A stretch of DNA of 64,000 nt from Natrialba taiwanensis DSM 12281 (lineage in GTDB: Archaea > Halobacteriota > Halobacteria > Halobacteriales > Natrialbaceae). Shown in pieces: positions 1 to 64,000 of the stretch (the stretch's first letter is position 1; the number at the start of each line of letters is the position of its first letter). The position numbers and the translations under genes are program-made. The stretch spans positions 7,320 through 71,319 of the forward strand of contig NZ_AOIL01000051.1 in NCBI RefSeq assembly GCF_000337595.1, given 5' to 3'. The notes under the pieces are model-generated. The model ran no database searches, was not told where the DNA came from, and saw nothing but the letters and a program-made list of their open reading frames with translations.

Positions 1-50
1 CGCTCTTCTTCGTTGCCAATCAGCTTGGCGCGGTATTTTGTAAGATCCAT
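1..50 (-). CDS. 5' end of an unidentified gene (partial)
   Basis: An ATG on the minus strand at 50-48 opens a frame reading MDLTKYRAKLIGNEEER before the window edge. Only about 16 residues are visible, so no family can be assigned. A TATA-like run (tatatata) at 211-218 could serve this gene or the divergent one, but it is far from this start. The charged, soluble-looking N-terminus is all that can be said. Confidence 0.4.
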   Translation of the reverse strand, partial: MDLTKYRAKLIGNEEE

Positions 51-392
51 TGTTTGCTTCGTTTTCGTTTACGCACCCACCAACGGTGAGAAGACGTATT
101 CCGGATACCCTGGTAGGCATCCGGTGCCGTTCGAGGGGGTTGGAGATCGCAGTCTCGATCGTCGTCTTCTCGTCGTCTTCCGGTGCTGATAGCAACCAGT
201 GGAGTACCGGTATATATAACTAATCGATAGTGTACTCTTTTGGGTCACATCAGGTACTCCATGGGTTTCAGATCTGATAATCAAGGCCGTGCAGAGAGCT
301 TACAGCACCCCCTTGAACCCACGCCGTCTTGCATTCTCACATCTGATAGTGTCGACGGCAAGAATTTTGTCGGTTTACTCAAACTACCATCC
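51..392. other. Divergent intergenic region
   Basis: About 340 bp between the partial minus-strand gene and the next plus-strand start. It contains an AT-rich block around 208-240 with TATA-like runs on both strands. The following frame stays open from 240, so a longer N-terminus is formally possible, but residues coded by 240-392 lack the character of the rest of that protein. No RNA gene or repeat seen. Confidence 0.4.
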
Positions 393-1226
393 ATGGAGTG
401 GGACCAGCCGGTGATCGACGAGCGCGAACTCGCGCGCACCTACGATGGGGGTGCATATGCCGATCCGTGGACCGCCGTTCTCGACTACCAGGCGGTTATG
501 CGCTACGCGAGTCACCACCCAGACAACGGTTCCTACGCGATCTCGACGGCACTCGATATCCCGCGGTCGCGAGTTCGCCCGTGGACCGAGAACAAGAGCA
601 AGCCAGACCCGGTTCGAGGAATCGAAACCGCTCGGGACTGCGGGTGGCTCGACGCGACGTACCGCGATACCGAGTTCACCGTACTGAACACGCTCGTCGC
701 GAATATCTTCTCGGGTGGGTCGATCGATGCTGAACGGTACCAGCCGTGGTTTGCGCTCAATCACCGACACCGGCGCTCGCACGTGATCGACGTGCTCGAG
801 GAAACCGGTCTTGGATTCGAGTTCTACCACGAAGATGATGCGGGCCGCGCAACAGAGGTTCGGCCAACGGAGGGTGCGACCGTACTCGGCCGAACGCTCG
901 CCGTGTTGGGCGCGCCGCTCGGTTCGAAGACCGAAATTGAGGATCTAACGCTTCCCTGGTATCTCGAGGAGGCCCCATACGAGACGCGCGAAATGTTCGT
1001 CCTCGCCTATCTTGCAAACCGAGCGATCCACCATCGAGACAAGGATACGGTCCATATTCAGGAAGAACGCCCACAGTCCTATCTCGACGAGCTGGCTGCG
1101 CTTATCGAAGACGTTTCGAAAGAAGCGGTGACCGTAGGTGAACAACAGGTGACGATCTCGGCCGCCGCTGCACGCTCACTTGGGCTACAGCCGCGGTATC
1201 GAACGCCGGCAACGACATCGGAATAG
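393..1226 (+). CDS. Unknown haloarchaeal protein with HTH-like segment
   Basis: A 277-residue soluble protein whose function I do not recognise. Residues about 45-64 (around YAISTALDIPRSRVRPW) look like a helix-turn-helix followed by a basic stretch, which suggests DNA binding. The rest is mixed alpha/beta with no membrane segment. I prefer ATG 393 (MEWDQP) to the in-frame start at 240 because the acidic, well-structured sequence begins there. It ends 4 bp from the oppositely oriented membrane-protein gene. It lies in the accessory left end together with a recombinase and repeat remnants, so it may belong to a mobile region. The HTH call is an inference from pattern only. Confidence 0.55.
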   Translation: MEWDQPVIDERELARTYDGGAYADPWTAVLDYQAVMRYASHHPDNGSYAISTALDIPRSRVRPWTENKSKPDPVRGIETARDCGWLDATYRDTEFTVLNTLVANIFSGGSIDAERYQPWFALNHRHRRSHVIDVLEETGLGFEFYHEDDAGRATEVRPTEGATVLGRTLAVLGAPLGSKTEIEDLTLPWYLEEAPYETREMFVLAYLANRAIHHRDKDTVHIQEERPQSYLDELAALIEDVSKEAVTVGEQQVTISAAAARSLGLQPRYRTPATTSE

Positions 1227-1230
1227 CGGG

Positions 1231-1578
1231 TCAGTGGAGCGATGACGAGAACAGCCCGAGTACGATTAGACTCCAGCCGACGAGCCCGATCCCGTAGAAG
1301 AGAAGTCGCACCCGAACTGAGAGGTTCGGGGATGACCCCGGCCAGATATCCATATCGTCCCCCATCAGGTGTAATCCTGAATCGTCATTGTACCCCGACC
1401 CTCCGGCAGGGGCCTGTGCAGCAGCGCCACCGCCGAGTGCGACGAGCAGAACCCCGAGAGCAGCCAGTCCGAGGATGAATGGCCCGGAATAGGTAAGAGC
1501 GTACACGAGCCCAACGGTCAGAAGCCCCAATACGCCGGTATCCATCACCAGCGGTTTCAATAACCGAGTTAGATCCAT
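1231..1578 (-). CDS. Small integral membrane protein, unknown
   Basis: 115 residues from ATG 1578 (an in-frame ATG at 1596 would add six). Two hydrophobic segments lie near the N-terminus (about residues 11-50), then a glycine/alanine-rich polar loop with acidic residues, and a third hydrophobic helix at the C-terminus (LLFYGIGLVGWSLIVLG). This gives a three-helix membrane protein with an extracytoplasmic or cytoplasmic loop of about 45 residues. No enzyme motif is visible. It is convergent with the upstream HTH-like gene with only 4 bp between stops. Confidence 0.6.
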   Translation of the reverse strand: MDLTRLLKPLVMDTGVLGLLTVGLVYALTYSGPFILGLAALGVLLVALGGGAAAQAPAGGSGYNDDSGLHLMGDDMDIWPGSSPNLSVRVRLLFYGIGLVGWSLIVLGLFSSSLH

Positions 1579-1640
1579 AGTCACAAGTGTCAACAATTGT
1601 TGAAAAGGTTATCAACTTTTCTGTGTCCTGCGATGAATTT

Positions 1641-1729
1641 GCAGTCCCATTTAACGGTCAGTTCGCCGCAAAAGAGAGTGGAACTAACACTCTGCGTAGT
1701 GTGAAAAGTTCTACTATAATTGATCAGAT
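1641..1729. repeat. Repeat copy A flanking the DUF6176 gene
   Basis: About 88 bp that recur at 2239-2328 in the same orientation at roughly 85% identity by eye. On the minus strand both copies read through the same frame to a stop (LRRVLVPLSFAAN then stop here). This fits the 3' end of a lost coding gene, possibly a transposase. It is a relic or a MITE-like sequence. Confidence 0.7.
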
Positions 1730-1878
1730 ATTTGCTTGGAATAGCGAGGGAGTCATAGAACGTTTCACATACCTTCTCGGCGACCCCCCGACGGGCGATA
1801 AGTACAGGGTATGTACGTACCAAGTGTGGATGATATTTTCGACAGTGTTAATTATGTGTTTTAAGAGTATATACACCA

Positions 1879-2217
1879 ATGACGGAAGTCAACCTCGCTC
1901 GTGCTCGGATCGAGGACGGGAAAACAGACCGTCTGCGTTCATGGTTCAAAGAATTACACGAACGAGAGTCCGAAGTCATAGAAACCCTCCGACACGAACG
2001 AGTCTATACAGAGACGGCGTTCATCCACTCATCTGGCGATACAGCATTCCTCTACGTGTATATGGAAGCCGAAGACCTAGGGGAGGCAGACGAAGCCGGT
2101 GATAAAGAGGAGTACGAGATTGACGAAGAACACCACGAGGTGTTGCGAGATTCTCTCATCGGCGATTGGGAGACACTGGAGACGATCGGACATTTCACAA
2201 ACCCCTCTCTGCGTTGA
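1879..2217 (+). CDS. DUF6176 family protein
   Basis: 112 residues, acidic. It begins MTEVNLARARIEDGKTDRL and contains the sequence TETAFIHSSGDTAFLYVYMEAEDL. This matches my recollection of DUF6176, a family of unknown function whose members look like small alpha-beta ferredoxin-fold barrels related to monooxygenase-like proteins. The upstream DNA is AT-rich, with TATA-like motifs at about 1849-1865 close to the ATG, so a leaderless or near-leaderless mRNA is likely. The gene sits alone between two copies of an ~88-bp repeat (1641-1729 and 2239-2328), which suggests that it arrived or was duplicated with them. No catalytic residues can be named. Confidence 0.65.
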   Translation: MTEVNLARARIEDGKTDRLRSWFKELHERESEVIETLRHERVYTETAFIHSSGDTAFLYVYMEAEDLGEADEAGDKEEYEIDEEHHEVLRDSLIGDWETLETIGHFTNPSLR

Positions 2218-2238
2218 CCGGACTGGAATGAGTTGTAC

Positions 2239-2328
2239 GCAGGCCCATTTAGCGGTCAGTTCACCGTAAAAGAGAGTAGAACCAACACTCTGGGTAGTGT
2301 GGAAAGTTCGACTACGAATTGATCAGAT
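2239..2328. repeat. Repeat copy B flanking the DUF6176 gene
   Basis: Second copy of the ~88-bp repeat at 1641-1729, direct orientation, about 600 bp downstream. The minus strand reads LPRVLVLLSFTVN then stop, parallel to copy A including the stop position. Confidence 0.7.
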
Positions 2329-2406
2329 TTCTCCTGTAGCCTGTCTGCAGAAGAGATTTCATATGAATCCATTGTTCTTAACTATCAGACGGAGAGACTA
2401 GATTTC

Positions 2407-2607
2407 ATGAGTATTCTACTTCAAATTGCTGCGGTCATATCAGTAGTACTCGGGTTGGCCTATATTGCTGTCCCACAAACGATGCATCGTTTTGACTTAC
2501 GATACCTCCGTGGCAACTCGTCTAAACTATCTAAAAAAGAAGTCTGGCTCTATCGTTTGGTTGGAATGGCACTTATTGTGTTAATGTTGTCACGGCTGTC
2601 CTTCTAG
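2407..2607 (+). CDS. Small membrane protein, unknown
   Basis: 66 residues with an N-terminal hydrophobic helix (about 4-24), a short basic loop (HRFDLRYLRGNSSKLSKKE), and a second hydrophobic helix near the C-terminus (WLYRLVGMALIVLMLSRL). This is a two-helix hairpin membrane protein of unknown function. Base composition is clearly more AT-rich than the housekeeping genes in the window, fitting the accessory nature of this end. It starts 78 bp after repeat copy B. Confidence 0.5.
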   Translation: MSILLQIAAVISVVLGLAYIAVPQTMHRFDLRYLRGNSSKLSKKEVWLYRLVGMALIVLMLSRLSF

Positions 2608-2804
2608 ATCCTCGGCGTCGAGTTCACCTGCGAGATACGCGCGCCCCCGAGAACCAATCAACGGCGCGCACGGCGAGTCCGCGGTCCCACAAGTGTGAGA
2701 CCATGACGAACCAGACACGCAACCACGGTAAGCGTATCGAATTTTTCAATCACAGCCGCCCGCGAATCCGAGCGGGCCGCGCGAATCGGCACGGGTGACG
2801 GCGA

Positions 2805-3827
2805 GTGATCACTCCGGAAGAGATGACGCCACGCAAGGCGTGGCAACGGTATCTCGATGGGCGGCGTACGGAGATCACCGACGAGTCCGCGGCGACGTAC
2901 CACTACCGGCTGAAACTGTTCGTTGAGTGGTGTGAGAACAGCGAAATCGAGACTGTTTCGGAACTCTCCGGATGGATTCTCGATCAGTATGAGAGTTTCC
3001 GTTCCGGACAGGGTGTTGCTGCGACGACGCTCCACAACGAGATGGAGACGCTACAGTCGTTCATCGAGTACCTGGAACGGATCGAAGCTGTCGACGATGG
3101 CCTCGCTGATCGGGTAAACATTCCCGAGGTCCCCGACGACGAGAAGTCACGGGAAACCAAGCTGGCGGCCGATCGTGCATTGCCGCTCATCCGGTACTAT
3201 CACTCGAGCGAGCAGGCAGGTTCCCGAAACCACGTGCTACTCGAGGTTGCCTGGCATACGGGTGCGCGGTTGGGCGGGATCCGCTCGCTGGACCTTCGGG
3301 ACATCAATGCGAGCGAACAGAGTATCGAGTTCGTTCACCGGCCGGAGACGGACACACCGCTGAAGAACAAACGATACGGCGAGCGGATCGTGGCACTTCG
3401 AGACGGCGTCGCGAAGACGCTCCGGCAGTACATCCAGTCCGACCGGTGGGACAAACACGACGAACACGGCCGCCAGCCGTTGTTCACGTCGCTCCAGGGC
3501 CGCCCGTCGACGAACACGCTGCGCGCCTGGATGTACGCAGCGACGTTTCCCTGCGTCCGCGGTTCCTGCCCGCATGGCCACGAGCCCGAGACCTGTAAGT
3601 TCCGGAGTCACACCCACGCGAGCAAGTGCCCTTCGGCGAGATCGCCACACCACGTTCGAACCGGTTCGATCACTTGGCATCAGGATCGCGGTGTTCCGCG
3701 AGAGGTGACGGCGGAACGGGTGAACGCTTCGCAGGACGTTATCGATCGGTACTACGACAAGGCGACCAAGCGCGAGCGGATGGAGCTTCGGCGCCGTCCG
3801 CACCTCGAAAAACTCGAAATCGAATGA
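2805..3827 (+). CDS. Tyrosine recombinase / integrase (XerC/D-like)
   Basis: 340-residue site-specific recombinase of the phage-integrase family, which cuts and rejoins DNA through a 3'-phosphotyrosine intermediate. Residues about 8-105 form a SAM-like core-binding domain. The catalytic domain shows the first Arg in TGARLGGIRSLDL, the H-x-x-R box in HHVRTGSITWHQDRG, and the nucleophile Tyr in DVIDRYYDKA near the C-terminus. It also carries a Cys/His cluster (CVRGSCPHGHEPETC) that may bind zinc. The GTG at 2805 gives the full domain; ATG 2823 is an alternative. It lies next to repeats and unknown genes and probably marks an old integrated element, though I see no att site or tRNA. Chromosomal resolvase is a less likely role. 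Confidence 0.85.
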   Translation: MITPEEMTPRKAWQRYLDGRRTEITDESAATYHYRLKLFVEWCENSEIETVSELSGWILDQYESFRSGQGVAATTLHNEMETLQSFIEYLERIEAVDDGLADRVNIPEVPDDEKSRETKLAADRALPLIRYYHSSEQAGSRNHVLLEVAWHTGARLGGIRSLDLRDINASEQSIEFVHRPETDTPLKNKRYGERIVALRDGVAKTLRQYIQSDRWDKHDEHGRQPLFTSLQGRPSTNTLRAWMYAATFPCVRGSCPHGHEPETCKFRSHTHASKCPSARSPHHVRTGSITWHQDRGVPREVTAERVNASQDVIDRYYDKATKRERMELRRRPHLEKLEIE

Positions 3828-4253
3828 GAGACATGACGACAAAAATGACGACGAAATTCAGCAGTTCGATCGCGGTACAGTCCGGCGAAAATCGTCCTAG
3901 TTCCTATCCGGGCGATCCCATATTGCTGTCGCGAACAAATTGGTGAACGGCAGGAGTGGCCAGCGATCCGCTGCGACCTGACGAGAGGCGGTGTCGACCG
4001 ATCGGAACCGAGCGGGCCGGTGAACGGGAACGCTGTGAGCGAATCAGTTACTCCTCGTCGATCCGTTTCAAGGTGGCCCAGACACCGAAACACGAGGACG
4101 ACGAAAACGGCGAACGTAACCACTTCGGGTCACTTCACACCCGATCGCACGATGGCTGTGCGACCGGTGTGAGAATCGTTGCGGTTGGTACTCTAGTCGA
4201 CGGTTCATGGAACTGTCTTCGGGGCTGGTTACGTGTTTGCGGTCACCGCGGGA
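3828..4253. other. Decayed intergenic region after the integrase
   Basis: About 425 bp with no convincing intact gene. A 37-codon frame (ATG 3834, stop at 3944-3946) follows the integrase. Two short hydrophobic stretches occur out of frame with any start: FAVFVVLVF on the minus strand around 4075-4110, and GAGYVFAVTAGSLWTIGYCW then stop on the plus strand ending near 4280 inside the 3' end of the kinase gene. They look like remnants of membrane-protein genes, but I cannot identify them. Confidence 0.3.
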
Positions 4254-5408
4254 TCACTGTGGACGATCGGTTACTGCTGGTAACGAAAACGAGAACGTCG
4301 ATCCGTCGCCGGGTGTAGAATCAACCCAAATTTCGCCGCCGTGGCGTTCGACAATTCGCTTACAGAGAGCGAGCCCGATTCCCGTCCCTGACGTTTCTTC
4401 ATGGGTGTGGAGCCGCTGGAACACTTCGAAGATGCGATCTTGATCCGCGGGATCGATTCCGATGCCGGTATCTCGAACCGAGATGATCCACTTGTCAGTA
4501 TCGCGTTTCGCGGAAATACTGATCCGGGGCGGCTCGTCGCCGCTATACTCGATCGCGTTCGAAAGCAGGTTCTGGAAGAGTTGTCGTAACTGTCTCTTAT
4601 CGCCCACAGTGCGCGGTAGTTCCTCGGTTTCGATAGTGGTGCCAGTCTCGGCGAGTTGGAGTTCGAGATCCTTTCGAACGGTCGCAAGCACCTCGTCGAG
4701 AGCAACGGGTTCGAGCGATTCGCCCCGCATATCGACGCGCGAGTATTCGAGTAGCCCCTCGATCATCGCTCGCATTCGCTCCGAACCGTCGATCGCGTAG
4801 CCGAGGAACTCGTCGGCGTCCTCGTCGAGTTCACTCCCGTAGCGACGCTCGATAAGTTGCAGATAGCTCGATACCATTCGGAGCGGCTCTTGAAGGTCGT
4901 GGGAGGCCGCGTACGCGAACTGTTCGAGTCGCTCGTTCGATGCTTCGAGTTGCGCCTGGGTTCGTTCGAGAAGACGGTTTTGTCGTTCGAGTCGGTAGGC
5001 GTGTGTTTTCGCCTGTGCAGCGTAGGTCCCGACGCCGTATCCGGCGACAGAACTGAATCCAGTGAGGATGAGAACGGATCGGACCGGGTTAGAGATCACC
5101 GGACCGGGCTGGAGGTTGTAGAGCACGAGAATGGCGAGCATCACCCCGATGCCGACGAGACACCAGCCCGCGATAGTGGCGTAGAATCGCGGGTGAATGT
5201 CAGTCCGGGGCAATCGATACCCGCCGCCGAGAAGGACGATGCCGGGCCCGGCAATGAAACTGGAGACGACGAGGATGCTCGAGAGGGACAGTTCCTGGGC
5301 AACCGGCAAAGAGACCCAGATTACAGCAAGTGCGAGGTACAGGACGCCGAGCGTGAGGATAACGGTTCTCCCACCAGTACTAGTTCCCAGGCGATCCCAC
5401 GAGAGCAT
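4254..5408 (-). CDS. Membrane sensor histidine kinase
   Basis: 384 residues. The N-terminus has four hydrophobic helices (about residues 15-35, 42-62, 77-98 and 108-131) with no recognisable sensor domain. A coiled-coil linker (about 136-165) precedes the HisKA phospho-acceptor box FAYAASHDLQEPLR with His170. The HATPase_c domain shows an N box (FQNLLSNAIEYS), a G1 box (RDTGIGI) and a G2 box (GTGIGLAL). It should autophosphorylate on His170 and pass the phosphate to an unlinked response regulator; none lies in the window. The catalytic half is closely similar to that of the PAS kinase at 45044-47347. Confidence 0.9.
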   Translation of the reverse strand: MLSWDRLGTSTGGRTVILTLGVLYLALAVIWVSLPVAQELSLSSILVVSSFIAGPGIVLLGGGYRLPRTDIHPRFYATIAGWCLVGIGVMLAILVLYNLQPGPVISNPVRSVLILTGFSSVAGYGVGTYAAQAKTHAYRLERQNRLLERTQAQLEASNERLEQFAYAASHDLQEPLRMVSSYLQLIERRYGSELDEDADEFLGYAIDGSERMRAMIEGLLEYSRVDMRGESLEPVALDEVLATVRKDLELQLAETGTTIETEELPRTVGDKRQLRQLFQNLLSNAIEYSGDEPPRISISAKRDTDKWIISVRDTGIGIDPADQDRIFEVFQRLHTHEETSGTGIGLALCKRIVERHGGEIWVDSTPGDGSTFSFSLPAVTDRPQ

Positions 5409-5522
5409 GACAATACGTGTGGATCAAGGCTGATTATAGACCTTGTGTGTTAATAGTGAGTTACCCCCGTACCGGTCCTGCAAGCCGAACGACTACCCTC
5501 ACCCGCAGTACACGCTACAGGC

Positions 5523-6209
5523 ATGACGGCTCGTCGAACCGGCGTTCAGACTGCGCTGAAACGATGGTTCGTCAACGGTGTCGCCGTGACGATTCCACTC
5601 GTGATTACGCTCGTTATCTTGCTCGTCGTCGTCGATTTCGTCCTCAGCGTTCTCTCGCCCGTCGTCGACGGAATCATTTACACGCTCCCGAACGACCCAC
5701 CGACCGCAGTCGTTCAACTGGTGACGCTTACGTCGCTGGTCGCCTTCTTCCTCCTCGTCGGTATTATCGCGGACTACACTCCCGGCCGATACATCTCGAA
5801 ACGAGTTCACGCCACGATGGAAACCATTCCCGGCATCAGCACTGTCTACGAGAGCGTCCGCCGGGCCAGTCGGCTGTTGCTCGACGACGAGACGGACCAG
5901 TTCAAGGACGTGAAACTCGTCAAGTTCCCTCACAGAGATGCCTACACGCTCGCCTTTCTCACCGCAACGACGCCACCCGTGATCGAAGGCCAACTCGACA
6001 GCGGTGCGATGGTGACGGTCATGGTTCCGCTCGGACCGAATCCGACGACTAACGGCTTCGTCATGCACATGCCTGCAAAACACGTCTACGACGTGGACGT
6101 CACCGTCGAGGAAGCCATTCGATCCATCGCGACGCTGGGTGTTGCCTCCGGCGAAATCGGAACCGAGACGGAGACCGAACCGTCCACTCCCTCCGAATCA
6201 CCGGTTTAG
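5523..6209 (+). CDS. DUF502 family membrane protein
   Basis: 228 residues. Two membrane helices (about residues 20-45 and 62-84) are joined by a short loop containing SPVVDGIIYTLPND. A conserved soluble part follows with GRYISKRVHATMETIPGISTVYESVRR and the PNPTTNGFVMHMPAKHV-like segment typical of DUF502. The C-terminus is a low-complexity Thr/Glu tail. The family is widespread in bacteria and haloarchaea and its biochemical role is not established. It is divergent from the histidine kinase (113 bp between starts). Confidence 0.85.
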   Translation: MTARRTGVQTALKRWFVNGVAVTIPLVITLVILLVVVDFVLSVLSPVVDGIIYTLPNDPPTAVVQLVTLTSLVAFFLLVGIIADYTPGRYISKRVHATMETIPGISTVYESVRRASRLLLDDETDQFKDVKLVKFPHRDAYTLAFLTATTPPVIEGQLDSGAMVTVMVPLGPNPTTNGFVMHMPAKHVYDVDVTVEEAIRSIATLGVASGEIGTETETEPSTPSESPV

Positions 6210-6415
6210 TGCATGAAATACAGCATCACGGACGGTCACTATCGACCGTCCGGCTGGACGGATAGCTATCTCACTATCACGATCGTCCGGTAGACAGACA
6301 GACAGACGGATATAGGTGGCAGAGAAACATCGACACCCGCTATCATCCGATCTTCGCACCGCACGTCAGCCACAGTGAGACTCACCGCTACCAGTTTCGA
6401 TCTGCTTTGCAACCA

Positions 6416-6421
6416 TTTATA
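6416..6421 (+). promoter_or_regulatory. TATA box of mcm
   Basis: TTTATA centred 29 bp before the mcm ATG at 6448. This spacing puts the transcription start at or within a few bases of the ATG, giving a leaderless mRNA as is common in haloarchaea. A short tandem of cagacaga at about 6293-6310 lies further upstream. Confidence 0.55.
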
Positions 6422-6447
6422 CCCGAAGGCAGCCCTACCACAGTGTA

Positions 6448-9400
6448 ATGGCGCAAGCGGGAAATTCTGAACTCGTCGACGCATTCGAGCAGTTCTTCCG
6501 CAACTACTACGACAACGAGATCAAACAGCTTGCGCAGCAGTATCCCAACGAACAGCGGTCGCTTCACGTCGACTGGCAGGATCTCTACCGATTCGATCCC
6601 GATCTGGCCGACGACATCTTAGCCCAGCCGGAGCAACTCCAGCGCTACGCCGAAGAAGCGCTTCGCCTCTACGACCTCCCGATCGACGTCAGCCTCGGCC
6701 AGGCCCACGTCCGCATCAAAAACCTGCCCGAGACGGAGACTCCCGAAATCCGCGAGATCCGCGCCCGCGACATGAACTCGCTCGTGGAGGTCCACGGCAT
6801 CGTCCGCAAGGCGACGGACGTCCGCCCGAAGATTGAAGAGGCAGCCTTCGAGTGCCAGCTCTGTGGCACCCTCAGCCGCGTCCCACAATCGAGCGGCGAC
6901 TTCCAGGAACCCCACGAGTGCCAGGGCTGCGAGCGACAGGGGCCGTTCAAGGTCAACTTCGACCAGTCCGAGTTCGTCGACTCCCAGAAGCTTCGGATTC
7001 AGGAGAGTCCCGAAGGGCTCCGCGGTGGTGAGACGCCACAGTCACTCGACATACACGTCGAAGACGATATCACTGGCGAGGTAACGCCCGGCGACCACGT
7101 CTCCGCAACCGGGGTATTGCGACTCGAACAGCAGAGCAATCAGGGCGAGAAGACGCCGGTGTTCGACTTCTACATGGAGGGGATGTCCGTCGACATCGAC
7201 GAAGAACAGTTCGAGGACATGGACATCACCGACGAGGACAAAAAAGAGATCTACGAGATTTCGAACCAGGAGGAGGTCTACGAGAAGATGGTCGCCTCCA
7301 TCGCGCCCTCCATCTACGGCTACGAGCAGGAGAAACTCGCGATGACGCTCCAGTTGTTCTCCGGCGTCACGAAGCACTTACCCGACGGATCGCGAATCCG
7401 CGGGGACCTGCACATGCTGCTGATCGGCGATCCGGGGACCGGTAAGTGTGTTCGCGGGGACACGAAGGTAACGCTCGCAGACGGACGAGACGTGCCGATC
7501 CGCGAACTCGTCGAATCGAATCTCGACAATCCGAAGCCAATCGACGACGGCTGGGGGGACGAGGTTGACTTCGACGTCCCGTCTTTGCAGGACGATGGCA
7601 CAGTCGCATCACAACGTGCGACGAAGGTCTGGAAGCGCGAAGCACCCGAGCAGATGTATCGAATTCGGACCTCGAGTGGGCGTAAACTCGAAGTAACGCC
7701 GTCACATCCGCTGTTCGTACAGCAAGATGGGAGATTCGAGCCAACCGTTGCAGACGATCTCACAGAAGGGCAGTTTGTGGCTGCACCCCGATGTATCGAG
7801 ACAGAAGGAAACGATGTGCTTGACGTTACTTTCCGAAGTTCACAGTCTCGAAATGCGGTTCAACTCGAGTTACCAGAAAAATGGACGCCGTCACTGGCTC
7901 GACTGATCGGATACATCATTGCAGAAGGGTATGTCGAACAACGAGACAACAAGACGGGATTCGTTTCAGTTACAAATAACGACCGAGAAGTACTGGACGA
8001 TGCAACGAACGCGTTAGAAAGCCTCGGTCTCAACGTGACGGAGCGGGACCCGCACGAGGCTAAAGAGGCGCGTGAAGTGCTCTGTTCAGCGGGAGAGTTC
8101 GTAAGCTTCCTCAAGACCCTCGAACCGTGTATTCTTGAGTCGTCCGCTAATCAACGTGTTCCGGATGCTATTTTCGCAGCCACCGACCGGACGAAATCGG
8201 AGTTCCTGAAATCGTTTATCGAAGGCGAAGGCCATGTTTCTGAATCCCAGCGAGAGATAACTGTCGCTTCAACAAGTCGTAATCTTCTCGAAGATGTTCG
8301 AACGTTGTTGCTTGCCGTCGGTATCCGCTCACAGATTCACGAGCGACACAACGACAGCTATCGACTCAGAATAAGTGGCGATGCATTTGCAAAGTACGTG
8401 ACTGAGATTGGATTCGTGACGCAGCGAAAACAACAAGCTGCTGAGCAGTACGCCGATACAAAAGGGAATAGCAATCTTGCCATCGTTCCCGATATCGGTT
8501 CTGAACTTCGACAGATTCGAGAATCTCTCTCGCTCACACAGGCAGAATGCGGTCTTCCGCGATCAACGTATCAAAACTACGAACGAGAGTCAAAAAACCC
8601 GAGTCGGACCGGTCTTCGAACGGTTCTTACTGCTTTCAAAGGTGCTTTGCCGGCGAAAGGAACTCGAAGTAAAGATGTTGCCGTCCCTGATGGAGGTTCT
8701 GTACGAGCAAGCATCAATGCTCTAGAAAAGTACGTCGATGGGGACGTTTGTTGGGACCGAATCGAGTCTATCGACAGTATCGAACCTACCTACGAGTGGG
8801 TATATGATCTCGAAATCGACGGGACCCACAACTACGTCTCGAACGGCATCATCTCGCACAACTCACAGATGATCGGCTACATCCAGAATATCGCGCCCCG
8901 CTCCGTCTACACCTCCGGGAAAGGCTCATCCTCCGCCGGTCTCACGGCTGCAGCCGTCAGAGACGACTTCGGCGATGGCCAGCAGTGGACGCTCGAAGCC
9001 GGCGCGCTCGTCCTCGCCGATCAGGGCATTGCAGCCGTTGACGAACTCGATAAGATGCGCTCGGAAGACAGGAGTGCCATGCACGAGGCCTTAGAGCAGC
9101 AGAAAATCTCCGTCTCGAAGGCCGGCATCAACGCCACCCTCAAGTCCCGCTGTTCGCTCCTCGGCGCAGCCAACCCCAAGTACGGCCGCTTCGACCAGTA
9201 CGAACCCATCAGCGAGCAGATCGACCTCGAACCGGCGCTCATCTCCCGATTCGATCTGATCTTCACCGTCACGGACACCCCCGACGAGGAGAAAGACCGT
9301 AACCTCGCAGAGCACATTCTCACCACCAACTACGCCGGCGAACTAACCACCCAACGCGAGCAGATGACTAACCTCGATGTCAGCCAGGGTGAACTCGAGG

Positions 9401-9966
9401 AGATGACCGAGCAGGTCGATCCGGAAATCGACGCTGAACTCCTCCGGAAGTACATCGCGTACGCCAAGCAGAACTGTCACCCGCGGATGACCGAGGAAGC
9501 TCGCGAGGCGATCCGAGACTTCTACGTTAACCTCCGTTCGAAGGGGACTGACGAGGACGCGGCCGTCCCCGTCACGGCGCGAAAACTCGAGGCACTGGTC
9601 CGCCTTTCGGAGGCGAGTGCACGAGTTCGGCTGTCGGATACCGTCGAGCAGTCGGATGCGGAGCGGGTGATCGAGATCGTTCGCTCGTGTCTCCAGGACG
9701 TGGGTGTGGATCCGGAGACGGGCGAGTTCGATGCGGACATCGTCGAGGCGGGGACGTCGAAGTCCCAGCGCGATCGGATCAAGAATCTCAAGCAACTCAT
9801 CAGCGATATCGAGGAGGAGTACGACGAGGGTGCGCCGGTCGATATCGTCATGGAGCGAGCCGAAGAGATCGGATTGGATCAATCGAAGGCAGAGCACGAG
9901 ATCGAGAAGCTAAAGCAGAAAGGAGAGGTGTACGAGCCGAGTATGGATACGCTGCGAACGACGTAA
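6448..9966 (+). CDS. mcm: Replicative helicase MCM, intein-containing precursor
   Basis: 1172-residue precursor; the extein is 700 residues after removal of the intein (residues 334-805), normal for haloarchaeal MCM. MCM is the hexameric 3'-5' DNA helicase of the archaeal replisome. The N-terminal OB region contains a zinc ribbon (C136-x2-C139, C158-x2-C161). The AAA+ core has Walker A GDPGTGK/S, split exactly by the intein, Walker B VLADQGIAAVDELDKM, sensor 1 LGAANPKYG and the arginine finger in LISRFDLIF. A C-terminal winged helix follows. Splicing is obligatory for ATP binding because the intein divides GTGK from S. The leaderless-type promoter is described separately. It is convergent with the TFB gene. 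Confidence 0.97.
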   Translation: MAQAGNSELVDAFEQFFRNYYDNEIKQLAQQYPNEQRSLHVDWQDLYRFDPDLADDILAQPEQLQRYAEEALRLYDLPIDVSLGQAHVRIKNLPETETPEIREIRARDMNSLVEVHGIVRKATDVRPKIEEAAFECQLCGTLSRVPQSSGDFQEPHECQGCERQGPFKVNFDQSEFVDSQKLRIQESPEGLRGGETPQSLDIHVEDDITGEVTPGDHVSATGVLRLEQQSNQGEKTPVFDFYMEGMSVDIDEEQFEDMDITDEDKKEIYEISNQEEVYEKMVASIAPSIYGYEQEKLAMTLQLFSGVTKHLPDGSRIRGDLHMLLIGDPGTGKCVRGDTKVTLADGRDVPIRELVESNLDNPKPIDDGWGDEVDFDVPSLQDDGTVASQRATKVWKREAPEQMYRIRTSSGRKLEVTPSHPLFVQQDGRFEPTVADDLTEGQFVAAPRCIETEGNDVLDVTFRSSQSRNAVQLELPEKWTPSLARLIGYIIAEGYVEQRDNKTGFVSVTNNDREVLDDATNALESLGLNVTERDPHEAKEAREVLCSAGEFVSFLKTLEPCILESSANQRVPDAIFAATDRTKSEFLKSFIEGEGHVSESQREITVASTSRNLLEDVRTLLLAVGIRSQIHERHNDSYRLRISGDAFAKYVTEIGFVTQRKQQAAEQYADTKGNSNLAIVPDIGSELRQIRESLSLTQAECGLPRSTYQNYERESKNPSRTGLRTVLTAFKGALPAKGTRSKDVAVPDGGSVRASINALEKYVDGDVCWDRIESIDSIEPTYEWVYDLEIDGTHNYVSNGIISHNSQMIGYIQNIAPRSVYTSGKGSSSAGLTAAAVRDDFGDGQQWTLEAGALVLADQGIAAVDELDKMRSEDRSAMHEALEQQKISVSKAGINATLKSRCSLLGAANPKYGRFDQYEPISEQIDLEPALISRFDLIFTVTDTPDEEKDRNLAEHILTTNYAGELTTQREQMTNLDVSQGELEEMTEQVDPEIDAELLRKYIAYAKQNCHPRMTEEAREAIRDFYVNLRSKGTDEDAAVPVTARKLEALVRLSEASARVRLSDTVEQSDAERVIEIVRSCLQDVGVDPETGEFDADIVEAGTSKSQRDRIKNLKQLISDIEEEYDEGAPVDIVMERAEEIGLDQSKAEHEIEKLKQKGEVYEPSMDTLRTT
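7447..8862 (+). mobile_element. MCM intein with LAGLIDADG endonuclease and HTH
   Basis: 472 residues inserted between Lys and Ser of the MCM Walker A motif. The splice junction has Cys1 (block A CVRGDTKVTLADG), block B TPSH at intein residues 84-87, and block F/G VYDLEIDGTHNYVSNGIISHN at 452-472, ending in His-Asn before extein Ser. Two dodecapeptide motifs of a homing endonuclease are present: LIGYIIAEGY (153-162) and FLKSFIEGEG (253-262). The acidic catalytic positions are Glu in both, where Asp is usual for one or both. An XRE-like helix-turn-helix (351-398) lies between the endonuclease and the C-terminal splicing block. Base composition is visibly more AT-rich than the extein DNA, a sign of horizontal acquisition. 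Nuclease activity is plausible, not proven. Confidence 0.93.
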
Positions 9967-10059
9967 TAGTCCCACGACCTGGAATGCGGCGGCAGCGCTC
10001 AAGACGGTCGAAAGAACACGGGGTCGGGCGGACGAGCGAGGAGGACGAGGCGGGACCGA

Positions 10060-10971
10060 TCAGGAGTCGGCAGAAAGCGAGCGGAGTTCGGTGAGTGTCG
10101 AGCGGATCGTTACTGTTGCGACATCGGCGACCTCGGCAGCGGCGGTTTGCGTGATCGATTCGGTGTGCGGACAGTCACAAGCAGCCTTGTAGAGGCAGGC
10201 AGCGGCGACGCCGCTTGGATTGCGGCCGCCGATGCGGTTGGCGGTGACGAGGGAATCCAGGTGCTCGCGGGCGCGGCGTTCGACGGCTGTGTCGAGATCG
10301 AGGTTCGAGGCGAAACGCGGGAGGTACTGACCGGGATCGATCGGGCCAGTTGGAAGGCCCAGATCACGGTTAAGCGCGTCGTATGCGGCTTTGAGTTCAG
10401 CTTCGGTGGCGGCGGCGATGGTGACGACTTCGTCGATCGTTCGGGGGAGCGATCGAACCCGACAACTTGTATAGACGCAGGCGGCGGCAAAGCCTTCGAT
10501 GGACCGGCCTTGCAGGAGATTTTCGGATTGGGCAGAGTCGAACAGCGCACAGGCTTGTTCACGGAGGCAGTCGGGAAGGGAGAGACGTGCCGTAATCCGT
10601 TTGATTTCGGTGAAGCCGAGAACCTGGTTGTACTCGGCTTTCGTCGAGATCGTGGCTCGAGTATGTTCGCGGCGGAGACGCGAGAGTTGTCGGCGTTTCC
10701 GGCCGGTAATACGGGTACTACGGTCGGGAACCGAGTCAGAACCGTAGCCGATCTGCGTCGAGAGACCGCGATCGTGTCGAGAACGGGTGAGCGGAGCGCC
10801 GGTTCGACGACGGTCAGTGTCGTCGTCCACAAACGAGCGCCACTCGGGACCGCGATCGATCGGGTCTTCGCCGAGAACGAGTCCACAGTCCTCACAGACG
10901 GTTTCGGTAGCTGTCAGTCGGAGGAACCCACCACACTCCGGACAGGTCGGAGACGAATCGGATTGTGCCAT
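10060..10971 (-). CDS. Transcription initiation factor B (TFB)
   Basis: 303 residues. An N-terminal zinc ribbon (CPECGG at 10-15 and CEDCG at about 32-36) recruits RNA polymerase, followed by a B-finger/linker segment and two cyclin-like repeats that bind TBP and the BRE. Repeat 1 contains RSIEGFAAACVYTSCR and repeat 2 contains NPSGVAAACLYKAAC, the usual cyclin-fold signatures. TFB bridges TBP-TATA complexes and polymerase. Haloarchaea carry several TFB paralogues with different promoter preferences; which one this is cannot be told here. It is slightly shorter than the usual ~315-330 residues because of a short linker. It is convergent with mcm. Confidence 0.93.
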   Translation of the reverse strand: MAQSDSSPTCPECGGFLRLTATETVCEDCGLVLGEDPIDRGPEWRSFVDDDTDRRRTGAPLTRSRHDRGLSTQIGYGSDSVPDRSTRITGRKRRQLSRLRREHTRATISTKAEYNQVLGFTEIKRITARLSLPDCLREQACALFDSAQSENLLQGRSIEGFAAACVYTSCRVRSLPRTIDEVVTIAAATEAELKAAYDALNRDLGLPTGPIDPGQYLPRFASNLDLDTAVERRAREHLDSLVTANRIGGRNPSGVAAACLYKAACDCPHTESITQTAAAEVADVATVTIRSTLTELRSLSADS

Positions 10972-11010
10972 CGGTAAGTAATCTTCGTATTGTGTTGAGT
11001 AATCCAGAGT

Positions 11011-11020
11011 ATTTAAAATA
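11011..11020 (-). promoter_or_regulatory. TATA box of the TFB gene
   Basis: On the minus strand TATTTTAAAT lies about 45 bp before the ATG at 10971, which predicts a transcription start near 10990 and a leader of roughly 20 nt. The surrounding region is AT-rich relative to the genome. Confidence 0.45.
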
Positions 11021-11182
11021 ATCGAAATGTAGAAAACTAAGAGTAATCGTAACGGAACGGAACATGTTTTCGAGGAAGAGGCAAAGTGAAAAAAGAGCGT
11101 CGAACGGCCACCGGTTTTGACAGACGACGGGTCGTTTTATGCATCTGTTCAGTGGAGTGGACAGACAGGATCAGGGATCGAG

Positions 11183-12028
11183 ATGATAGGGACACAGGCG
11201 AGACGGCATCAGTCTCCGCTCACGTCGAGTTCAGAACGGCGGCTGCCACACGTTGGATCGATGACGTTGCGACACGGACTGTTCGTGAACTGGCCGGTCG
11301 ATCCCGAGCGGATTCGGCCCCACGTTCCGTCCGAGTTGACGGTCGACACCCGGGACGGCACGGCGTGGCTTAGCGTGCTCCCGCTCGTGCTCACGAACGT
11401 CGGTTTCCGCGGGACACCGTCGAGTACGCGAGTCGCGTTTGCGGAACTCAACGTTAGAACGTACGTGACGTACCGCGGTGATCCGGGGCTGTACTTTTTC
11501 AGTGTCGATGTCGGCCAGCAACTCCTCGCAAGCGTCGCCGGATTGCTCACTCGACTCCCGGTTTTCCCCGCGGAGATGCACGTCAGTGGCAGCGGTGAGG
11601 GCGTTCGGTTTTCGAGTCGGCGACTGCGGGCATCCAGTTGGCAGCGACGGTTCCAAGACGCGATGCGATCGGAGCGGAAAGCCGAAGCAACGAGAGCGGC
11701 GAATGCGAATGTGGATGTGGGTGTGGATGGCGATACGGAACCGCCCTGGTTCGCCGCAACGTATCGTCCAACCGGCCCGGTCGAGACGCCCGGTTCGGGA
11801 ACACTCGAACACTGGTTGACCGAACGGAGGCGATTCTATGCGCCGAATCGCGACAGCGTGCTGGTCGGCGAAGTCGCACACGACCCGTGGCCGCTCCAGC
11901 CGGCCGAGGTGACCATCACCGAGAATACGATGTTCGACGCGCTCGGACTGGCACCGACACGCGCTGAGCCACTCGTCTACTACTGCGACGAACTCGAGAT
12001 GACGGGCTCGATCCCACGCCGACGCTGA
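11183..12028 (+). CDS. DUF2071 (YqjF-like) protein
   Basis: 281 residues from ATG 11183 (in-frame TTG 11117 would extend it). It contains the family hallmarks HGLFVNWPVDPERIRPHVP near the N-terminus, a central TYVTYRGDPGLYFFSVD segment and a C-terminal YAPNRDSVLVGEVAHDPWPLQPAEVTI. DUF2071/YqjF proteins are cytosolic, of the acetoacetate-decarboxylase-like fold, without a proven reaction. A low-complexity insert (about residues 155-185, rich in Ala, Asn, Val, Asp) interrupts the middle. It is divergent from the TFB gene; nothing in the neighbourhood points to a pathway. Confidence 0.8.
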   Translation: MIGTQARRHQSPLTSSSERRLPHVGSMTLRHGLFVNWPVDPERIRPHVPSELTVDTRDGTAWLSVLPLVLTNVGFRGTPSSTRVAFAELNVRTYVTYRGDPGLYFFSVDVGQQLLASVAGLLTRLPVFPAEMHVSGSGEGVRFSSRRLRASSWQRRFQDAMRSERKAEATRAANANVDVGVDGDTEPPWFAATYRPTGPVETPGSGTLEHWLTERRRFYAPNRDSVLVGEVAHDPWPLQPAEVTITENTMFDALGLAPTRAEPLVYYCDELEMTGSIPRRR

Positions 12029-12196
12029 ACGGGGTTCTGGTGGGGATAATCAGAAATCAGAATTTCCGCCGGTAGAGACATCGTCGTGGGCAAATAGGAT
12101 ATTCAGTAGACATATTTGTAGCGGGGTTGAACGGTTCCTGCCGAGATCGATAGATATGTTACTATCATCCGAGATAATTATTATGGCACACAATCG

Positions 12197-13642
12197 ATGG
12201 CACTCTCAGAGACAGACACAGCCTCCGGGAATCAGAACTCGTTCGTGTACGTAGTTGCGGGGTTAGCCGCGCTCAACGGTCTTCTATTCGGGTTCGATAC
12301 CGGCGTGATTTCCGGTGCAATGCTGTACATCAAGGACACGTTCGACATAACGGTGTTATTCGGTCAGTCGATCCACCCGTCTCTCGTCGAAGGGGTGATC
12401 GTCAGCGGCGCGATGGTCGGGGCGATCGTCGGTGCCGCGCTCGGCGGTCGGCTGGCGGATCGGATCGGACGCCGGCGGCTCATCTTGACCGGGGCCGTCG
12501 TGTTTTTCATCGGCTCGCTCATCATGGCGATTGCGCCGACCACTGAGGTACTGATCGTCGGTCGTATCCTCGACGGCGTTGGCGTCGGCTTTGCCTCCGT
12601 TGTCGGACCGCTGTATATCTCGGAGATCGCACCGCCGAAGATCCGCGGATCGCTGGTGGCGTTAAACCAACTGACGATTACGAGCGGGATCCTCATCGCC
12701 TACATCGTGAACTACGCGTTCTCGAGCGGCGGCGAGTGGCGCTGGATGCTCGGCCTCGGGATGGTCCCCGCAGCGATCCTGTTCGTCGGGATGCTGTTCA
12801 TGCCCGAGAGCCCGCGCTGGCTCTACGAACACGGCGACGAGGAGACCGCCCGCGACGTGCTCTCGCGGATTCGAACCGAGGGACAGATCGACGCCGAGTT
12901 GCGCGAAATCACCGAGACCATCCAGAGCGAAACCGGGGGCCTGCGCGATCTGTTCCAGCCGTGGATCGTTCCGATGCTCGTCGTCGGCAGCGGACTGGCA
13001 ATATTCCAGCAAGTGACCGGGATCAACGCGGTCATGTACTACGCGCCGCGGATCCTCGAGTCGACCGGATTCGGAGATACGAACTCGATTCTCGCAACCG
13101 TCGCAATCGGTGTCGTCAACGTCATCATGACCGCCGTCGCGGTGGCGTTGATCGACCGAACCGGTCGCCGACCGCTGCTTCTAACCGGGCTCGCCGGAAT
13201 GACGGCGACGCTCGGCATTGCCGGCCTCGTCTACTATCTGCCCGGCCTCTCGGGCGGACTCGGTGTGCTCGCGACCGGCAGCCTGATGCTTTACGTGGCG
13301 TTCTTTGCCATCGGTCTCGGACCGGCGTTCTGGCTGCTCATCTCGGAAATCTATCCGATGGAGGTCCGCGGCATCGCGATGGGGGTTGTGACAGTACTCA
13401 ACTGGGCCGCAAACCTGCTCATTTCGCTCACGTTCCTCCGCCTCGTCGATGTCATCGGGCAGTCCGGAACGTTCTGGCTGTACGGCATCCTCTCGCTCGT
13501 CGCCCTCGTCTTCTGTTACCGGCTCGTCCCGGAAACGAAGGGGCGCTCGCTCGAGGAGATCGAGGCCGACCTCCGGAACACCTCTATCGGAGCCGATCCG
13601 TCCGAGACGGACCCGACCGACGCCGTTCAAACGGACGACTGA
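12197..13642 (+). CDS. Sugar porter family MFS transporter
   Basis: 481 residues with about twelve membrane helices. Sugar-porter signatures are complete: GLLFGFDTGVISGA in helix 1, GGRLADRIGRRR in loop 2-3, PESPRWLYEHG after helix 6, QQVTGINAVMYYAP in helix 7, and PETKGRSLEEIE after helix 12. The family imports hexoses, pentoses or inositol by proton or sodium symport, or by facilitated diffusion. Substrate cannot be read from the sequence, and no sugar-catabolic gene is adjacent. An ATG at 12183 is in another frame and is not used. The C-terminus is a hydrophilic acidic tail typical of halophiles. Confidence 0.9.
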   Translation: MALSETDTASGNQNSFVYVVAGLAALNGLLFGFDTGVISGAMLYIKDTFDITVLFGQSIHPSLVEGVIVSGAMVGAIVGAALGGRLADRIGRRRLILTGAVVFFIGSLIMAIAPTTEVLIVGRILDGVGVGFASVVGPLYISEIAPPKIRGSLVALNQLTITSGILIAYIVNYAFSSGGEWRWMLGLGMVPAAILFVGMLFMPESPRWLYEHGDEETARDVLSRIRTEGQIDAELREITETIQSETGGLRDLFQPWIVPMLVVGSGLAIFQQVTGINAVMYYAPRILESTGFGDTNSILATVAIGVVNVIMTAVAVALIDRTGRRPLLLTGLAGMTATLGIAGLVYYLPGLSGGLGVLATGSLMLYVAFFAIGLGPAFWLLISEIYPMEVRGIAMGVVTVLNWAANLLISLTFLRLVDVIGQSGTFWLYGILSLVALVFCYRLVPETKGRSLEEIEADLRNTSIGADPSETDPTDAVQTDD

Positions 13643-13781
13643 CACCGACTGACGATAGACGACAGCGACAAACGATGTTCGAAGCCGAACTGAAGTGATG
13701 TGAACTGCACTCGGTTCGCCGGTCACTCACTTTTTCCTCCCGAACCCGCATCATTATCTCCGGTAGTCGCCTGCATCGACT

Positions 13782-14393
13782 ATGGACGGACCAACACTGT
13801 TTCACCTCCACTTCAATACACCCGACATAGAGAGCGCGGCCGAACGACTCGAGCGAGAGGGACTCCCCTGCAAGCGCCGTTTCGGGACCGTTCGTGGAGA
13901 GAGTCGATCGTTCGGGCCCGAAGACGCCGTTCCGGACGAGTTCAGATTCAAGCTCCAGGTCCATCGTCGAGGGAACGTCGATATCACGCTCGCCCCCGGG
14001 AAGCGCCCCCGAATTGATCATCTCGGCCTTCGCAGTTCGGATTTCGATGGGACACTAGAGCGGGCGCGCGCTCGCGGCTCGTCCGTTCGGCAGAACAGCC
14101 GGCGGACGTTCGTGATGACGCCGTGGACGTTCCGGGTGGAATTGCATCCGAGGGCTGACGAGGAGCGGGAAACGGCGGAACGGAGTGAGAGTGACGATGC
14201 CGTATACCGGATCGAAGACGCGCTGCTCTCGGTGCCGGACGCCGGTGCGGTGCGGACGTATTTCGATGCCGTATTCGGGGATGTGCCGCAGTTGGCGATC
14301 GAATCCGGCGAGGAGATCTGGCTGGAAGAGTTCACGATCGCGACCGACGACGAAACGACGACACTGGACGTAGCGGAGCTACTCGGTGCGTAG
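13782..14393 (+). CDS. VOC (glyoxalase/bleomycin-resistance)-like protein
   Basis: 203 residues. Residues 1-75 and 76-125 resemble the paired beta-alpha-beta modules of the vicinal-oxygen-chelate fold: FHLHFNTPDIESAAERLEREGL at the start and DHLGLRSSDFDGTLERARARG in the middle, each beginning with a His in the position of a metal ligand. The last 70 residues form a further alpha/beta segment. It may be a metal-dependent enzyme of the VOC superfamily, but the full metal set (two His, two Glu) is not clear, so it may be non-catalytic. It stands alone, convergent with the alanine dehydrogenase homologue. Confidence 0.6.
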   Translation: MDGPTLFHLHFNTPDIESAAERLEREGLPCKRRFGTVRGESRSFGPEDAVPDEFRFKLQVHRRGNVDITLAPGKRPRIDHLGLRSSDFDGTLERARARGSSVRQNSRRTFVMTPWTFRVELHPRADEERETAERSESDDAVYRIEDALLSVPDAGAVRTYFDAVFGDVPQLAIESGEEIWLEEFTIATDDETTTLDVAELLGA

Positions 14394-14487
14394 ATAGCGT
14401 TCGGTTCAGTCGCCGGGTGCCATACTGGGTCGAAATGAGAGTCAGAAGTCACCGGACAGGAGACGGAGCCGGTACCGTACCGTACTT

Positions 14488-15540
14488 TTACTGGACGTCC
14501 GTATCGATCAGCCCGAACCGCGAGCCGCTGTCGCTCTCGCTCGCGTTTTCGTACACCACGTGTGCTGCGGCAACGTCCTGAATTGCCAGTCCCGTCGAGT
14601 CGAACACCGTCACATCCGTCTCAGCCGTGCGGCCGTCCGTCGTGCCGACGACGAGTTCACCGAGTTCGGCGTGGATGTCGGCGTCGGTGAGCGTGCCGTC
14701 GGTGTAGGGCACGTTGATCTCGCCGGAGTGAGTGCACTGCTCGTGGTCGTCGATGACGACCGTCGCCGCCTGCAAAAGCTCGTCTGCGAGTTCGTGTTTG
14801 CCCTCGGCGTCGGCACCGATGGCGTTGATATGCGTGTGCTCACCGACATCCTCGGGCGTGACGACCGGGTCGCGGACGGGCGTCACCGTCGAGAGCACGT
14901 CACAGTGGCCGGCCTCGGAAATCGAACCGGCGCGCACGGTGAACTCGTCGTCGTAGGCGTCGATGAAGCGCTGGACGCGTTCCTCGTCGAGATCCGAGAC
15001 GACGACCTCCTCGATCGGGCGAATCTCGCTGATCGCGTCGAGTTGGGTGTACGATTGGACGCCCGCGCCGACGAGACCGAGGCTCGTCGCGTCGGAGACG
15101 GCGAGGTGGTCCGTCGCGACGGCGGCGGCGGCTCCGGTCCGTTTCATCGTCAGCGTCGTTCCGTCCATGATCGCGAGCGGGAACGCGGTTTCGGGGTCCG
15201 AGTAGATCATCGTCCCCAGCACGGTCGGCAGGTCGTGGTCGGTCGGGTTGTCAGGGTGGACGTTGACCCATTTCAGGCCGGCGGCGTCCCACCCACCGGC
15301 AGCGTCAGCATCCCGCTGCGATCCTGACTGGCTCGAGGAGGCGTCGCTCCCTCGGACGTTCAGGTAGGCCGGCATCGAGCGGAAGTCCCCGTTGTATTGG
15401 GGTAAATCGATATAGGACTTGGCCGGCATCTGGGTGTCTCCCCGTTCGAACGCGCCAAACGCCTGTTCGACTGCGTCGATGAGAGCCCCCATCCGAATGT
15501 TCTCGTCGACATCGTCGCTATCTAGCAGAATCGTGTTCAT
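14488..15540 (-). CDS. Alanine dehydrogenase / ornithine cyclodeaminase family
   Basis: 350 residues from ATG 15540. It contains the Rossmann nucleotide motif LGLVGAGVQSYTQ, the family segment AAGLKWVNVHPDNP with the substrate-site Lys, and MDGTTLTMKRTGAAAAVAT that contacts ligand and cofactor. The family (OCD/mu-crystallin) includes NAD-dependent archaeal alanine dehydrogenase and ornithine cyclodeaminase. The sequence does not settle which reaction is run; alanine dehydrogenase is the common archaeal activity. An unusual 20-25 residue Ser/Gln/Asp-rich insert follows YLNVRG, just before the catalytic Lys segment. It is separated from the thermosome gene by about 190 bp. Confidence 0.8.
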   Translation of the reverse strand: MNTILLDSDDVDENIRMGALIDAVEQAFGAFERGDTQMPAKSYIDLPQYNGDFRSMPAYLNVRGSDASSSQSGSQRDADAAGGWDAAGLKWVNVHPDNPTDHDLPTVLGTMIYSDPETAFPLAIMDGTTLTMKRTGAAAAVATDHLAVSDATSLGLVGAGVQSYTQLDAISEIRPIEEVVVSDLDEERVQRFIDAYDDEFTVRAGSISEAGHCDVLSTVTPVRDPVVTPEDVGEHTHINAIGADAEGKHELADELLQAATVVIDDHEQCTHSGEINVPYTDGTLTDADIHAELGELVVGTTDGRTAETDVTVFDSTGLAIQDVAAAHVVYENASESDSGSRFGLIDTDVQ

Positions 15541-15732
15541 ATCCGCGAATATTGCGGGCGGCACCTTAAGTGATTCTTCCTGGCCACGGCGTGAGTGTGA
15601 ACTCGGCTCGAGCGACGAGTTAAGCCGTCGCTATCCAGTTTAGGAGCGGATGCCGAACGGCAAACGGCAGAAAATGGGCCGCCGAAAGCGGTTGCGATGG
15701 TGGTCGGGAAGCCGCAGGGGGTTATCCCTCGC

Positions 15733-17409
15733 TTACATCATGCCGCCCATACCGCCACCCATGCCGCCCATACCGCCCATGCCACCGGCACCGCCGGCAG
15801 GCATGTCTTCCTCGTCATCATCGTCGGCAACCGCGAGGTCGCCGGCGGCGATGACATCGTCGATGCGAAGCAGCATGACAGCCGCTTCGGTGGCGGATTC
15901 GATGGCCTGGGTCTTCACGCGAAGCGGCTCGTAGACGCCTTCCTCGCCCATGTCGATGGTGTCGCCGGTGAACGCGTCCAGTCCGGCAGCCTCGTTGCCG
16001 CCGTCGTGGTCGGCGCGCAGTTCGACGAGCGAGTCGATGGGGTCGAGTCCTGCGTTCTCGGCCAGCGTGCGTGGGATGACTTCGAGTGCGTCCGCGAAGG
16101 CCTCGACGGCGAGCTGTTCGCGCCCGCCGACGGAGTCGGCGTAGTCACGCAGCGCAAGCGAGAGTTCGACTTCGGGCGCGCCGCCGCCGGCGAGCACCTT
16201 GCCGTCCTCGAGGGTCGTCCGCACCACACCGAGGGAGTCCTCGATGGCGCGGTCGACCTCGTCGATGACGTGCTCGGTGCCGCCCCGGAGGATGAGCGTG
16301 ACGGCCTGTGCGTCGTCGACGTCCTCAACGAAGATGCGCTGGTCGCCGGCGATCTCCTTCTGGGCGACGCTGCCGGCGAAGCCGAGGTCGTCCTCGGTCA
16401 GGTCATCGACCGTGGAGACCGGCGTTGCGCCGGTTGCGCGAGCGAGCTGAGACTGGTCGCTGGACTTGACGCGGCGGACGGCGATGATGCCCTCCTGTGC
16501 GAGGTAGTGCTGGGCCATGTCGTCGATGCCGCCGTCGACGAAGACGACGTCAGCGCCGACGTCGGCGACCTGCTCGGCCATCTCGCGAAGCTGGGCCTCC
16601 TCCTGCTCTAAGAACTGCTCGAGCTGGTCGGGATCGGTGACGTTGACTTCGGCGTCGATCTCGGTCTCTTTGATCTCGAGGTCGCCGTTGACGATCGCGA
16701 CCGAGGCGTCCTCGGCGAAGTACGGCATGTTGTCGGAGACGCGCTCCTTGTCGACGATGACGCCCTCGACGAGTTCGGAGTTCTCGGTCGAGCTACCGAC
16801 GACCTTCTCGACTTTGACGTTGTCGGTGTCGACGTCGTCGCCGTCGGAGACGGACTGGACGGCGTCGACGACGAGATCGGCGAGCAGATCGCGAGCGTTC
16901 TCCGCGCCCTTGCCGGTCATCGCGGTGGCGGCGATCTGGTGAAGGATTTCGTCGTCATCCTCGTCGACGTCGACTGCGATCTCTTCGAGGGCCGCCGTGG
17001 CCTCTTCGGCGGCCTGGCGGTATCCCTGCGCGAGCGTGGTTGCGTGAATGTCCTGATCGAGCAGGTCCTCGGCCTGGCTCAGGAGTTCACCGGCGACGAC
17101 GACGGCGCTCGTGGTGCCGTCGCCGACCTCGTCCTCCTGGGTTTCGGCGACTTCGACGATCATGTCGGCCGCCGGGTGGTCGATTTCCATCTCCGAGAGG
17201 AGGGTGACGCCGTCGTTCGTCACGATGACGTTGCCCGAGGAATCGACGAGCATCTTGTCCATCCCCTTCGGTCCGAGTGTCGTGCGGACGGACTCGGCAA
17301 CGGCCTTGCCGGCCTGTACGTTCATCGACTGCGCGTCTTTCCCGGAGGTTCGCTGGCTGTCCTCCGAGAGAACGATAAGGGGCTGGTTGCCCATCTGCTG
17401 TTGCGCCAT
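15733..17409 (-). CDS. thsA: Thermosome subunit (group II chaperonin)
   Basis: 558 residues. This is the archaeal CCT-like ATP-driven folding chamber subunit. Visible motifs are [13 protein letters not shown] in the equatorial domain, the [18 protein letters not shown]-binding motif, and [20 protein letters not shown] near residue 370-390. The C-terminus is a Gly-Gly-Met repeat tail that projects into the cavity, characteristic of haloarchaeal thermosomes. I choose ATG 17409 (MAQQQMG); an in-frame start two codons earlier is possible. Haloarchaea usually have two or three paralogues forming hetero-oligomers; the alpha-type assignment is tentative. The strong TATA element upstream fits high or heat-inducible expression. 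Confidence 0.95.
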
Positions 17410-17435
17410 AGTCACCTGAAGGATTGATTGTTATT

Positions 17436-17450
17436 CTATATAAATATTTT
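17436..17450 (-). promoter_or_regulatory. Thermosome promoter TATA element
   Basis: The minus strand reads AAAATATTTATATAG, centred about 34 bp before the ATG at 17409. The start of transcription should fall about 9 nt before the ATG, so the leader is very short. The long TATA run resembles heat-shock-responsive haloarchaeal promoters. Confidence 0.6.
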
Positions 17451-17561
17451 GGTGTCGATTCACTCAGAGCGCCTGAATCGACGGGGGCTATCGCTTCGAG
17501 AGAGAACGACCGGCGGTTATTTATGAGTGAACCGAACGAAAAACGGGAGTCAAGCGACAGA

Positions 17562-18122
17562 TCAAGACGATCCGGAGCCGGGGAAGCGGTGGTACTGCAT
17601 CCCCTGATGTTTCATCTCGTTGTGTCGCTCCTCCAGGAACGAGTAAACGGTGCCGTGTGGCGCGCCGTCGAGAAGCATCTCTGCGGCGCTGCGGACCGCA
17701 TCGACTTGCGGTGGCGTGCCGATGATACCGAGCGTCGAGCCGTAGATAACGACCGATGCGCCCGACAGTTCCTCCATGAGTTCCCGCGTTCGGCCGCCTT
17801 CGCCGATGAGCCGGCCCTTCTGGCGCTTCAGGTCGTTCTTGTTCCGGGCCGCCGCGTCGATGTCGACGACGTCGAACAGCACCATGTCGTCTTCGAGCAA
17901 CTGCAGCGCCTCCTCGGGAGCGAATCCGCGCCCGATCGCACGGACGATTTCGGGGGCTTTGAGGCCGCGAACGGGGTCGCCGACCGTCTCGACGGCGACG
18001 GCACCGTCCTCCGAGTCGATATCCAACCGCACTTCGGCTTCCGCCTCGATCTCGCGCATCGTCTCGCCGCCCTCGCCGATGAGAACTCCGATCCGGTCCT
18101 GCGGAATCTTCACGTGCTGCAT
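17562..18122 (-). CDS. KH-domain RNA-binding protein (Dim2/Pno1-like)
   Basis: 186 residues from ATG 18122 (MQHVKIPQDRIG). Two KH domains each carry the GxxG loop: IGEGGETMREIE at about residues 14-25 and IGEGGRTRELMEE at about 105-120. The layout matches archaeal Dim2/Pno1 homologues, which bind 16S rRNA near its 3' end during small-subunit maturation and are often found with RIO1 kinase. A RIO1 gene lies 4 kb away (21763-22638) on the same strand, though several genes separate them. The longer frame upstream has an improbable Cys/Trp-rich N-terminus and is rejected. Confidence 0.85.
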   Translation of the reverse strand: MQHVKIPQDRIGVLIGEGGETMREIEAEAEVRLDIDSEDGAVAVETVGDPVRGLKAPEIVRAIGRGFAPEEALQLLEDDMVLFDVVDIDAAARNKNDLKRQKGRLIGEGGRTRELMEELSGASVVIYGSTLGIIGTPPQVDAVRSAAEMLLDGAPHGTVYSFLEERHNEMKHQGMQYHRFPGSGSS

Positions 18123-18246
18123 ACACTCGGGTATTCGCTGCGTGAGGTTAAGACCTTGGTCCCCGCGCCAGCACCAACACCAACACCAGCGCCGCCGATC
18201 CGCCCGCGGGGCCGACAACTATACTCGAGTTCAGCGTACCGGTCGT

Positions 18247-19008
18247 ATGGCGACCGACCCGCAGTACGAACTCGTCACGAGCGCCACCGACCGGCTCGAG
18301 GGACCGCTGTTTCTCGCCCTCCCGAATATCGGGTTGACGGGCCTCACAGCCGCCGATTACCTCGTCCAGCAGCTCGAGTTCGACCAGATCGGCTACGCAC
18401 GGACGAGAAACCTGCCGACCGTCGTCCCGTTCCGAAACGGCGAGCTGCGGCGGCCGATCCGGCTCTACGCCAGCGACAACGCCGACTGCTGCGTGCTGCT
18501 CAGCGAAACCATCGTTCCGGTCTGGACCGCTGGGACGTTCGTCGATGCGGTCGTCGGCTGGCTCGCCGAGACGGAGATCGACGAACTCGCCGTCTTGCAT
18601 GGCCTCCCGTTTCAGCATGGCCCCGTCGAACACGAGGTGTTCACGGTCGCGACATCGGGCTTTCGACGGCGACGGCTAGCCGACACCGACGACACGCCGC
18701 TCGGCGGCGGCATCTTGGACGGCGTGCCCGGCGAGCTCGCGACGCGTCAGTTCGAGGGCGACGTTCCCCCGATCGGCGTCCTGGTGACGCCGAATCACCC
18801 GCCGGGACCGGATCTCGACGCGGCACTTCGCTATCTGACGGTTCTTGCCGAGTGGTACGACCTCGAAATCGACACCGAGCCGTTGCGCGAGCGCTCGGAA
18901 GCGCTCACCAGATACTACGCCGAACTCGCCGAGCGTATGGCGGCGATGGAGTCCCCGGGACACCCCGCTCGAGGGACGGACGCTTCCGACGATCGAATGT
19001 ACATGTAG
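18247..19008 (+). CDS. PAC2 family protein (proteasome assembly chaperone)
   Basis: 253 residues starting at ATG 18247. It contains the PAC2 features GPLFLALPNIGLTGLTAADYLVQQL at the N-terminus, a central SETIVPVWTAGTFVDAVVGWL segment, and GVLVTPNHPPGPDLDAALRYLTVL near the C-terminus. Archaeal PAC2 proteins are thought to assist 20S proteasome assembly or form trimeric chaperone-like shells. The C-terminal 50 residues form a helical region ending in MYM. It is divergent from the KH-domain gene, sharing a short 124-bp region between starts. Confidence 0.85.
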   Translation: MATDPQYELVTSATDRLEGPLFLALPNIGLTGLTAADYLVQQLEFDQIGYARTRNLPTVVPFRNGELRRPIRLYASDNADCCVLLSETIVPVWTAGTFVDAVVGWLAETEIDELAVLHGLPFQHGPVEHEVFTVATSGFRRRRLADTDDTPLGGGILDGVPGELATRQFEGDVPPIGVLVTPNHPPGPDLDAALRYLTVLAEWYDLEIDTEPLRERSEALTRYYAELAERMAAMESPGHPARGTDASDDRMYM

Positions 19009-19052
19009 TGCCGGCACTGTCCGGTCCTCCCGTCGAACGCTACCGACTGGCA

Positions 19053-19556
19053 CTACTCCGAGACGGATCGGAACCGTACGGACTCCGAACGCGTCTCGAG
19101 GACCGCGACCGTACGGTCCGCCGCGGCCGTCGTCGGAAACTGCGCCCCCGGGTTCAACAACGTTGTTCCCCCGTACTCGGCGCGTTCGCTGACGTGGTGA
19201 TGACCGTAACAGACGAACTCGTACTCGTCGGCGGCGGCGATCGCCCGCACCTCGTCCATCGACTCGCCGTGGAGGACGGCGATCGAAAGCCCGTCGAACT
19301 CGAGGTCCGCGAACCGGCCGTGGAGTTCGCTCTCGCCGCCGAGCGAGTCGAAAGCCGCCTGCAGATTGCGAGCGTCGCCGTCGTTGTTCCCGAGGACGCC
19401 GTGGAGTTCGAATTTCGAGAAGTACGGCACGATCAGCGGGGCGACGAAGTCGCTGCAGTGAACGACGATCTCGATGCCTTCGTCCTCGAAAATCTCGGCG
19501 ATGCGTTCGACCGCGTCGACGTTGTCGTGCGTGTCGGCGACGATGCCGATGTTCAT
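19053..19556 (-). CDS. YfcE/MJ0936-type metallophosphoesterase
   Basis: 167 residues from ATG 19556. Metal-binding motifs of the calcineurin-like superfamily are present in order: D8-T-H10, a second Asp in VVHCSDFV, GNND, H in VLHGES, and the CYGHHHV box. Small stand-alone enzymes of this kind (YfcE, MJ0936) hydrolyse phosphodiesters with two metal ions; the cellular substrate is unknown. It lies 44 bp after the TrpRS gene's 3' end on the same strand (TrpRS 20851-19601, then this), so the two may be co-transcribed. Confidence 0.88.
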   Translation of the reverse strand: MNIGIVADTHDNVDAVERIAEIFEDEGIEIVVHCSDFVAPLIVPYFSKFELHGVLGNNDGDARNLQAAFDSLGGESELHGRFADLEFDGLSIAVLHGESMDEVRAIAAADEYEFVCYGHHHVSERAEYGGTTLLNPGAQFPTTAAADRTVAVLETRSESVRFRSVSE

Positions 19557-19600
19557 ACGCAGTTCCCCGCGGGCGACCGACAAATAGTGTTGGGTCGAAC

Positions 19601-20851
19601 TTAGGTCCCGACGACCGGCGACACCCCGGCGCTGTCGATCGCCTGTCGCCGTTCCTCGTCGGTGAGCCGGTAGGGCTCGAGTTCAGTCGCGAGTTCATCG
19701 AGCGCGTTCCGCCGGCGCTGGTGGGCGGCGAGGAAGTCGATGATGCGCTCGATCGCGAGGTCTTTGAGATCGCCGCTCAGCAGGTCACCCGCGCGGTAGG
19801 CCGCGGCGATGCGCTCGAGTTCGTCGTCGTCCGGTTCGAAGAAGTATCGGAGATACTGGAAGGGCACGTCGACCGACGGGTCGCCGCCCTTCTCGCGGTG
19901 GTCTTCGAGCGTCGTGCGTCCGCCGGTGTAGGCGTGCGTGTGAATCGTCTCGGCGACGGTTTCCGGATCGTCGGTGAGTTCGATCGAGGGCGCGTCGCCG
20001 GACGAACTCATCTTCCCGGGACCGTCGAGGCTCGGGAGGAAGCGCCCGAGCAGCGCGCCCGGTTTTCGGACCGGGAGGGCCTCCTTCGCGGCCACGTCTC
20101 GGCAGACGCGGACGTGCGGGTCCTGGTCGACGGCGATGGGGACGAGCGTCGGCTGGCGGCCCGCGACGAGTTGCGGGAGCAGGAGGTGCGCCGCCTGCAC
20201 GGCGGGGTAGAACTGCAGGCCGACGGTGTCCTGCTCGCCGTAGACGGCCTCGACGGTCGCCGGGGTGAGGTGCTTCGCGAGGCGGACCGCGAGCGGGTAG
20301 AGCACGTCCGCATCGGCGGTGTCGATCACGATCCGCGTCTTTGCGGGGTCGAAGCCGACCGCGAGGATATCCCGCAGGTTTTTGCGGGTGTGCTCGCCGA
20401 TCGACGCAAAGGACTGCTCTTTCGCGAGGAACTTTTCGTCGTCCGACAGCGGGATGTAGACCGTCGCGCCCGTCTCCTGCTGGAAGCGCTTTGCGAGATA
20501 GAGCGGCAGGACGTGGCCGAGGTGCATCGGCCCCGACGGCCCCCTGCCGGTGACGACCGCGTGCGGGTCGCCCGCCCCGGCAGCCGCGAGGTAGTCGTCC
20601 ACGTCCCGCCCGGCGTAGAACGTCCGCCGGCGGAGCAGCGGGTGGTCGGGAAAGCGTTCGATCTGTTCGCCCGTCAGCGGCTCGGCACCGAAGCGTTCGA
20701 GCAGTTTGTCGTAGTCGATCTCCCCGGAGACGGCGTAGGGCGTGACGGTGAACTCGTCATCGGCGCGGCTGTCGGCGTCATCCGGTTCGGTACTGTCGCG
20801 ATCGGGCTGGGAATCGGTCGTCGTTGTCTCGGTGTCGTTGGAGTCGGACAT
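19601..20851 (-). CDS. trpS: Tryptophan--tRNA ligase
   Basis: 416 residues. This class I aminoacyl-tRNA synthetase charges tRNA-Trp. Signatures are GRGPSGPMHLGH with the HIGH-like HLGH at residues 110-113 and GPGKMSSS as the KMSKS loop. The 40-residue N-terminal extension is Asp/Thr/Ser-rich and disordered-looking. It belongs to the archaeal/eukaryal TrpRS type. Haloarchaea often carry two TrpRS genes, so it may not be the only one in the genome. The phosphoesterase gene follows at 44 bp. Confidence 0.93.
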   Translation of the reverse strand: MSDSNDTETTTTDSQPDRDSTEPDDADSRADDEFTVTPYAVSGEIDYDKLLERFGAEPLTGEQIERFPDHPLLRRRTFYAGRDVDDYLAAAGAGDPHAVVTGRGPSGPMHLGHVLPLYLAKRFQQETGATVYIPLSDDEKFLAKEQSFASIGEHTRKNLRDILAVGFDPAKTRIVIDTADADVLYPLAVRLAKHLTPATVEAVYGEQDTVGLQFYPAVQAAHLLLPQLVAGRQPTLVPIAVDQDPHVRVCRDVAAKEALPVRKPGALLGRFLPSLDGPGKMSSSGDAPSIELTDDPETVAETIHTHAYTGGRTTLEDHREKGGDPSVDVPFQYLRYFFEPDDDELERIAAAYRAGDLLSGDLKDLAIERIIDFLAAHQRRRNALDELATELEPYRLTDEERRQAIDSAGVSPVVGT

Positions 20852-21330
20852 CGTTTCGTGTTCGTAGGTAATGAAACTACAGCGGTGGCTGGAAGTCGAA
20901 ACGGCGGAGAACGAACGGAGGGAGCACCCCTCGCCGCAACCGACCGGTTAGGCCGCGTCGGCGACCGCGAGGACACTGTCCGCTCTCGAACGGGGCTGCC
21001 AGCGCCATTGCCACTCGAGAGCGGCCGTCATTACGTGATACTTCGGGGCAGGACAGATTAGTGTTTCGGGCAGTGAAGACGGACGAGCGAGCACCGGGTG
21101 GCACCAGTCGCCACGTGGCCTGTTGGAGGTTCGATGGCCTTGTCTTCCCGATCTCCTCGTGGAGTGACAATAGTTAACATGGTCATGAAACAATAGCGCC
21201 AGCTATGCGACACGTCCTGACGGGGACCCGTTGTGTCTGGTGCACCGCACGGAGGAGTCGATGGCGACAGCAATAGCGACCGAGAAAGAAGCGGTACAAC
21301 GCGGCTGCAAAGCTACCCAGAGGAGGCAGG
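20852..21330. other. Gene-free stretch upstream of trpS
   Basis: About 480 bp between trpS (minus) and the next plus-strand gene. I looked for tRNA cloverleaf and TΨC signatures and found none. No frame has a convincing start or haloarchaeal character, and no repeat element of this window recurs here. Promoters for both flanking genes must lie within it. Confidence 0.4.
21321..21326 (+). promoter_or_regulatory. Strong Shine-Dalgarno AGGAGG
   Basis: A perfect AGGAGG sits 4 nt before the ATG at 21331. Strong SD sites are uncommon on first genes in this window, where TATA spacing usually implies leaderless mRNA. It fixes the start of the downstream gene and implies a leadered transcript. Confidence 0.6.
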
Positions 21331-21720
21331 ATGACTGACTCCATCGTCTACATTGACCGGTCATCGGTACGCGAGGGGAAGTTGGACGAACTCAAGGCAG
21401 CGATGGCGGAGTTGGTGGACTTCGTCGAGACCAACGAACCCGAGATACTATCCTACAACGTCTACTTCAGCGCCGACGGCGAGCGGATGACCGTGATGCA
21501 TACGCACGCTGATTCGACGACGCTAGAACAGCACATGGCAGTTTCGGGTTCGGAGTTCCCGCCGATTGGAGCGTTCATCACGCTCGAGGCCATCGATGTG
21601 TACGGTCAGTTGAGCGAAAATCTCGTTCAACAGTTGCAAGCAAAGGCTTCGACACTGGGAACCGGGAGGGTCGTCGTACACGACCGCTTCCAGGGCTTCA
21701 ACCGCGTTATAGACGACTGA
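21331..21720 (+). CDS. Monooxygenase-fold (ABM-like) small protein
   Basis: 129 residues. The beginning IVYIDRSSVREGKLDELKAAMAELVDFV and the VYFSADGERMTVMHTHADSTTLEQHM segment resemble the dimeric alpha-beta barrel of the antibiotic biosynthesis monooxygenase superfamily, where the His-rich strand often lies near the active site. Members include quinol and haem-degrading monooxygenases and many uncharacterised proteins. The reaction is unknown here. The start is set by an AGGAGG 4 nt upstream. It is convergent with the RIO1 gene, 42 bp between ends. Confidence 0.6.
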   Translation: MTDSIVYIDRSSVREGKLDELKAAMAELVDFVETNEPEILSYNVYFSADGERMTVMHTHADSTTLEQHMAVSGSEFPPIGAFITLEAIDVYGQLSENLVQQLQAKASTLGTGRVVVHDRFQGFNRVIDD

Positions 21721-21762
21721 ACAAGAGGGATCTAACGGAAGAGATCTTTCACCGAGTCACTG

Positions 21763-22638
21763 TCAGTTGCGAGACGGATCCGGCTCGGGATCGGTCACGA
21801 ACTCGAGGAGGTCGTCGGCGTCCGCGTCCAAGCCCTGCCGGGAAAAGAAACTCGACACGTTCTCGCAGTCGCGCTCCAAGAAATCGCGGCTGTTGGGATG
21901 GTGGACGGTGACGGCCTGGCCGAGGTCGATCACCACGAGTTCACCCTCGTGGAAGACGACGTTGTACTCGCTCAGGTCGCCGTGAACGATGCCGGCCGCG
22001 TAGAGGCGGCGCATGTACTCGCGCATGACCTCGTAGGCGGTCCGGGGATTCTCGATGTGAACCTCGCCGAGGCGCTTGGCGCGGCCCTCGTCGTTGCCGA
22101 TGTACTCCATGACGAGCACGTTTCGTTCGGTGGCGATCGGTTCGGGAACGCGGACGCCGGCTTTCTTGGCCCGCCGGAGGTTCGCGAACTCCTTTTTGGT
22201 CCAGGCGAGGACGACGTCTTTCTTCTTGCCGCCCAGGCCCTCGAAGCGCGGGTCGCCCTCGAGATAGTCGCGCATCTGGCGAAAATTCGAGGCGTTGATC
22301 CGGTAGACCTTGACCGCGACTTCGCGGTCGTCGCCGAGCGCATGATAGACGTTCGCCTCCTTGCCCGTCGAGAGCGGCCCGCCGAACGCCTCGACGTAGC
22401 CGTCCTGGACGAGTTTGTACAGCGCGGCGAACGTCGCGTCGTCGAATACCGACTGCTCGACCTTGAACTGGTCAGCGTCCTTGATGCGTTCCTCGAACTG
22501 CTCGAACTTGCGGTCGCGCTTGCGGGCGATCCGGTCGGCTTCGGTGTCCGACACGTCGATCTCCTCCCACTCGTCGCCCGGCGTCTCGGCCTCGTCGAGG
22601 TCGACTAACCCGAATTCCGCGTCCGTTCCCTGTCCCAT
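21763..22638 (-). CDS. rio1: RIO1-type serine/threonine protein kinase
   Basis: 291 residues. RIO1 is an atypical kinase/ATPase needed for the last steps of small ribosomal subunit maturation. The flexible nucleotide loop is STGKEANVY (residues 90-98), the ATP-anchoring Lys is K110 in VAVKVYR, the catalytic loop is HGDLSEYN (219-226, Asp221) and the metal-binding loop is IDLGQ (Asp238). The RIO1-specific stretch RQMRDYLEGDPRFEG after the Lys identifies the subtype rather than RIO2. The C-terminal tail is short and acidic. In many archaea this gene adjoins eIF1A and a KH-domain gene; here the KH gene is 4 kb away and eIF1A is absent from the window. Confidence 0.93.
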   Translation of the reverse strand: MGQGTDAEFGLVDLDEAETPGDEWEEIDVSDTEADRIARKRDRKFEQFEERIKDADQFKVEQSVFDDATFAALYKLVQDGYVEAFGGPLSTGKEANVYHALGDDREVAVKVYRINASNFRQMRDYLEGDPRFEGLGGKKKDVVLAWTKKEFANLRRAKKAGVRVPEPIATERNVLVMEYIGNDEGRAKRLGEVHIENPRTAYEVMREYMRRLYAAGIVHGDLSEYNVVFHEGELVVIDLGQAVTVHHPNSRDFLERDCENVSSFFSRQGLDADADDLLEFVTDPEPDPSRN

Positions 22639-22767
22639 CTACTCCGTCGTAAGGGGCGCAGGCGGGTAAAGGACCGGGTCTCCCTCGCCGGTGACCCGGC
22701 GGCTTCCACCCGCCTCGAATCAGTATGTCGGGCCTGGCTTTTTTCGCTTCGCGTTGTAGAGTTACAG

Positions 22768-22863
22768 ATGAACGGAACGCAGAACGAGACCATGAACACG
22801 AACAGGCCCCCGACCACGATCGAGCGCGCCAACGCCCAGCCGAGGGTGACAGCCAACCGATGA
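22768..22863 (+). CDS. 31-codon ORF overlapping the ferredoxin start
   Basis: ATG 22768 opens a frame MNGTQNETMNTNRPPTTIE... whose TGA stop overlaps the ferredoxin ATG in the string ATGA. GC at third positions is high, but the antisense frame shares those positions, so that is not decisive. The antisense strand reads a hydrophobic segment (VVGGLFVFMVSFCVPFI) without a good ATG start. The ORF may be a translated leader that couples translation to the ferredoxin, or may be chance. Confidence 0.3.
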   Translation: MNGTQNETMNTNRPPTTIERANAQPRVTANR

Positions 22864-23288
22864 CCAGCTACGACGTGACGCTCGAGCGGACCGACGGCCC
22901 GAACCAAACGATCGCGGTCGACAAGCGCGAGACGATACTCGAGGCGGCCCGACAGGCCGGCGTCCGGCTCCCGTCCGACTGTCGGAAAGGAACTTGCACG
23001 ACGTGCGTGGGACGAGTGCTCGCCGTCGACGGCGAACCTGAACCTGAACCTGAACCCGAGGCCGAGGCCGAAACCGAACCTGAACTCGAGACCCCGTCCG
23101 GCGATCGGAGCGACCACCACCCCGACGCCGCGACCGCCGTCGACTACCGACGGCCGCCGCGGGCGCTCGACGAGCGCGAACGCACCGACGGCTATGCGCT
23201 GCTGTGTATCGCGCTGCCCAGAGCCGACTGTCGAATCGAGGTGGGGCCGAGGGTGCGCGCGGAAGTCGGCGACAGTCCGTGGAAGTAG
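22860..23288 (+). CDS. [2Fe-2S] ferredoxin with acidic repeat insert
   Basis: 142 residues. This plant-type ferredoxin fold carries cluster ligands in CRKGTCTTC and the fourth Cys in YALLCIA near the C-terminus, ending in a DCRIEVG segment typical of the haloarchaeal group. It should be a cytosolic one-electron carrier. Between the third and fourth Cys there is an insert of about 35 residues made of Glu-Pro and Glu-Ala/Thr repeats (EPEPEPEPEAEAETEPE), absent from the usual ~105-residue members. The RRPPRAL... segment after the insert rejoins the family sequence. Start ATG 22860 overlaps the stop of a 31-codon ORF. Confidence 0.85.
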   Translation: MTSYDVTLERTDGPNQTIAVDKRETILEAARQAGVRLPSDCRKGTCTTCVGRVLAVDGEPEPEPEPEAEAETEPELETPSGDRSDHHPDAATAVDYRRPPRALDERERTDGYALLCIALPRADCRIEVGPRVRAEVGDSPWK

Positions 23289-23397
23289 TCGCTCCCGTCG
23301 TCGCGCTCTCAGACTGTGAGCCGTTATCGTCGCGCCACCGACGGACAAGCGACTGCGGTAACGTTAACGGGTGCGCATAGCAACGCTCTACCAACGA

Positions 23398-25488
23398 ATG
23401 TCTCTCGCCGACGAGAACGCGGACGAAGATAATCCGTATCTCCGTGACCCGCCGACCGAGTTCAGTCCAGTCGATGCGCTTTCAGCAGCGGCGGCCCGTG
23501 AACAGGTCGCACAGTTACGCGAGGCCATCCGCGAGCACGACCGCCGGTACTACGTCGAGAACGACCCGATCATCGCCGATCGGACCTACGACACGCTCTT
23601 CTCCCGCCTTCAGGAACTCGAGGAGACCTTCGATCTCACCCATCCGGATAGCCCCACCAGGAGCGTCGGTGGCGAGCCAATCGATGCGTTCGAAACGGTC
23701 GAGCACGTCGCGCCGATGCTGTCGATCGACAACAGCGGAGACGCGGCGGACGTCCGCGAGTTCGACGAGCGCGTCCGGCGGGAGGTCGGTGCCGTGGACT
23801 ACGTCTGCGAGCCCAAGTTCGACGGCGTCTCGATGGAGTTCGTCTACGAGGACGGCAGCCTGACGCGGGCGGTCACCCGCGGCGACGGCCGCGAGGGCGA
23901 CGACGTGACGCGAAACGCCCGCACGATCGGCTCCGTCCCGCAGAAACTCCACGGCGACTATCCCGACTTTCTCGCGGTTCGGGGCGAGGTCTACATGCCC
24001 AAAGACGCCTTCCAGAAACACAACCGCGAGCGGATCGAACGCGGCGAGGAGCCCTTCGCCAACCCGCGCAACGCGACCGCCGGGACGATCCGCCAGCTCG
24101 ATCCCTCGGTCGTCGCCGACCGCCCGCTCCAGGTCTTCTACTTCGACGTGCTCGAAGCGAGCGACCTGGCCGACAGCCACCGGGACGAACTCGAACGCTT
24201 TCCCGCCTACGGCCTGCGGACGAACGAGCGCGTCAAGGTCGTCGACGACATCGAGGGGGCGATCGACTACCGCGACCGCATGCACGAGGTCCGCGACGAC
24301 CTGAACTACGAGATCGACGGCGTCGTCATCAAAGTCGACGGCCGCGAGGCCCGCGAGGAACTCGGCCGCACCGCGCGCCACGACCGCTACGCCTTCGCCT
24401 ACAAGTTCCCCGCCCGCGCCGAGGTGACGCCGATCACCGACGTAGCCATCCAGATCGGCCGCACGGGCCGCGTGACGCCTGTCGCCCTGCTCGAACCGGT
24501 CGACGTCGGCGGCGTCACGGTCTCGCGGGCGAGCCTGCACAACCCCGAGGAGATCGAGGCCAAAAACGTCAACGTCGGCGACACCGTCCGCGTCCAGCGC
24601 GCCGGCGACGTGATCCCCTACGTCGAGGAAGTGGTCGAGAAAGGCAGCGACGGCCATTACGACCTCCCCGACCACTGTCCCGTCTGCGGCAGCGCAATCG
24701 AACGCGACGGCCCGATCGCCTTCTGTACCGGCGGCCTGGCCTGCGACGCACAACTTCGGCGATCGATCGAGTACTACGCGAGCGACGGCGGCCTCGACCT
24801 CGAAGGGCTCGGCGAGAAGAGCGTTCGGCAACTCGTCGACGCCGAGTTGGTGGAATCCGTCGCCGACCTCTACGAACTCGAGCGCGAGGACCTGACCGAA
24901 CTCGAGGGCTGGGGTGAGACGAGCGCCGAGAACCTGCTGTCCGAAATCGAGGACAGCCGCGAGCCGCCGCTTCCCGACTTCCTCTCGGCTCTCGGCATCC
25001 CCCACGTCGGCCCGGCGACCGCGCGCGAACTCGCCCGCGAGTTCAGGACGTTCGACGCCGTCCGCGAGGCCGCCGAGGACGACCCCGAAGAACTCGAAAC
25101 CGTCGACGACGTGGGTGAGACGGTCGCCGAGACGATCCACGAGTTCTTCGCGAGCGACGCCAACGCCGAGGCCGTGGACGCGATTCTGGCGCACGTCTCG
25201 CCGCAGGAGGCGACGACGGAGACCGGCGGCGACGAACTCGACGGGCTGACGTTCGTCTTCACGGGCTCGCTCGCGGAGATGACCCGCAGCGAGGCGCAGG
25301 AACTCGTCGAAGCCCACGGCGCGAACGCCACGGGCAGCGTCTCGGGGAACACGGATTTCCTCGTCGCCGGCGAGAGCCCGGGCGCGACGAAACTGGACGC
25401 CGCCGACGCGAACGACGTGACGGTCCTCGACGACAGCGAGGGCGAGTTCAGGACTGCACTCGCGGCCCGAGGCATCGAGTTGGACTGA
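23398..25488 (+). CDS. ligA: NAD-dependent DNA ligase
   Basis: 696 residues. It seals nicks in duplex DNA using NAD+. Order of domains: Ia (YYVENDPIIADRTYDTL), the adenylation domain with the active-site Lys140 in CEPKFDGVSM, an OB fold, a four-Cys zinc finger (CPVCGS ... CTGGLAC), helix-hairpin-helix repeats, and a C-terminal BRCT domain. I choose ATG 23398 over one nine codons upstream because MSLADEN begins the halophilic-looking sequence. LigA is a bacterial enzyme that haloarchaea acquired by transfer and keep beside the ATP-dependent ligase. The stop codon TGA shares its last base with an 81-bp palindromic repeat. Confidence 0.96.
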   Translation: MSLADENADEDNPYLRDPPTEFSPVDALSAAAAREQVAQLREAIREHDRRYYVENDPIIADRTYDTLFSRLQELEETFDLTHPDSPTRSVGGEPIDAFETVEHVAPMLSIDNSGDAADVREFDERVRREVGAVDYVCEPKFDGVSMEFVYEDGSLTRAVTRGDGREGDDVTRNARTIGSVPQKLHGDYPDFLAVRGEVYMPKDAFQKHNRERIERGEEPFANPRNATAGTIRQLDPSVVADRPLQVFYFDVLEASDLADSHRDELERFPAYGLRTNERVKVVDDIEGAIDYRDRMHEVRDDLNYEIDGVVIKVDGREAREELGRTARHDRYAFAYKFPARAEVTPITDVAIQIGRTGRVTPVALLEPVDVGGVTVSRASLHNPEEIEAKNVNVGDTVRVQRAGDVIPYVEEVVEKGSDGHYDLPDHCPVCGSAIERDGPIAFCTGGLACDAQLRRSIEYYASDGGLDLEGLGEKSVRQLVDAELVESVADLYELEREDLTELEGWGETSAENLLSEIEDSREPPLPDFLSALGIPHVGPATARELAREFRTFDAVREAAEDDPEELETVDDVGETVAETIHEFFASDANAEAVDAILAHVSPQEATTETGGDELDGLTFVFTGSLAEMTRSEAQELVEAHGANATGSVSGNTDFLVAGESPGATKLDAADANDVTVLDDSEGEFRTALAARGIELD

Positions 25489-25568
25489 TACGGTCTGCTG
25501 TAACGATTTACCGGCGCGACCGCGCCCGTCCTGCGGTTGCGCCGGAAATGACTTACAGCAGTCCGTAT
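25488..25568. repeat. 81-bp palindromic element, copy 1
   Basis: Imperfect inverted repeat: left end ATACGGTCTGCTGTAACG, right end (reverse complement) ATACGGACTGCTGTAAGTC, with GC-rich inner arms around CCGGCGC. Identical to 34704-34784. The first base is the last base of the ligA stop codon. Transcribed, it would fold into a long stem and could act as a 3'-end or terminator structure. It also fits a MITE. Confidence 0.85.
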
Positions 25569-25669
25569 GAGAGGAGCGATCGGGTCGGGAAACTCCCTTC
25601 AACGGCTAGTAGTCACCGACAGTGGCAGGAAGGGTGCGTAACTTAGTACCAGAACGGTGTACCGCGGCT

Positions 25670-26071
25670 ATGGCGTCGATTCCAGACGACCTCCACGATC
25701 TGTTCGAGAAGAAAACGTTCGCCCACGTGGCGACGGTGTTACCGGACGACGAACTGCACGTCACGCCCGTGTGGGTCGACTACGACGCGGACGCGGATCG
25801 CCTGCTTATCAACACCGAACGAAATCGACGAAAGGCGAAAAACGCCAGCAATGACTCGCGGATCGGCGTGAGCATGACCGATCCTGACAACCCCTATCGG
25901 ATGCTCTCCGTGACGGGGACTGTCGACGAGATCACGACCGACGGCGCGCGCGAGCACATCGATGAACTCGCACAGCGGTATACGGGCAACGAAGAGTACC
26001 AGAATCCGATCCAGAGCGAGCGAGTCATCATCTCGATCGAGCCCGAGGTGGTGCGCCACGCCGCACAGTAG
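25670..26071 (+). CDS. PPOX-class (F420/flavin) oxidoreductase-like protein
   Basis: 133 residues from ATG 25670. The split-barrel fold of the pyridoxamine-phosphate-oxidase superfamily is recognisable from AHVATVLPDDELHVTPVWVDYD, then RLLINTERNRRKAKNASND, GVSMTDPDNPYRMLSVTGTVDEI and a C-terminal ISIEPEVVRHA. Archaeal members in this size range are often F420-dependent reductases, and others bind FMN. The NTxxxxRKxxN pattern typical of F420 binders (NTERNRRKAKN) supports the former. Substrate unknown. It is separate from the upstream ligA by the palindromic repeat. Confidence 0.8.
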   Translation: MASIPDDLHDLFEKKTFAHVATVLPDDELHVTPVWVDYDADADRLLINTERNRRKAKNASNDSRIGVSMTDPDNPYRMLSVTGTVDEITTDGAREHIDELAQRYTGNEEYQNPIQSERVIISIEPEVVRHAAQ

Positions 26072-26173
26072 TGTGAACTCGAACGTGGCGGCGAGCGAGA
26101 ACAGGGACAGAAACAGGAACGGGACCGGAAACAGAAACGCAACCGCGAACGCAAACTACGATACGAACCGCGC

Positions 26174-27112
26174 TCAGAGGTCGACGCGGTCGAACCGGAA
26201 GAGCGCGATCGCGATCGGGATGACGATCCAGGCGAGCAGGATGATAAGCGAGAACCAGTCCTGGAGATAGAACGGGACGCTACCGAACATCCCCTCGAGT
26301 ACCATCTCGGTCTGATCAGTGAACCCGCCCATCGAGGTGACGAGTGAGAGAACGTTCTGGTAGGCGCTGTTGAGCGAGAGGCTGTTGAATAGCAAGGCGA
26401 TCTGGGCGGTCGTTTCGTTCTGGGGAATATAATCGAGATTCATCAGCATCCAGAAGGCGGTAAGAAGGCCGTTCCAGACGGCATAAAACAGCATGAAGAT
26501 GCCGAACATCGCAGCGCCGGCGATCGTCGTCGACCGCGTCACAGACGAGAGCGAAACCGCGAGGCTCGTGTAGGCGACCCCGTAGAGGATCGACACCGCG
26601 AGTAGTCCCGCATAGTCAGCGATGTCGAAACTCCCGAGTAACGCGGCGACGACGACGGCGGCGAGGACGAAGCCGGTGATCAGCGAGATCGACAGCACGG
26701 CCGATCGACCGATGAGTTTGCCGAGCAACACGTCCTTTCGCGAGTGCGGGAGCGAGAGCAGGATCTTGAGACTCCCTGACTGGCGCTCCCCTGCGATCGA
26801 CTTCCAACCCAATACCAGCGCGATCAATGGGATAATGAGACTCGTCATACTCTGAACCATCCCAACGAGGGCCTCCGTCGTCTGCCCCTGCGCAGCGATG
26901 TCGCTCCCGAAGTACGAGAGGAGCCCCGTCGTCCCGACCAGCAGCATGAAAAAGAGGAAACTCAGGGTCCAGAACACCCACGAGCGAATCGAATCCCGAA
27001 AGTCCTTGCGCGCGACTGCGCGAACGCTGTCCGGGTTGACCGAACTCGCACTGGACGTCGTTCCCGTTCTCGACGTGCCGGTATCGGTATCGATGTCGGC
27101 CTCGGTGCTCAT
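26174..27112 (-). CDS. ABC-2 type transporter permease
   Basis: 312 residues. A Thr/Ser-rich N-terminal tail (1-30) and RKDFRDSIRSW amphipathic segment are followed by about six membrane helices. The cytoplasmic stretch GERQSGSLKILLSLPHSRKDVLLGKLIGR is the coupling region typical of NatB/ABC-2 exporters. It overlaps the ATP-binding gene by 4 bp (ATGA), so the two are translated together as an exporter. The export substrate (lipid, drug or sodium) is not evident. Confidence 0.9.
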   Translation of the reverse strand: MSTEADIDTDTGTSRTGTTSSASSVNPDSVRAVARKDFRDSIRSWVFWTLSFLFFMLLVGTTGLLSYFGSDIAAQGQTTEALVGMVQSMTSLIIPLIALVLGWKSIAGERQSGSLKILLSLPHSRKDVLLGKLIGRSAVLSISLITGFVLAAVVVAALLGSFDIADYAGLLAVSILYGVAYTSLAVSLSSVTRSTTIAGAAMFGIFMLFYAVWNGLLTAFWMLMNLDYIPQNETTAQIALLFNSLSLNSAYQNVLSLVTSMGGFTDQTEMVLEGMFGSVPFYLQDWFSLIILLAWIVIPIAIALFRFDRVDL

Positions 27113-28035
27113 CGCGCCGTCACCTCCGCACCCGTCGTGTACGACTGGAACACGTCTTCGAGCGACGCCTCCGTCGTCGAGAAGTCCCGCACCTCGACGC
27201 CGTGATCCTCGAGTTCAGCGAGGACGGCCGTCTTCGAGCCGTCGACCTGGGCGGTGATCGTCGGCGGGTCGCGGTCCTCGGTGGCGACGTTCGAGACGGT
27301 CGGCAGCGACCGAACCGCCTGGAGGGCGTCGTCGTCGATCCGGTCGACGGTGACCCGAAGCGAGGTGCCGCCGCCGATGGAGTCGCGCAGCCCCTCGACG
27401 GAGTCGACGGCGACCATCTGGCCGTCCTGCAGGATGCCGACGCGGTCACAGACCGCCTCGACCTGTTCCATGCTGTGACTCGAGAAGAAGACGGTCGCAC
27501 CGCGAGCGTTCTCCTCGCGGACGATCTCGCGCATCTCGCGGGCACCGTTGGGGTCGAGCCCGGTGGAGGGTTCGTCGAGGATGAGCAGGTCCGGTTCGCC
27601 CACGAGCGCCATCGCGAGCATGAGCCGCTGGGCCATCCCTTTCGAGTAGCCGCCGGCCTTCCGGTCGATCGCGTCGGTCAGGCCGACCCGTTCGAGCAGC
27701 GTCTCCGGCTCGTCGTCGCTTCCTTTCGACTCGATGGCGAACTCGAGGTGCTGGCGGGCGGTGAGGCGGTCGTAAACCTGATAGCCTTCGGGGAGGACGC
27801 CGGTCCGCGAGCGGATCTCGCGGCTGTGGGCCTGAGCGTCGAGTCCGAGGACCTCGACCCGTCCCGCAGTCGGCCGGATGAAATCGAGCACGACGTTGAT
27901 CGTCGTCGACTTCCCTGCGCCGTTCGGGCCGAGAAAGCCGAACACCTCGCCCTCGTGAACCTCGAAGGAGAGGGTATCGAGCGCGAGCGTCTGCCCGTAG
28001 GACTTCGTCAGTTCGTCGACGCGAAGTGCAGGCAT
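27109..28035 (-). CDS. ABC transporter ATP-binding protein
   Basis: 308 residues from ATG 28035 (MPALRVDELTKSYG). The nucleotide-binding domain has Walker A GPNGAGKST, the Q-loop region RTGVLPEGYQVYDRLT, signature GGYSKGMAQRL, Walker B LLILDEPSTGLDP and the switch His in SSHSMEQ. The extra C-terminal ~90 residues (DRIDDDALQAVRSL onward) are typical of NatA/CcmA-like exporters. It energises the permease encoded next in the same operon with a 4-bp overlap. The longer frame reaching 28398 is not supported by domain content. Confidence 0.93.
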   Translation of the reverse strand: MPALRVDELTKSYGQTLALDTLSFEVHEGEVFGFLGPNGAGKSTTINVVLDFIRPTAGRVEVLGLDAQAHSREIRSRTGVLPEGYQVYDRLTARQHLEFAIESKGSDDEPETLLERVGLTDAIDRKAGGYSKGMAQRLMLAMALVGEPDLLILDEPSTGLDPNGAREMREIVREENARGATVFFSSHSMEQVEAVCDRVGILQDGQMVAVDSVEGLRDSIGGGTSLRVTVDRIDDDALQAVRSLPTVSNVATEDRDPPTITAQVDGSKTAVLAELEDHGVEVRDFSTTEASLEDVFQSYTTGAEVTAR

Positions 28036-28148
28036 GGCTGAGTCATCTCGGCGTTCACCGATAAGAGTTGCCACTTGGGGAGGATAATACACTCGACCAC
28101 GGGCAGTGAATAAACCGATTCCGGCTAGCGAGGCCGACTCGGCGGCGT

Positions 28149-28418
28149 TCAGATCGAGTCGTCCGGCTCGTATTGCTCTCGGACGCGGTCGACTTCGGTC
28201 GCGTATCGGTCGCGCGTTTCCGCATCGTCGACCGATTCGAGGTCCGATTCGGGAACGTCGGTCGCCGCAGTAACCGCAGACCCCGTTCGAAGCGCCGTCG
28301 AGGATCGTTCGCGCTGGTGGTACTGCGATCCGTCCGGCGTCGCATAGACGAGCGTGACGATGTTTCGCGCGCCGAAGTCGCGCTCGACCAGCCAGCACCG
28401 GACCGTCGGATCAGACAT
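28149..28418 (-). CDS. Conserved small haloarchaeal protein, unknown
   Basis: 89 residues from ATG 28418 (MSDPTVRCWLVERDF). It starts with a beta-strand-rich part (CWLVERDFGARNIVTLVYATPDGSQYHQRE) and continues into an acidic helical C-terminus (DDAETRDRYATEVDRVREQYE). No motif points to a function. The length and the neat start, 0.1 kb upstream of the ABC operon in the same direction, support a real gene. It is divergent from the following membrane-protein gene. Confidence 0.65.
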   Translation of the reverse strand: MSDPTVRCWLVERDFGARNIVTLVYATPDGSQYHQRERSSTALRTGSAVTAATDVPESDLESVDDAETRDRYATEVDRVREQYEPDDSI

Positions 28419-28626
28419 ACCCGGGGATTGCGGCCGGACCACCGAGAAAGTATCGCGTCGCTCCCGGGTGCCGGGCCAGCGCAGCCGGCCGTCGCGCGGC
28501 TGCCCGGTCAGCGTTCGCACACACAGCAGAACGCCCCAGCGTACTTGACCCCCGGCGGTGCACTCTGGGACAACGACTCACGACAACCGCGAGCCAGCGC
28601 CCGATGCGGCTCACCTTCCGATTCAG

Positions 28627-29376
28627 ATGGCTGTCAACTGGACACACCACGTCGACACCTTGCACTACGACGGCGAAACCGAACAGCGTCGACTCGAACT
28701 CGAAACCGCGACGATCGTCGTCACAAGCCACCGCGTTCTCGCGTTCGATCGCTCCAGCCGCTCACACTCACCAGGGACACACCCCTATCGTCATGTCGAT
28801 CGTCCGAACGTCCAACACGTCACCGTCAGCCAAAGCGGCTCGACAAAACACCTGCTCCGGAGCCTCCTGGCCGGCGCGCTCGGACTCACGCTGCTTACCA
28901 TCGCGGCAGTCGTCTCCTTCGGCGAGTTGATTCCCGAACTCGAACTCGACGGAACAGTCGCCGGAGACAGGGCAGGAACGGGAACGGCAACCGACGCCGG
29001 AGATGCCGCCGGGACGACTGCGGCTGTCGACAGCACGTTCGAGACGCTCGGGGTGCTGTTCCAGGTACTCGATACCGGGATCCTCATCGGCGGCATCCTC
29101 TCGCTCGCGCTCGCCGCCGTCTTCGCCGGGCTCTACGTCCGCTCACGATCGAGGCAACTCGTCCTCGAAGTCGCCGGCGGTGACGACATCGCCGTTCCGC
29201 TCGGCGAGACCGACGATGCCGCCCCGATCACCCTCAGCCTCAGCGAGGCCATTCAGCCGGGTCCGACGGCCGATCGGCGCTCGCCGGCCGAGAGAGCCGA
29301 GTTCAGCCAGTCCTCGGAGTCGGGCGAATCACACCCGCGGGGCGACCGCCGGCGCGGTCGCGATGAGTCAGGCTGA
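28627..29376 (+). CDS. Membrane protein with N-terminal PH-like domain
   Basis: 249 residues from ATG 28627 ([18 protein letters not shown]). The first ~75 residues alternate strands in a way that resembles bacterial PH/bPH-type domains ([28 protein letters not shown]). Two hydrophobic helices follow (about 80-100 and 145-175), separated by an Ala/Gly/Thr-rich loop, and the C-terminus is a charged disordered tail. Function unknown. It ends 26 bp before uvrC and could be co-transcribed with it. Confidence 0.55.
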
Positions 29377-29402
29377 AAGCCGTCGACGCCCTAGGACCGG
29401 CG

Positions 29403-31193
29403 ATGAACGCTGACGGGGTTCGCGACCGCGCGCGATCGCTGCCACGTGAGCCTGGCGTCTACCAGTTCCGGGCCGACGGAACGACGCTCTACGTCGGCAA
29501 AGCCGTCGACCTCCGGAGTCGCGTCGGCTCCTACGCCGACCCGCGGAGCGCGCGCATCCGACGGATGGTCGACCGCGCCGACGGGATCGAAATCGCCGTC
29601 ACCGACACCGAGACACAGGCGCTCTTGCTCGAGGCCAACCTGATCAAGCGCCACCAGCCCCGCTACAACGTCCGGCTCAAGGACGACAAGTCCTACCCGA
29701 TGGTACAGTTGACCGACCACCCGGCCCCGCGGATCGAGATCACCCGCGATCCCGACGGCGAGGCACAAGGCACTGCGAGCGGGCCGACCGTCTTCGGCCC
29801 CTACACGAACAAACGGCAGGTCGAAACCGTCGTGAAAGCCCTCCGGGAAACCTACGGCGTCCGCGGCTGTTCGGACCACAAGTACGCAAACAGGGACCGC
29901 CCCTGTCTCGACCACGAGATGGGACTCTGCACCGCCCCCTGCACCCGCGAAATCGAACTCGAGGACTACGTCGCGGACGTGACCGCGGTCGAGCGCTTTT
30001 TCGAAGGCGAGGCGGGCATTCTCACCGATCCGCTGCGCCGGGAGATGGAGGCCGCCGCCCAGGAGCGGAACTTCGAGCGGGCGGCGAACCTCCGCGACCG
30101 ACTCGAGACTGTCGAGGCCTTCCACGGCGAGGGCGGCGAGGCGGTCCAGTCGGTCGGCGACGAGCGCGCGGTCGACGTGCTCGGCGTCGCGATCGAGGGC
30201 GAGGACGCAACCGTCGCCCGCCTGCGCGCCGAAGACGGCAAACTCGTGGACCGCGAGCGCCACACGCTCGACGCACCCGGCGCGGCCGCGACGGGAGCGG
30301 AAGTAACCGGACGCGACGGGCGGAGCGGCATCCCCGCCGTCCTCGCCGCCTTCATCGTCCAGTACTACGCCGAACGCGACCTGCCCGACGCGCTCCTCCT
30401 CCCCGAGCGCCACGGCGACGAGGAGGTCGCCGCCTGGCTCGACGCCGAGACCGTCTCCGTTCGGATTCCGGGTGCCGGCCGCGAGGCCAAACTCGTCGAT
30501 CTCGCGCTCAAGAACGCCCGCCGGAACGTCGGCCGCCGCGACGAGTGTGGCATGCTCGCCGACGCGCTTGAACTCGATGTCGCCCGGCGGATCGAAGGGT
30601 TCGACGTGAGCCACGCTCAGGGAACGTCAGCAGTGGGGAGCAACGTCACGTTCGTCGACGGAAGCGCCGAGAAGGCAGATTATCGCCGGAAGAAACTGCG
30701 CGATCAGAACGACGACTACGACAATATGCACGCGTTACTCGCGTGGCGCGCCCGCCGCGCCGTCGAGGGACGGGATGACCGGCCCGACCCCGATCTCCTG
30801 CTGATCGACGGCGGCGAGGGCCAGCTCGAGGCTGCCCGCGACGCGCTCGCCGAGGTCGGCTGGGACGTGCCCGCCGTTGCGCTCGCGAAGGCCGAGGAGA
30901 CGGTCATCACGCCGAACCGGCAGTTCTCCTGGCCCGCAGACGCGCCGCACCTGCACCTCCTCCAGCGAGTTCGCGACGAGTCCCACCGCTTTGCCGTGCA
31001 GTACCACCAGACGCTGCGTGACGACGTGTCGACGGTGCTCGATGACGTGCCCGGAATCGGCCCCGAAACGCGAAAGCGGCTCCTCGGTCGGTTCGGCAGC
31101 GTCGAGAACGTCCGCGAGGCGAGCGTAACGGACTTGCAAAGCGTTTCGGGCGTCGGCGAGAAGACGGCACGGACGGTCAAGGAGCGGCTGTGA
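29403..31193 (+). CDS. uvrC: Excinuclease ABC subunit C
   Basis: 596 residues. UvrC makes the two incisions that flank a bulky DNA lesion during nucleotide excision repair. The GIY-YIG nuclease domain is at the N-terminus (PGVYQF ... [14 protein letters not shown], about residues 15-40), followed by a Cys cluster ([25 protein letters not shown]) that may bind an Fe-S cluster or zinc. A UVR motif ([18 protein letters not shown]) binds UvrB. The RNase-H-like second nuclease contains [12 protein letters not shown] and [10 protein letters not shown]. Tandem helix-hairpin-helix motifs end the protein. Length is normal. UvrB is encoded 6 kb away; UvrA is not in the window. Confidence 0.96.
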
Positions 31194-31620
31194 TGTAGCG
31201 TCGACCGATGTCTTCTGCCGGGAGCGCTCCGCCGGAAGCGCACGTGTAGATCGGATCGGTGACACCGACACTCGAGCGCAAACGAAACGATCTCGCACTC
31301 CGTGCGAGATGATCGTTTCACTTTAACGGCTCTGTTGAAGTCCTAAATACATGATGGGGTTTCGTACCCGTACTGAATAGAATCGCGTATGCAGCACTGG
31401 GGATTAGTTCAAATCAGCTCCAATCGAATCGGTAGAGGTAGACCGTGTAACTATCAATCCCGTCGGTGTTTCCGTAGCCGTCTCGATTCCGTGATCGTCA
31501 GTCCGTACCGGAAGGGATGCATGGGCAGCTAGCCGACTACCCTTACTAGAAAATTTCGGGTGAAATTACGGTTGCGGGAGATATGGGGACGGTTAAATTG
31601 AGGGCGGCGGCTTCGTAGGT
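31194..31620. other. Intergenic region with hairpin and IS-end-like sequence
   Basis: About 430 bp after uvrC without a gene. It holds the hairpin at 31284-31319. Directly after it at about 31327-31345 is GGCTCTGTTGAAGTCCT, which resembles ends of haloarchaeal insertion sequences from memory; no partner end was found. The rest is AT-richer than average and unassigned. Confidence 0.35.
31284..31319. terminator. Long stem-loop after uvrC
   Basis: The left arm GAAACGATCTCGCAC (31284-31298) pairs with the right arm GTGCGAGATGATCGTTTC (31302-31319), with a 3-nt loop and a 3-nt bulge. A T-rich run (CACTTTAA) follows. It lies 90 bp after the uvrC stop and probably forms its transcript end, though archaeal termination usually needs only T-runs. 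Confidence 0.5.
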
Positions 31621-32706
31621 ATGGACGAACGAATTCGGGAGCACGCCGCGGTGCTCGTCGAATGGAGCGGGAGCATTAAGGCGGGTAACGATGTCGTCAT
31701 CGCGGTCGGTGAGGGCGCACACGAACTCGGCGTAGCAGTCGCCGAGAAACTCGGGGCTGTCGGTGCCCATCCAGTCACAACGTACGTCTCAGACGAGATA
31801 GAACGAGCGTACCTCCGCGCTCATGACTGTGATTTCGACGAGACCCCGGCCCACGAACTCGCACTCTACGAGGAAACCGACTCAGTACTCCTTCTCGTCG
31901 GGTCGCGGAATACGGCTACCTTCGCGGACGTCCCCCAAGAGGTCCGCCACGCCTGGCCGACCGAGGCGGTTCGCGAAGCCTGGCTGGCGACTGACTGGGT
32001 GAAGACCGTCCATCCAACCCGGGCCCACGCACAGCAGGCCGGGATGACTTACGAGGCGTATCAGGACTTCGTTTACGACGCCGTGCTCCGCGACTGGGGG
32101 GCCTTCGCCGATGAGATGGCAGAGTTAAAGACCCTGCTCGACGCTGGCAGTGAGGTGCGAATTGTGAAGGGCATGGACGACACGGACATCACGATGTCTA
32201 TTGAGGGTCGCAAGGCCGTCATCGCCGATGGTTCCGGCAACCTCCCGAGCGGCGAGGTGTATACCGTCCCCTCTGACACGACCGGCGAGGTATACTTCGA
32301 CGTTCCGATGACCGTTCAGGGTCGACGCGTTCAGGGCGTCCGACTCCGCTTCGAAGACGGCGAGGTCGTCGACCACGCGGCTGAGACGGGAGAGACTGCG
32401 CTTGGCGAACTACTTGAGACCGACGCTGGTGCCCGACGACTAGGTGAACTCGGTGTTGGGATGAACCGTGGTATCGACCGCTTCACTGACAACATTCTCT
32501 TCGACGAAAAGATGGACGGCACTGTCCACCTTGCGGTCGGGAGCGCTTACAACGAATGCCTTCCCGATGGCGAAAAGGGCAATCAGAGCGCTATCCACAC
32601 CGATCTTATCACCGACATGACCCGTGAGGAGACCCGGCTGGAGGTCGACGGAGAGGTCATCCAGTGCAACGGGACGTTTCGCTGGGAGGAAGGCTTCGAT
32701 GGTTAG
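31621..32706 (+). CDS. M29-family aminopeptidase
   Basis: 361 residues. It matches the thermophilic aminopeptidase (AmpS/T) family: a Rossmann-like N-terminal half (DERIREHAAVLVEWSGSIKAGNDVVI) and a metal-binding C-terminal half with Glu and His residues in GRKAVIADGSGNLPSGEVYT, LGVGMNRGIDRFTDNILFDEKMDGTVHLAVGSAY, and HTDLITDM. The enzyme removes N-terminal residues from peptides using two divalent metals in the cytoplasm. In these peptidases Glu of NxPxGE and the IHTDL His are metal ligands, and both are present. The gene is monocistronic; no pathway context. Confidence 0.88.
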   Translation: MDERIREHAAVLVEWSGSIKAGNDVVIAVGEGAHELGVAVAEKLGAVGAHPVTTYVSDEIERAYLRAHDCDFDETPAHELALYEETDSVLLLVGSRNTATFADVPQEVRHAWPTEAVREAWLATDWVKTVHPTRAHAQQAGMTYEAYQDFVYDAVLRDWGAFADEMAELKTLLDAGSEVRIVKGMDDTDITMSIEGRKAVIADGSGNLPSGEVYTVPSDTTGEVYFDVPMTVQGRRVQGVRLRFEDGEVVDHAAETGETALGELLETDAGARRLGELGVGMNRGIDRFTDNILFDEKMDGTVHLAVGSAYNECLPDGEKGNQSAIHTDLITDMTREETRLEVDGEVIQCNGTFRWEEGFDG

Positions 32707-33030
32707 TGGCCAGCGAGGAACCGCACTAGTTCAGGTCAGAGTCGGGGTATAGATTCGGGAGACATGACGGCATCGGGAGAATCACTAGGTTTCAGAATAG
32801 AGTGAGTAGTTCGACTACCTTCGAACCGGCTGATTGAGCCAACTTGATCTGAACCGGACACACGTATCACGCTGAATCTATCCTCTATCTTCAGCAGACC
32901 GTCCATATCAATCGTTAAGGATCTCAACAGAGTCACTCGATCGAAGGATTCGCGGCTCTTGGTGCTCAAATCAATGAAGGGAGGGAAATCACAGCACCTT
33001 TTAAATCATGCTATCATGAACCACGATAGC
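32707..33030. other. Promoter region of the NhaC-type antiporter
   Basis: 324 bp without a supported gene. A 77-codon minus-strand frame (32969-32736) has no recognisable domain and ordinary composition, so I do not call it. The last 30 bp carry the TATA box and inverted repeat described separately. Confidence 0.4.
32999..33006 (+). promoter_or_regulatory. TATA box of the NhaC-type gene
   Basis: TTTTAAAT is centred 28 bp before ATG 33031, so transcription should begin at the ATG and the mRNA should be leaderless. This favours ATG 33031 over the in-frame codons upstream. Confidence 0.55.
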
Positions 33031-33033
33031 ATG
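33007..33033. promoter_or_regulatory. Perfect 9-bp inverted repeat at the start codon
   Basis: CATGCTATC (33007-33015) and GATAGCATG (33025-33033) are exact inverted copies separated by 9 bp. The repeat fills the space between the TATA box and the start codon. In archaea this position is typical for a repressor operator. It would be transcribed only at its last bases, so an RNA hairpin role is unlikely if the mRNA is leaderless. Confidence 0.55.
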
Positions 33034-34704
33034 ACATCAGAGTTCGGAGCGCTGTCGTTGGTGCCGCCACTGCTCGCGATCGCGCTCGCTATCGTCACCC
33101 GACGGGCGCTGCTGTCGTTGTTCATCGGCATCTGGGCGGGCGGCGTGATCATCGCGGCCGACGGCGCGGAGACCGCGATCGAGTTCGCGGCCGTCCCGTT
33201 CGTGGCCGTCGTGGAAGCGTTCGGGTGGATCGTCGCCTCCTACGGAGACGATACGTTCCACGCCGAGATCATCGCGTTCACGTTCCTGCTGGGTGCCGGC
33301 ATCGCGCTCGTCTGGCGGATGGGCGGCTCGGTCGCCGTCGCTCGGGCCGCCACCACAAGAGTCGACTCGCACCGCCGGGTCGGGCTGGCCGCGTGGCTGC
33401 TCGGGCTGGTGTGGTTCTTCGACGACTACGCAAACACCGCCATTGTTGGCTCGGCCGTCAAGGATATCGCCGACGAAGTCCAGATGTCGCGCGAAAAACT
33501 GGCGTACATCTTAGACTCGACCGCCGCACCGGTTGCAACGTTCGGCATCTCGAGCTGGGTCGCGTTCCAGATCGGCCTCATTCAGGATGTCTACGACTCC
33601 GAGACGATCAGCGGGGAGACCCCCTCGGCCGTCGGGACGTTCCTCCGGTCGATCCCGTTCAACGTCTACTGCCTGCTGGCGCTGTTGATGGTGCTTATCA
33701 TCGTGCTAACCCGGCGGGACTTCGGCGAGATGCTCGACGCCGAAACGCGCGCGCAGCGAACGGGGAAGGTAACCCGGGATGACGCCACCCCGCTCCAGAG
33801 CATGAAGAAGGATCTCGGCGAACCCGCCGTCGACGACCCGCTGCTCCGGACGTTCGTCGTCCCGGTGGCCGTCCTCGTCACCGTCGTCGTCGGCGGAGCG
33901 ACGATCACCGGTTTCCAGGCTGCAGGCGTGACGCCCGGGGAGGTCATCTCGGAGACCGGCGCGCTCATCGACCTGATCGACAACACGGACTTTACCGGCG
34001 CGCTCGTCTGGGGCTCGTTCTCGATGGTCGCGACGGCCGTCGCGATGGCGCTGTACGACGACGTGCTCACCCTTGAGGAGTCGATGGAGACCATCTTCGA
34101 CGGCTTCGGGATCATGCTCACCGCCGTCAGTATCCTCGTGATGGCGTGGTCGATCGGCACCGTCGCCGAGGTTCTCGAAACCGGCCAGTACGTGACGGCC
34201 CTCGCCGAGGGAATCGTCACTCCCACGTTGCTTCCGGTCGTCGTGTTGCTGTCGACAGGGATCATCGCCTTCTCGATCGGAACGTCCTGGGGGACGATGG
34301 GCATCGTGACGCCCATCGCGGTGCCGATGGCCTACGAAATCGGCGGCGGGTCGCCGGAACTGCTCTCGGTCGCCGTCGGCGCGATTTTCTCCGGAGCGAT
34401 CTTCGGCGACCACTGCTCGCCGATCTCAGACACCACCATCCTCTCGTCGACGTTCGCCGGTGCCGACCACATCGACCACGTCCGCACGCAGCTGTACTAC
34501 GCTATGACCGTCCTCTCCGTCTCCGTCGTCGTCTACCTCCTGTACGGCTTCTTCGGCCTCTCCCCGTTCGTCCTGGTTCCGATCGGCGCGGTCGTGCTCG
34601 TCGGGCTCGTCTACGCCCTCTCGGAGCTCGACGCCGCCCGCAAGGACCTCGTCGCAAAACCGTTTGCCGGCGCGGGAGAGCGCGACGTTCCGAGCGACGA
34701 CTGA
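33031..34704 (+). CDS. NhaC-family Na+/H+ antiporter
   Basis: 557 residues with about twelve to thirteen membrane helices. NhaC-family signatures include the helix WLLGLVWFFDDYANTAIVGSAVKDI with an acidic pair in the membrane, SWVAFQIGLIQDV, GTSWGTMGIVTPIAVPMAY, and FGDHCSPISDTTILSSTFAGADHIDHVRTQLYY near the C-terminus. The exchanger would expel sodium against protons at the cytoplasmic membrane, though homologues also swap organic acids. The start at 33031 is chosen by the TATA spacing. The TGA stop shares its last base with the 81-bp palindromic element. Confidence 0.9.
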   Translation: MTSEFGALSLVPPLLAIALAIVTRRALLSLFIGIWAGGVIIAADGAETAIEFAAVPFVAVVEAFGWIVASYGDDTFHAEIIAFTFLLGAGIALVWRMGGSVAVARAATTRVDSHRRVGLAAWLLGLVWFFDDYANTAIVGSAVKDIADEVQMSREKLAYILDSTAAPVATFGISSWVAFQIGLIQDVYDSETISGETPSAVGTFLRSIPFNVYCLLALLMVLIIVLTRRDFGEMLDAETRAQRTGKVTRDDATPLQSMKKDLGEPAVDDPLLRTFVVPVAVLVTVVVGGATITGFQAAGVTPGEVISETGALIDLIDNTDFTGALVWGSFSMVATAVAMALYDDVLTLEESMETIFDGFGIMLTAVSILVMAWSIGTVAEVLETGQYVTALAEGIVTPTLLPVVVLLSTGIIAFSIGTSWGTMGIVTPIAVPMAYEIGGGSPELLSVAVGAIFSGAIFGDHCSPISDTTILSSTFAGADHIDHVRTQLYYAMTVLSVSVVVYLLYGFFGLSPFVLVPIGAVVLVGLVYALSELDAARKDLVAKPFAGAGERDVPSDD

Positions 34705-34784
34705 TACGGTCTGCTGTAACGATTTACCGGCGCGACCGCGCCCGTCCTGCGGTTGCGCCGGAAATGACTTACAGCAGTCCGTAT
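34704..34784. repeat. 81-bp palindromic element, copy 2
   Basis: Identical over all 81 bp to 25488-25568, in the same orientation relative to the preceding gene. Its first base is also the last base of a TGA stop codon, here of the NhaC-type antiporter. Confidence 0.85.
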
Positions 34785-34874
34785 GAATCGAGTTCAGGTC
34801 CGCTCGACGCTCGAAACGAGTCGGAAAACCGGACGATGGACATTTCTATGCCTTTCGCGAGCGTAGTCCATCCC

Positions 34875-35171
34875 GTGTCTAACGACGACCCGCTCGATGA
34901 CCTGCTCGACGAACTCGACAACCAAAGCGACCTCGAAACGGCGGAACAAGTCCTCTCGATCCGCATGGAAGAACGACGCTACGGCAAACCGGTGACGATC
35001 GTCGAGGGCTTCGACCTCTCCGAGTCCGAGATCGAATCGATCGCCTCCGATCTCAAATCGTCGCTCGGAACCGGCGGGACCGTCGACGAGGGTCGCATCG
35101 AACTCCAGGGCGACCACCGCGACAGAGTGCCGGACCTACTCCGCGACCGCGGCTTCGACGTACAGACCTAA
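34875..35171 (+). CDS. SUI1/eIF1-family translation factor
   Basis: 98 residues from GTG 34875 (SNDDPLDDLLDELDNQSD after the initiator). The SUI1 core is clear: RMEERRYGKPVTIVEGFDLSESEIESIASDLKSSLGTGGTVDEGRIELQGDHRDRVPDLLRDRGF. Archaeal SUI1 (aIF1) binds the small ribosomal subunit P-site region and enforces accurate start selection. In-frame ATGs at 34836 and 34848 would add 9-13 residues of a different character, while family members in haloarchaea begin at (M/V)SNDDPLDDLL, hence the GTG choice. It follows the palindromic repeat. Confidence 0.9.
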   Translation: MSNDDPLDDLLDELDNQSDLETAEQVLSIRMEERRYGKPVTIVEGFDLSESEIESIASDLKSSLGTGGTVDEGRIELQGDHRDRVPDLLRDRGFDVQT

Positions 35172-35237
35172 CCCAGTTGTCCCAGTACAAATCGAGTTGC
35201 GAGTACAACTTTGTGCACTGCTGTCGTGGCCCATACT

Positions 35238-35720
35238 ATGGAGATTCGCCCAGCAACCACCGACGACCGCAGCGCCATCCGCGACATCGCCCGCGACACC
35301 TGGCACGACACCTACGACGAACTCGCAAGTGACGTCATCGATGACACCGTCGACGACTGGTACGCCGACGACGAACTCGAGCGCGCGCTCTCGAAACCCG
35401 GAACCGCCGTCCTCGTCGCCGAAACCGATGCCGGCGTCGTCGGCTTCACCCACGGCGTCGTCCAGGACGACGAAGGCGACGTCCTCCGAATGTACGTCCA
35501 CCCGGATCACCAGCGCGAGGGCGTCGGAACTGCACTGCACGAGCGACTGCGCGACGACCTCGCCGACTTCAACATGAACCGCATGCGAGCGATCGACCTC
35601 GCCTCGAACTCGACCGGACGCGCCTTCTACGAAGAACTCGGGTTCGAAGAAACGGACACCGGGACGGTCGAGTTAGGCGGCGAAGCGTACGAAGAAGTCG
35701 TCTATACGCTGTCGTTGTAG
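35238..35720 (+). CDS. GNAT-family N-acetyltransferase
   Basis: 160 residues from ATG 35238 (MEIRPATTDDRSAIRDI). Fold landmarks are the GFTHGVVQDDEGDVLRMYVHPDHQREGVGTALHERL motif A/B with the acetyl-CoA loop QREGVGTAL, and the C-terminal LASNSTGRAFYEELGFEETDTG. It transfers an acetyl group from acetyl-CoA to an amine; the acceptor is unknown. The TATA-like region and start are in line with the aIF1 gene 67 bp upstream, so they may be linked. Confidence 0.9.
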   Translation: MEIRPATTDDRSAIRDIARDTWHDTYDELASDVIDDTVDDWYADDELERALSKPGTAVLVAETDAGVVGFTHGVVQDDEGDVLRMYVHPDHQREGVGTALHERLRDDLADFNMNRMRAIDLASNSTGRAFYEELGFEETDTGTVELGGEAYEEVVYTLSL

Positions 35721-35773
35721 GCGACACTCGCCGTCTCACCCACTCCCTGCGCGAATCGGCGACCAGCGGCAGC

Positions 35774-35781
35774 TATTTATA
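35774..35781 (+). promoter_or_regulatory. TATA box of the DUF2899 transporter unit
   Basis: TATTTATA predicts transcription starting near 35803-35808, close to the ATG of the tiny upstream ORF at 35808. Confidence 0.5.
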
Positions 35782-35801
35782 CCATGGTGCTAAAGATATT
35801 T

Positions 35802-35815
35802 TTAGAGATGTCTAA
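35802..35815. promoter_or_regulatory. TTAG-n6-CTAA palindrome, possible metal-regulator operator
   Basis: TTAGAGATGTCTAA overlaps the predicted transcription start of a putative metal transporter. TTAG...CTAA palindromes are known operators of archaeal DtxR/SirR-type metal regulators. The link is inference from position and shape only. Confidence 0.4.
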
Positions 35816-35858
35816 TAATCGTGCCGTCGGATCGCAGGTTCCGAGTGAGAACTCGTGA
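35808..35858 (+). CDS. 16-codon upstream ORF coupled to the transporter
   Basis: ATG 35808 reads MSNNRAVGSQVPSENS and stops at TGA 35856-35858, which overlaps the transporter GTG (35855-35857) in the string GTGA. An in-frame ATG at 35784 would precede the predicted transcription start. A leaderless mini-ORF could load ribosomes and pass them to the GTG start. Confidence 0.4.
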   Translation: MSNNRAVGSQVPSENS

Positions 35859-37081
35859 ACGAGGCGCTGACGGTCCTTCTGGAATCGCTTCGAGATGGTT
35901 ATGTGCAGGTGAGTGCGTTCGTCGCGGTGACGATCCTCGCGTTCGGTCTGCTCCAGTACTACACCGACGGTGCCGTGCTCGCCGTGATCGAAGAGAACGA
36001 GCGATTACAGGTACTGTTCGGCGGTCTGCTTGGATTGACGCCAGGCTGTGGCGGAGCGATTATCGTGATGCCGCTATACGTCCGGGGAACGGTCAGTTTC
36101 GGTACTGTCGTCGCCACGCTCGGGGCGACCGCCGGCGACTCGGCGTTCGTCATCCTCGCGCTCGCCCCCGAAGCCGCACTGTACGCCTACGCCATCGCGT
36201 TCGCGGCGTCCGTGGCGACCGGCTACCTCGTCGACTCGGTCGGTCTGGGCGTCTCCCGAATCGATGCTGCCGTGGCTCAACTCTCGCCCGCCGCAACGCC
36301 CGACGGCGGAACCGTCGTCAACAGCAGTGTTGGACCGAACCCGGCCCACGACTACGGCGGTCCGGCACCAACACACTCCCACGAGACGGGACCGGATCGC
36401 CACTCGCGAGTTCTCACGCCGCTCTCGCATCTCGTCCACGTCGGCTGGTGGCTGAGCGCCGTCGCCGGGCTCATCCTCGGGACGCAGTACCTGCTCCAAG
36501 GTGGGCCCGAGGTCCCGATCAGACTCGGCACCGACTTCGCGGGCGCATTTACGGCCGTCGGCATCGTCGGTGCGGTGCTCTCGTTGTACCTCTACATCGT
36601 CGGCCGCCACTACGTGGGTGAAGGAGAGGTCGCCCGCGCTCGCGATTCGTTCGGCTCGGTCTACGAGACGCTTACCCACGCGGCGATGGAGACCAGTTTC
36701 GTCACCGTCTGGGTACTCGTGGCCTTCCTCGTCTACGAGTTCGGTGTCCTCCTGACGGGGATAAACGTCGCGACGGTCGCGTCGGCCGCGGGCGTGCTCG
36801 CGCCGATCGGCGGCGCGGTCGTCGGGTTGATCCCCGGCTGCGGCCCGCAGATTCTGCTGGCGAGCGTCTACGCCGAGGGCGGACTGCCCTTCTCCGCCCT
36901 GGCCGCCAACGCGATCTGCCAGGACGGCGACGCGCTGTTTCCGTTGCTGGCGGTCGACGCCAAAGCGGCCATCGTCGCGACGGTGTACAACTTCATCCCG
37001 GCGGTCGTCGTCGGCGTCGCGCTCCACCTGCTGTGGGGGCCCGTGTTCGGGATGGCCGAGTTCGGATTCGGCGTGCTCTGA
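35855..37081 (+). CDS. Putative manganese transporter (DUF2899/ArsP_2-like)
   Basis: 408 residues with about ten membrane helices arranged as two related halves: GLLGLTPGCGGAIIVMPLYVRG in the first and GAVVGLIPGCGPQILLASVYAEG in the second. The repeated G-L-x-P-G-C-G motif is the family signature and may line the transport path. Between the halves lies a His-rich soluble loop (THSHETGPDRHSR), a likely metal-sensing or metal-binding part. Family members are annotated as putative manganese transporters or arsenic-permease relatives; the substrate is not proven. The GTG start gives the family N-terminus and overlaps a tiny upstream ORF. A TTAG-n6-CTAA palindrome lies in the promoter. Confidence 0.82.
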   Translation: MNEALTVLLESLRDGYVQVSAFVAVTILAFGLLQYYTDGAVLAVIEENERLQVLFGGLLGLTPGCGGAIIVMPLYVRGTVSFGTVVATLGATAGDSAFVILALAPEAALYAYAIAFAASVATGYLVDSVGLGVSRIDAAVAQLSPAATPDGGTVVNSSVGPNPAHDYGGPAPTHSHETGPDRHSRVLTPLSHLVHVGWWLSAVAGLILGTQYLLQGGPEVPIRLGTDFAGAFTAVGIVGAVLSLYLYIVGRHYVGEGEVARARDSFGSVYETLTHAAMETSFVTVWVLVAFLVYEFGVLLTGINVATVASAAGVLAPIGGAVVGLIPGCGPQILLASVYAEGGLPFSALAANAICQDGDALFPLLAVDAKAAIVATVYNFIPAVVVGVALHLLWGPVFGMAEFGFGVL

Positions 37082-37106
37082 TCGGGTTGTCTTCTCCACC
37101 CGTGGG

Positions 37107-37241
37107 TCATTCGAACGCGACGAGACGGCCCTCGTCGGTCCCGACGAAGACCGCTCCGTCGGCGACCGCTCTGTGGATGACTGCCGGTCGGCCGAAACCG
37201 TCGCGCTTTGCGGCCGCGACCTGATCCTGACCCAGACCGCC
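37107..37241 (-). pseudogene. C-terminal fragment of a PQQ beta-propeller protein
   Basis: The minus strand reads GFGRPAVIHRAVADGAVFVGTDEG then RLVAFE and stop at 37107. This is the last blade of PQQ/BamB-like propeller proteins (the pattern ADGxVFVGTDxGRLVAF). No start or upstream blades exist: uvrB ends at 37252. It is a truncated relic, about 44 codons. Confidence 0.5.
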
Positions 37242-37251
37242 GACGGCCGAT

Positions 37252-39309
37252 TCAGAACTCCTCGGTCGGCGGCGCGATCCCCTCGTCCTCGTCGCCCTCG
37301 AGTTCAAATTCCTCGCGGACCTCGCGAATGCGATCTCGAATGTCGGCTGCCAACTCGAACTCGAGGTTGGTCGCGGCTTCCTGCATCTGCGTCTCGAGTT
37401 CGTCGATGTAGCGGGCGGCCTCGTCGTCGTCGTCGAGTTCGCGGCCGGAGATTTCGGTGGTATCGGTTTTGCTTCCGGGGAGGTTCGTTTCGCTGACGGC
37501 CTTGTCGATGGTGGTCGGTTCGAAGCCGTGGTCCTCGTTGTACGCCCGCTGGATGCGGCGGCGGCGTTTGGTTTCCTCGATCGCGGATTCCATCGCGTTC
37601 GAGGGGTCGTCGGCGTAGAGGACGACCTCGCCGTTGACGTTGCGGGCGGCCCGGCCCATCGTCTGGACGAGCGTGGTCTCGCTGCGCAGGAACCCCTCCT
37701 GGTCGGCGTCGAGAATTGCGACGAGGCTCACTTCGGGGATGTCTAACCCTTCCCGCAGGAGGTTGATGCCGACGAGGACGTCGATCTCGCCCAGTCGGAG
37801 CGAGCGGATGATCTCGTGTCGCTCCAGGGTGTCCGTCTCGTCGTGCATGTACGCGACGTCGACGCCGGCTTCCTCCAGATACTCGGTCAGGTCCTCGGCC
37901 ATCCGCTTCGTGAGCGTCGTCACGAGCGTGCGTTCGTCGCGCTCGATCCGTTCGTCGATGCGGTCCATGAGGTCGTCGACCTGACCGCTCGCGGGCGAGA
38001 CAGAGACCTCGGGGTCGACGAGGTGGGTCGGCCGAACGATCTGCTCGGCGATCCGCTCGGAGTGGTCGCGCTCGTAGTCGCTCGGCGTCGCCGAAACGTA
38101 CAGCGTCTGGTCCGTTTTCTCCTCGAACTCCTCGAAGGTGAGCGGGCGGTTGTCGTACGCGGTGGGGAGGCGAAAACCGTTCTCGACGAGCGAGTCCTTG
38201 CGGGACTTGTCGCCGGCGTACTGCCCGCGGATTTGCGGGATCGTCTGGTGGGACTCGTCGATGACGGTCAGGAAGTCGTCGGGGAAGTAGTCGAGCAGCG
38301 TGTAGGGCGCGTCGCCGGATTCGCGATCCGAAAGGTAGACCGAGTAGTTCTCGATGCCCGAACAGTAGCCCGTCTCCTGCATCATCTCGAGGTCGAACGT
38401 CGTCCGCTCCTCGATGCGCTGGGCGGCGAGCATGTCGCCCTGGCGCTCGAAGTACGAAATACGGGAGTCGAGATCGTCGCGGATCTCGTCCATCGCGCGC
38501 TCGAGTTTCGGCTCGGGAATCGAGTAGTGCTCCGCCGGGTGGACGAGGACGGCCTGCTGCTCGCCCTGCATCTCCCCCTCGAGCGGGTCGACCTTTACCA
38601 TGCGGTCGATCTCGTCGCCCCAGAGTTCGACGCGGACAGCGTAGCGGCCGTACATCGGATAGATCTCGATCGTGTCGCCGCGAACGCGGAACGTCCCCTG
38701 CGTGAAGTCGACGTCGTTTCGCTCGTAATTCAGGTCGACGAGCTGGGCGAGCAACTCGTCGCGGCCGATCTCCTCGCCGACCTCGAGGCGCAGCGACATA
38801 TCGACGTAGTTGCGCGGGTCACCGAGGCCGTAGATGGCGGAAACCGAGGCGACGACGATTACGTCCTCCCGGGTCAACAGCGAGCGCGTCGCAGAGTGGC
38901 GCAAGCGGTCGATCTCGTCGTTGATCGAGGCGTCCTTGTCGATGTAGGTATCCGTTTGTTCGACGTAGGCTTCCGGCTGGTAATAGTCGTAGTAGGAGAC
39001 GAAGTACTCGACGGCGTTTTCGGGGAAGAGGCTGCGGAACTCTTCGTACAACTGCGCCGCGAGCGTCTTGTTGTGGGCGATCACCAGCGTCGGTTTCTGG
39101 ATCTCCTCGACGGTCCACGAGACGGTGTTGGTCTTCCCCGATCCCGTGACTCCGAGGAGCGTCTGTTTCTCCATGTCCGACCGGAACCCGTCGGCGAGCT
39201 GCTCGATCGCCTCGGGCTGGTCGCCCGCGGGTTCGAATGGGGCGTCAACCGCGAACGGCCGGTCGACATCGGGACGGTCCGGCTGGAGTGGCCCTCGAGA
39301 ATCACTCAT
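37252..39309 (-). CDS. uvrB: Excinuclease ABC subunit B
   Basis: 685 residues from ATG 39309 ([14 protein letters not shown]). UvrB verifies the DNA lesion with an ATP-driven strand-separating helicase core. Walker A is [12 protein letters not shown], the damage-probing beta-hairpin region is [15 protein letters not shown], and helicase motif VI contains QTMGRAARN. The C-terminal UVR motif ([27 protein letters not shown]) pairs with that of UvrC. Upstream frame extends 44 codons but shows no domain. Its partner uvrC lies 6 kb away on the opposite strand, not in an operon. Confidence 0.96.
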
Positions 39310-39526
39310 ATCCGTTACACGGACTCGAACCACTTTACGCGCTCGCATGCGGATCGAGGCGCATGTCACGGTCGGTCGAACGATCGTGATCGGCGACCGC
39401 ACGCTACCGACACCACCATTGAATTCGCACCTCTCAGCCACTGGCTCACCACACTACTAACGAACCAAGTCGTACGTGGCGACTGCTCGCCAAACCGTTA
39501 TGAGCCGACTCGTCGTGGATCGAACC

Positions 39527-39793
39527 ATGACAGAGCAACTCCAGGCGGCCCGCGACGACCTCGAAGAGGCGGCGAAGTCCGCCGACGACGACATCCGGGA
39601 CGACATCCGCGAAACCACCGACGCGTTCGCCGACTACGTGATGGGCGACACCGAGCCCGATCACGCCCTCCTCGACGAGCGACTCAATACGCTCCGTCAG
39701 GTCCGCGAGCGAGCCGACGGCAACACCGAAGCGAAGGTCGATTCGGCTATCGAGACGGTCGAAGCGTATCGAGAGACCATCGACCAGGCCTGA
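39527..39793 (+). CDS. Small haloarchaeal helical protein (DUF7553-like)
   Basis: 88 residues from ATG 39527 (MTEQLQAARDDLEEAA). Entirely helical and very acidic: two long amphipathic stretches (LQAARDDLEEAAKSADDDIRDDIRETTDAFADYV and LLDERLNTLRQVRERADGN) that could form a helical bundle or coiled coil. The family is common in haloarchaea and of unknown function. No Cys or catalytic pattern. It is divergent from uvrB (217 bp between starts). Confidence 0.7.
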   Translation: MTEQLQAARDDLEEAAKSADDDIRDDIRETTDAFADYVMGDTEPDHALLDERLNTLRQVRERADGNTEAKVDSAIETVEAYRETIDQA

Positions 39794-39856
39794 GTCGACG
39801 ACGGCTTGAGACCGCGGCGCTATCCGACGGGGGTGAAACGGCGGGCGTAGCGCGTG

Positions 39857-40270
39857 TCAGTAGAGTTCTTTCTCGACGATGTAACCCCATTTCTTGTAGT
39901 TGCGGTTTTCGTAGTACTCGTGAACGGCCTCTTTCGCCGATGGTGACGCTAGTGCGACGTACTCACACCCGTTCTCCGTCGCCCACTCTTCGATGAACGC
40001 GATCAGTTCGGTTCCGTATCCGTTCTCCCGCCGGGATTCGTCGACAACGAGATCGTAGAGCCACGCGTGGCGAGCGTGATGGAGGACGTGCGTAACGAGA
40101 ACGCCCGCAACGCCGACTACGTCGCCAGCTACGAACCCGCCAAACAAGCGGTAGTCATCATCCGCCGTCCACTCCAGCACGTCCGCCGGGTCGGTATCAC
40201 GCCACAATTGACGGAGGATCGGAACCGCTTCGCGACGCTCCGCCTCGACGGTTAGCTCCCGTATTTCCAT
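39857..40270 (-). CDS. GNAT-family N-acetyltransferase
   Basis: 137 residues from ATG 40270 (MEIRELTVEAERREAVPIL). Motif A appears as WLYDLVVDESRRENGYGTELIAFIEEWA, with the acetyl-CoA loop RRENGYGTEL, and the C-terminal part YVALASPSAKEAVHEYYENRNYKKWGY is typical. It probably acetylates a small molecule or protein amine. Convergent with the small helical gene at 39527. Confidence 0.88.
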   Translation of the reverse strand: MEIRELTVEAERREAVPILRQLWRDTDPADVLEWTADDDYRLFGGFVAGDVVGVAGVLVTHVLHHARHAWLYDLVVDESRRENGYGTELIAFIEEWATENGCEYVALASPSAKEAVHEYYENRNYKKWGYIVEKELY

Positions 40271-40461
40271 GCTGTCCGTGACGAGTGACTGATGAAAAAT
40301 ATAATTGAGGTGAGTTACCAATCGACAGGAGAAACTACGATCGAGGAACCGCTGTGTCAGTTTCGACCGGCTATCGATCATCCGCTCGCGCCTGAAGACG
40401 CGCGAATCACGAGCGATGGGAGACGACGAATTCCGGAGTCAACAGCTGAACGATAACACGC

Positions 40462-40878
40462 TCAATACTCGTCCGGCGTCCGCTCGCCCACGTCAACCGC
40501 CGCATCCGTCTCCGCGAGCAACTCTTCGAACCCGTAGTGACGGAACCGATCGACGACCGCCGCCCGATCCCGCTCGTCGACCGCCTCGAGAACCGTCCCC
40601 AGAACGCTCGTCGTCGCATCCTGCCCCGGAACGTCGACGGTATCCATGCGCTGATCGACCCGCGAGACGAACGCTTCCTCCGAGAACCGTTGGCCCGATT
40701 CGCCCTCGGTGAGGTGCCGTCCGAGGTCGCCCGGAAGCTGTGCGGCCAGCTCCTCGCTCTCGCCCGCGCCCAATCGCTCGCCGAGCGTCTTTACCACCGC
40801 CCGCGTGGCGTTACTCGCTGTCTCCTCGTCCATGTCGAGCCGATCGCTCACCATCTCGAGTAGCGCTGCTCGCTCCAT
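40462..40878 (-). CDS. DUF2267 protein A
   Basis: 138 residues from ATG 40878 (MERAALLEMVSDRLDM). DUF2267 pattern: two repeats of about 60 residues, each an EExAxxATRAVVKTLGERL-type helix followed by LPGDLGRHL, and EAFVSRVDQRM ... VLEAVDERDRAAVVDRFRHYGFEELL. Function unknown; the family occurs widely in bacteria and haloarchaea with a helical, possibly DNA- or protein-associated fold. A paralogue lies 81 bp upstream on the same strand (40960-41355). Confidence 0.82.
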   Translation of the reverse strand: MERAALLEMVSDRLDMDEETASNATRAVVKTLGERLGAGESEELAAQLPGDLGRHLTEGESGQRFSEEAFVSRVDQRMDTVDVPGQDATTSVLGTVLEAVDERDRAAVVDRFRHYGFEELLAETDAAVDVGERTPDEY

Positions 40879-40959
40879 ATCCCTGCCAACGGCGACTCGA
40901 CTCCTCACGGTTCGGGCGGCAACTGCCGGGTCCAGCGATTATCTGCCGCCAGACGCCAC

Positions 40960-41355
40960 TCACACGGCCCCAGGACCGGATTCCGGCACAACCGCCTCGT
41001 ACCCGAGTTCAGCGAGGCGCTCCCGAAGCTCCGCTTGTTGCTCGTCGTCGACGTGCTCAAGCAACGTCGCGACGACGACTCTCGCGAGCCGCTCGGGATC
41101 GTCGGCGTCAGCGTGATTGCTCTGTTCGTCGACGCTGTCGATGAACTCGTCGTAGGAGCGGTTTCGTCCCGAGGGACCGTCGGTGAGGTGGTCACCGATC
41201 TCGTGGGGGAGCTGTCCGTCGAGATGCTGCGAGCGGGTCTCGTCCAGTCGTTCCCCGAGCGCGGAGAGGACGGCCTGTGTTGCAACGCGTGCATCATCCT
41301 CTTGCGGGAGGTCCGCCTGTCGTTGGACGGCCTGGTAGAAGTCGTGGCGTTCCAT
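40960..41355 (-). CDS. DUF2267 protein B
   Basis: 131 residues (MERHDFYQAVQRQADL). It aligns by eye with DUF2267 protein A: ATQAVLSALGERLDE, LPHEIGDHLTDGPSGRN, YDEFIDSVDEQ and ELRERLAELGYEAVV recur at matching positions. The two genes are a tandem pair in one direction, 81 bp apart, probably an old duplication with much divergence. The product is short, acidic and soluble with no catalytic motif. Confidence 0.82.
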   Translation of the reverse strand: MERHDFYQAVQRQADLPQEDDARVATQAVLSALGERLDETRSQHLDGQLPHEIGDHLTDGPSGRNRSYDEFIDSVDEQSNHADADDPERLARVVVATLLEHVDDEQQAELRERLAELGYEAVVPESGPGAV

Positions 41356-41469
41356 ATCGGTCGTTGGACGGAACTGGCCGTGGCGGTTGGGCCGGCGATT
41401 GCCGGCCGGCGTCCGCGAGGGGGTCCCTGCGATCGACTACCGTGTCTCGTCGGCACTACTGCGCGAGGG

Positions 41470-42600
41470 TCACTCGAGTCGATCTAATACAGCCTCTTTT
41501 TCGTAGGACAGCGACAGCGACCGTGACCGACCGCGTCCGTCGACCTCCGTGTATTCGGCGTCGATCAGGCCGAGCTGGTCGAGTTTGTTGACGATTTCGG
41601 AGTAGCGGGTGTAGCCGAGTTCAGTTTGCTCGCGGAAGGCGTCGTAGACCTCGCCGGCCTGCTCGCCGTCGTGGTTGGCGATGACTTCGAGGAGCGTCCG
41701 TTCGGTGTCGGTGAGTCCGGACAGCGAGCGCGAGAGGTTGACGTACTTCGACTGTTCGTAGGCTTCGTCGACGTCCTGGCGTTCGACGGTGCGGCTGGCG
41801 CGCATTTCGGCGTTGAGTCCGGCCCGACGCAGGAGGTCGATACCGACGCGGAGGTCGCCGCTGTCGGCGGTGAGATCGGCGACGTGTTCGAGCGTGTCGC
41901 GGGCGATGACGCCGTCGTGGAAGCCCCGCGTGACGCGTTCATCGAGGATGTCGACGATCTCGGGGCTGTCGTAGACGGGGAAGTAGACGTCTTCGGGGCG
42001 GAAGACGCTCTGGACGCGCGAGTCGAGTTCGTCGATGACATCGAGCGCGGGGTCGGAGGAGACGACGATGACGCCGATCTTCGCGCCGGGGTACTCCTCG
42101 TGGGCGCGAAGGAGCGAGTAGAGGGTGTCCGACGCCTCGTTTTCGTAGAAGAGGTAGTTGACGTCGTCGAGGGCGACAACGAGGACGCGGTCGTCCTCGA
42201 CGAGTTTCTCGGCGATTTGGCCGAAGAGTTTCTTGAACGAGATTCCCGAGGAGGGAGGTTCGTAGTCGAAGGTGCCCTCGAACAGGCGCGAGAACACCGA
42301 GTAGCGGGTGGCGTTGACCTGGCAGTTGACGCGGATCGTTCGCACGTCGCTGGTCTGGGCACCGACCTCGTCGAAGAGCTTCTGGATGGCCGTCGTCTTG
42401 CCGGTTCCGGGCGGCCCGCGGACCATGACGTTGAGGGGACGCGAACCACGTACGGCGGGGCGGAGCGCGTACGTCAGGTTTCGCATCTGGCCTGCTCGGT
42501 GTTTGAACGTCTCGGGGACGTAGTCGATTTCGAAGACGTGCTCGTCTCTGAACACGGACTCGTCCCACGACAGCATCCCCTCTTCGGGGTCGTCTGGCAT
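41470..42600 (-). CDS. Orc1/Cdc6-type replication initiator
   Basis: 376 residues from ATG 42600 (MPDDPEEGMLSWDES). AAA+ ATPase that marks origins and loads MCM: Walker A GPPGTGKTT, Walker B VLVVALDDVNYLFYE, sensor 1 VSSDP, sensor 2 in GDLRVGIDLLRRAGLNAE, and a C-terminal winged helix (ELGYTRYSEIVNKLDQLGLI) for origin DNA. Walker B is VVALDDVN rather than the usual DE pair. Haloarchaea have many paralogues, most not adjacent to an origin. I find no origin-recognition-box pair in the flanking 150 bp, so this one is likely an orphan. Confidence 0.9.
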   Translation of the reverse strand: MPDDPEEGMLSWDESVFRDEHVFEIDYVPETFKHRAGQMRNLTYALRPAVRGSRPLNVMVRGPPGTGKTTAIQKLFDEVGAQTSDVRTIRVNCQVNATRYSVFSRLFEGTFDYEPPSSGISFKKLFGQIAEKLVEDDRVLVVALDDVNYLFYENEASDTLYSLLRAHEEYPGAKIGVIVVSSDPALDVIDELDSRVQSVFRPEDVYFPVYDSPEIVDILDERVTRGFHDGVIARDTLEHVADLTADSGDLRVGIDLLRRAGLNAEMRASRTVERQDVDEAYEQSKYVNLSRSLSGLTDTERTLLEVIANHDGEQAGEVYDAFREQTELGYTRYSEIVNKLDQLGLIDAEYTEVDGRGRSRSLSLSYEKEAVLDRLE

Positions 42601-42745
42601 CACTTTCACCACGCTGTCCAAGTTACTTAGTTGTTTGCTGTCTATCGTATTCTGACCCGCTCGACGTGGCAGTTTCTTCCGACCGACCGCCGATCGGTGA
42701 TCCCGGAACGGGCGACCGGCGACCATCGGTGCGCCCGCCCACGGT

Positions 42746-44821
42746 TCACTCGAACTTCTCGAGTAACCTGGTGTAAAACTGCGGCTCGGAGACCGTTTCG
42801 GTGCCGCCGTTTGTGCGGGCGGACTCGGCTGCCGTTCCGCTTGCCGCGTCCGCGCCGGCCGCACCCGCCTCCGTCGCCAACTTCTCGACGATCAACTCCG
42901 GCGTCGACCGTGCGAGATGGTCCTTCACCGGCGAGCGGTTCACCTCGAGTTCACCGTCGACCAGGCCGACGGCCTCGATGCCGTCGACGGTCACGTCGAA
43001 GCCGGCCATCTCGCGGATTTCGTCCGCCAGGTGGGAGACGAAGACGGCCGTCGCGCCGTTTGCCGCCAGCGCTTCGAGGATGCCGGCGATGATCTTCGCC
43101 GACGCGCCGGGTTCGGTGATGCTCTCGAGTTCATCCACGAGCACGAGCGAGCCCTCGCCGCCCTGGGCGAGGTCGGCGAACTCGCGGACGGTGGACTCGA
43201 ACGCGCCCGCGTCCAGCGTGCCCTGCGTTTTGGCGTGGTAGTGGAGGTCGTCGAATCGCCGCAGGCGAGCGTGCTCGGCGGGGACGGGAAGTCCCATGTG
43301 TGCGAGGACGACGACGCTTGCAACCAGATCGAGCAGCGAGGTCTTCCCGCCGCTGTTGACGCCGGAGAGGAGCGTAACGCCCGACACGTCGTAGTCGACT
43401 GGATCGATGTCCGCGAGCGGCTCGTCGAGCAGCGGGGAGCGGCCGGCCTCGACGCCGAATCCCCCCGCTCTCTCGTCGGCCGCCGGGACGAACTCGGGCA
43501 TCGTACAGCCGAACTCGTCGGCGAACCGGGCGACCGCGAGTTCGACATCGAGTTCGAGCGCGTTCCGGACGAGGTCGCGCGCACCGGCGCGCTGGTCGGC
43601 GAGATCGGCCGCGAGGTCGCGCTTGAGTTTGCCCGCGCGGCGCTCCTTGGCCGCGGTGAGATCCTCGCGTAACCGGGCGGTCGCGTCCTCGTCGCGCTCG
43701 ACCGGAAACGTCGGTTCGTCGCCGAAGATCCGTCTCGCGACCTCGGCCTCGCCCGAATCGAGGTCGAGCGCGTCGATCAGGTGCTCGCGGGCGGTCGCGA
43801 CGGCCGCGGCGAACTCGTCGGCCAGTTCCCGGGAGAGCAGCGAGTCGACGCCGGCACCGCGTTCGACGAGCGAGAGGAGATCCGAACCCTCGATCGTCAC
43901 GTCCTCCTCGCGGATCGCCTCGCGGAGGTGGTCGTTCGCGACGGTTTCAGCCGTGCCGACGGCCGCATCCAGGTCGTCGACGGCGACCGTCAGTCGGTCG
44001 AGTTCGTCGTCGCCGGCGACGGTGCCGTCCGCCTCGAGCCGGGAGAGGCCGTCTTCGAGGGCGTCGATATCGCAGTCGGACGGCGGGTCGAGATCGGCGG
44101 CCCGGTGGACGGCGATTGCAGCAGTGATTCGGTCGCGGTTGCGGGCGAAGAACGAGAGCGGCCGCTCAGGGACGATTTCGGCCGGGTGTTCCAGGGCGTC
44201 GGGTCGAACCTGGACATCGCCTTCGACGGTGACGCCGGCGAAGGATTCGTCGAGTGCGATAACGGTCGAGTAGCCGCGCGCGAGTTCGGCCAGGCCCTGG
44301 GCGTCCTCGACGATCTCGACGGAGAGTTCGGGGATCGCGTCGCGGGCCGCGGCATAGCGCTCGGCGTCGGTCGTCGCCAGACAGCGCTCGCGAACGCGAA
44401 CGTCGCCCGGGGTTGCAAGCGGTTCGACGCCCGTCAGGGCATCGAGTACCGCAGGGGAGGGCTCGCGAGCGATCGCCTCGCGGGCGAACGTCTGGACCTG
44501 CTCGATGCGCGAGCGTTGTGAACTCGGGTAGAACGTCTCGACGCGCTGGGCGGCGTAGTCGGTGACGGTCCGTTCCGTGAGCAGTGAGAGGACCTCACGG
44601 TAGATCTCTCGCGCACGGTCGGTTGCGAGGAAGCCGCCGGGATCGTCGTGGTCGTGGCGAATCGCACCGCGAGCGATGCGGGCGGCCCGTCCCTGACTGA
44701 TCCCGGGTGCGGTAGCGAGCGCCGCGACGTCGCCCGCGCGGAGCGCCTGCTCGGGGTCGTCGAGTTCCGACAGCGCCCGAGCGGTCTTCTCGCCGACACC
44801 CGGGATCGACTCGAGATCCAT
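42746..44821 (-). CDS. MutS-family ATPase with N-terminal helix-hairpin-helix
   Basis: 691 residues. An N-terminal helix-hairpin-helix pair ([36 protein letters not shown]) replaces the mismatch-recognition domain. The centre is long coiled-coil helices of clamp/lever type, and the C-terminal ATPase has Walker A SGVNSGGKTSLL, Walker B LVDELESITEPG and FVSHLADEI. It resembles archaeal MutS5/MutS2-like proteins, which act on branched DNA rather than mismatches; the family assignment is not exact. A Cys/zinc motif is absent. It lies next to the Orc1 gene in the same direction. Confidence 0.85.
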   Translation of the reverse strand: MDLESIPGVGEKTARALSELDDPEQALRAGDVAALATAPGISQGRAARIARGAIRHDHDDPGGFLATDRAREIYREVLSLLTERTVTDYAAQRVETFYPSSQRSRIEQVQTFAREAIAREPSPAVLDALTGVEPLATPGDVRVRERCLATTDAERYAAARDAIPELSVEIVEDAQGLAELARGYSTVIALDESFAGVTVEGDVQVRPDALEHPAEIVPERPLSFFARNRDRITAAIAVHRAADLDPPSDCDIDALEDGLSRLEADGTVAGDDELDRLTVAVDDLDAAVGTAETVANDHLREAIREEDVTIEGSDLLSLVERGAGVDSLLSRELADEFAAAVATAREHLIDALDLDSGEAEVARRIFGDEPTFPVERDEDATARLREDLTAAKERRAGKLKRDLAADLADQRAGARDLVRNALELDVELAVARFADEFGCTMPEFVPAADERAGGFGVEAGRSPLLDEPLADIDPVDYDVSGVTLLSGVNSGGKTSLLDLVASVVVLAHMGLPVPAEHARLRRFDDLHYHAKTQGTLDAGAFESTVREFADLAQGGEGSLVLVDELESITEPGASAKIIAGILEALAANGATAVFVSHLADEIREMAGFDVTVDGIEAVGLVDGELEVNRSPVKDHLARSTPELIVEKLATEAGAAGADAASGTAAESARTNGGTETVSEPQFYTRLLEKFE

Positions 44822-45043
44822 TGCTTCTCGACGGTCGTATCAAACCGGAGCGAGAAAAAGCTCCCGCCCCGGCCGTTGGGCTGCCGTGCTACCAGTGGCC
44901 ACGGATCGCGGCGAGACGCCAAGCGAGAAAGATGACGGGATTGAAAACATACCACGAATCGGATGCTGTTTCTATCGCCCCAGTGAGGATTAGTAGCACG
45001 GGCCGGCAGGAGATTTATCCCGTTCAAACTCCATCAGAAAGAT

Positions 45044-47347
45044 ATGGGTAGCCGACAGGACAGGTCGGAGCAATCGCTTTGGGGGAATCTCGATGCTGAC
45101 GGTGCACTCACGCGATATCGGGCGCTCGTAACTGCGATCGACGACGGTATTTGTCAACTCGATACAGCAGGACAGTTCGTTGCGGTCAACGACAGTATTG
45201 TCGAACTCACTGGATATACCGATGCCGAACTCCGCGGCGAACACGTCTCTGTAATTCTCGACGAGACCGACACCGAAACGATCGAACGGAAAATCGCCGG
45301 CCAGGCGGCGGCCGATACTGCTGCGGTTACCCCGTTGGAACTGGACGTTCAGACGGCTACTGGAACCGGAATCCCCTGTGAATTCCGGCTGACGGGGATC
45401 GACGAGGACGGTTCGTTTCGCGGAATCATCGGCGTCGTTCGAAAGCGTTCGGAGACGACACAACGGGTGAACTCGTCCGAATCGGCAGCGGTGAGTGATG
45501 ACACCGCCGACCAAGAGCGATCCGAACGGGGGATCGGAGAGAGTCAGGAAGCGTTCCAGTCGCTCGTCAATGCGGTCGAAGACTACGCGATCTTCCGACT
45601 GGACGAGGACGGATACGTCACCACTTGGAACCGAGGTGCAGAACAGATCAAAGGGTACGACCGCGCCGAAATCATCGGACAACACTTCTCGACGTTCTAC
45701 ACTGCGGAGGATCGGGCGGCAAACGTCCCCGAGCGAAACCTTGAGGCCGCGATCGAGAACGGTTCCGTCGAGGACGAAGGTTGGCGAATTAGAAAGGACG
45801 GCACGCAATTCTGGGCGAACGTCACGATTACGCCCGTCTGGGACGAGGACGGTACCCACCAGGGCTATCTGAAAGTCACCCGCGACATGACCGATCGGCG
45901 GAAACGGGAGATGGAACTCAAAGGCGAGCTCCAGCGGATCTTCGATCGTATTTCCGACGCGCTGTACGCGGTCGACAAGGAGTTCAGATTCACGCTCGTC
46001 AACGAGCGCGCCGAGGAGTTGCTGGGCTATCCGGAAGAAGACATCCTCGGCGAGAAGCTCTGGGATATATTCCCCTCGGCCGCCGAAATCGACGAGGTCT
46101 GGGAAGCATTTCACACGGCTCGGGAAGAACAGGTCGCGACCAGCTACGAACTCTACTACGATCATCTCGGTTTCTGGGTCGAGGCGAACCTCTATCCGTC
46201 CGAGACGGGGATCTCGGTGTACTTCCGCGACGTAACCGAACGCAAACGCCGCGAACAGGCGTTAGAAGAATCAGAACAGCGCTACCGGACGATCGCGGAG
46301 TACTTCCCGAACGGGATCGTCACCCTGTTCGATCACACCCTCGACTACACGCTCGCGGCAGGACAGGGCTTCGAGAAGGTCGACGAAGAGCCGAGTGACG
46401 TCGAGGGCACTAACTTTTACGACGCCTGGTCGGCGGAAACGCGCGACGACCTCGAACCGATCCTCCGCGCCGCGTTAAACGGCGAGAGGCGCTCGGTCGA
46501 ACTCTGGCACGACGGGCGAGAGTGGATCATATATGCGGTCCCGGTCACCGACAGCGACGGAACCGTCTTCGCCGGCGTGACGATGGCTCACGATATCACT
46601 GAACGGAAGGAGAACCAGCGGAAACTCGAAGAGACGATCGCACAACTCGAAGAATCGAACAAACGGCTGGAACAGTTCGCCTATGCTGCCTCACACGACC
46701 TACAGGAGCCACTCCGGATGGTCTCGAGCTACCTGCAACTCATCGAACACCGCTACAGCGACGCGTTCGACGAGGACGGCGAAGAGTTCCTCGAGTTCGC
46801 CATCGACGGCGCGGACCGAATGCGAAAGATGATCGAGGCGCTGCTCACGTACTCTCGGGTCGAGACACGCGGCGAACCGCTCGAGCCGGTCGCACTCGAC
46901 GACATTCTCGCGGACGCCCGCCAGGATCTACGGGTCCAGATCGAGGAAACGAACGCCGAGATTACGGCCGTCGATCTGCCGCGGGTCGAGGGAGATGCCG
47001 ACCAGTTGCGGCAGGTCTTCCAGAACCTGTTGGGCAACGCCATCGAGTACAGCGGAGACGACCGACCACGAGTGCACATCGACGCCGACCGGCGCACGTC
47101 TGACCAACGCCAGGAGTGGGTGATTTCGGTTCGCGACGAGGGGATCGGTATTGAAGCGGACGAGCAGGACCGGGTGTTCGAAGTGTTCGAGCGGTTGCAC
47201 ACCCGCGAAGACCACCCCGGGACGGGGATCGGACTCGCGCTGTGCCAGCGGATCATCGAGCGCCACGGCGGCGAGATATGGGTCGACTCGAAGCCGGGAG
47301 CGGGATCGACGTTTTCGTTCACGCTTCCGGCGGTAGAAGGCTCGTGA
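45044..47347 (+). CDS. Multi-PAS sensor histidine kinase
   Basis: 767 residues, no membrane helix. Four PAS-like domains: residues about 20-135 (ICQLDTAGQFVAVNDSIVELTGYTD), 170-285 (IFRLDEDGYVTTWNRGAEQIKGY), 300-405 (LYAVDKEFRFTLVNERAEELLGY) and 420-525. A coiled-coil linker leads to the HisKA box FAYAASHDLQEPLR with His551 and an HATPase_c domain with FQNLLGNAIEYS, RDEGIGI and GTGIGLAL. It is a cytosolic sensor for redox, light or a ligand; no haem-binding His motif is evident. No response regulator is adjacent. The kinase core is very similar to that at 4254-5408. Confidence 0.93.
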   Translation: MGSRQDRSEQSLWGNLDADGALTRYRALVTAIDDGICQLDTAGQFVAVNDSIVELTGYTDAELRGEHVSVILDETDTETIERKIAGQAAADTAAVTPLELDVQTATGTGIPCEFRLTGIDEDGSFRGIIGVVRKRSETTQRVNSSESAAVSDDTADQERSERGIGESQEAFQSLVNAVEDYAIFRLDEDGYVTTWNRGAEQIKGYDRAEIIGQHFSTFYTAEDRAANVPERNLEAAIENGSVEDEGWRIRKDGTQFWANVTITPVWDEDGTHQGYLKVTRDMTDRRKREMELKGELQRIFDRISDALYAVDKEFRFTLVNERAEELLGYPEEDILGEKLWDIFPSAAEIDEVWEAFHTAREEQVATSYELYYDHLGFWVEANLYPSETGISVYFRDVTERKRREQALEESEQRYRTIAEYFPNGIVTLFDHTLDYTLAAGQGFEKVDEEPSDVEGTNFYDAWSAETRDDLEPILRAALNGERRSVELWHDGREWIIYAVPVTDSDGTVFAGVTMAHDITERKENQRKLEETIAQLEESNKRLEQFAYAASHDLQEPLRMVSSYLQLIEHRYSDAFDEDGEEFLEFAIDGADRMRKMIEALLTYSRVETRGEPLEPVALDDILADARQDLRVQIEETNAEITAVDLPRVEGDADQLRQVFQNLLGNAIEYSGDDRPRVHIDADRRTSDQRQEWVISVRDEGIGIEADEQDRVFEVFERLHTREDHPGTGIGLALCQRIIERHGGEIWVDSKPGAGSTFSFTLPAVEGS

Positions 47348-47430
47348 TCGCGTCGATACGTGGCATTCCCGCCGAGAGGGCTTGCGCGATCCGGGCGACT
47401 CGTTATCCGATCAGCATTCCAACCACGAGT

Positions 47431-47667
47431 ATGGTATTCAAGCGTCTTCTCGGTTCGAAAGTGACTCGGTCGCTCACCGTTGCCTCGGTGTTGCTCGAGA
47501 TGAAGCGAGCGCTCAATCGCGGTAACAACGTCCGTGCACTCCTGTTGCTCGGCGTCGCCGTCCTCGCCTGGCAGTGGGCAGTTATCGGCCTGGTCGCACA
47601 GGGGCTCGCAAGCGTGATCCGTCGCGGGAGCTCGTCTGATTCGGGATCGAAATCACGTGCATCCTGA
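47431..47667 (+). CDS. Small membrane protein, unknown
   Basis: 78 residues from ATG 47431 (MVFKRLLGSKVTRS). A basic amphipathic N-terminus (MKRALNRGNN) precedes one hydrophobic helix (ALLLLGVAVLAWQWAVIGLVAQGLASVI), and a Ser-rich basic tail ends the protein. This is a single-pass membrane protein with the basic side inside. No family recognised. It lies 83 bp after the kinase gene in the same direction and could be read with it. Confidence 0.45.
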   Translation: MVFKRLLGSKVTRSLTVASVLLEMKRALNRGNNVRALLLLGVAVLAWQWAVIGLVAQGLASVIRRGSSSDSGSKSRAS

Positions 47668-47702
47668 ATGTTTACCGAGCGCTCGAAACACACTGACGCG
47701 AA

Positions 47703-47765
47703 TTGACAGCACTGTTCCTCGCCAAAACCGGCATTTGACAGCACTACTCCTCGCCAAAATCGGCA
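47703..47765. repeat. 31-bp tandem duplication at a gene end
   Basis: Copies at 47703-47733 and 47735-47765 differ at 3 of 31 positions (TTGACAGCACTGTTCCTCGC versus TTGACAGCACTACTCCTCGC at the start). The inner copy covers the last seven codons of the minus-strand ORF 48088-47744 and its stop; the outer copy lies just beyond. Confidence 0.75.
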
Positions 47766-48088
47766 TCGTCGAAGTGGTCGTTCGCCAGGTCGTCGAGTAG
47801 CGATTCGGTTTCTGCCCGCACGTCGTCGTCGAGGTCCGAAACCGCACCGACGCCGTGACCCCCACTTTTCGCCGTCTGGAGAGCGTTCCGGTTCAACTGC
47901 CCGCTCGGATCGACGACGGGGAGCTTCAAATCGGTGAAATTCTCCGGCGGAAACCCAGTTGCCGAGAGCAAAAAGTGATCGGCGACATCGCCCAGATCGT
48001 CGGTCTCGAAGTCCTCAAGTTGAGGCTCGGACCACTCATCGGTCGTCGTGGCGCTGAACTCGGGGTCGTGCAGTTCGTACTCGGTCAT
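47744..48088 (-). CDS. Acidic protein, possibly provirus-related
   Basis: 114 residues, very acidic (MTEYELHDPEFSATTTDEW ...). The stretch ENFTDLKLPVVDPSGQLNRNALQTAKSGGHGVGAV and the following RAETESLLDDLANDHFDDADF resemble a segment seen in haloarchaeal virus or head-protease-associated proteins, as far as I recall. No other viral gene is nearby, so it may be a single relic. The final codons and stop are tandemly duplicated (47703-47765). Confidence 0.4.
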   Translation of the reverse strand: MTEYELHDPEFSATTTDEWSEPQLEDFETDDLGDVADHFLLSATGFPPENFTDLKLPVVDPSGQLNRNALQTAKSGGHGVGAVSDLDDDVRAETESLLDDLANDHFDDADFGEE

Positions 48089-48164
48089 ATTCGAATCGAC
48101 GCGCGCGGCGTCCGTCGATGTTGCCCCAGCAGTGGCAACGACGCCGAGTGCGGCCGGCGACGGC

Positions 48165-49109
48165 TCAAGCGAAATCGTCGACGAGCGGAAGCGTCGCCAA
48201 CTGCGCCGCCGACAGGAGGACGCGGTCCTTCTCGAGGCCGTGGGCGATCGATTCGACCATGCCGTCGCTATCGGTGAGCGGAATCAGTCTCACAACCGTC
48301 CCGCGCTCGTCGGCAGCGAGTTCAACGAGCGCGTGTGGAAACGAGGAGACGGCGGGGACGGTGAGTTCCGTGATACCGTCGGCGCGTTCGAGCGCGGGAA
48401 AGTGGAGGTGCCCGGTGATGACCAGCGAGACGTCGTGGCTCACGAGCAGGTCGACCAGCGGCTCCGGATTGGAGAAGCCGGGGACGCTTCCCTCGACGGG
48501 AAGTTCGGCGCTGTAGCGCTCGTAGAGCATCCCCGTCGCGGGCAGGTTGTGGTGGACGACGACGATCGACGTATCGGCAGCGGACGCGGATTCAGACAGT
48601 GCCTCGTCGAGCCACATCAACTGCGCCGCGTCGATACGGCCATCCCACGTCTCCGCGGGCGCGTCCGGCGTCGCCGCGTGGCTGTTCAACCCGAACACGT
48701 CGAGGCCGCCGAACCGAACGTGAAACGGCAGCCCGCCGGGGGTGTATCGATCCTCGAACGCCCCGATCGGCAACGAGTCATGTTCGTCGAACGCCGTCGG
48801 AAAATCGTGATTACCGGGAACGGCGACCGCCGGCGGATCGAACCCGGCGAGTTCATCGAACAAGCTGAACTCGTCAGGGTTGCCGTTTCGCGTCAGGTCG
48901 CCGGCGATGACGACGCCGTCATAGTCGCGGTCGTTGACGGCGTCAACGGCGGCCCGAAGGTGGCGCTCCGTGCGGTGAAAGACCTTCCAGGTGCCCGTTG
49001 CGTCCGTCGCGAGATGAACGTCCGAGAGGACGCCGAGGCGGGTCGGGTCGGTCGCCGTCGGTCGCTCGAGGCGTGCGAGAACCTGTCCGGAATGCGGACG
49101 AGCTGGCAT
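48165..49109 (-). CDS. Calcineurin-like metallophosphoesterase
   Basis: 314 residues from ATG 49109 (MPARPHSGQVLARLERP). Catalytic motifs in order: D-x-H in LSDVHLA, GDLTRNG, GNHDF, HH in VVVHHNLP, and GHLHFP. This is the class of Ser/Thr phosphatase-like phosphodiesterases; substrate not known. An inserted acidic region separates the third and fourth motifs. It lies 81 bp after the ComA-like gene on the same strand (50027-49191, then this). Confidence 0.88.
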   Translation of the reverse strand: MPARPHSGQVLARLERPTATDPTRLGVLSDVHLATDATGTWKVFHRTERHLRAAVDAVNDRDYDGVVIAGDLTRNGNPDEFSLFDELAGFDPPAVAVPGNHDFPTAFDEHDSLPIGAFEDRYTPGGLPFHVRFGGLDVFGLNSHAATPDAPAETWDGRIDAAQLMWLDEALSESASAADTSIVVVHHNLPATGMLYERYSAELPVEGSVPGFSNPEPLVDLLVSHDVSLVITGHLHFPALERADGITELTVPAVSSFPHALVELAADERGTVVRLIPLTDSDGMVESIAHGLEKDRVLLSAAQLATLPLVDDFA

Positions 49110-49190
49110 CGGTATGGTCCCCAACGGCAACGAGCCGTGTAATCCCCGGACCGTCATTCGCCGTCGAAACCGGAACGGTCTCCGCCGCGG

Positions 49191-50027
49191 TTAGCCACCG
49201 TCGCCGTCGTAGCTCGCGATCCGCCCCCACGTCGATTTCTTCCCCCAGAGCCCCGAGCGCATGCACTCGAGTTCGACGATCTGGGAGTTATCGACGAAGA
49301 GGTTCACCCGCGGCCCGAACTGCTTGATGTACCACTCGAACACCGCGGGATCGGCGGCCTCGAAGACACAGTGCTCGATCCCGAGTTCGGTCGCGATCTC
49401 GAAGGCGACATCCGTCCGCCAATCGCGAACTCGTTCGGTGATTCCCTCCGATTCGACCATGACTTTGTACGCGCCGGCCTCCAGGTGTCGTTTGCCTTCC
49501 TCGATCGCGCTCGTCGGATCGATCGCGGACTCGCTTTCGAGTTCTTCGACGCTCGATGCGCCGCCGGCACCGAACTGGACGTTGATCTCGGGTTTCGCCT
49601 GCAGGCCGTGGTCCTGGACGAGTTCGGTGAGCGCGACCGTGTCGTCGACATCGATGGCGAGGAAGCCGCTCGAGATTTCGACGATGTCGAAGCCGAGGTC
49701 GGCGGCTTCCTCGATGTACCGTTCGACCCGGTCGTGGTCGCGGATCAGGACGTTCTCGATGAAGCCGCCGGTCGAGACCAGTACGTCGTGGTCGTGGCAG
49801 ACCTCGATCAGCTCTCGGACGGCGTCTTCGGGCATCAGCGCGAACGAGCCGCCGGAGAACTTGTAGATGTCGACGTACGCGCCCATCGTCTCCAGGATGT
49901 CGCGCAGTTCGCGCGGGCCCATCGGGTCGTAGTAGGGGCCGCGGATTTCGGTGATGCCGTTCTCACGGGGTTTGTCTTCGCGCTCGTTGACGTGCAGGAA
50001 GTCGAACGCGCGGTCTGTGTCGACCAT
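49191..50027 (-). CDS. Phosphosulfolactate synthase family (ComA-like)
   Basis: 278 residues from ATG 50027 (MVDTDRAFDFLHVNERE). The TIM-barrel family joins sulfite to phosphoenolpyruvate, the first step toward coenzyme M in methanogens and toward sulfolactate in others. Family landmarks are RGPYYDPMG, VDIYKFSGGSFALM, VSTGGFIEN, VEISSGFLAID and the C-terminal FGPRVNLFVDNSQI. Haloarchaea do not make methane, so this member probably serves sulfolactate/sulfonate formation or has a new substrate. No other com gene is in the window. The N-terminal extension before 50027 is not conserved-looking. Confidence 0.85.
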   Translation of the reverse strand: MVDTDRAFDFLHVNEREDKPRENGITEIRGPYYDPMGPRELRDILETMGAYVDIYKFSGGSFALMPEDAVRELIEVCHDHDVLVSTGGFIENVLIRDHDRVERYIEEAADLGFDIVEISSGFLAIDVDDTVALTELVQDHGLQAKPEINVQFGAGGASSVEELESESAIDPTSAIEEGKRHLEAGAYKVMVESEGITERVRDWRTDVAFEIATELGIEHCVFEAADPAVFEWYIKQFGPRVNLFVDNSQIVELECMRSGLWGKKSTWGRIASYDGDGG

Positions 50028-50154
50028 GGAGGGCCCGACCACGAGCATGACCAAAACGCTGTCACGCCACTCCATTGAACTCCTCCGCCGGTGATAGATC
50101 TCCGGTGAGAAGCGCGCCTGAAAGATTATCCCGTTCCAAACGAAATTCGAGACT

Positions 50155-50370
50155 ATGCCGTCGCTAGAAGGCCTAAAGACCTGGTTTTACTATGAGGCCC
50201 GCATCATAGCGTTCGCCGTCTTCCTGTTTATTGTTTTATGGGCGGTAAATCGGATTACGGGATACCTGGACGGGCTTTCGCTTACAAGTCCGCGATTTGG
50301 ACTCGCTATCACGGCGATCTGGTTTGGCACGGCCCTGGCTCTGCTCTGGCTGGCAGGGCGATACAACTGA
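50155..50370 (+). CDS. Small two-helix membrane protein
   Basis: 71 residues. MPSLEGLKTWFYYEARIIA precedes a hydrophobic helix (IIAFAVFLFIVLWAVNRI), a short loop (TGYLDGLSLTSPRFG) and a second helix (LAITAIWFGTALALLWLAG). No family known to me. It is more AT-rich than its neighbours, and convergent with the PrpD-like gene. Nothing around it suggests a role. Confidence 0.5.
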   Translation: MPSLEGLKTWFYYEARIIAFAVFLFIVLWAVNRITGYLDGLSLTSPRFGLAITAIWFGTALALLWLAGRYN

Positions 50371-50419
50371 CCGGGACGCAGCTCTACGAATCGCCGTTTT
50401 CGCACGAGTTCGAACGCGG

Positions 50420-51769
50420 TCAGGCGAGGAGTGCCGTCAGGTCGGTCACTCTGTGGTCTTCGATCGATCGGATCAGCGCCTGAATGTCATCGCGACGCTC
50501 GGCGTCGATAAACTCGTCGGTGACCGTCTCGAATTTTTCCGTGAGACCGTCCCATCCGATCGGATCGGTCGGATGGCCCCGGAAGGCGTCCTTCTCGACC
50601 CGGTAGGTGGTCCCGTCGTCCATCGTGACGTCGATGACGGCGGGCATCTCCCCGTTTTCGAAGCGTTCCGTGAGGTCGGGATCCTCGGAAACGTCGACGA
50701 TCCGGAGCAACTGCTGAACGTCGTTCCGACGGATTCGATCGGGGTCGTACTGCGCCAGCGAGAGGTCGCGATCGAGCAGCGCGACGGCGAGCATGTACGG
50801 CAGCGAGTGGTCCGCCTGCGCTCGGTTGGCGACCTCGTAGCGGTTGCCCTCGCCGCCGCCGATGATGAGCTTTGCGCCGCCGAAGGTCTCGAGTTTGATT
50901 CCGGCGACCTTCGCCGGATCGAGCTCCTCGCGCTCGGCGAGTTCGACGACGCCTTCGACCGCGGACTGGGCGTAGGTCTCGGCGACGTACCGTTTCGTCA
51001 TCACGTCGTGAACTCGCTCGCCCGGCGTCAGTTCGACTTCGAACGGCCCCGAGATCACGTCCTGCCAGCCCTTCTGCCCCTCGAAGACGTTCCGCGGGCC
51101 GGCAACCCCGTGTTTCGCGAGCATCGCCGCGTAGACCGCGTTGCGAGCGGCGTTGGCCGATGCGAGCCCCTTCCACTCGTTGATCTCGCCGGTGCGGGTC
51201 ACGCGAAGGGCGTTGTGACCCGTCGCGGCGATGGCGATCGCACTTCGGATCTCCTCAAGATCGAGTTCGAGTACCTTCGACGCGCCGGCGGCGGCCGAGA
51301 CGACGGTGTGAGTGACGTGATCGAATCCCCGCTCGCGGACGGGTGCGTTCCAGGCGAGTTCAGCCTGGATCTCGTAGGCGACCGCGAGACCGGCGAGCAG
51401 GTCGGTGCCGGAGCGGTCGGCGAACTCGGCGGCGGCGACGACGGCTGCGACGTTGTCGCTCGGGTGTGGCGTCTCGCCGGGCGCGAGAAAGGAGTCCATG
51501 TAGTCGAGGTAGCGAACGAGCGCCGTGTTGTGCATCGCCGCGCCGACTGGGGAGACGCGTTGGTCGCGGCCCCAGAGCGTACAGGGACCGTCGTTCTCGA
51601 GCGCCGTGACCGTCCGGAAGACGGCCTGTGGCGGCCCGGCGACTTCGGCGGGGATAGCGATCCCAACCGCGTCGAAAAGCCGTCGTTTGAGCGCGTCGCG
51701 AACGTCCGGGGAGAGGTTGTCGTAGTCAGTTTCCTGAACGAACTCGGCGAGTTCGAGTGCGGTTGTCAT
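50420..51769 (-). CDS. MmgE/PrpD-family protein
   Basis: 449 residues. The family includes 2-methylcitrate dehydratase (PrpD), cis-aconitate decarboxylase and iminodisuccinate epimerase; these enzymes remove or add water or CO2 without a cofactor. The helical domain contains RYLDYMDSFLAPGETPHPSDNVAAVVAAAEF (Asp/His around the active site) and ATGHNALRVTRTGEINEWKGLASANAARNAVYAAMLAKHG. The alpha/beta lid is DVTMDDGTTYRVEKDAFRGHPTDPI. Methylcitrate synthase and lyase are absent from the window, so propionate use cannot be inferred; length is normal for the family. Confidence 0.85.
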   Translation of the reverse strand: MTTALELAEFVQETDYDNLSPDVRDALKRRLFDAVGIAIPAEVAGPPQAVFRTVTALENDGPCTLWGRDQRVSPVGAAMHNTALVRYLDYMDSFLAPGETPHPSDNVAAVVAAAEFADRSGTDLLAGLAVAYEIQAELAWNAPVRERGFDHVTHTVVSAAAGASKVLELDLEEIRSAIAIAATGHNALRVTRTGEINEWKGLASANAARNAVYAAMLAKHGVAGPRNVFEGQKGWQDVISGPFEVELTPGERVHDVMTKRYVAETYAQSAVEGVVELAEREELDPAKVAGIKLETFGGAKLIIGGGEGNRYEVANRAQADHSLPYMLAVALLDRDLSLAQYDPDRIRRNDVQQLLRIVDVSEDPDLTERFENGEMPAVIDVTMDDGTTYRVEKDAFRGHPTDPIGWDGLTEKFETVTDEFIDAERRDDIQALIRSIEDHRVTDLTALLA

Positions 51770-51929
51770 ACGGCCGGTACCACGACGACCGCCAAACGTC
51801 TTGGCGTGGTCGGCACGGATAGCGATCAGCGTCGATGCCGTCGCCGATCGCGAGTGGCCGGTCGTCCAGGACGGGAGACGCGCGTTCGATAGTTCAAAGG
51901 GGCATCTAACCGGGTAACCGAGTATTCGG

Positions 51930-52502
51930 TCAGGGATCGTCGTCGTTGTATCCGTACTCTCGATCCGGGTCCTGAACGCCTTCCGTGCGCGAGCCGACCC
52001 AGGCCCCCAGGGCGAGGCCGTAGACGAAGTGGCCGGCGTGAAACAGCGCGAGTTCGTCGGTGTCGAGTCGGATGTCGAGCAGTTCCTTCAGCATGATCTG
52101 GGAGCCGAACGCGGAGAGGGCCATCCCGAAGACGGTTCCCCAGACGAGGCCGCGTTGCTCCGGTTCGATCGACTCTTCGGCGTCCTGGAGGGCGAAGAGG
52201 GCACCGAACACGGCACCGGCCTGGACGCCGTAGAGGAGATGCAAGGCGATGCCGGCGATCGGATGGTCGTCGGGGTCGCCGCCGGAGACGTACTGCGCCC
52301 AGAAGTTGGCGGACGGTGGCAGCGAGCGCAGGATCGGCAGCCGAAACGCCGTCATGATGAGCGTCGCGACGAAACCGGCTTGAAGCCCGCGAACTGCGGC
52401 ACCGCCGGCGTGTGCGAGACGCGACTTGTCGGTTACCGCTCCGGAACGCTTCGGTGCCGACGAATCCGACCCGAACTGCTGTAACCGATCGAATACTGAC
52501 AT
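51930..52502 (-). CDS. Membrane protein of unknown function (DUF6789-like)
   Basis: 190 residues from ATG 52502 (MSVFDRLQQFGSDSS). Four hydrophobic segments begin with AAVRGLQAGFVATLIMTAFRLPIL, continue with IAGIALHLLYGVQAGAVFGALF and WGTVFGMALSAFGSQIML, and end with FHAGHFVYGLALGAWVG. The Gly-His pairs (HLLYG, HAGHFVYG) recur in halophile proteins of this type. The protein may be a channel- or transporter-like assembly but has no experimentally known role that I recall. The tail is acidic (DPDREYGYNDDDP). It is divergent from the MFS relic. Confidence 0.65.
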   Translation of the reverse strand: MSVFDRLQQFGSDSSAPKRSGAVTDKSRLAHAGGAAVRGLQAGFVATLIMTAFRLPILRSLPPSANFWAQYVSGGDPDDHPIAGIALHLLYGVQAGAVFGALFALQDAEESIEPEQRGLVWGTVFGMALSAFGSQIMLKELLDIRLDTDELALFHAGHFVYGLALGAWVGSRTEGVQDPDREYGYNDDDP

Positions 52503-52660
52503 GGGGGTTTGGGACGCTACCACTGGGAGTTCCTTAACGCTCCGGCGTGATCCTGACTGCAACTGGGCGGAACGTGTGTCTGCACAATAGATCAACGCAA
52601 CTGCCGGTATCGATAGACGGTTACGTCGAATTGACCGACTAGTCAGACGGGAGTAGAAGC

Positions 52661-53144
52661 GTGGACGAGACACCGGGTACAGACGGACAGTACAATACAG
52701 TTCGAGACGGCAGTACCTGATCATCGGATCCGCCGTCGCCAGCACCTTCTTCGTCGGCTTCGGCGGTGGCGTCATCTTTCCGATCCTGCCGAATTTGGCG
52801 GGCGCGAGTTCAGCGGTGACGCTGACCGTCGCCTGTCTCTTCATCGGCGCTGGACAAGGCGGGACCAGCGGCCCACTCATGGCGCTGCTCGCCGATCTCA
52901 CGCCGGACGAGCATGGGCCGGGTCCGGAACGACGAATGTTCTCGGCGATGTCGGCGGCGGGCTCGGGCCGCTGCTCTCGGTTCCACTCGTCGATACGCTC
53001 GGCTTTCCGCCGGTGTACGCCGCGTGTGCGATCATGCCGCTGGTCGCGGGCGGAATCCTGCTCGCCGGTATCTACCGCGAGACGGGCGCGTTGCTTCCGG
53101 CGACGAGAGAGCAGAGCAGGGCCAGCGAGTCACTGGACGACTAA
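52661..53144 (+). pseudogene. Decayed MFS transporter gene
   Basis: A plus-strand relic in pieces. GTG 52661 opens MDETPGTDGQY and stops. A frame shift leads to YLIIGSAVASTFFVGFGGGVIFPILPN (helix 1). This is joined directly to SSAVTLTVACLFIGAGQGGTSGPLMALLADLTPDE of the C-terminal half, and a further shift gives NVLGDVGGGLGPLLSVPLVDTLGFPPVYAACAIMPL ... ending SLDD and stop at 53144. Helices 2 to about 9 are deleted. No product is expected. Confidence 0.75.
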
Positions 53145-53275
53145 CGACAGTTGAGAATACGAGTGCAGTATGCAGAGTAGTCGATAAAATTCACGCACAT
53201 TGGAAGTGCAAGCCTACACTACAGACGGTCATCAGTATTTCTTTCCTACGTTATCTGAGTTGCCATCATGTGGAT

Positions 53276-53286
53276 TCTTTTATGAT
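53276..53286 (+). promoter_or_regulatory. TATA box of the esterase gene
   Basis: TCTTTTATGAT is centred about 26 bp before ATG 53307, which predicts a leaderless mRNA. Confidence 0.45.
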
Positions 53287-53306
53287 TGTGTCCTTACTAA
53301 ATACGC

Positions 53307-54086
53307 ATGGATACGATCACTGTGAAGCAGGATATTCGGTTTAAACAAACCGCTGAACGCGACCTTCTCACAGATGTATTTCTCCCGCCTACCGACGACC
53401 GGGAACGCACAATCGTTATCTGCATCCATGGTGGCGTCTGGAACCGTGGTGATCGGTCGTTCTTCGATGATCGGTGCCGTGCCCTCGCCAAGCGGGGTGT
53501 CCCGGCATTGACGATCGAGTATCGCCTTTCCGGTGAGGCAACGTATCCGGCCGCAGTAAAAGATGTCAAAAGTGCAGTTCGATGGGTTCGGGCTGAGGAA
53601 CCGTTCGAAACCGCACCACGGCAAATCGTTCTCTGCGGGCACTCAGCAGGTGCGCATCTTGCTGCCTTAACAGCGGCAACTGCGAACACTGGCCTGACAC
53701 CCGATGACGAATACGAGGACACTGCGACGACAGTTGACGGACTCGTCGGTTTCGATGGGCCCTACGACTGTCTCGGCGCAAAGGAAGACGGTGAAACGGC
53801 AGACTTCCTCGGGGGAGCACCGACAGAGATTCCTGAACGATACCGGGAAGCGTCACCGCGAGAACGAGTCACATCCGATCATCCGCCGGCGCTGTTGTAT
53901 CACGCGACGGATGACGAGTGGCTCACGCTGCGTGAAACGCGGGCATACCGTGACGTACTCAACATTGCTGGTGTGGATGTCGAATTGCACACACCACCGG
54001 GCGACCACTTCTTTTTCACCGAGGAACCGTGGTTCGAGCGAACTGTCAACCAGACTGTAACCTTCATAGAACGAATACAGTCCTGA
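53307..54086 (+). CDS. Alpha/beta hydrolase (carboxylesterase-like)
   Basis: 259 residues. The oxyanion hole motif is HGGVWNRGD, the nucleophile elbow is LCGHSAGAHLAAL with Ser in GHSAG, and the acid/base residues are probably Asp in YHATDDEW and His in PPGDHFFF. The pattern is that of bacterial feruloyl/acetyl esterases (BD-FAE) or kynurenine formamidase-like enzymes. Natural substrate unknown. The gene is AT-richer than the surrounding genes, follows a transporter pseudogene and has its own leaderless promoter, so it could have been acquired by transfer. Confidence 0.88.
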   Translation: MDTITVKQDIRFKQTAERDLLTDVFLPPTDDRERTIVICIHGGVWNRGDRSFFDDRCRALAKRGVPALTIEYRLSGEATYPAAVKDVKSAVRWVRAEEPFETAPRQIVLCGHSAGAHLAALTAATANTGLTPDDEYEDTATTVDGLVGFDGPYDCLGAKEDGETADFLGGAPTEIPERYREASPRERVTSDHPPALLYHATDDEWLTLRETRAYRDVLNIAGVDVELHTPPGDHFFFTEEPWFERTVNQTVTFIERIQS

Positions 54087-54307
54087 TACGTTCGCAGAAG
54101 GAATTCTCGAACTGATCGATCGGTCTCAACCATAGTTCTGGTAAAGAAACGACATTCCTATCCACTTCTCGGAGTACAAACTACGTCTGGCGAGAACTGA
54201 CGCCGTCCGAAGCCGTCAATGGGCCGCCGAGCGACCGAGGCACTGAAATACCATATCGTCACGCCGACGACAACGCGCTTTTGCATATCCGGTCCGAACC
54301 AGGCCCC

Positions 54308-55147
54308 ATGACAACCGTCGAGGCCAAACTGGCGGCCGCCCGCGACGAACTGGCGACCCACGACGGCATCCTCGTCGCCTTCTCGGGCGGGGTCGACTCG
54401 AGCGTCGTCGCCGCACTCGCTCACGACGCCCTCGGCGACGACGCCGTCGCCTGCACCGCAAAGAGCGAAACCCTCCCCGCCGCCGAACTCGAGGACGCAA
54501 AACGGGTCGCCGACGAGATCGGCATCCGCCACGAGATCGTCTCCTTCTCCGAACTCGAAAGCGACGAGTTCGTCGCGAACGACGACGATCGGTGCTATCA
54601 CTGTCGGACGATGCGCCTCGGCGAAATGGAAGACGCCGCGCGCGAACTGGGCGTCGAAACCGTCTGCGACGGCACCAACGCCGACGATCCCGGTGCCGGC
54701 CACCGCCCTGGCCTGCAGGCCGTCGACGAACTCGACGTGCACTCGCCGCTGCTCGCCCACGACATCGCGAAGGACGAGGTCCGAATGATCGCCGAACACT
54801 ACGGCCTCTCGGTCGCTGACAAGCCCTCGATGGCGTGTCTCTCCTCACGCATCCCGACCGGGCTCGAAGTCACCGACGACCGACTCACGCGCGTCGAACA
54901 AGCCGAAGCCCTGCTTCGACAGTGGGGCTTCGATCAGTTCCGCGTGCGCGATCACGACGGCCTCGCCCGCATCGAGGTCGCCCCGGACGAACTCGATCGT
55001 GCGCTTGATCGGGGGTTCGTCGAAACGGTACGCGACGCGCTTTCGGACCTGGGTTTCGAACACGTCACGCTCGACCTCCACGGCTACCGAACCGGGAGCG
55101 TGAGTCCGGCGACGGACGCCGCTGCCACGACCGAATCCGACGACTAA
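54308..55147 (+). CDS. larE: ATP-dependent sacrificial sulfur transferase LarE
   Basis: 279 residues from ATG 54308 (MTTVEAKLAAARDELA). LarE uses ATP to adenylate, then thiolate, a pyridinium dicarboxylic acid in the making of the nickel-pincer cofactor of lactate racemase. The PP-loop SGGVDSS is at 26-32. Three cysteines, C96 and C99 (CYHC) and C177 (ACLSSRIPTG), match the layout of LarE enzymes with a [4Fe-4S] cluster rather than the single sacrificial-Cys type. LarB, LarC and LarA are absent from the window, so its role here (lactate racemisation or another sulfur-transfer task) is open. Confidence 0.88.
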   Translation: MTTVEAKLAAARDELATHDGILVAFSGGVDSSVVAALAHDALGDDAVACTAKSETLPAAELEDAKRVADEIGIRHEIVSFSELESDEFVANDDDRCYHCRTMRLGEMEDAARELGVETVCDGTNADDPGAGHRPGLQAVDELDVHSPLLAHDIAKDEVRMIAEHYGLSVADKPSMACLSSRIPTGLEVTDDRLTRVEQAEALLRQWGFDQFRVRDHDGLARIEVAPDELDRALDRGFVETVRDALSDLGFEHVTLDLHGYRTGSVSPATDAAATTESDD

Positions 55148-55162
55148 CCGCCCCCGTTTCTG

Positions 55163-55239
55163 ACGGGTTCCCGTACCGATTTCCCGGCCAACCCCAGACA
55201 GTCGCGGGTGCGCCGGCACTGACTGCCAGCAGTCCGTAT
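55163..55239. repeat. 81-bp palindromic element, decayed copy 3
   Basis: ACGGGTTCCCGTACCGATTT at the left and GCCAGCAGTCCGTAT at the right match the ends and middle (CCGGC, CGGGTGCGCCGGCACTGACT) of the 81-bp element at 25488 and 34704 with several changes. It begins 15 bp after the larE stop. Confidence 0.6.
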
Positions 55240-55408
55240 CGAACGAGATTCCCGAACGGGCGAATCGAGCGAGAAGAAGCGCCCGATCGACCACAATATA
55301 ATCAGATTCTATCCTTGTAATACACCAATAGTACAGGGACTGCGAGAGGGACAGACAATATTGCACAATACGATACGAACGTAGCATCTCCCCGTATACT
55401 ACTGACTG

Positions 55409-55765
55409 ATGGCTGCCGACGTACCGCCCGACTGGACCGTCCACGTTTCCCGGACGTACACACCCGCCGACACCGACCGAGAATTAGAATACCGCCTCTA
55501 CCGCCACGAATCGGACGACTTGCGGGTAAAGGTCGCCCCCGCCTCCCTCGACGGTGACGACCGTCCGGGATACGCACTGACGGCCACGAGCTATCCCGAA
55601 CTCGAGTTCAGCGAGACACACCGGATCAGGACCGTTCTGACGTTCGAACGCTGCGCCGAACTCGCGCGGGATTTCATGGTGCTGTTTTCGACCAGTTACG
55701 ACGGGGCGGGGTCGCTCGAAACGGCGCGGGAGTACGCGGCCGAGCGGACGCGATCGCACCGGTGA
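55409..55765 (+). CDS. Conserved hypothetical protein, soluble
   Basis: 118 residues from ATG 55409 (MAADVPPDWTVHVSRTYTP). Beta-rich pattern (ELEYRLYRHESDDLRVKVAP, GYALTATSYPELEFSETHRIRTVLTF) followed by a helix (ERCAELARDFMVLFSTSY) and an acidic/basic tail. No known motif; similar proteins are known only from haloarchaea as far as I can say. It has its own upstream AT-rich region after repeat copy 3. Confidence 0.55.
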   Translation: MAADVPPDWTVHVSRTYTPADTDRELEYRLYRHESDDLRVKVAPASLDGDDRPGYALTATSYPELEFSETHRIRTVLTFERCAELARDFMVLFSTSYDGAGSLETAREYAAERTRSHR

Positions 55766-55953
55766 CACCGTCCTCATCGTAAACGACGGGGCTACTTCTA
55801 CGACCGGGATAGCGAAACCTGTCCGGGTTACGTGAGGAGCGATCAGCGGCGCGAGGACGAATTCGAAGACAACCACGAATACGCAATTGTCCGGTATGCG
55901 GACTGTTCTCAACACCGAGAGACTTTTTACTCATAATCGAGTAAGCGATTACG

Positions 55954-56337
55954 ATGATGGAAATGATGTGGCAAGATCTAGTCTTTCTCGCAGGGAGCGT
56001 TCTCTCGATCGTCTTCCTCGCACCGACAATCAAAGACACCTCCGCACGCGTGCCGCTCGGATCGAGCATTCCGTCGATGACGATCGGCGCGATCTACGCG
56101 CTCACGTACGGAACGATGGGGATGACGTTCTCGGCCGTCGGCTCGTTCGGCGTCGCCACCATGTGGTCGCTGATCGCGTGCTATCGCTCGCCTGGCGAGC
56201 AGAAAGGCGTCCTGAACATCCTGCGGTTTGCTCGGACGATGAACCGACGCCTTCGTGAACTCGTGGGCACTGCCGTTCCCGGACTCGAAGGCGGACGGAG
56301 CAACGCGCAGTCGGGCCACCAGCAATCCGCTGACTAA
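55954..56337 (+). CDS. Small membrane protein, unknown
   Basis: 127 residues from ATG 55954 (MMEMMWQDLVFLAGSV); the next ATG is at 55957. Three hydrophobic segments: LVFLAGSVLSIVFLAPTI, PSMTIGAIYALTYGTMGMTFS and FGVATMWSLIACY, then a basic cytoplasmic tail (RFARTMNRRLREL). The SSIPSMTIGA and TMGMTFSAVGSFGVATMWS stretches look conserved in haloarchaea, but the role is not known. It is convergent with the nitrite reductase gene. Confidence 0.6.
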   Translation: MMEMMWQDLVFLAGSVLSIVFLAPTIKDTSARVPLGSSIPSMTIGAIYALTYGTMGMTFSAVGSFGVATMWSLIACYRSPGEQKGVLNILRFARTMNRRLRELVGTAVPGLEGGRSNAQSGHQQSAD

Positions 56338-56426
56338 CGCTTGTTACTCGTTGCTCGTTTCGATCTTCTAACTTCGAACTCTCGACGCGATCGCACGCTC
56401 GAACCCTCGACGGTATCCCGACGACG

Positions 56427-58265
56427 TTAATCGTCCGACGATACTGGGGTTTCACTCGCCGCGGGTGACTCCGCCTCTGCGAACGGGTACCACGACTGTT
56501 TTCCGTCGGTCATATAGGGGGCCTCGAAGTCGGTCTCCTCCGGCTCGCAGAACTCGACGAGTTGTTCCTCGGCCGTCGCGTCGACCCACTGGCGGAACGT
56601 CTGTCCCCGGACGGCTTCTGTCTGTGAGCCAGAGGTGCTTCGCGCCTCGCTGTCACCGTCCGCTCGAGACGCCGCCGGAGCCTCGCACTCGCGATGGGCA
56701 GCGTAGGCCTCGAGCAGGTTTCGGATCGCGCCGGGAGCCTCGTCGGCCGGCACGCGTTGACGCACCCAGTCGATGAAGGACGGATCTTCGCCGACACCGC
56801 CGCCGACGCCGATATCGAAGGCCTCGACCATCTCGCCGTTCTTCCGGGCGCGCATCCCCTGGAGTCCGATGTCGGCGGTCATCGCCTGTCCGCAGTCGGC
56901 GGTACAGCCGGAGTAGTGCATCTTGATTTTGCCGACATCGTCGGGCAGGTCGATGTTCTTGTTGAACCAGCGCAGCATCCGCGCCATCCGCCCCTTCGTC
57001 TCGGTCAGCGCGATCGAACAGAACTCGGTGCCGGTACAGGCCATCGCGCCGCGTTCGAACGGACTCGGCTCGGCGGGGTACTCCTCGAGCAGCGGTTCGG
57101 CGAGCAACCCCTCGAGTTCGTCGTCGGCCACGTCGACGATGACAGGATTCTGCCGGCGGGTGAGCCGTACCTCTCCGGAACCGTACTCGGCGGCGAGGTC
57201 GGCCAGTTCGATGGCGTCGTCGGCCGGCAGGCGACCGACGGGGACGCTCAAGCCGACGTAGTTGCGGCCGTCCTGCTGGTCGCCGACGCCGACGTGGTCG
57301 TGCTGGCCGTCTTCGACGGGGCGACCGGCGTTGTAGGTGTACTCCGTCCGGAAGTCCTCGCCCGCGGTGTGCATCTCGAAGTCGACGTACTCGTCCTGGA
57401 GCGTCTCGCGGATCTTCTCCATCCCCCAGTCCTCGGCGAAGAACCGTGCGCGGTTCTTCGAGCGGTTCTGGCGACCGCCGTACTCGTGGTAGAGTTCGAC
57501 GAAGCCGCGGCCGACCGCGTAGGCGTTTTCGGGTCGGACGAACACGTCGAGCGGGGTCGCCGCGCGGGGCTGACGACCGCCGAGACCGCCGCCGATGCGG
57601 ACGTTGAACCCGCGAACTACCTCGCCGGCGAGTTCTTTGGTCGCCGGCTCGAACCCGATATCGTTGATCGAATCCTGCGCGCAGCCGACCGTACACCCCG
57701 ACACGCTAATGTTGAACTTTCGGGGCATGTTCGCGAGTTCGTCGTCGCCGCGCAGTTCCTCCTCGAAGCGCTCGAGGAGGGGCCCCGACTCGACGAACTC
57801 CTCGGCCTTGCCGTGGAGCGGACAGCCGGAGATGTTGCGCATCGTGTCCCCGCCCGAAGAGCGCGTGTGGACGCCCACCGACTCGAGCGTCTCCCAGATT
57901 TCGGGGACGTCTTCCAGATCGATCCAGTGCAACTGGACGGACTGGCGCGTCGTCAAGTCGAGCCAGCCGTTGCCGAACTCGGGATTCTCGACCGGGCCCG
58001 TCGCGTAGTCGCGGGCGACCTCGGCGATCGCGCGCAACTGGCCCGGTTCGAGGACGCCGCTCGCGTTGGTCAGGCGCATCATGAAGTACGATTCCTGGCC
58101 GTCGCGCTGGTGGAACAGCCCCCAGAACTTGAAGCGGGTGAACCACTCCTCGCGTTCGTCCTCGGGAATCGCCTCGAAGCCGCCGTTTGCGGCGAACTCG
58201 AGGATGTGCTCGCGAACCTCGTCGCCGTAGCATCCCTCCTTGATTCCCTCTTTCTTATGCGCCAT
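56427..58265 (-). CDS. Ferredoxin-dependent assimilatory nitrite reductase
   Basis: 612 residues. It reduces nitrite to ammonium in the cytosol with six electrons from ferredoxin. Two nitrite/sulfite reductase halves are present: a first with FWGLFHQRDGQESYFMMRLTN and SGCTVGC, a second with GYNAGR-like region and VPVGRLPADD. The [4Fe-4S]-siroheme ligands are CTGTEFC (C-x5-C) and CTADC (C-x3-C) in HYSGCTADCG. An acidic insert (about residues 535-575) near the C-terminus is typical of halophiles. The paired sulfite reductase alternative is less likely because the gene follows nitrate reductase in the same direction (gap 376 bp), as in haloarchaeal nas clusters. Confidence 0.9.
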   Translation of the reverse strand: MAHKKEGIKEGCYGDEVREHILEFAANGGFEAIPEDEREEWFTRFKFWGLFHQRDGQESYFMMRLTNASGVLEPGQLRAIAEVARDYATGPVENPEFGNGWLDLTTRQSVQLHWIDLEDVPEIWETLESVGVHTRSSGGDTMRNISGCPLHGKAEEFVESGPLLERFEEELRGDDELANMPRKFNISVSGCTVGCAQDSINDIGFEPATKELAGEVVRGFNVRIGGGLGGRQPRAATPLDVFVRPENAYAVGRGFVELYHEYGGRQNRSKNRARFFAEDWGMEKIRETLQDEYVDFEMHTAGEDFRTEYTYNAGRPVEDGQHDHVGVGDQQDGRNYVGLSVPVGRLPADDAIELADLAAEYGSGEVRLTRRQNPVIVDVADDELEGLLAEPLLEEYPAEPSPFERGAMACTGTEFCSIALTETKGRMARMLRWFNKNIDLPDDVGKIKMHYSGCTADCGQAMTADIGLQGMRARKNGEMVEAFDIGVGGGVGEDPSFIDWVRQRVPADEAPGAIRNLLEAYAAHRECEAPAASRADGDSEARSTSGSQTEAVRGQTFRQWVDATAEEQLVEFCEPEETDFEAPYMTDGKQSWYPFAEAESPAASETPVSSDD

Positions 58266-58641
58266 CGCAAATCACCGCCGGAGGAATTGAACGATCGGTC
58301 CCGACGACACGGGATTTGTCACCAAACATATTTTGAGTCACGGTAGAACGACACGATAGTGAGGAATATAATGCTAATCGTTGACATACATCTGTTTTTC
58401 GCTCTGTTTAATCGAATAGCTCAGATGTTCAATCGAATATGGTCTGTATTAGGGTGTATATCCGAAGGAAATGGCCCACTCTTTTGGGATTGGGCAGCAC
58501 TCACCGCTTGGCGAATACGCCTCGTCCGACGGAGAACGCGACACCTATCGACGGAAAGATCCGCTCACGAGAACGGTCGGTTCGGAAGCGACGGTGTCGA
58601 CACGTCCCCTTCGAAAACCGGCCCGCAGTAACGGACGATCG
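58266..58641. other. Gap between nitrate and nitrite reductase genes
   Basis: 376 bp, AT-rich in the part next to the nitrite reductase (58320-58460), with TATA-like runs on the minus strand and the direct repeats at 58406-58438. The size and content suggest that the nitrite reductase has its own promoter. No gene is seen on either strand. Confidence 0.5.
58406..58438. promoter_or_regulatory. Direct repeats GTT(T/C)AATCGAAT, 21-bp spacing
   Basis: GTTTAATCGAAT at 58406-58417 and GTTCAATCGAAT at 58427-58438 differ in one base and lie exactly two DNA turns apart, about 140-170 bp upstream of the nitrite reductase start. They look like a tandem binding site for a regulator. The core AATCGAATA resembles AAACGAATA in the palindrome upstream of nasA. 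Confidence 0.5.
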
Positions 58642-60795
58642 CTATCGTGAACTCGGCGTCGCAACCGGCCTGTTCTCGCGAGTTCGCGCCGGTTCGAGTC
58701 GCACCGCACACTGCTTGAAGTGGGGTTCTTTCGAGCGCGGATCGACGACCGGCAGCGTGAGGTCATTGACCGCCGGGTGATGAATAGGAAGCCAGACGAC
58801 GCCGTCGGGAATCGACTCGTCGGATTCGAATCTGACGCGGACCGATGCACGCCGTGAGACGACGTGGCAATCCTGAGAGGAGAGAGTCGCATCGGCTTCC
58901 GCCGATCCCCGTTCCTCGTCCTCGAGTTCAGTCGTGAACGCGAGCGCCGTCGCGGGACTGACGCGGGCGACGGGGGCGTCCGCGTCGGACGGACGGGTGC
59001 GAACGCCGGTGTTGTACGCGTCGGGCTGCCGGCCCGTCGTCAGCGTGAGCGGGAATTCCTCGTTGGGCGGTTCGGGCGCGGGAGCGGCCTGGCCAGCCGA
59101 AAACCGTGCACGCCCGGACGGCGTCGGGAACGACCACGATTCCGCGACACCGTCTCGGTCATCGTCCGGCAAATCGGATTCGTAGTACCGATAGCCACCC
59201 GCCGCATCCGACTCGGGCGCGGGCCAGCGGACCGCCACGTCTCGCTCGAGGCGCTCGTAACCGATCCCCGAGAGATCGGCGTCGGTTCCCGCAGTCAGCG
59301 TCGCGAGTTCGTCGAAGACCGTTTCGGGCGTCGGCGACTCGTCGAACAGGTCGGGCGCGAGTCGCGACGCGAGCGTGCCGATCAGGTCGAGATCGGATTT
59401 GACGCCGGCGGGCGTCTCCGTTGCGGCGCGGACGCGGGAGACGGTCCGTTCCATGTTCATCGTCGTCCCCTCGGACTCGCCCCAGGTCGCCGCCGGCAAC
59501 ACGACGTCCGCGAGTTCGACCGTCTCGCTGCGGAAGGCGTCCTGGACGACGAGGAACGTCTCTGCAAGCCGCTCGCGAACGCCCGTTGCGTCGGGCATCC
59601 CCGCGGCGGGGTTCGTCGCGACGGCGTAGACGGCCGACACATCCTCGCCGATCGCATCGGCGATGCCGACCGGTCCCGGCCCGGGGTCGTCCGGGAGCCG
59701 CGAGAGTGGAACGTCCCAGGCGTCGGCGACGAACTCGCGGTGTTCGGGCGCGTCGAACGGCCGGTGGCCGGGCCAGGTCCCCTTCGACGAGCACACGCGC
59801 GTCCCCATCGAGTTCGCCTGGCCGGTGAGCGAGAACGGGCCCGAACCGGGCCGGAGATTCCCGGTCGCGAGACAGCAATCGATCAGCGCGCCCGCCGTCG
59901 CGGTGCCGTTGACGCTCTGGTTGACGCCCATCCCCCAGTAGACGAGCGTCGACGCGTCGAACGCCGCCGCAAGTCGATCCACGTCGGCCGTCGAGACGCC
60001 CGCGCGCTCGGCGGCTGCGGACGCATCGGGAAGGCGCTCGCGGAGCTCCTCGAATCCCGCCGTCGCCCTCGCGATGAACTCGTCGTCGAGGCGATCGGTT
60101 TCAACGAGTCGCGCGAGAACCGCGCGAGCGAGGGCGAGATCGCCGCCGGGGTCGGGTGCGACGTGGCAGTCGGCACCGTCGGTCGTCTCGCTTGCGACCG
60201 GGTCGACGACGAGCAGTTCGGAGTCGTCCTCGGCGGCCGATTGCTGAATCCAACGAAACAGAACCGGGTGCGCAACGGCGGGGTTTGCACCCCAGATGAG
60301 GTGTGTCCGTGCCGCCGGGATGTCGTCGTACGTCGGCGGCGGCGCGTCGCTGCCGAAGGCGTCGTAGTAGGCGGTGACGGCCGAGGCCATACACAGGGTC
60401 GTGTTGGCGTCGTAGTACCGGGTTCCGAAGCCGCCGCGGGCGAGTTTTCCGAGCGCGTAGGCGGCTTCGTTGGTCTGTTGGCCGCTGCCGAGGACCGCGA
60501 CGCTGGTGGCGTCGTTTTCGAGCGCCCGTCCGAGTCCGACCGTCGCGCGCTCGAGGGCGGTCTCCCAGGTGGTCGGCACGAGTTCACCGTCGCGGCGGAC
60601 GAGCGGGCGGGTGAGCCACTCGCCGTCGGGATCGGCAGTCTCGCGGATGCCGCGCTGGCAGGCGAGGCCACGGTTGACCGGATGAGCCGGATCGCCGCGG
60701 ACGATATCGAGTCCGTAGCCCTGTTCGACCGGTTGCTGGACGTGTCCACAGCCGACGGCACAGCGCATACAGGTGGTTGGAACCGGGTCGGTCAC
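58642..60795 (-). CDS. nasA: Assimilatory nitrate reductase (molybdopterin)
   Basis: 717 residues from GTG 60795 (TDPVPTTCMRCAVGCGHV). It reduces nitrate to nitrite in the cytosol. The N-terminal [4Fe-4S] ligands are C9, C12, C16 and C46 (CMRCAVGC, GLACQRG). Molybdopterin-binding landmarks follow: YWGMGVNQSVNGTATAGALIDCCLATGNLRPG, SLTGQANSMGTR and VQDAFRSETVELADVVLPAATWGESEGTTMNMERTV. The C-terminal domain has TLTTGRQPDAYNTGVRTR. The ATG at the CMRC motif is too late, so GTG 60795 is preferred to GTG 60909. No nitrate transporter or molybdenum-cofactor gene is in the window. Confidence 0.88.
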   Translation of the reverse strand: MTDPVPTTCMRCAVGCGHVQQPVEQGYGLDIVRGDPAHPVNRGLACQRGIRETADPDGEWLTRPLVRRDGELVPTTWETALERATVGLGRALENDATSVAVLGSGQQTNEAAYALGKLARGGFGTRYYDANTTLCMASAVTAYYDAFGSDAPPPTYDDIPAARTHLIWGANPAVAHPVLFRWIQQSAAEDDSELLVVDPVASETTDGADCHVAPDPGGDLALARAVLARLVETDRLDDEFIARATAGFEELRERLPDASAAAERAGVSTADVDRLAAAFDASTLVYWGMGVNQSVNGTATAGALIDCCLATGNLRPGSGPFSLTGQANSMGTRVCSSKGTWPGHRPFDAPEHREFVADAWDVPLSRLPDDPGPGPVGIADAIGEDVSAVYAVATNPAAGMPDATGVRERLAETFLVVQDAFRSETVELADVVLPAATWGESEGTTMNMERTVSRVRAATETPAGVKSDLDLIGTLASRLAPDLFDESPTPETVFDELATLTAGTDADLSGIGYERLERDVAVRWPAPESDAAGGYRYYESDLPDDDRDGVAESWSFPTPSGRARFSAGQAAPAPEPPNEEFPLTLTTGRQPDAYNTGVRTRPSDADAPVARVSPATALAFTTELEDEERGSAEADATLSSQDCHVVSRRASVRVRFESDESIPDGVVWLPIHHPAVNDLTLPVVDPRSKEPHFKQCAVRLEPARTRENRPVATPSSR

Positions 60796-61142
60796 GCCGC
60801 CCACCTCGCGGGGCGACGAGGCGTTCGTCCGCGTCCTAAAGGAGGAGACGCGGAGCACCCCATTTGGTTCACAATCTCGCACATAGATACGAGAAGAGAG
60901 TACAGACACAACACCTAAACGGTATTCGTTTACAAATGGTTAGTTTTAGAGCTATAGGAGGCGCATCCATCGATATAGAAACGGATACCGAGAATATAAG
61001 GAGTGAAACCGGGCGAAGGCTGCCGATGACTGTCCGAACGGGCACCAGCGGGCGATGCGCTGGCGAGAAAAGCGGAGAAAGCCGTCGCGTAGACGCGACT
61101 AAACGTCGACTGAAAGACGGAAAACGGGAGGACGGACCGGTC
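60796..61142. other. Promoter region of nasA and end of tatC
   Basis: About 350 bp between nasA and the 3' end of tatC. It has AT-rich stretches with possible TATA elements on the minus strand at about 60930-60950 and the palindrome at 60916-60932. A frame could extend nasA to GTG 60909. Nothing else is recognisable. Confidence 0.45.
60916..60932. promoter_or_regulatory. 17-bp palindrome upstream of nasA
   Basis: TAAACG-GTATT-CGTTTA is a perfect 6-bp inverted repeat with a 5-bp spacer, about 120 bp before the GTG start. It sits near TATA-like sequence and is a candidate operator for nitrogen control. Confidence 0.5.
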
Positions 61143-62129
61143 TCACTCGGTTCCGACCCACTTCAGGATGAACAGCGTTCCCTCGAACAGGAGGATCATC
61201 GTGATCCCGACGATAATGGGTGCCATCCCGGTCGGGTCGAACGTGAACATGAACGCCAGTCCGAAGAAGGCCGCCCAGAAGTACAGCCGCTTACTGACGA
61301 GCCAGCGACGGGTCGTCACACCCATCATAATCGCGAGCATTATAAACAGCGGAATCTGGAAGACGACGGCGAGAAAGCCGATCAGCGTGATGATCAGGTC
61401 GAAGGTATCGCCGAGCGCATAGGCAATCTCTGCACTGCCTTCCGCGTAGAACGTGAAGTACTCGAAGAGCACCGGCAACACCAGCACGTAGGAGAACAAC
61501 ATCCCGACGCCGGCAAGAACCACGCTCGTCGGGACAGCCGCGAGGTAGTACTTGCGCTCGTGTGGATACAGCCCCGGTTTCATGAAGCGATAACACTGGT
61601 AGACGAACATCGGCAGCGCCACCATGATCCCGAGCAGCGTCGAGACCTTGATTCGTGTCAACCACAGTTCGAGCGGCTGGTAGATATGGGGTAAGGGAAC
61701 CTCCTCTGCCGCGTACGGGAACACGTTGTACCAGATGTGCTCGATTGCCCACGAGGCACCCAGTAGCCCGATCGCCGTCCCCGCAGAACCGAAGAGCAAG
61801 ACCACGGCAAACCGAAGCACCATCTCCTCGATGTGGTCCGCAAGCGGCATTTCCTCGTCGTCCGGGGGCGTCGAAATTCCACCGACATCGTCGTCCGGAT
61901 CGGGGTACTCGGGGCTTCCCGTCCCCGGTCCGGTCCCCGAGTCGTGACCACCGCCGACGACTCCCTCACCGTCGGTTTCAACCGGTGGATTGGCATCGGT
62001 CCCGGTCGACGCCTCGGGTGAACTCGAAGGCGACGCTTCCGATGGCGAGTGCTCCTCGTCGGACCCGCCGTCTTCACGTGGTTCGTCGGGGTCCACACCG
62101 TTCCCCGTCTCCGCCGACTCGTCCGGCAT
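61143..62129 (-). CDS. tatC: Twin-arginine translocase subunit TatC
   Basis: 328 residues. TatC is the receptor for folded proteins with RR signal peptides in the cytoplasmic membrane. The first ~95 residues are an acidic, Ser/Asp/Pro-rich disordered extension. The TatC core then has LADHIEEMVLRFAVVLLFG, YQPLELWLTRIKVSTLLG, YRFMKPGLYPHERKYYL and six membrane helices. The gene is divergent from a second, larger TatC-type gene (62305 onward), as seen in haloarchaea, which export most proteins by Tat. No TatA gene is in the window. Confidence 0.93.
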   Translation of the reverse strand: MPDESAETGNGVDPDEPREDGGSDEEHSPSEASPSSSPEASTGTDANPPVETDGEGVVGGGHDSGTGPGTGSPEYPDPDDDVGGISTPPDDEEMPLADHIEEMVLRFAVVLLFGSAGTAIGLLGASWAIEHIWYNVFPYAAEEVPLPHIYQPLELWLTRIKVSTLLGIMVALPMFVYQCYRFMKPGLYPHERKYYLAAVPTSVVLAGVGMLFSYVLVLPVLFEYFTFYAEGSAEIAYALGDTFDLIITLIGFLAVVFQIPLFIMLAIMMGVTTRRWLVSKRLYFWAAFFGLAFMFTFDPTGMAPIIVGITMILLFEGTLFILKWVGTE

Positions 62130-62304
62130 CTATCGGGATATAGATAGGCGGGCGGTTATAGGCCTTTTTCTTGTGCGCACTGGGTCACGGTACCGATCGA
62201 CGCGTTCGTCCGCACCGGTCGCCGTCGAATGTGGTGAACGAGCACGATGCGCGGTAGGAGACTCGAAAGGTTGATAACTGGATGTCAGTTACCCATGGTA
62301 GTAA

Positions 62305-64000
62305 ATGAGTTCTGCCGTTGACGAGGATACCGCCCGTGCGATCAATACCGGGCGCGAAACTCTTGGTGCGATGCTCTCGAGCGTGCAGACACACCTTCAG
62401 AAGGTGTTTATCGTCTTCGTTATCGGCTTTATCGGCTCGTTCTACGCGTTGCGCGTCTTCATCTGGGACTTTCTCAAACAGACTGCAAAGGCAGAAATGT
62501 CGCCGTACATCGCCGATTCGACGGAGCTTATTACGCGGACTCCGTTCGAGGTTATTCTCTTGCAGGCCAAGATCGGGATGCTCGTCGGTATTGTCGTGGC
62601 GGTTCCCGCGTTACTGTACTTCTCGAGGAATAAGTTGCGCAAACGCGGCTACGACACCATCGTGCCCATCTCTCGGAGCTATATCGCGAGCTTCGTCCTG
62701 ACCGCGATCACGTTGTTCTGCCTCGGGGTCGTCTACGCCTATGCGGTGTTCTTCCCGTATACGTTCGACTTTCTCGCCGGAAACGCCGTCAGCGCCCACG
62801 TCAAACCGAGCTTCGGGATCACCGAGTTCACCGAGTTCATCGCACTGTTGACGCTCTCGTTCGGGCTGGCGGCCCAGTTGCCGCTGTTTATGGGTGTCCT
62901 CTCGTACACCGAGATCGTCCCCTACGAGACGTTCCGGGACAAGTGGCGACACGCGATCGTCGGGATCACCGTCTTCGGCGCACTGTTCTCGCCGCCGGAC
63001 CCGTTCACGCAGATCATGTGGGCGACGCCGATGGTCGGGCTCTACATCATCAGCCTCAGTCTCGCAAAGGTAGTTGCAAACATCCGCCGGCGCGGTGCGG
63101 CCGAGAGCGACGGGACCGGGACCGATCATATGAAACGAGTCGTCCTCCGATTCGTCGGCGTTCTGGCTGTTGTCGCCATCGGAACCGGCGCGTTCGTTAA
63201 TCAGGGTGGATTCGACTACCTCGGGGAGGCGGTCTACCCCAGCCTGCCGGCGTGGCTTCAACCCGGTCCCGAGGGCCCGTTCGGACTCGGATCGCTCGCT
63301 GCCGAGCACGGACTCCTCGGTGACGCCGCTGTTGGGCTTACCATCGCTGCAGGCGTCGGCGTGCTTATCCTGTTCGCCTATACGATCAAAGTGCTCCAGG
63401 CTCCGATCTACCCGCGGGAGGGAGCCATTCGAACGGCCGAATCGCCCGACGATGTCGACTTCGAGATGCTCACCGCCGAGGACGTGGAGGAAGTGCCAGC
63501 GTCCGTCTTCCTCCAGATGAAAGAGGAACAGGCGCTCGAGGTTTCTCGACAGGCGATGTACGACGACAACCGGGAGAAAGCCCAGGCGATCTTGAACCGG
63601 TTCGACTCGCTGCAAGACCAACAGGCCGAGGACGGCACAACCGGTGACGGCGAGAGTGCAGCACTCACTCAGACCGATGCCGGTGGCGCTGCCGAGGAGG
63701 AGGAGGAAGGTGGCTTCCTGACGAGTACGGCCGCCGGAATGCTCGATCCCTTCACCGAGGAAGAGACGACCGAGGACGACATCGGTGGCTACGCCTACGA
63801 CATCGCCTTCATCCTCAACAGTCTCACCTCGAAGATGTTCCGCATCGTCGGTATGTTTATGCTCGTCATGGGCGGGACCTTCTTCTGGCTCTACCAGGGT
63901 GGGATCGGCCAGGTTCTCACGACGTTCCTCCATCGCGTTCCCGAACCGATCCTCCACGAGGTGGCCGTCCGTAACGGGGTCGACCCCGCCGGGATGACAC
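62305..64000 (+). CDS. Fused double TatC protein (partial at right edge)
   Basis: 565 residues visible from ATG 62305, running off the window. The N-terminal TatC domain (residues about 15-255) includes HLQKVFIVFVIGFIG, FEVILLQAKIGMLVG and KWRHAIVGITVFGALFSPPDPFTQIMW, with six helices. After a hydrophilic linker with an acidic/Glu-rich segment (AEEEEEGG) a second set of helices begins (AYDIAFILNSLTSKMFRIVGMFMLVMGG). This matches the haloarchaeal TatC with two fused domains, the essential TatCt type in Haloferax-like species. The gene is divergent from tatC with 175 bp between starts. Confidence 0.9.
   Translation, partial: MSSAVDEDTARAINTGRETLGAMLSSVQTHLQKVFIVFVIGFIGSFYALRVFIWDFLKQTAKAEMSPYIADSTELITRTPFEVILLQAKIGMLVGIVVAVPALLYFSRNKLRKRGYDTIVPISRSYIASFVLTAITLFCLGVVYAYAVFFPYTFDFLAGNAVSAHVKPSFGITEFTEFIALLTLSFGLAAQLPLFMGVLSYTEIVPYETFRDKWRHAIVGITVFGALFSPPDPFTQIMWATPMVGLYIISLSLAKVVANIRRRGAAESDGTGTDHMKRVVLRFVGVLAVVAIGTGAFVNQGGFDYLGEAVYPSLPAWLQPGPEGPFGLGSLAAEHGLLGDAAVGLTIAAGVGVLILFAYTIKVLQAPIYPREGAIRTAESPDDVDFEMLTAEDVEEVPASVFLQMKEEQALEVSRQAMYDDNREKAQAILNRFDSLQDQQAEDGTTGDGESAALTQTDAGGAAEEEEEGGFLTSTAAGMLDPFTEEETTEDDIGGYAYDIAFILNSLTSKMFRIVGMFMLVMGGTFFWLYQGGIGQVLTTFLHRVPEPILHEVAVRNGVDPAGMT

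Follow-up and report, generated by a model that had tools for sequence, protein, structure and literature searches.

A peptide-independent, near-leaderless mini-ORF that may feed haloarchaeal metal exporters by termination-reinitiation

How do ribosomes reach the start codon of a metal transporter gene that opens on a GTG, when this GTG is overlapped by the stop codon of a 16-codon ORF lying directly upstream? The question is raised by a locus of Natrialba taiwanensis DSM 12281, situated in a stretch of 64,000 nucleotides (the window, which forms part of contig C51 of the 4.6-Mb genome). The product of the gene belongs to the ArsP_2 family, and GTG 35855 is the first start available to it, because TGA 35846-35848 closes the frame upstream. 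The NCBIfam model for this protein bears the name 'arsenic efflux protein', and annotated plasmid homologues are named 'putative manganese transporter'; we regard it as a probable manganese exporter. Among named genomes, Natrialba aegyptia (98%) and N. asiatica (96%) have its nearest matches. The gene is accessory, with matches in 62 of 125 Natrialbaceae genomes and in 131 of 392 genomes drawn from the order, and it is absent from four of the six other Natrialba genomes searched. The gene tables of two plasmid regions that we inspected list the transporter and no mini-ORF, such tables being incomplete by design. The features of the locus are as follows:

35774..35781, forward strand: TATA-like element TATTTATA, beginning 34 nt 5' of the mini-ORF ATG.
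35784..35786, forward strand: in-frame ATG of a 24-codon version of the mini-ORF, found in only part of the relatives.
35790..35816, forward strand: operator of three alternating half-sites, CTAAA-N6-TTTAG-N6-CTAAT, spanning the expected transcription start and containing ATG 35808.
35808..35858, forward strand: mini-ORF of 16 codons, reading MSNNRAVGSQVPSENS, from ATG 35808-35810 to TGA 35856-35858; near-leaderless as judged by promoter spacing.
35844..35849, forward strand: AGTGAG, a weak form of a Shine-Dalgarno (SD)-like [AG]GTGAG block, inside the mini-ORF and 5 nt 5' of the start codon.
35855..35858, forward strand: GTGA stop/start overlap of 4 nt, the mini-ORF TGA lying over the transporter GTG (35855-35857).
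35855..37081, forward strand: ArsP_2 (PF11449) membrane transporter of 408 aa (PF11449 match with E 2.2e-116).

The first-pass annotation of this DNA had described the ORF starting at ATG 35808 and its stop overlapping the transporter GTG, and the sequence confirms both. It had overlooked the operator surrounding ATG 35808 as well as the AGTGAG at 35844-35849, and its statement that the GTG has no Shine-Dalgarno is half right: the block is indeed weak here, but in the form GGTGAG it is conserved in relatives.

We collected the DNA upstream of ArsP_2 homologues and analysed 175 of 176 loci, comprising 141 distinct regions. One locus (L073) was dropped as its match begins at residue 236, the anchor of another (L176) was shifted one base by hand, and several genomes are entered twice, under a name and under a G handle. 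Fragmentary or broken matches, such as those in G141, G154, G159, G163, G211, G213, G227, G262, G283, G284, G324 and G327, were left out of the upstream analysis, as were four homologues of 47-48% identity (G048, G049 C1, G056 C1 and G058 C10). An operator of the form TTAGA-N4-TCTAA, with at most one mismatch and within about 250 nt, was detected in 131 of the 141 distinct regions. A region was scored as having the mini-ORF if an ATG at or after the operator opened a frame of at least 5 codons, different from that of the transporter, with a stop at -4 to +8 of an in-frame transporter ATG or GTG located after the operator. This test was passed by 119 of the 131 operator-bearing regions, the overlap being retained in nearly all the close homologues and most of the distant ones examined. 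The first-pass annotation had named a lack of the mini-ORF in close homologues as grounds for refutation, and the outcome is the opposite. The ATG lies inside the operator in 95 of the 119, in either of two registers, 6 nt or 4 nt beyond the first T, and further downstream in the other 24, where it is 68-77 nt from the operator start in 19 cases. These mini-ORFs range from 7 to 49 codons and end in TGA, TAA or TAG. The RTGA type of stop/start junction (offset +1), seen at our locus as GTGA, prevails among the 95 operator-over-ATG loci (60 loci), followed by offsets of +5 (18), +8 (10), -4 (6) and -2 (1). In loci such as L143, L159 and L168 the operator has been relocated to a site 5' of a TATA-like element, at a distance of 68-77 nt from the mini-ORF that follows, an arrangement that resembles the one at the uptake ABC gene discussed below, and the overlap is retained.

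Twelve of the 131 operator-bearing loci fail the test. In L056, L061, L063, L069 and L138 there is no mini-ORF and the transporter begins at or just past the operator. In L054 an early TAG ends the mini-ORF 8 nt too soon, the stops of L057 and L058 are ill-placed, L099 fits only by way of an ATG just 5' of the operator, and L158 fits only if the gene starts at TTG. L103 likewise starts at TTG, and its transporter match falls into two parts; with no ATG or GTG start in the counted frame, this locus was scored as a miss here and stands outside the 140-locus comparison given below. L009 (G023 C1:1244172-1245392) has an ATT in place of the mini-ORF ATG and an internal TAG in the transporter frame, and mini-ORF and gene may be decaying together in this genome. 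Among the ten regions without an operator, L053, L102 and L137 have no mini-ORF even under a looser rule. Given that some homologues fail the test and that several are devoid of any mini-ORF, the device is favoured and dispensable.

The position of so many of these ATGs raises a simple objection, namely that the ATG is a by-product of the operator (TTTAGAGATGTCTAA) and the overlap a by-product of a start codon followed by A, with the transporter being read from a leader of about 47 nt. The 95 of 119 ArsP_2 cases with the ATG within the operator are in line with this proposal, and an RTGA does result whenever the second codon starts with A. We therefore compared the loci with a background of 159 N. 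taiwanensis genes preceded by a gap of 80 nt or more. A simple gene caller was used to collect them from the window and from 400 kb on contigs C9 and C42, which together make up part of the 4.6-Mb genome. In an ATG-only test with starts allowed within 45 nt, 20 of the 159 background genes passed as against 108 of 140 transporter loci, and when only the first start was considered the figures were 13 of 159 and 91 of 140. When the upstream 60 nt were clustered at 62% identity, 19 of the resulting 41 clusters proved mostly positive (binomial p 1.2e-7, compared with a background rate of 12.6%). The overlap arrangement is thus commoner than chance. Three other N. taiwanensis genes passed a screen for a mini-ORF with a TATA-like element, C42:3465-5751 (+), C42:34670-37808 (-) and C9:184786-187261 (+), and are possible further coupled mini-ORFs.

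The spacer between ATG and gene start also speaks against a by-product, being free of in-frame stops. We chose 47 distinct spacers for an ATG at -47 and an RTGA or TTGA start, irrespective of whether the frame was open, and found in-frame stops in none of them, where 5.1 would be expected from column permutation (P 0.0005) and 9.6 from shuffling. The third frame is closed in 45 of the 47, chiefly by the conserved [AG]GTGAG block. On the same 47 sequences the pN/pS of the mini-ORF peptide is 1.02 (bootstrap 5-95% range 0.92-1.15), no lower than the values of 0.90 and 0.98 in the other frames, and the residues that are conserved are those imposed by the operator and the SD-like block. An open frame without stops combined with neutral pN/pS points to a frame that is retained by evolution and a peptide that is not.

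This bears directly on the suggestion in the first-pass annotation that the peptide might sense metal, which finds no support in its neutral drift, both here and in four small sets of mini-ORFs from a second exporter family, GDT1 (pN/pS 0.89-1.29). A leader-peptide attenuator or nascent-chain sensor, in which the peptide or its codons would sense the metal and control the transporter, could be entertained given that the mini-ORF lies directly 5' of a metal transporter and is found on both exporters and rarely on uptake genes. However, there is no conservation at the peptide level, the length varies from 7 to 49 codons, and we detected neither conserved sensing codons nor a conserved leader RNA structure: no covarying RNA pair was found in 15 aligned sequences, drawn from Natrialbaceae loci with a simple coordinate frame, and the fold z-score is -1.3. 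A scan of the whole window against Rfam yielded no match at the gathering score, including none to the manganese riboswitch yybP-ykoY. We consider such an attenuator very improbable. Even less credence is due to the view that the product of the mini-ORF is a functional small protein such as a subunit of the transporter; genes of overlapping pairs are reported often to encode partners (PMC10666635), but no protein-level sequence conservation is seen here. A function for the peptide was rejected on the basis of the neutral pN/pS. Programmed frameshifting between the two frames was also considered, and inspection by eye revealed no conserved slippery sequence.

The GDT1-family (PF01169) cation/proton antiporter gene of N. 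taiwanensis carries the operator core and a mini-ORF of its own, which reads MRGTVDDRVLSSGPFHG and ends in an ATGA over the GDT1 start. We examined the 48 best-scoring GDT1 loci, 35 of which have the operator and 13 of which do not. All 35 operator-bearing loci have an overlapping mini-ORF when either ATG or GTG is accepted as its start, 23 of them with ATG alone, and the stop offset is +1 in 33 of the 35. The 12 loci that pass only with a GTG mini-ORF start sit poorly with efficient leaderless initiation. The mini-ORF start is 22 nt from the operator start in 22 of the 35, the spacer behind it being variable, so that lengths run from 13 to 44 codons; one group of loci differs by 81 nt in this spacer (17 versus 44 codons) with the overlap retained. 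In the loci nearest to that of N. taiwanensis the mini-ORF has 15, 16, 17 or 44 codons, and in L227 it has 13, counted from an inner GTG. Taking the two families together, the mini-ORF start lies 20-100 nt from the operator start in 24 ArsP_2 and 35 GDT1 loci and the overlap persists, which is hard to reconcile with an ATG that merely comes with the operator.

The operator links these two exporters to a wider set of genes. The exact three-half-site pattern occurs once in the N. taiwanensis genome, at this locus, and a search allowing two mismatches gave 7 forward and 3 reverse matches as against 3 and 3 for the control; from this looser search we used the exact site and that at the uptake ABC gene (one mismatch, with the 14-base core exact). 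The 14-base core TTAGANNNNTCTAA has five sites in the genome (one for the reversed control), and for a 15-base form with a leading T the count is three, as against none in the control. Metal genes account for four of the five core sites, namely those for ArsP_2, a DtxR-family regulator with Fe_dep_repress, Fe_dep_repr_C and FeoA domains, the substrate-binding protein of an uptake ABC system, and GDT1. The operator covers the start region of the regulator gene, and the ABC gene is named on the strength of its own sequence together with that of the ATPase gene which follows. The fifth site, C9:1390-1403 (L180), lies just before a frame that by eye resembles a transposase; it could be a chance match or a mobile-element end, and was set aside from the analysis. 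The operator is thus common to the regulator, uptake ABC, GDT1 and ArsP_2 genes (loci L177 at C9:279434, L178 at C42:159441 and L202 at C28:39234, beside the ArsP_2 locus itself), as would be expected of a DtxR-family regulon, in which regulator gene and metal-transport genes have an operator in common.

With at most one mismatch, it was also found in 27 of 30 regulator homologues and 27 of 30 uptake ABC homologues, each sample comprising the 30 best-scoring loci with few exceptions, all from Natrialbaceae and with some of the ABC proteins only 31-41% identical. Gene order is in keeping with this grouping. A DtxR-family gene (62-64% identical to that of N. taiwanensis) adjoins GDT1 in G002, G004, G005, G013 and G014, and a second one (46-53% identical) adjoins the ABC gene in G021, G083, G097, G098 and G118. 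ArsP_2 and GDT1 themselves stand side by side on one strand in G119 (C1:2249768-2251846) and G213 (C49:11412-13584), which suggests that both exporters act on the same metal. These arrangements fit a single candidate metal regulon comprising a regulator, an uptake system and two exporters under one operator.

The mini-ORF is not distributed evenly over this candidate regulon. Among operator-bearing loci the mini-ORF test is passed by 2 of 27 regulator genes and 7 of 27 uptake ABC genes; in several of the seven ABC loci the ATG lies in or beside the TATA-like region, and the mini-ORF may therefore fall outside the transcript. Fisher tests, in which related sequences are counted separately, give p values of 9.6e-11 and 2.4e-15 for GDT1 against ABC and regulator genes, and 9.8e-12 for ArsP_2 against ABC genes. 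The operator alone fails to account for the mini-ORF on the efflux genes, because most regulator and uptake genes have the one without the other and because the mini-ORF start is outside the operator core in 24 ArsP_2 and all 35 GDT1 loci. The reading of ATG and overlap as by-products, confronted with an operator that is also present at regulator and uptake genes where the overlap is rare, and with a genome background of only 20 in 159, appears to us unlikely.

The place of the operator and of the promoter relative to the mini-ORF can be used to predict where the transcript begins. Most exporters have the operator over or beside their start site. Of the 24 ArsP_2 loci in which it is distant, 19 have it 68-77 nt before the start and 5' of a TATA-like element, and it is similarly placed at many uptake genes. 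When the 95 operator-over-ATG loci are aligned on the mini-ORF ATG, A+T content peaks at 0.89 at -34; 79 of them have a TATA-like hexamer that begins between -40 and -29, and none of the 95 has one in either adjacent 12-nt window. Aligned on the gene start, with 160 nt searched, the best A+T peak of these loci is 0.81 at -56. The operator register is equally sharp (0.93); since the ATG is within the operator, promoter spacing cannot separate the two. The other 24 ArsP_2 loci peak at -35 (0.74, or 0.62 when aligned on the gene start), and 9 of them have a hexamer at -40 to -29. The GDT1 peak, at -27, reaches 0.83 (0.68 when aligned on the gene start) and merges into the A+T-rich operator; 5 of the 35 loci have a TATA-like hexamer starting at -40 to -29, and 16 have one at -28 to -17. 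The spacing is clear in the operator-over-ATG set only. In archaea the transcription start is placed by a typical spacing from the TATA element, and by this measure transcription of the operator-over-ATG loci would start within a few bases of the mini-ORF start. A start near 35808 is accordingly plausible at our locus, and the in-frame ATG at 35784 probably sits 5' of the transcript. The earlier proposal of a mini-ORF close to the transcription start agrees with both comparison and promoter spacing, the start itself being a predicted one. A scan of the window for bacterial promoters and terminators, a method unsuited to archaea, returned nothing useful.

The region just 5' of the gene start is enriched in SD-like words, which were found in 49 of 77 ArsP_2 loci with an exact operator and the start at the anchor (11.3 expected from shuffles) and in 11 of 35 GDT1 loci (2.3 expected), with the weak form present at the window's own locus. 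Such words may assist reinitiation in many loci, though not in all.

Taken together, these observations lead us to regard the mini-ORF, with a good deal of confidence, as a near-leaderless upstream ORF whose peptide is immaterial and which supplies the exporter with ribosomes by termination-reinitiation, as part of a metal regulon. The transporter mRNA would begin at or within a few bases of AUG 35808, and ribosomes would load on this 5'-proximal AUG as on other leaderless haloarchaeal mRNAs. The 16 codons would be translated, their identity being irrelevant, and termination at UGA 35856-35858 would be followed by reinitiation on the overlapping GUG, with the SD-like block inside the mini-ORF assisting. 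A transporter start that lies about 47 nt into the transcript would profit from ribosomes delivered in this manner. The operator over the start site would control transcription, its probable binder being the DtxR-family regulator whose gene bears the same operator, and GDT1, an unrelated exporter of the same putative regulon, would use the same device. The comparison argues for a kept frame and overlap, an unconstrained peptide and, in operator-over-ATG loci, a fixed promoter spacing, and so lends support to the coupling of mini-ORF and transporter start put forward in the first-pass annotation; the 5' end, translation, reinitiation and binding by the regulator are inferred, and so would be any statement on which metal is handled or on whether the regulator represses or activates.

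Where the metal would be sensed is a separate matter. The likelier sensor, compared with the peptide, is a DtxR-family regulator whose gene bears this operator. The translation rate, also named as a possible sensor in the first-pass annotation, may play a part. A metal-dependent translational switch lacking peptide specificity can also be envisaged, in which a metal such as Mn2+ would alter leaderless initiation or reinitiation on efflux genes only. The mini-ORF does mark the two efflux genes of the operator set and only rarely the uptake and regulator genes, but the regulator bearing the same operator already supplies a transcriptional sensor, and some homologues manage without a mini-ORF; we rate this switch as distinctly improbable. 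The more specific proposal of translational control confined to efflux, with metal status acting on leaderless initiation or reinitiation at both probable Mn exporters, likewise has a rather small chance of being correct. If true, it would represent a metal response requiring neither peptide nor RNA structure, at a position where bacteria use a riboswitch. The plain reading, with reinitiation serving to adjust a membrane exporter to a suitable level, seems to us more likely than metal-responsive coupling.

The preferred mechanism of termination-reinitiation from a near-leaderless mini-ORF can be set against published systems. In Haloferax volcanii 72% of protein-coding transcripts are leaderless; GTG performed poorly on leaderless mRNAs in two mutant studies, and 118 native leaderless GUG transcripts have been mapped (PMC4983044). 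SD motifs were reported to be without a role in de novo initiation at 5'-UTRs in this organism (PMC3986360) and to be amply used for haloarchaeal reinitiation, overlapping pairs having been strictly coupled in the 9 cases tested, with one adjacent gene pair of Sulfolobus reported as uncoupled (PMC6728339). The H. volcanii reinitiation pairs (Huber et al. 2019, PMC6728339) come from the same class of organism and resemble our locus in their overlaps of 4 nt or 1 nt, a short stop/start overlap being present here as well. Many of them have an SD motif inside the upstream ORF, which at our loci is found in part of the cases and is weak in the window itself. They differ from it in that both partners are ordinary genes, whereas the upstream partner here is a mini-ORF without protein constraint. 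The upstream ORFs that H. volcanii has in long 5'-UTRs (Babski et al. 2016, PMC4983044) are also short and precede genes that include some for transporters, but they number 16, lie in UTRs of 150-250 nt, are presented in a section that does not take up overlap with the start of the next gene, and include none named as belonging to the ArsP_2 family in Table 2 of that paper. According to a 2025 review, the delivery of ribosomes by means of short uORFs may be a widespread phenomenon (PMC12548453).

The closest parallels outside the archaea are the coupled leaderless small ORFs of mycobacteria (Shell et al. 2015, PMC4633059), which share with our locus a short ORF linked to the gene by RTGA. In mycobacteria this ORF comes first in a leaderless transcript, as is predicted here, and its suggested role does not necessarily depend on the sequence of the small protein. 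Unlike the present case, they are bacterial and were described as a genome-wide class; here one archaeal gene family has kept the arrangement across families with neutral peptides, and so has a second exporter under the same operator. The 5'-terminal uORFs of Escherichia coli (Beck et al. 2016, PMC4965119) place an AUG, as is predicted here, at the mRNA 5' end before a leadered gene, and removal of this AUG can lower downstream expression, to below 8% in the case of ptrB; in contrast to our loci, the downstream genes have SD leaders, and the ptrB effect is partly independent of uORF translation. Among the titles and opening lines of abstracts of the open-licence papers listed as matches, we did not find the arrangement described on haloarchaeal efflux genes. 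Coupled leaderless small ORFs are thus known from mycobacteria, and their deeply conserved use on haloarchaeal efflux genes may be new, judging from the papers so listed.

Coupling uORFs are known mostly from lists of footprints or transcription starts, and their evolutionary importance is seldom clear. The case described here is that of a coupling ORF, apparently free of any peptide function, that has been kept across haloarchaeal families and also occurs on an unrelated exporter with the same operator. It yields a concrete candidate for a haloarchaeal metal regulon and suggests that annotated gene sets can lack the ORF with which such transcripts really begin.
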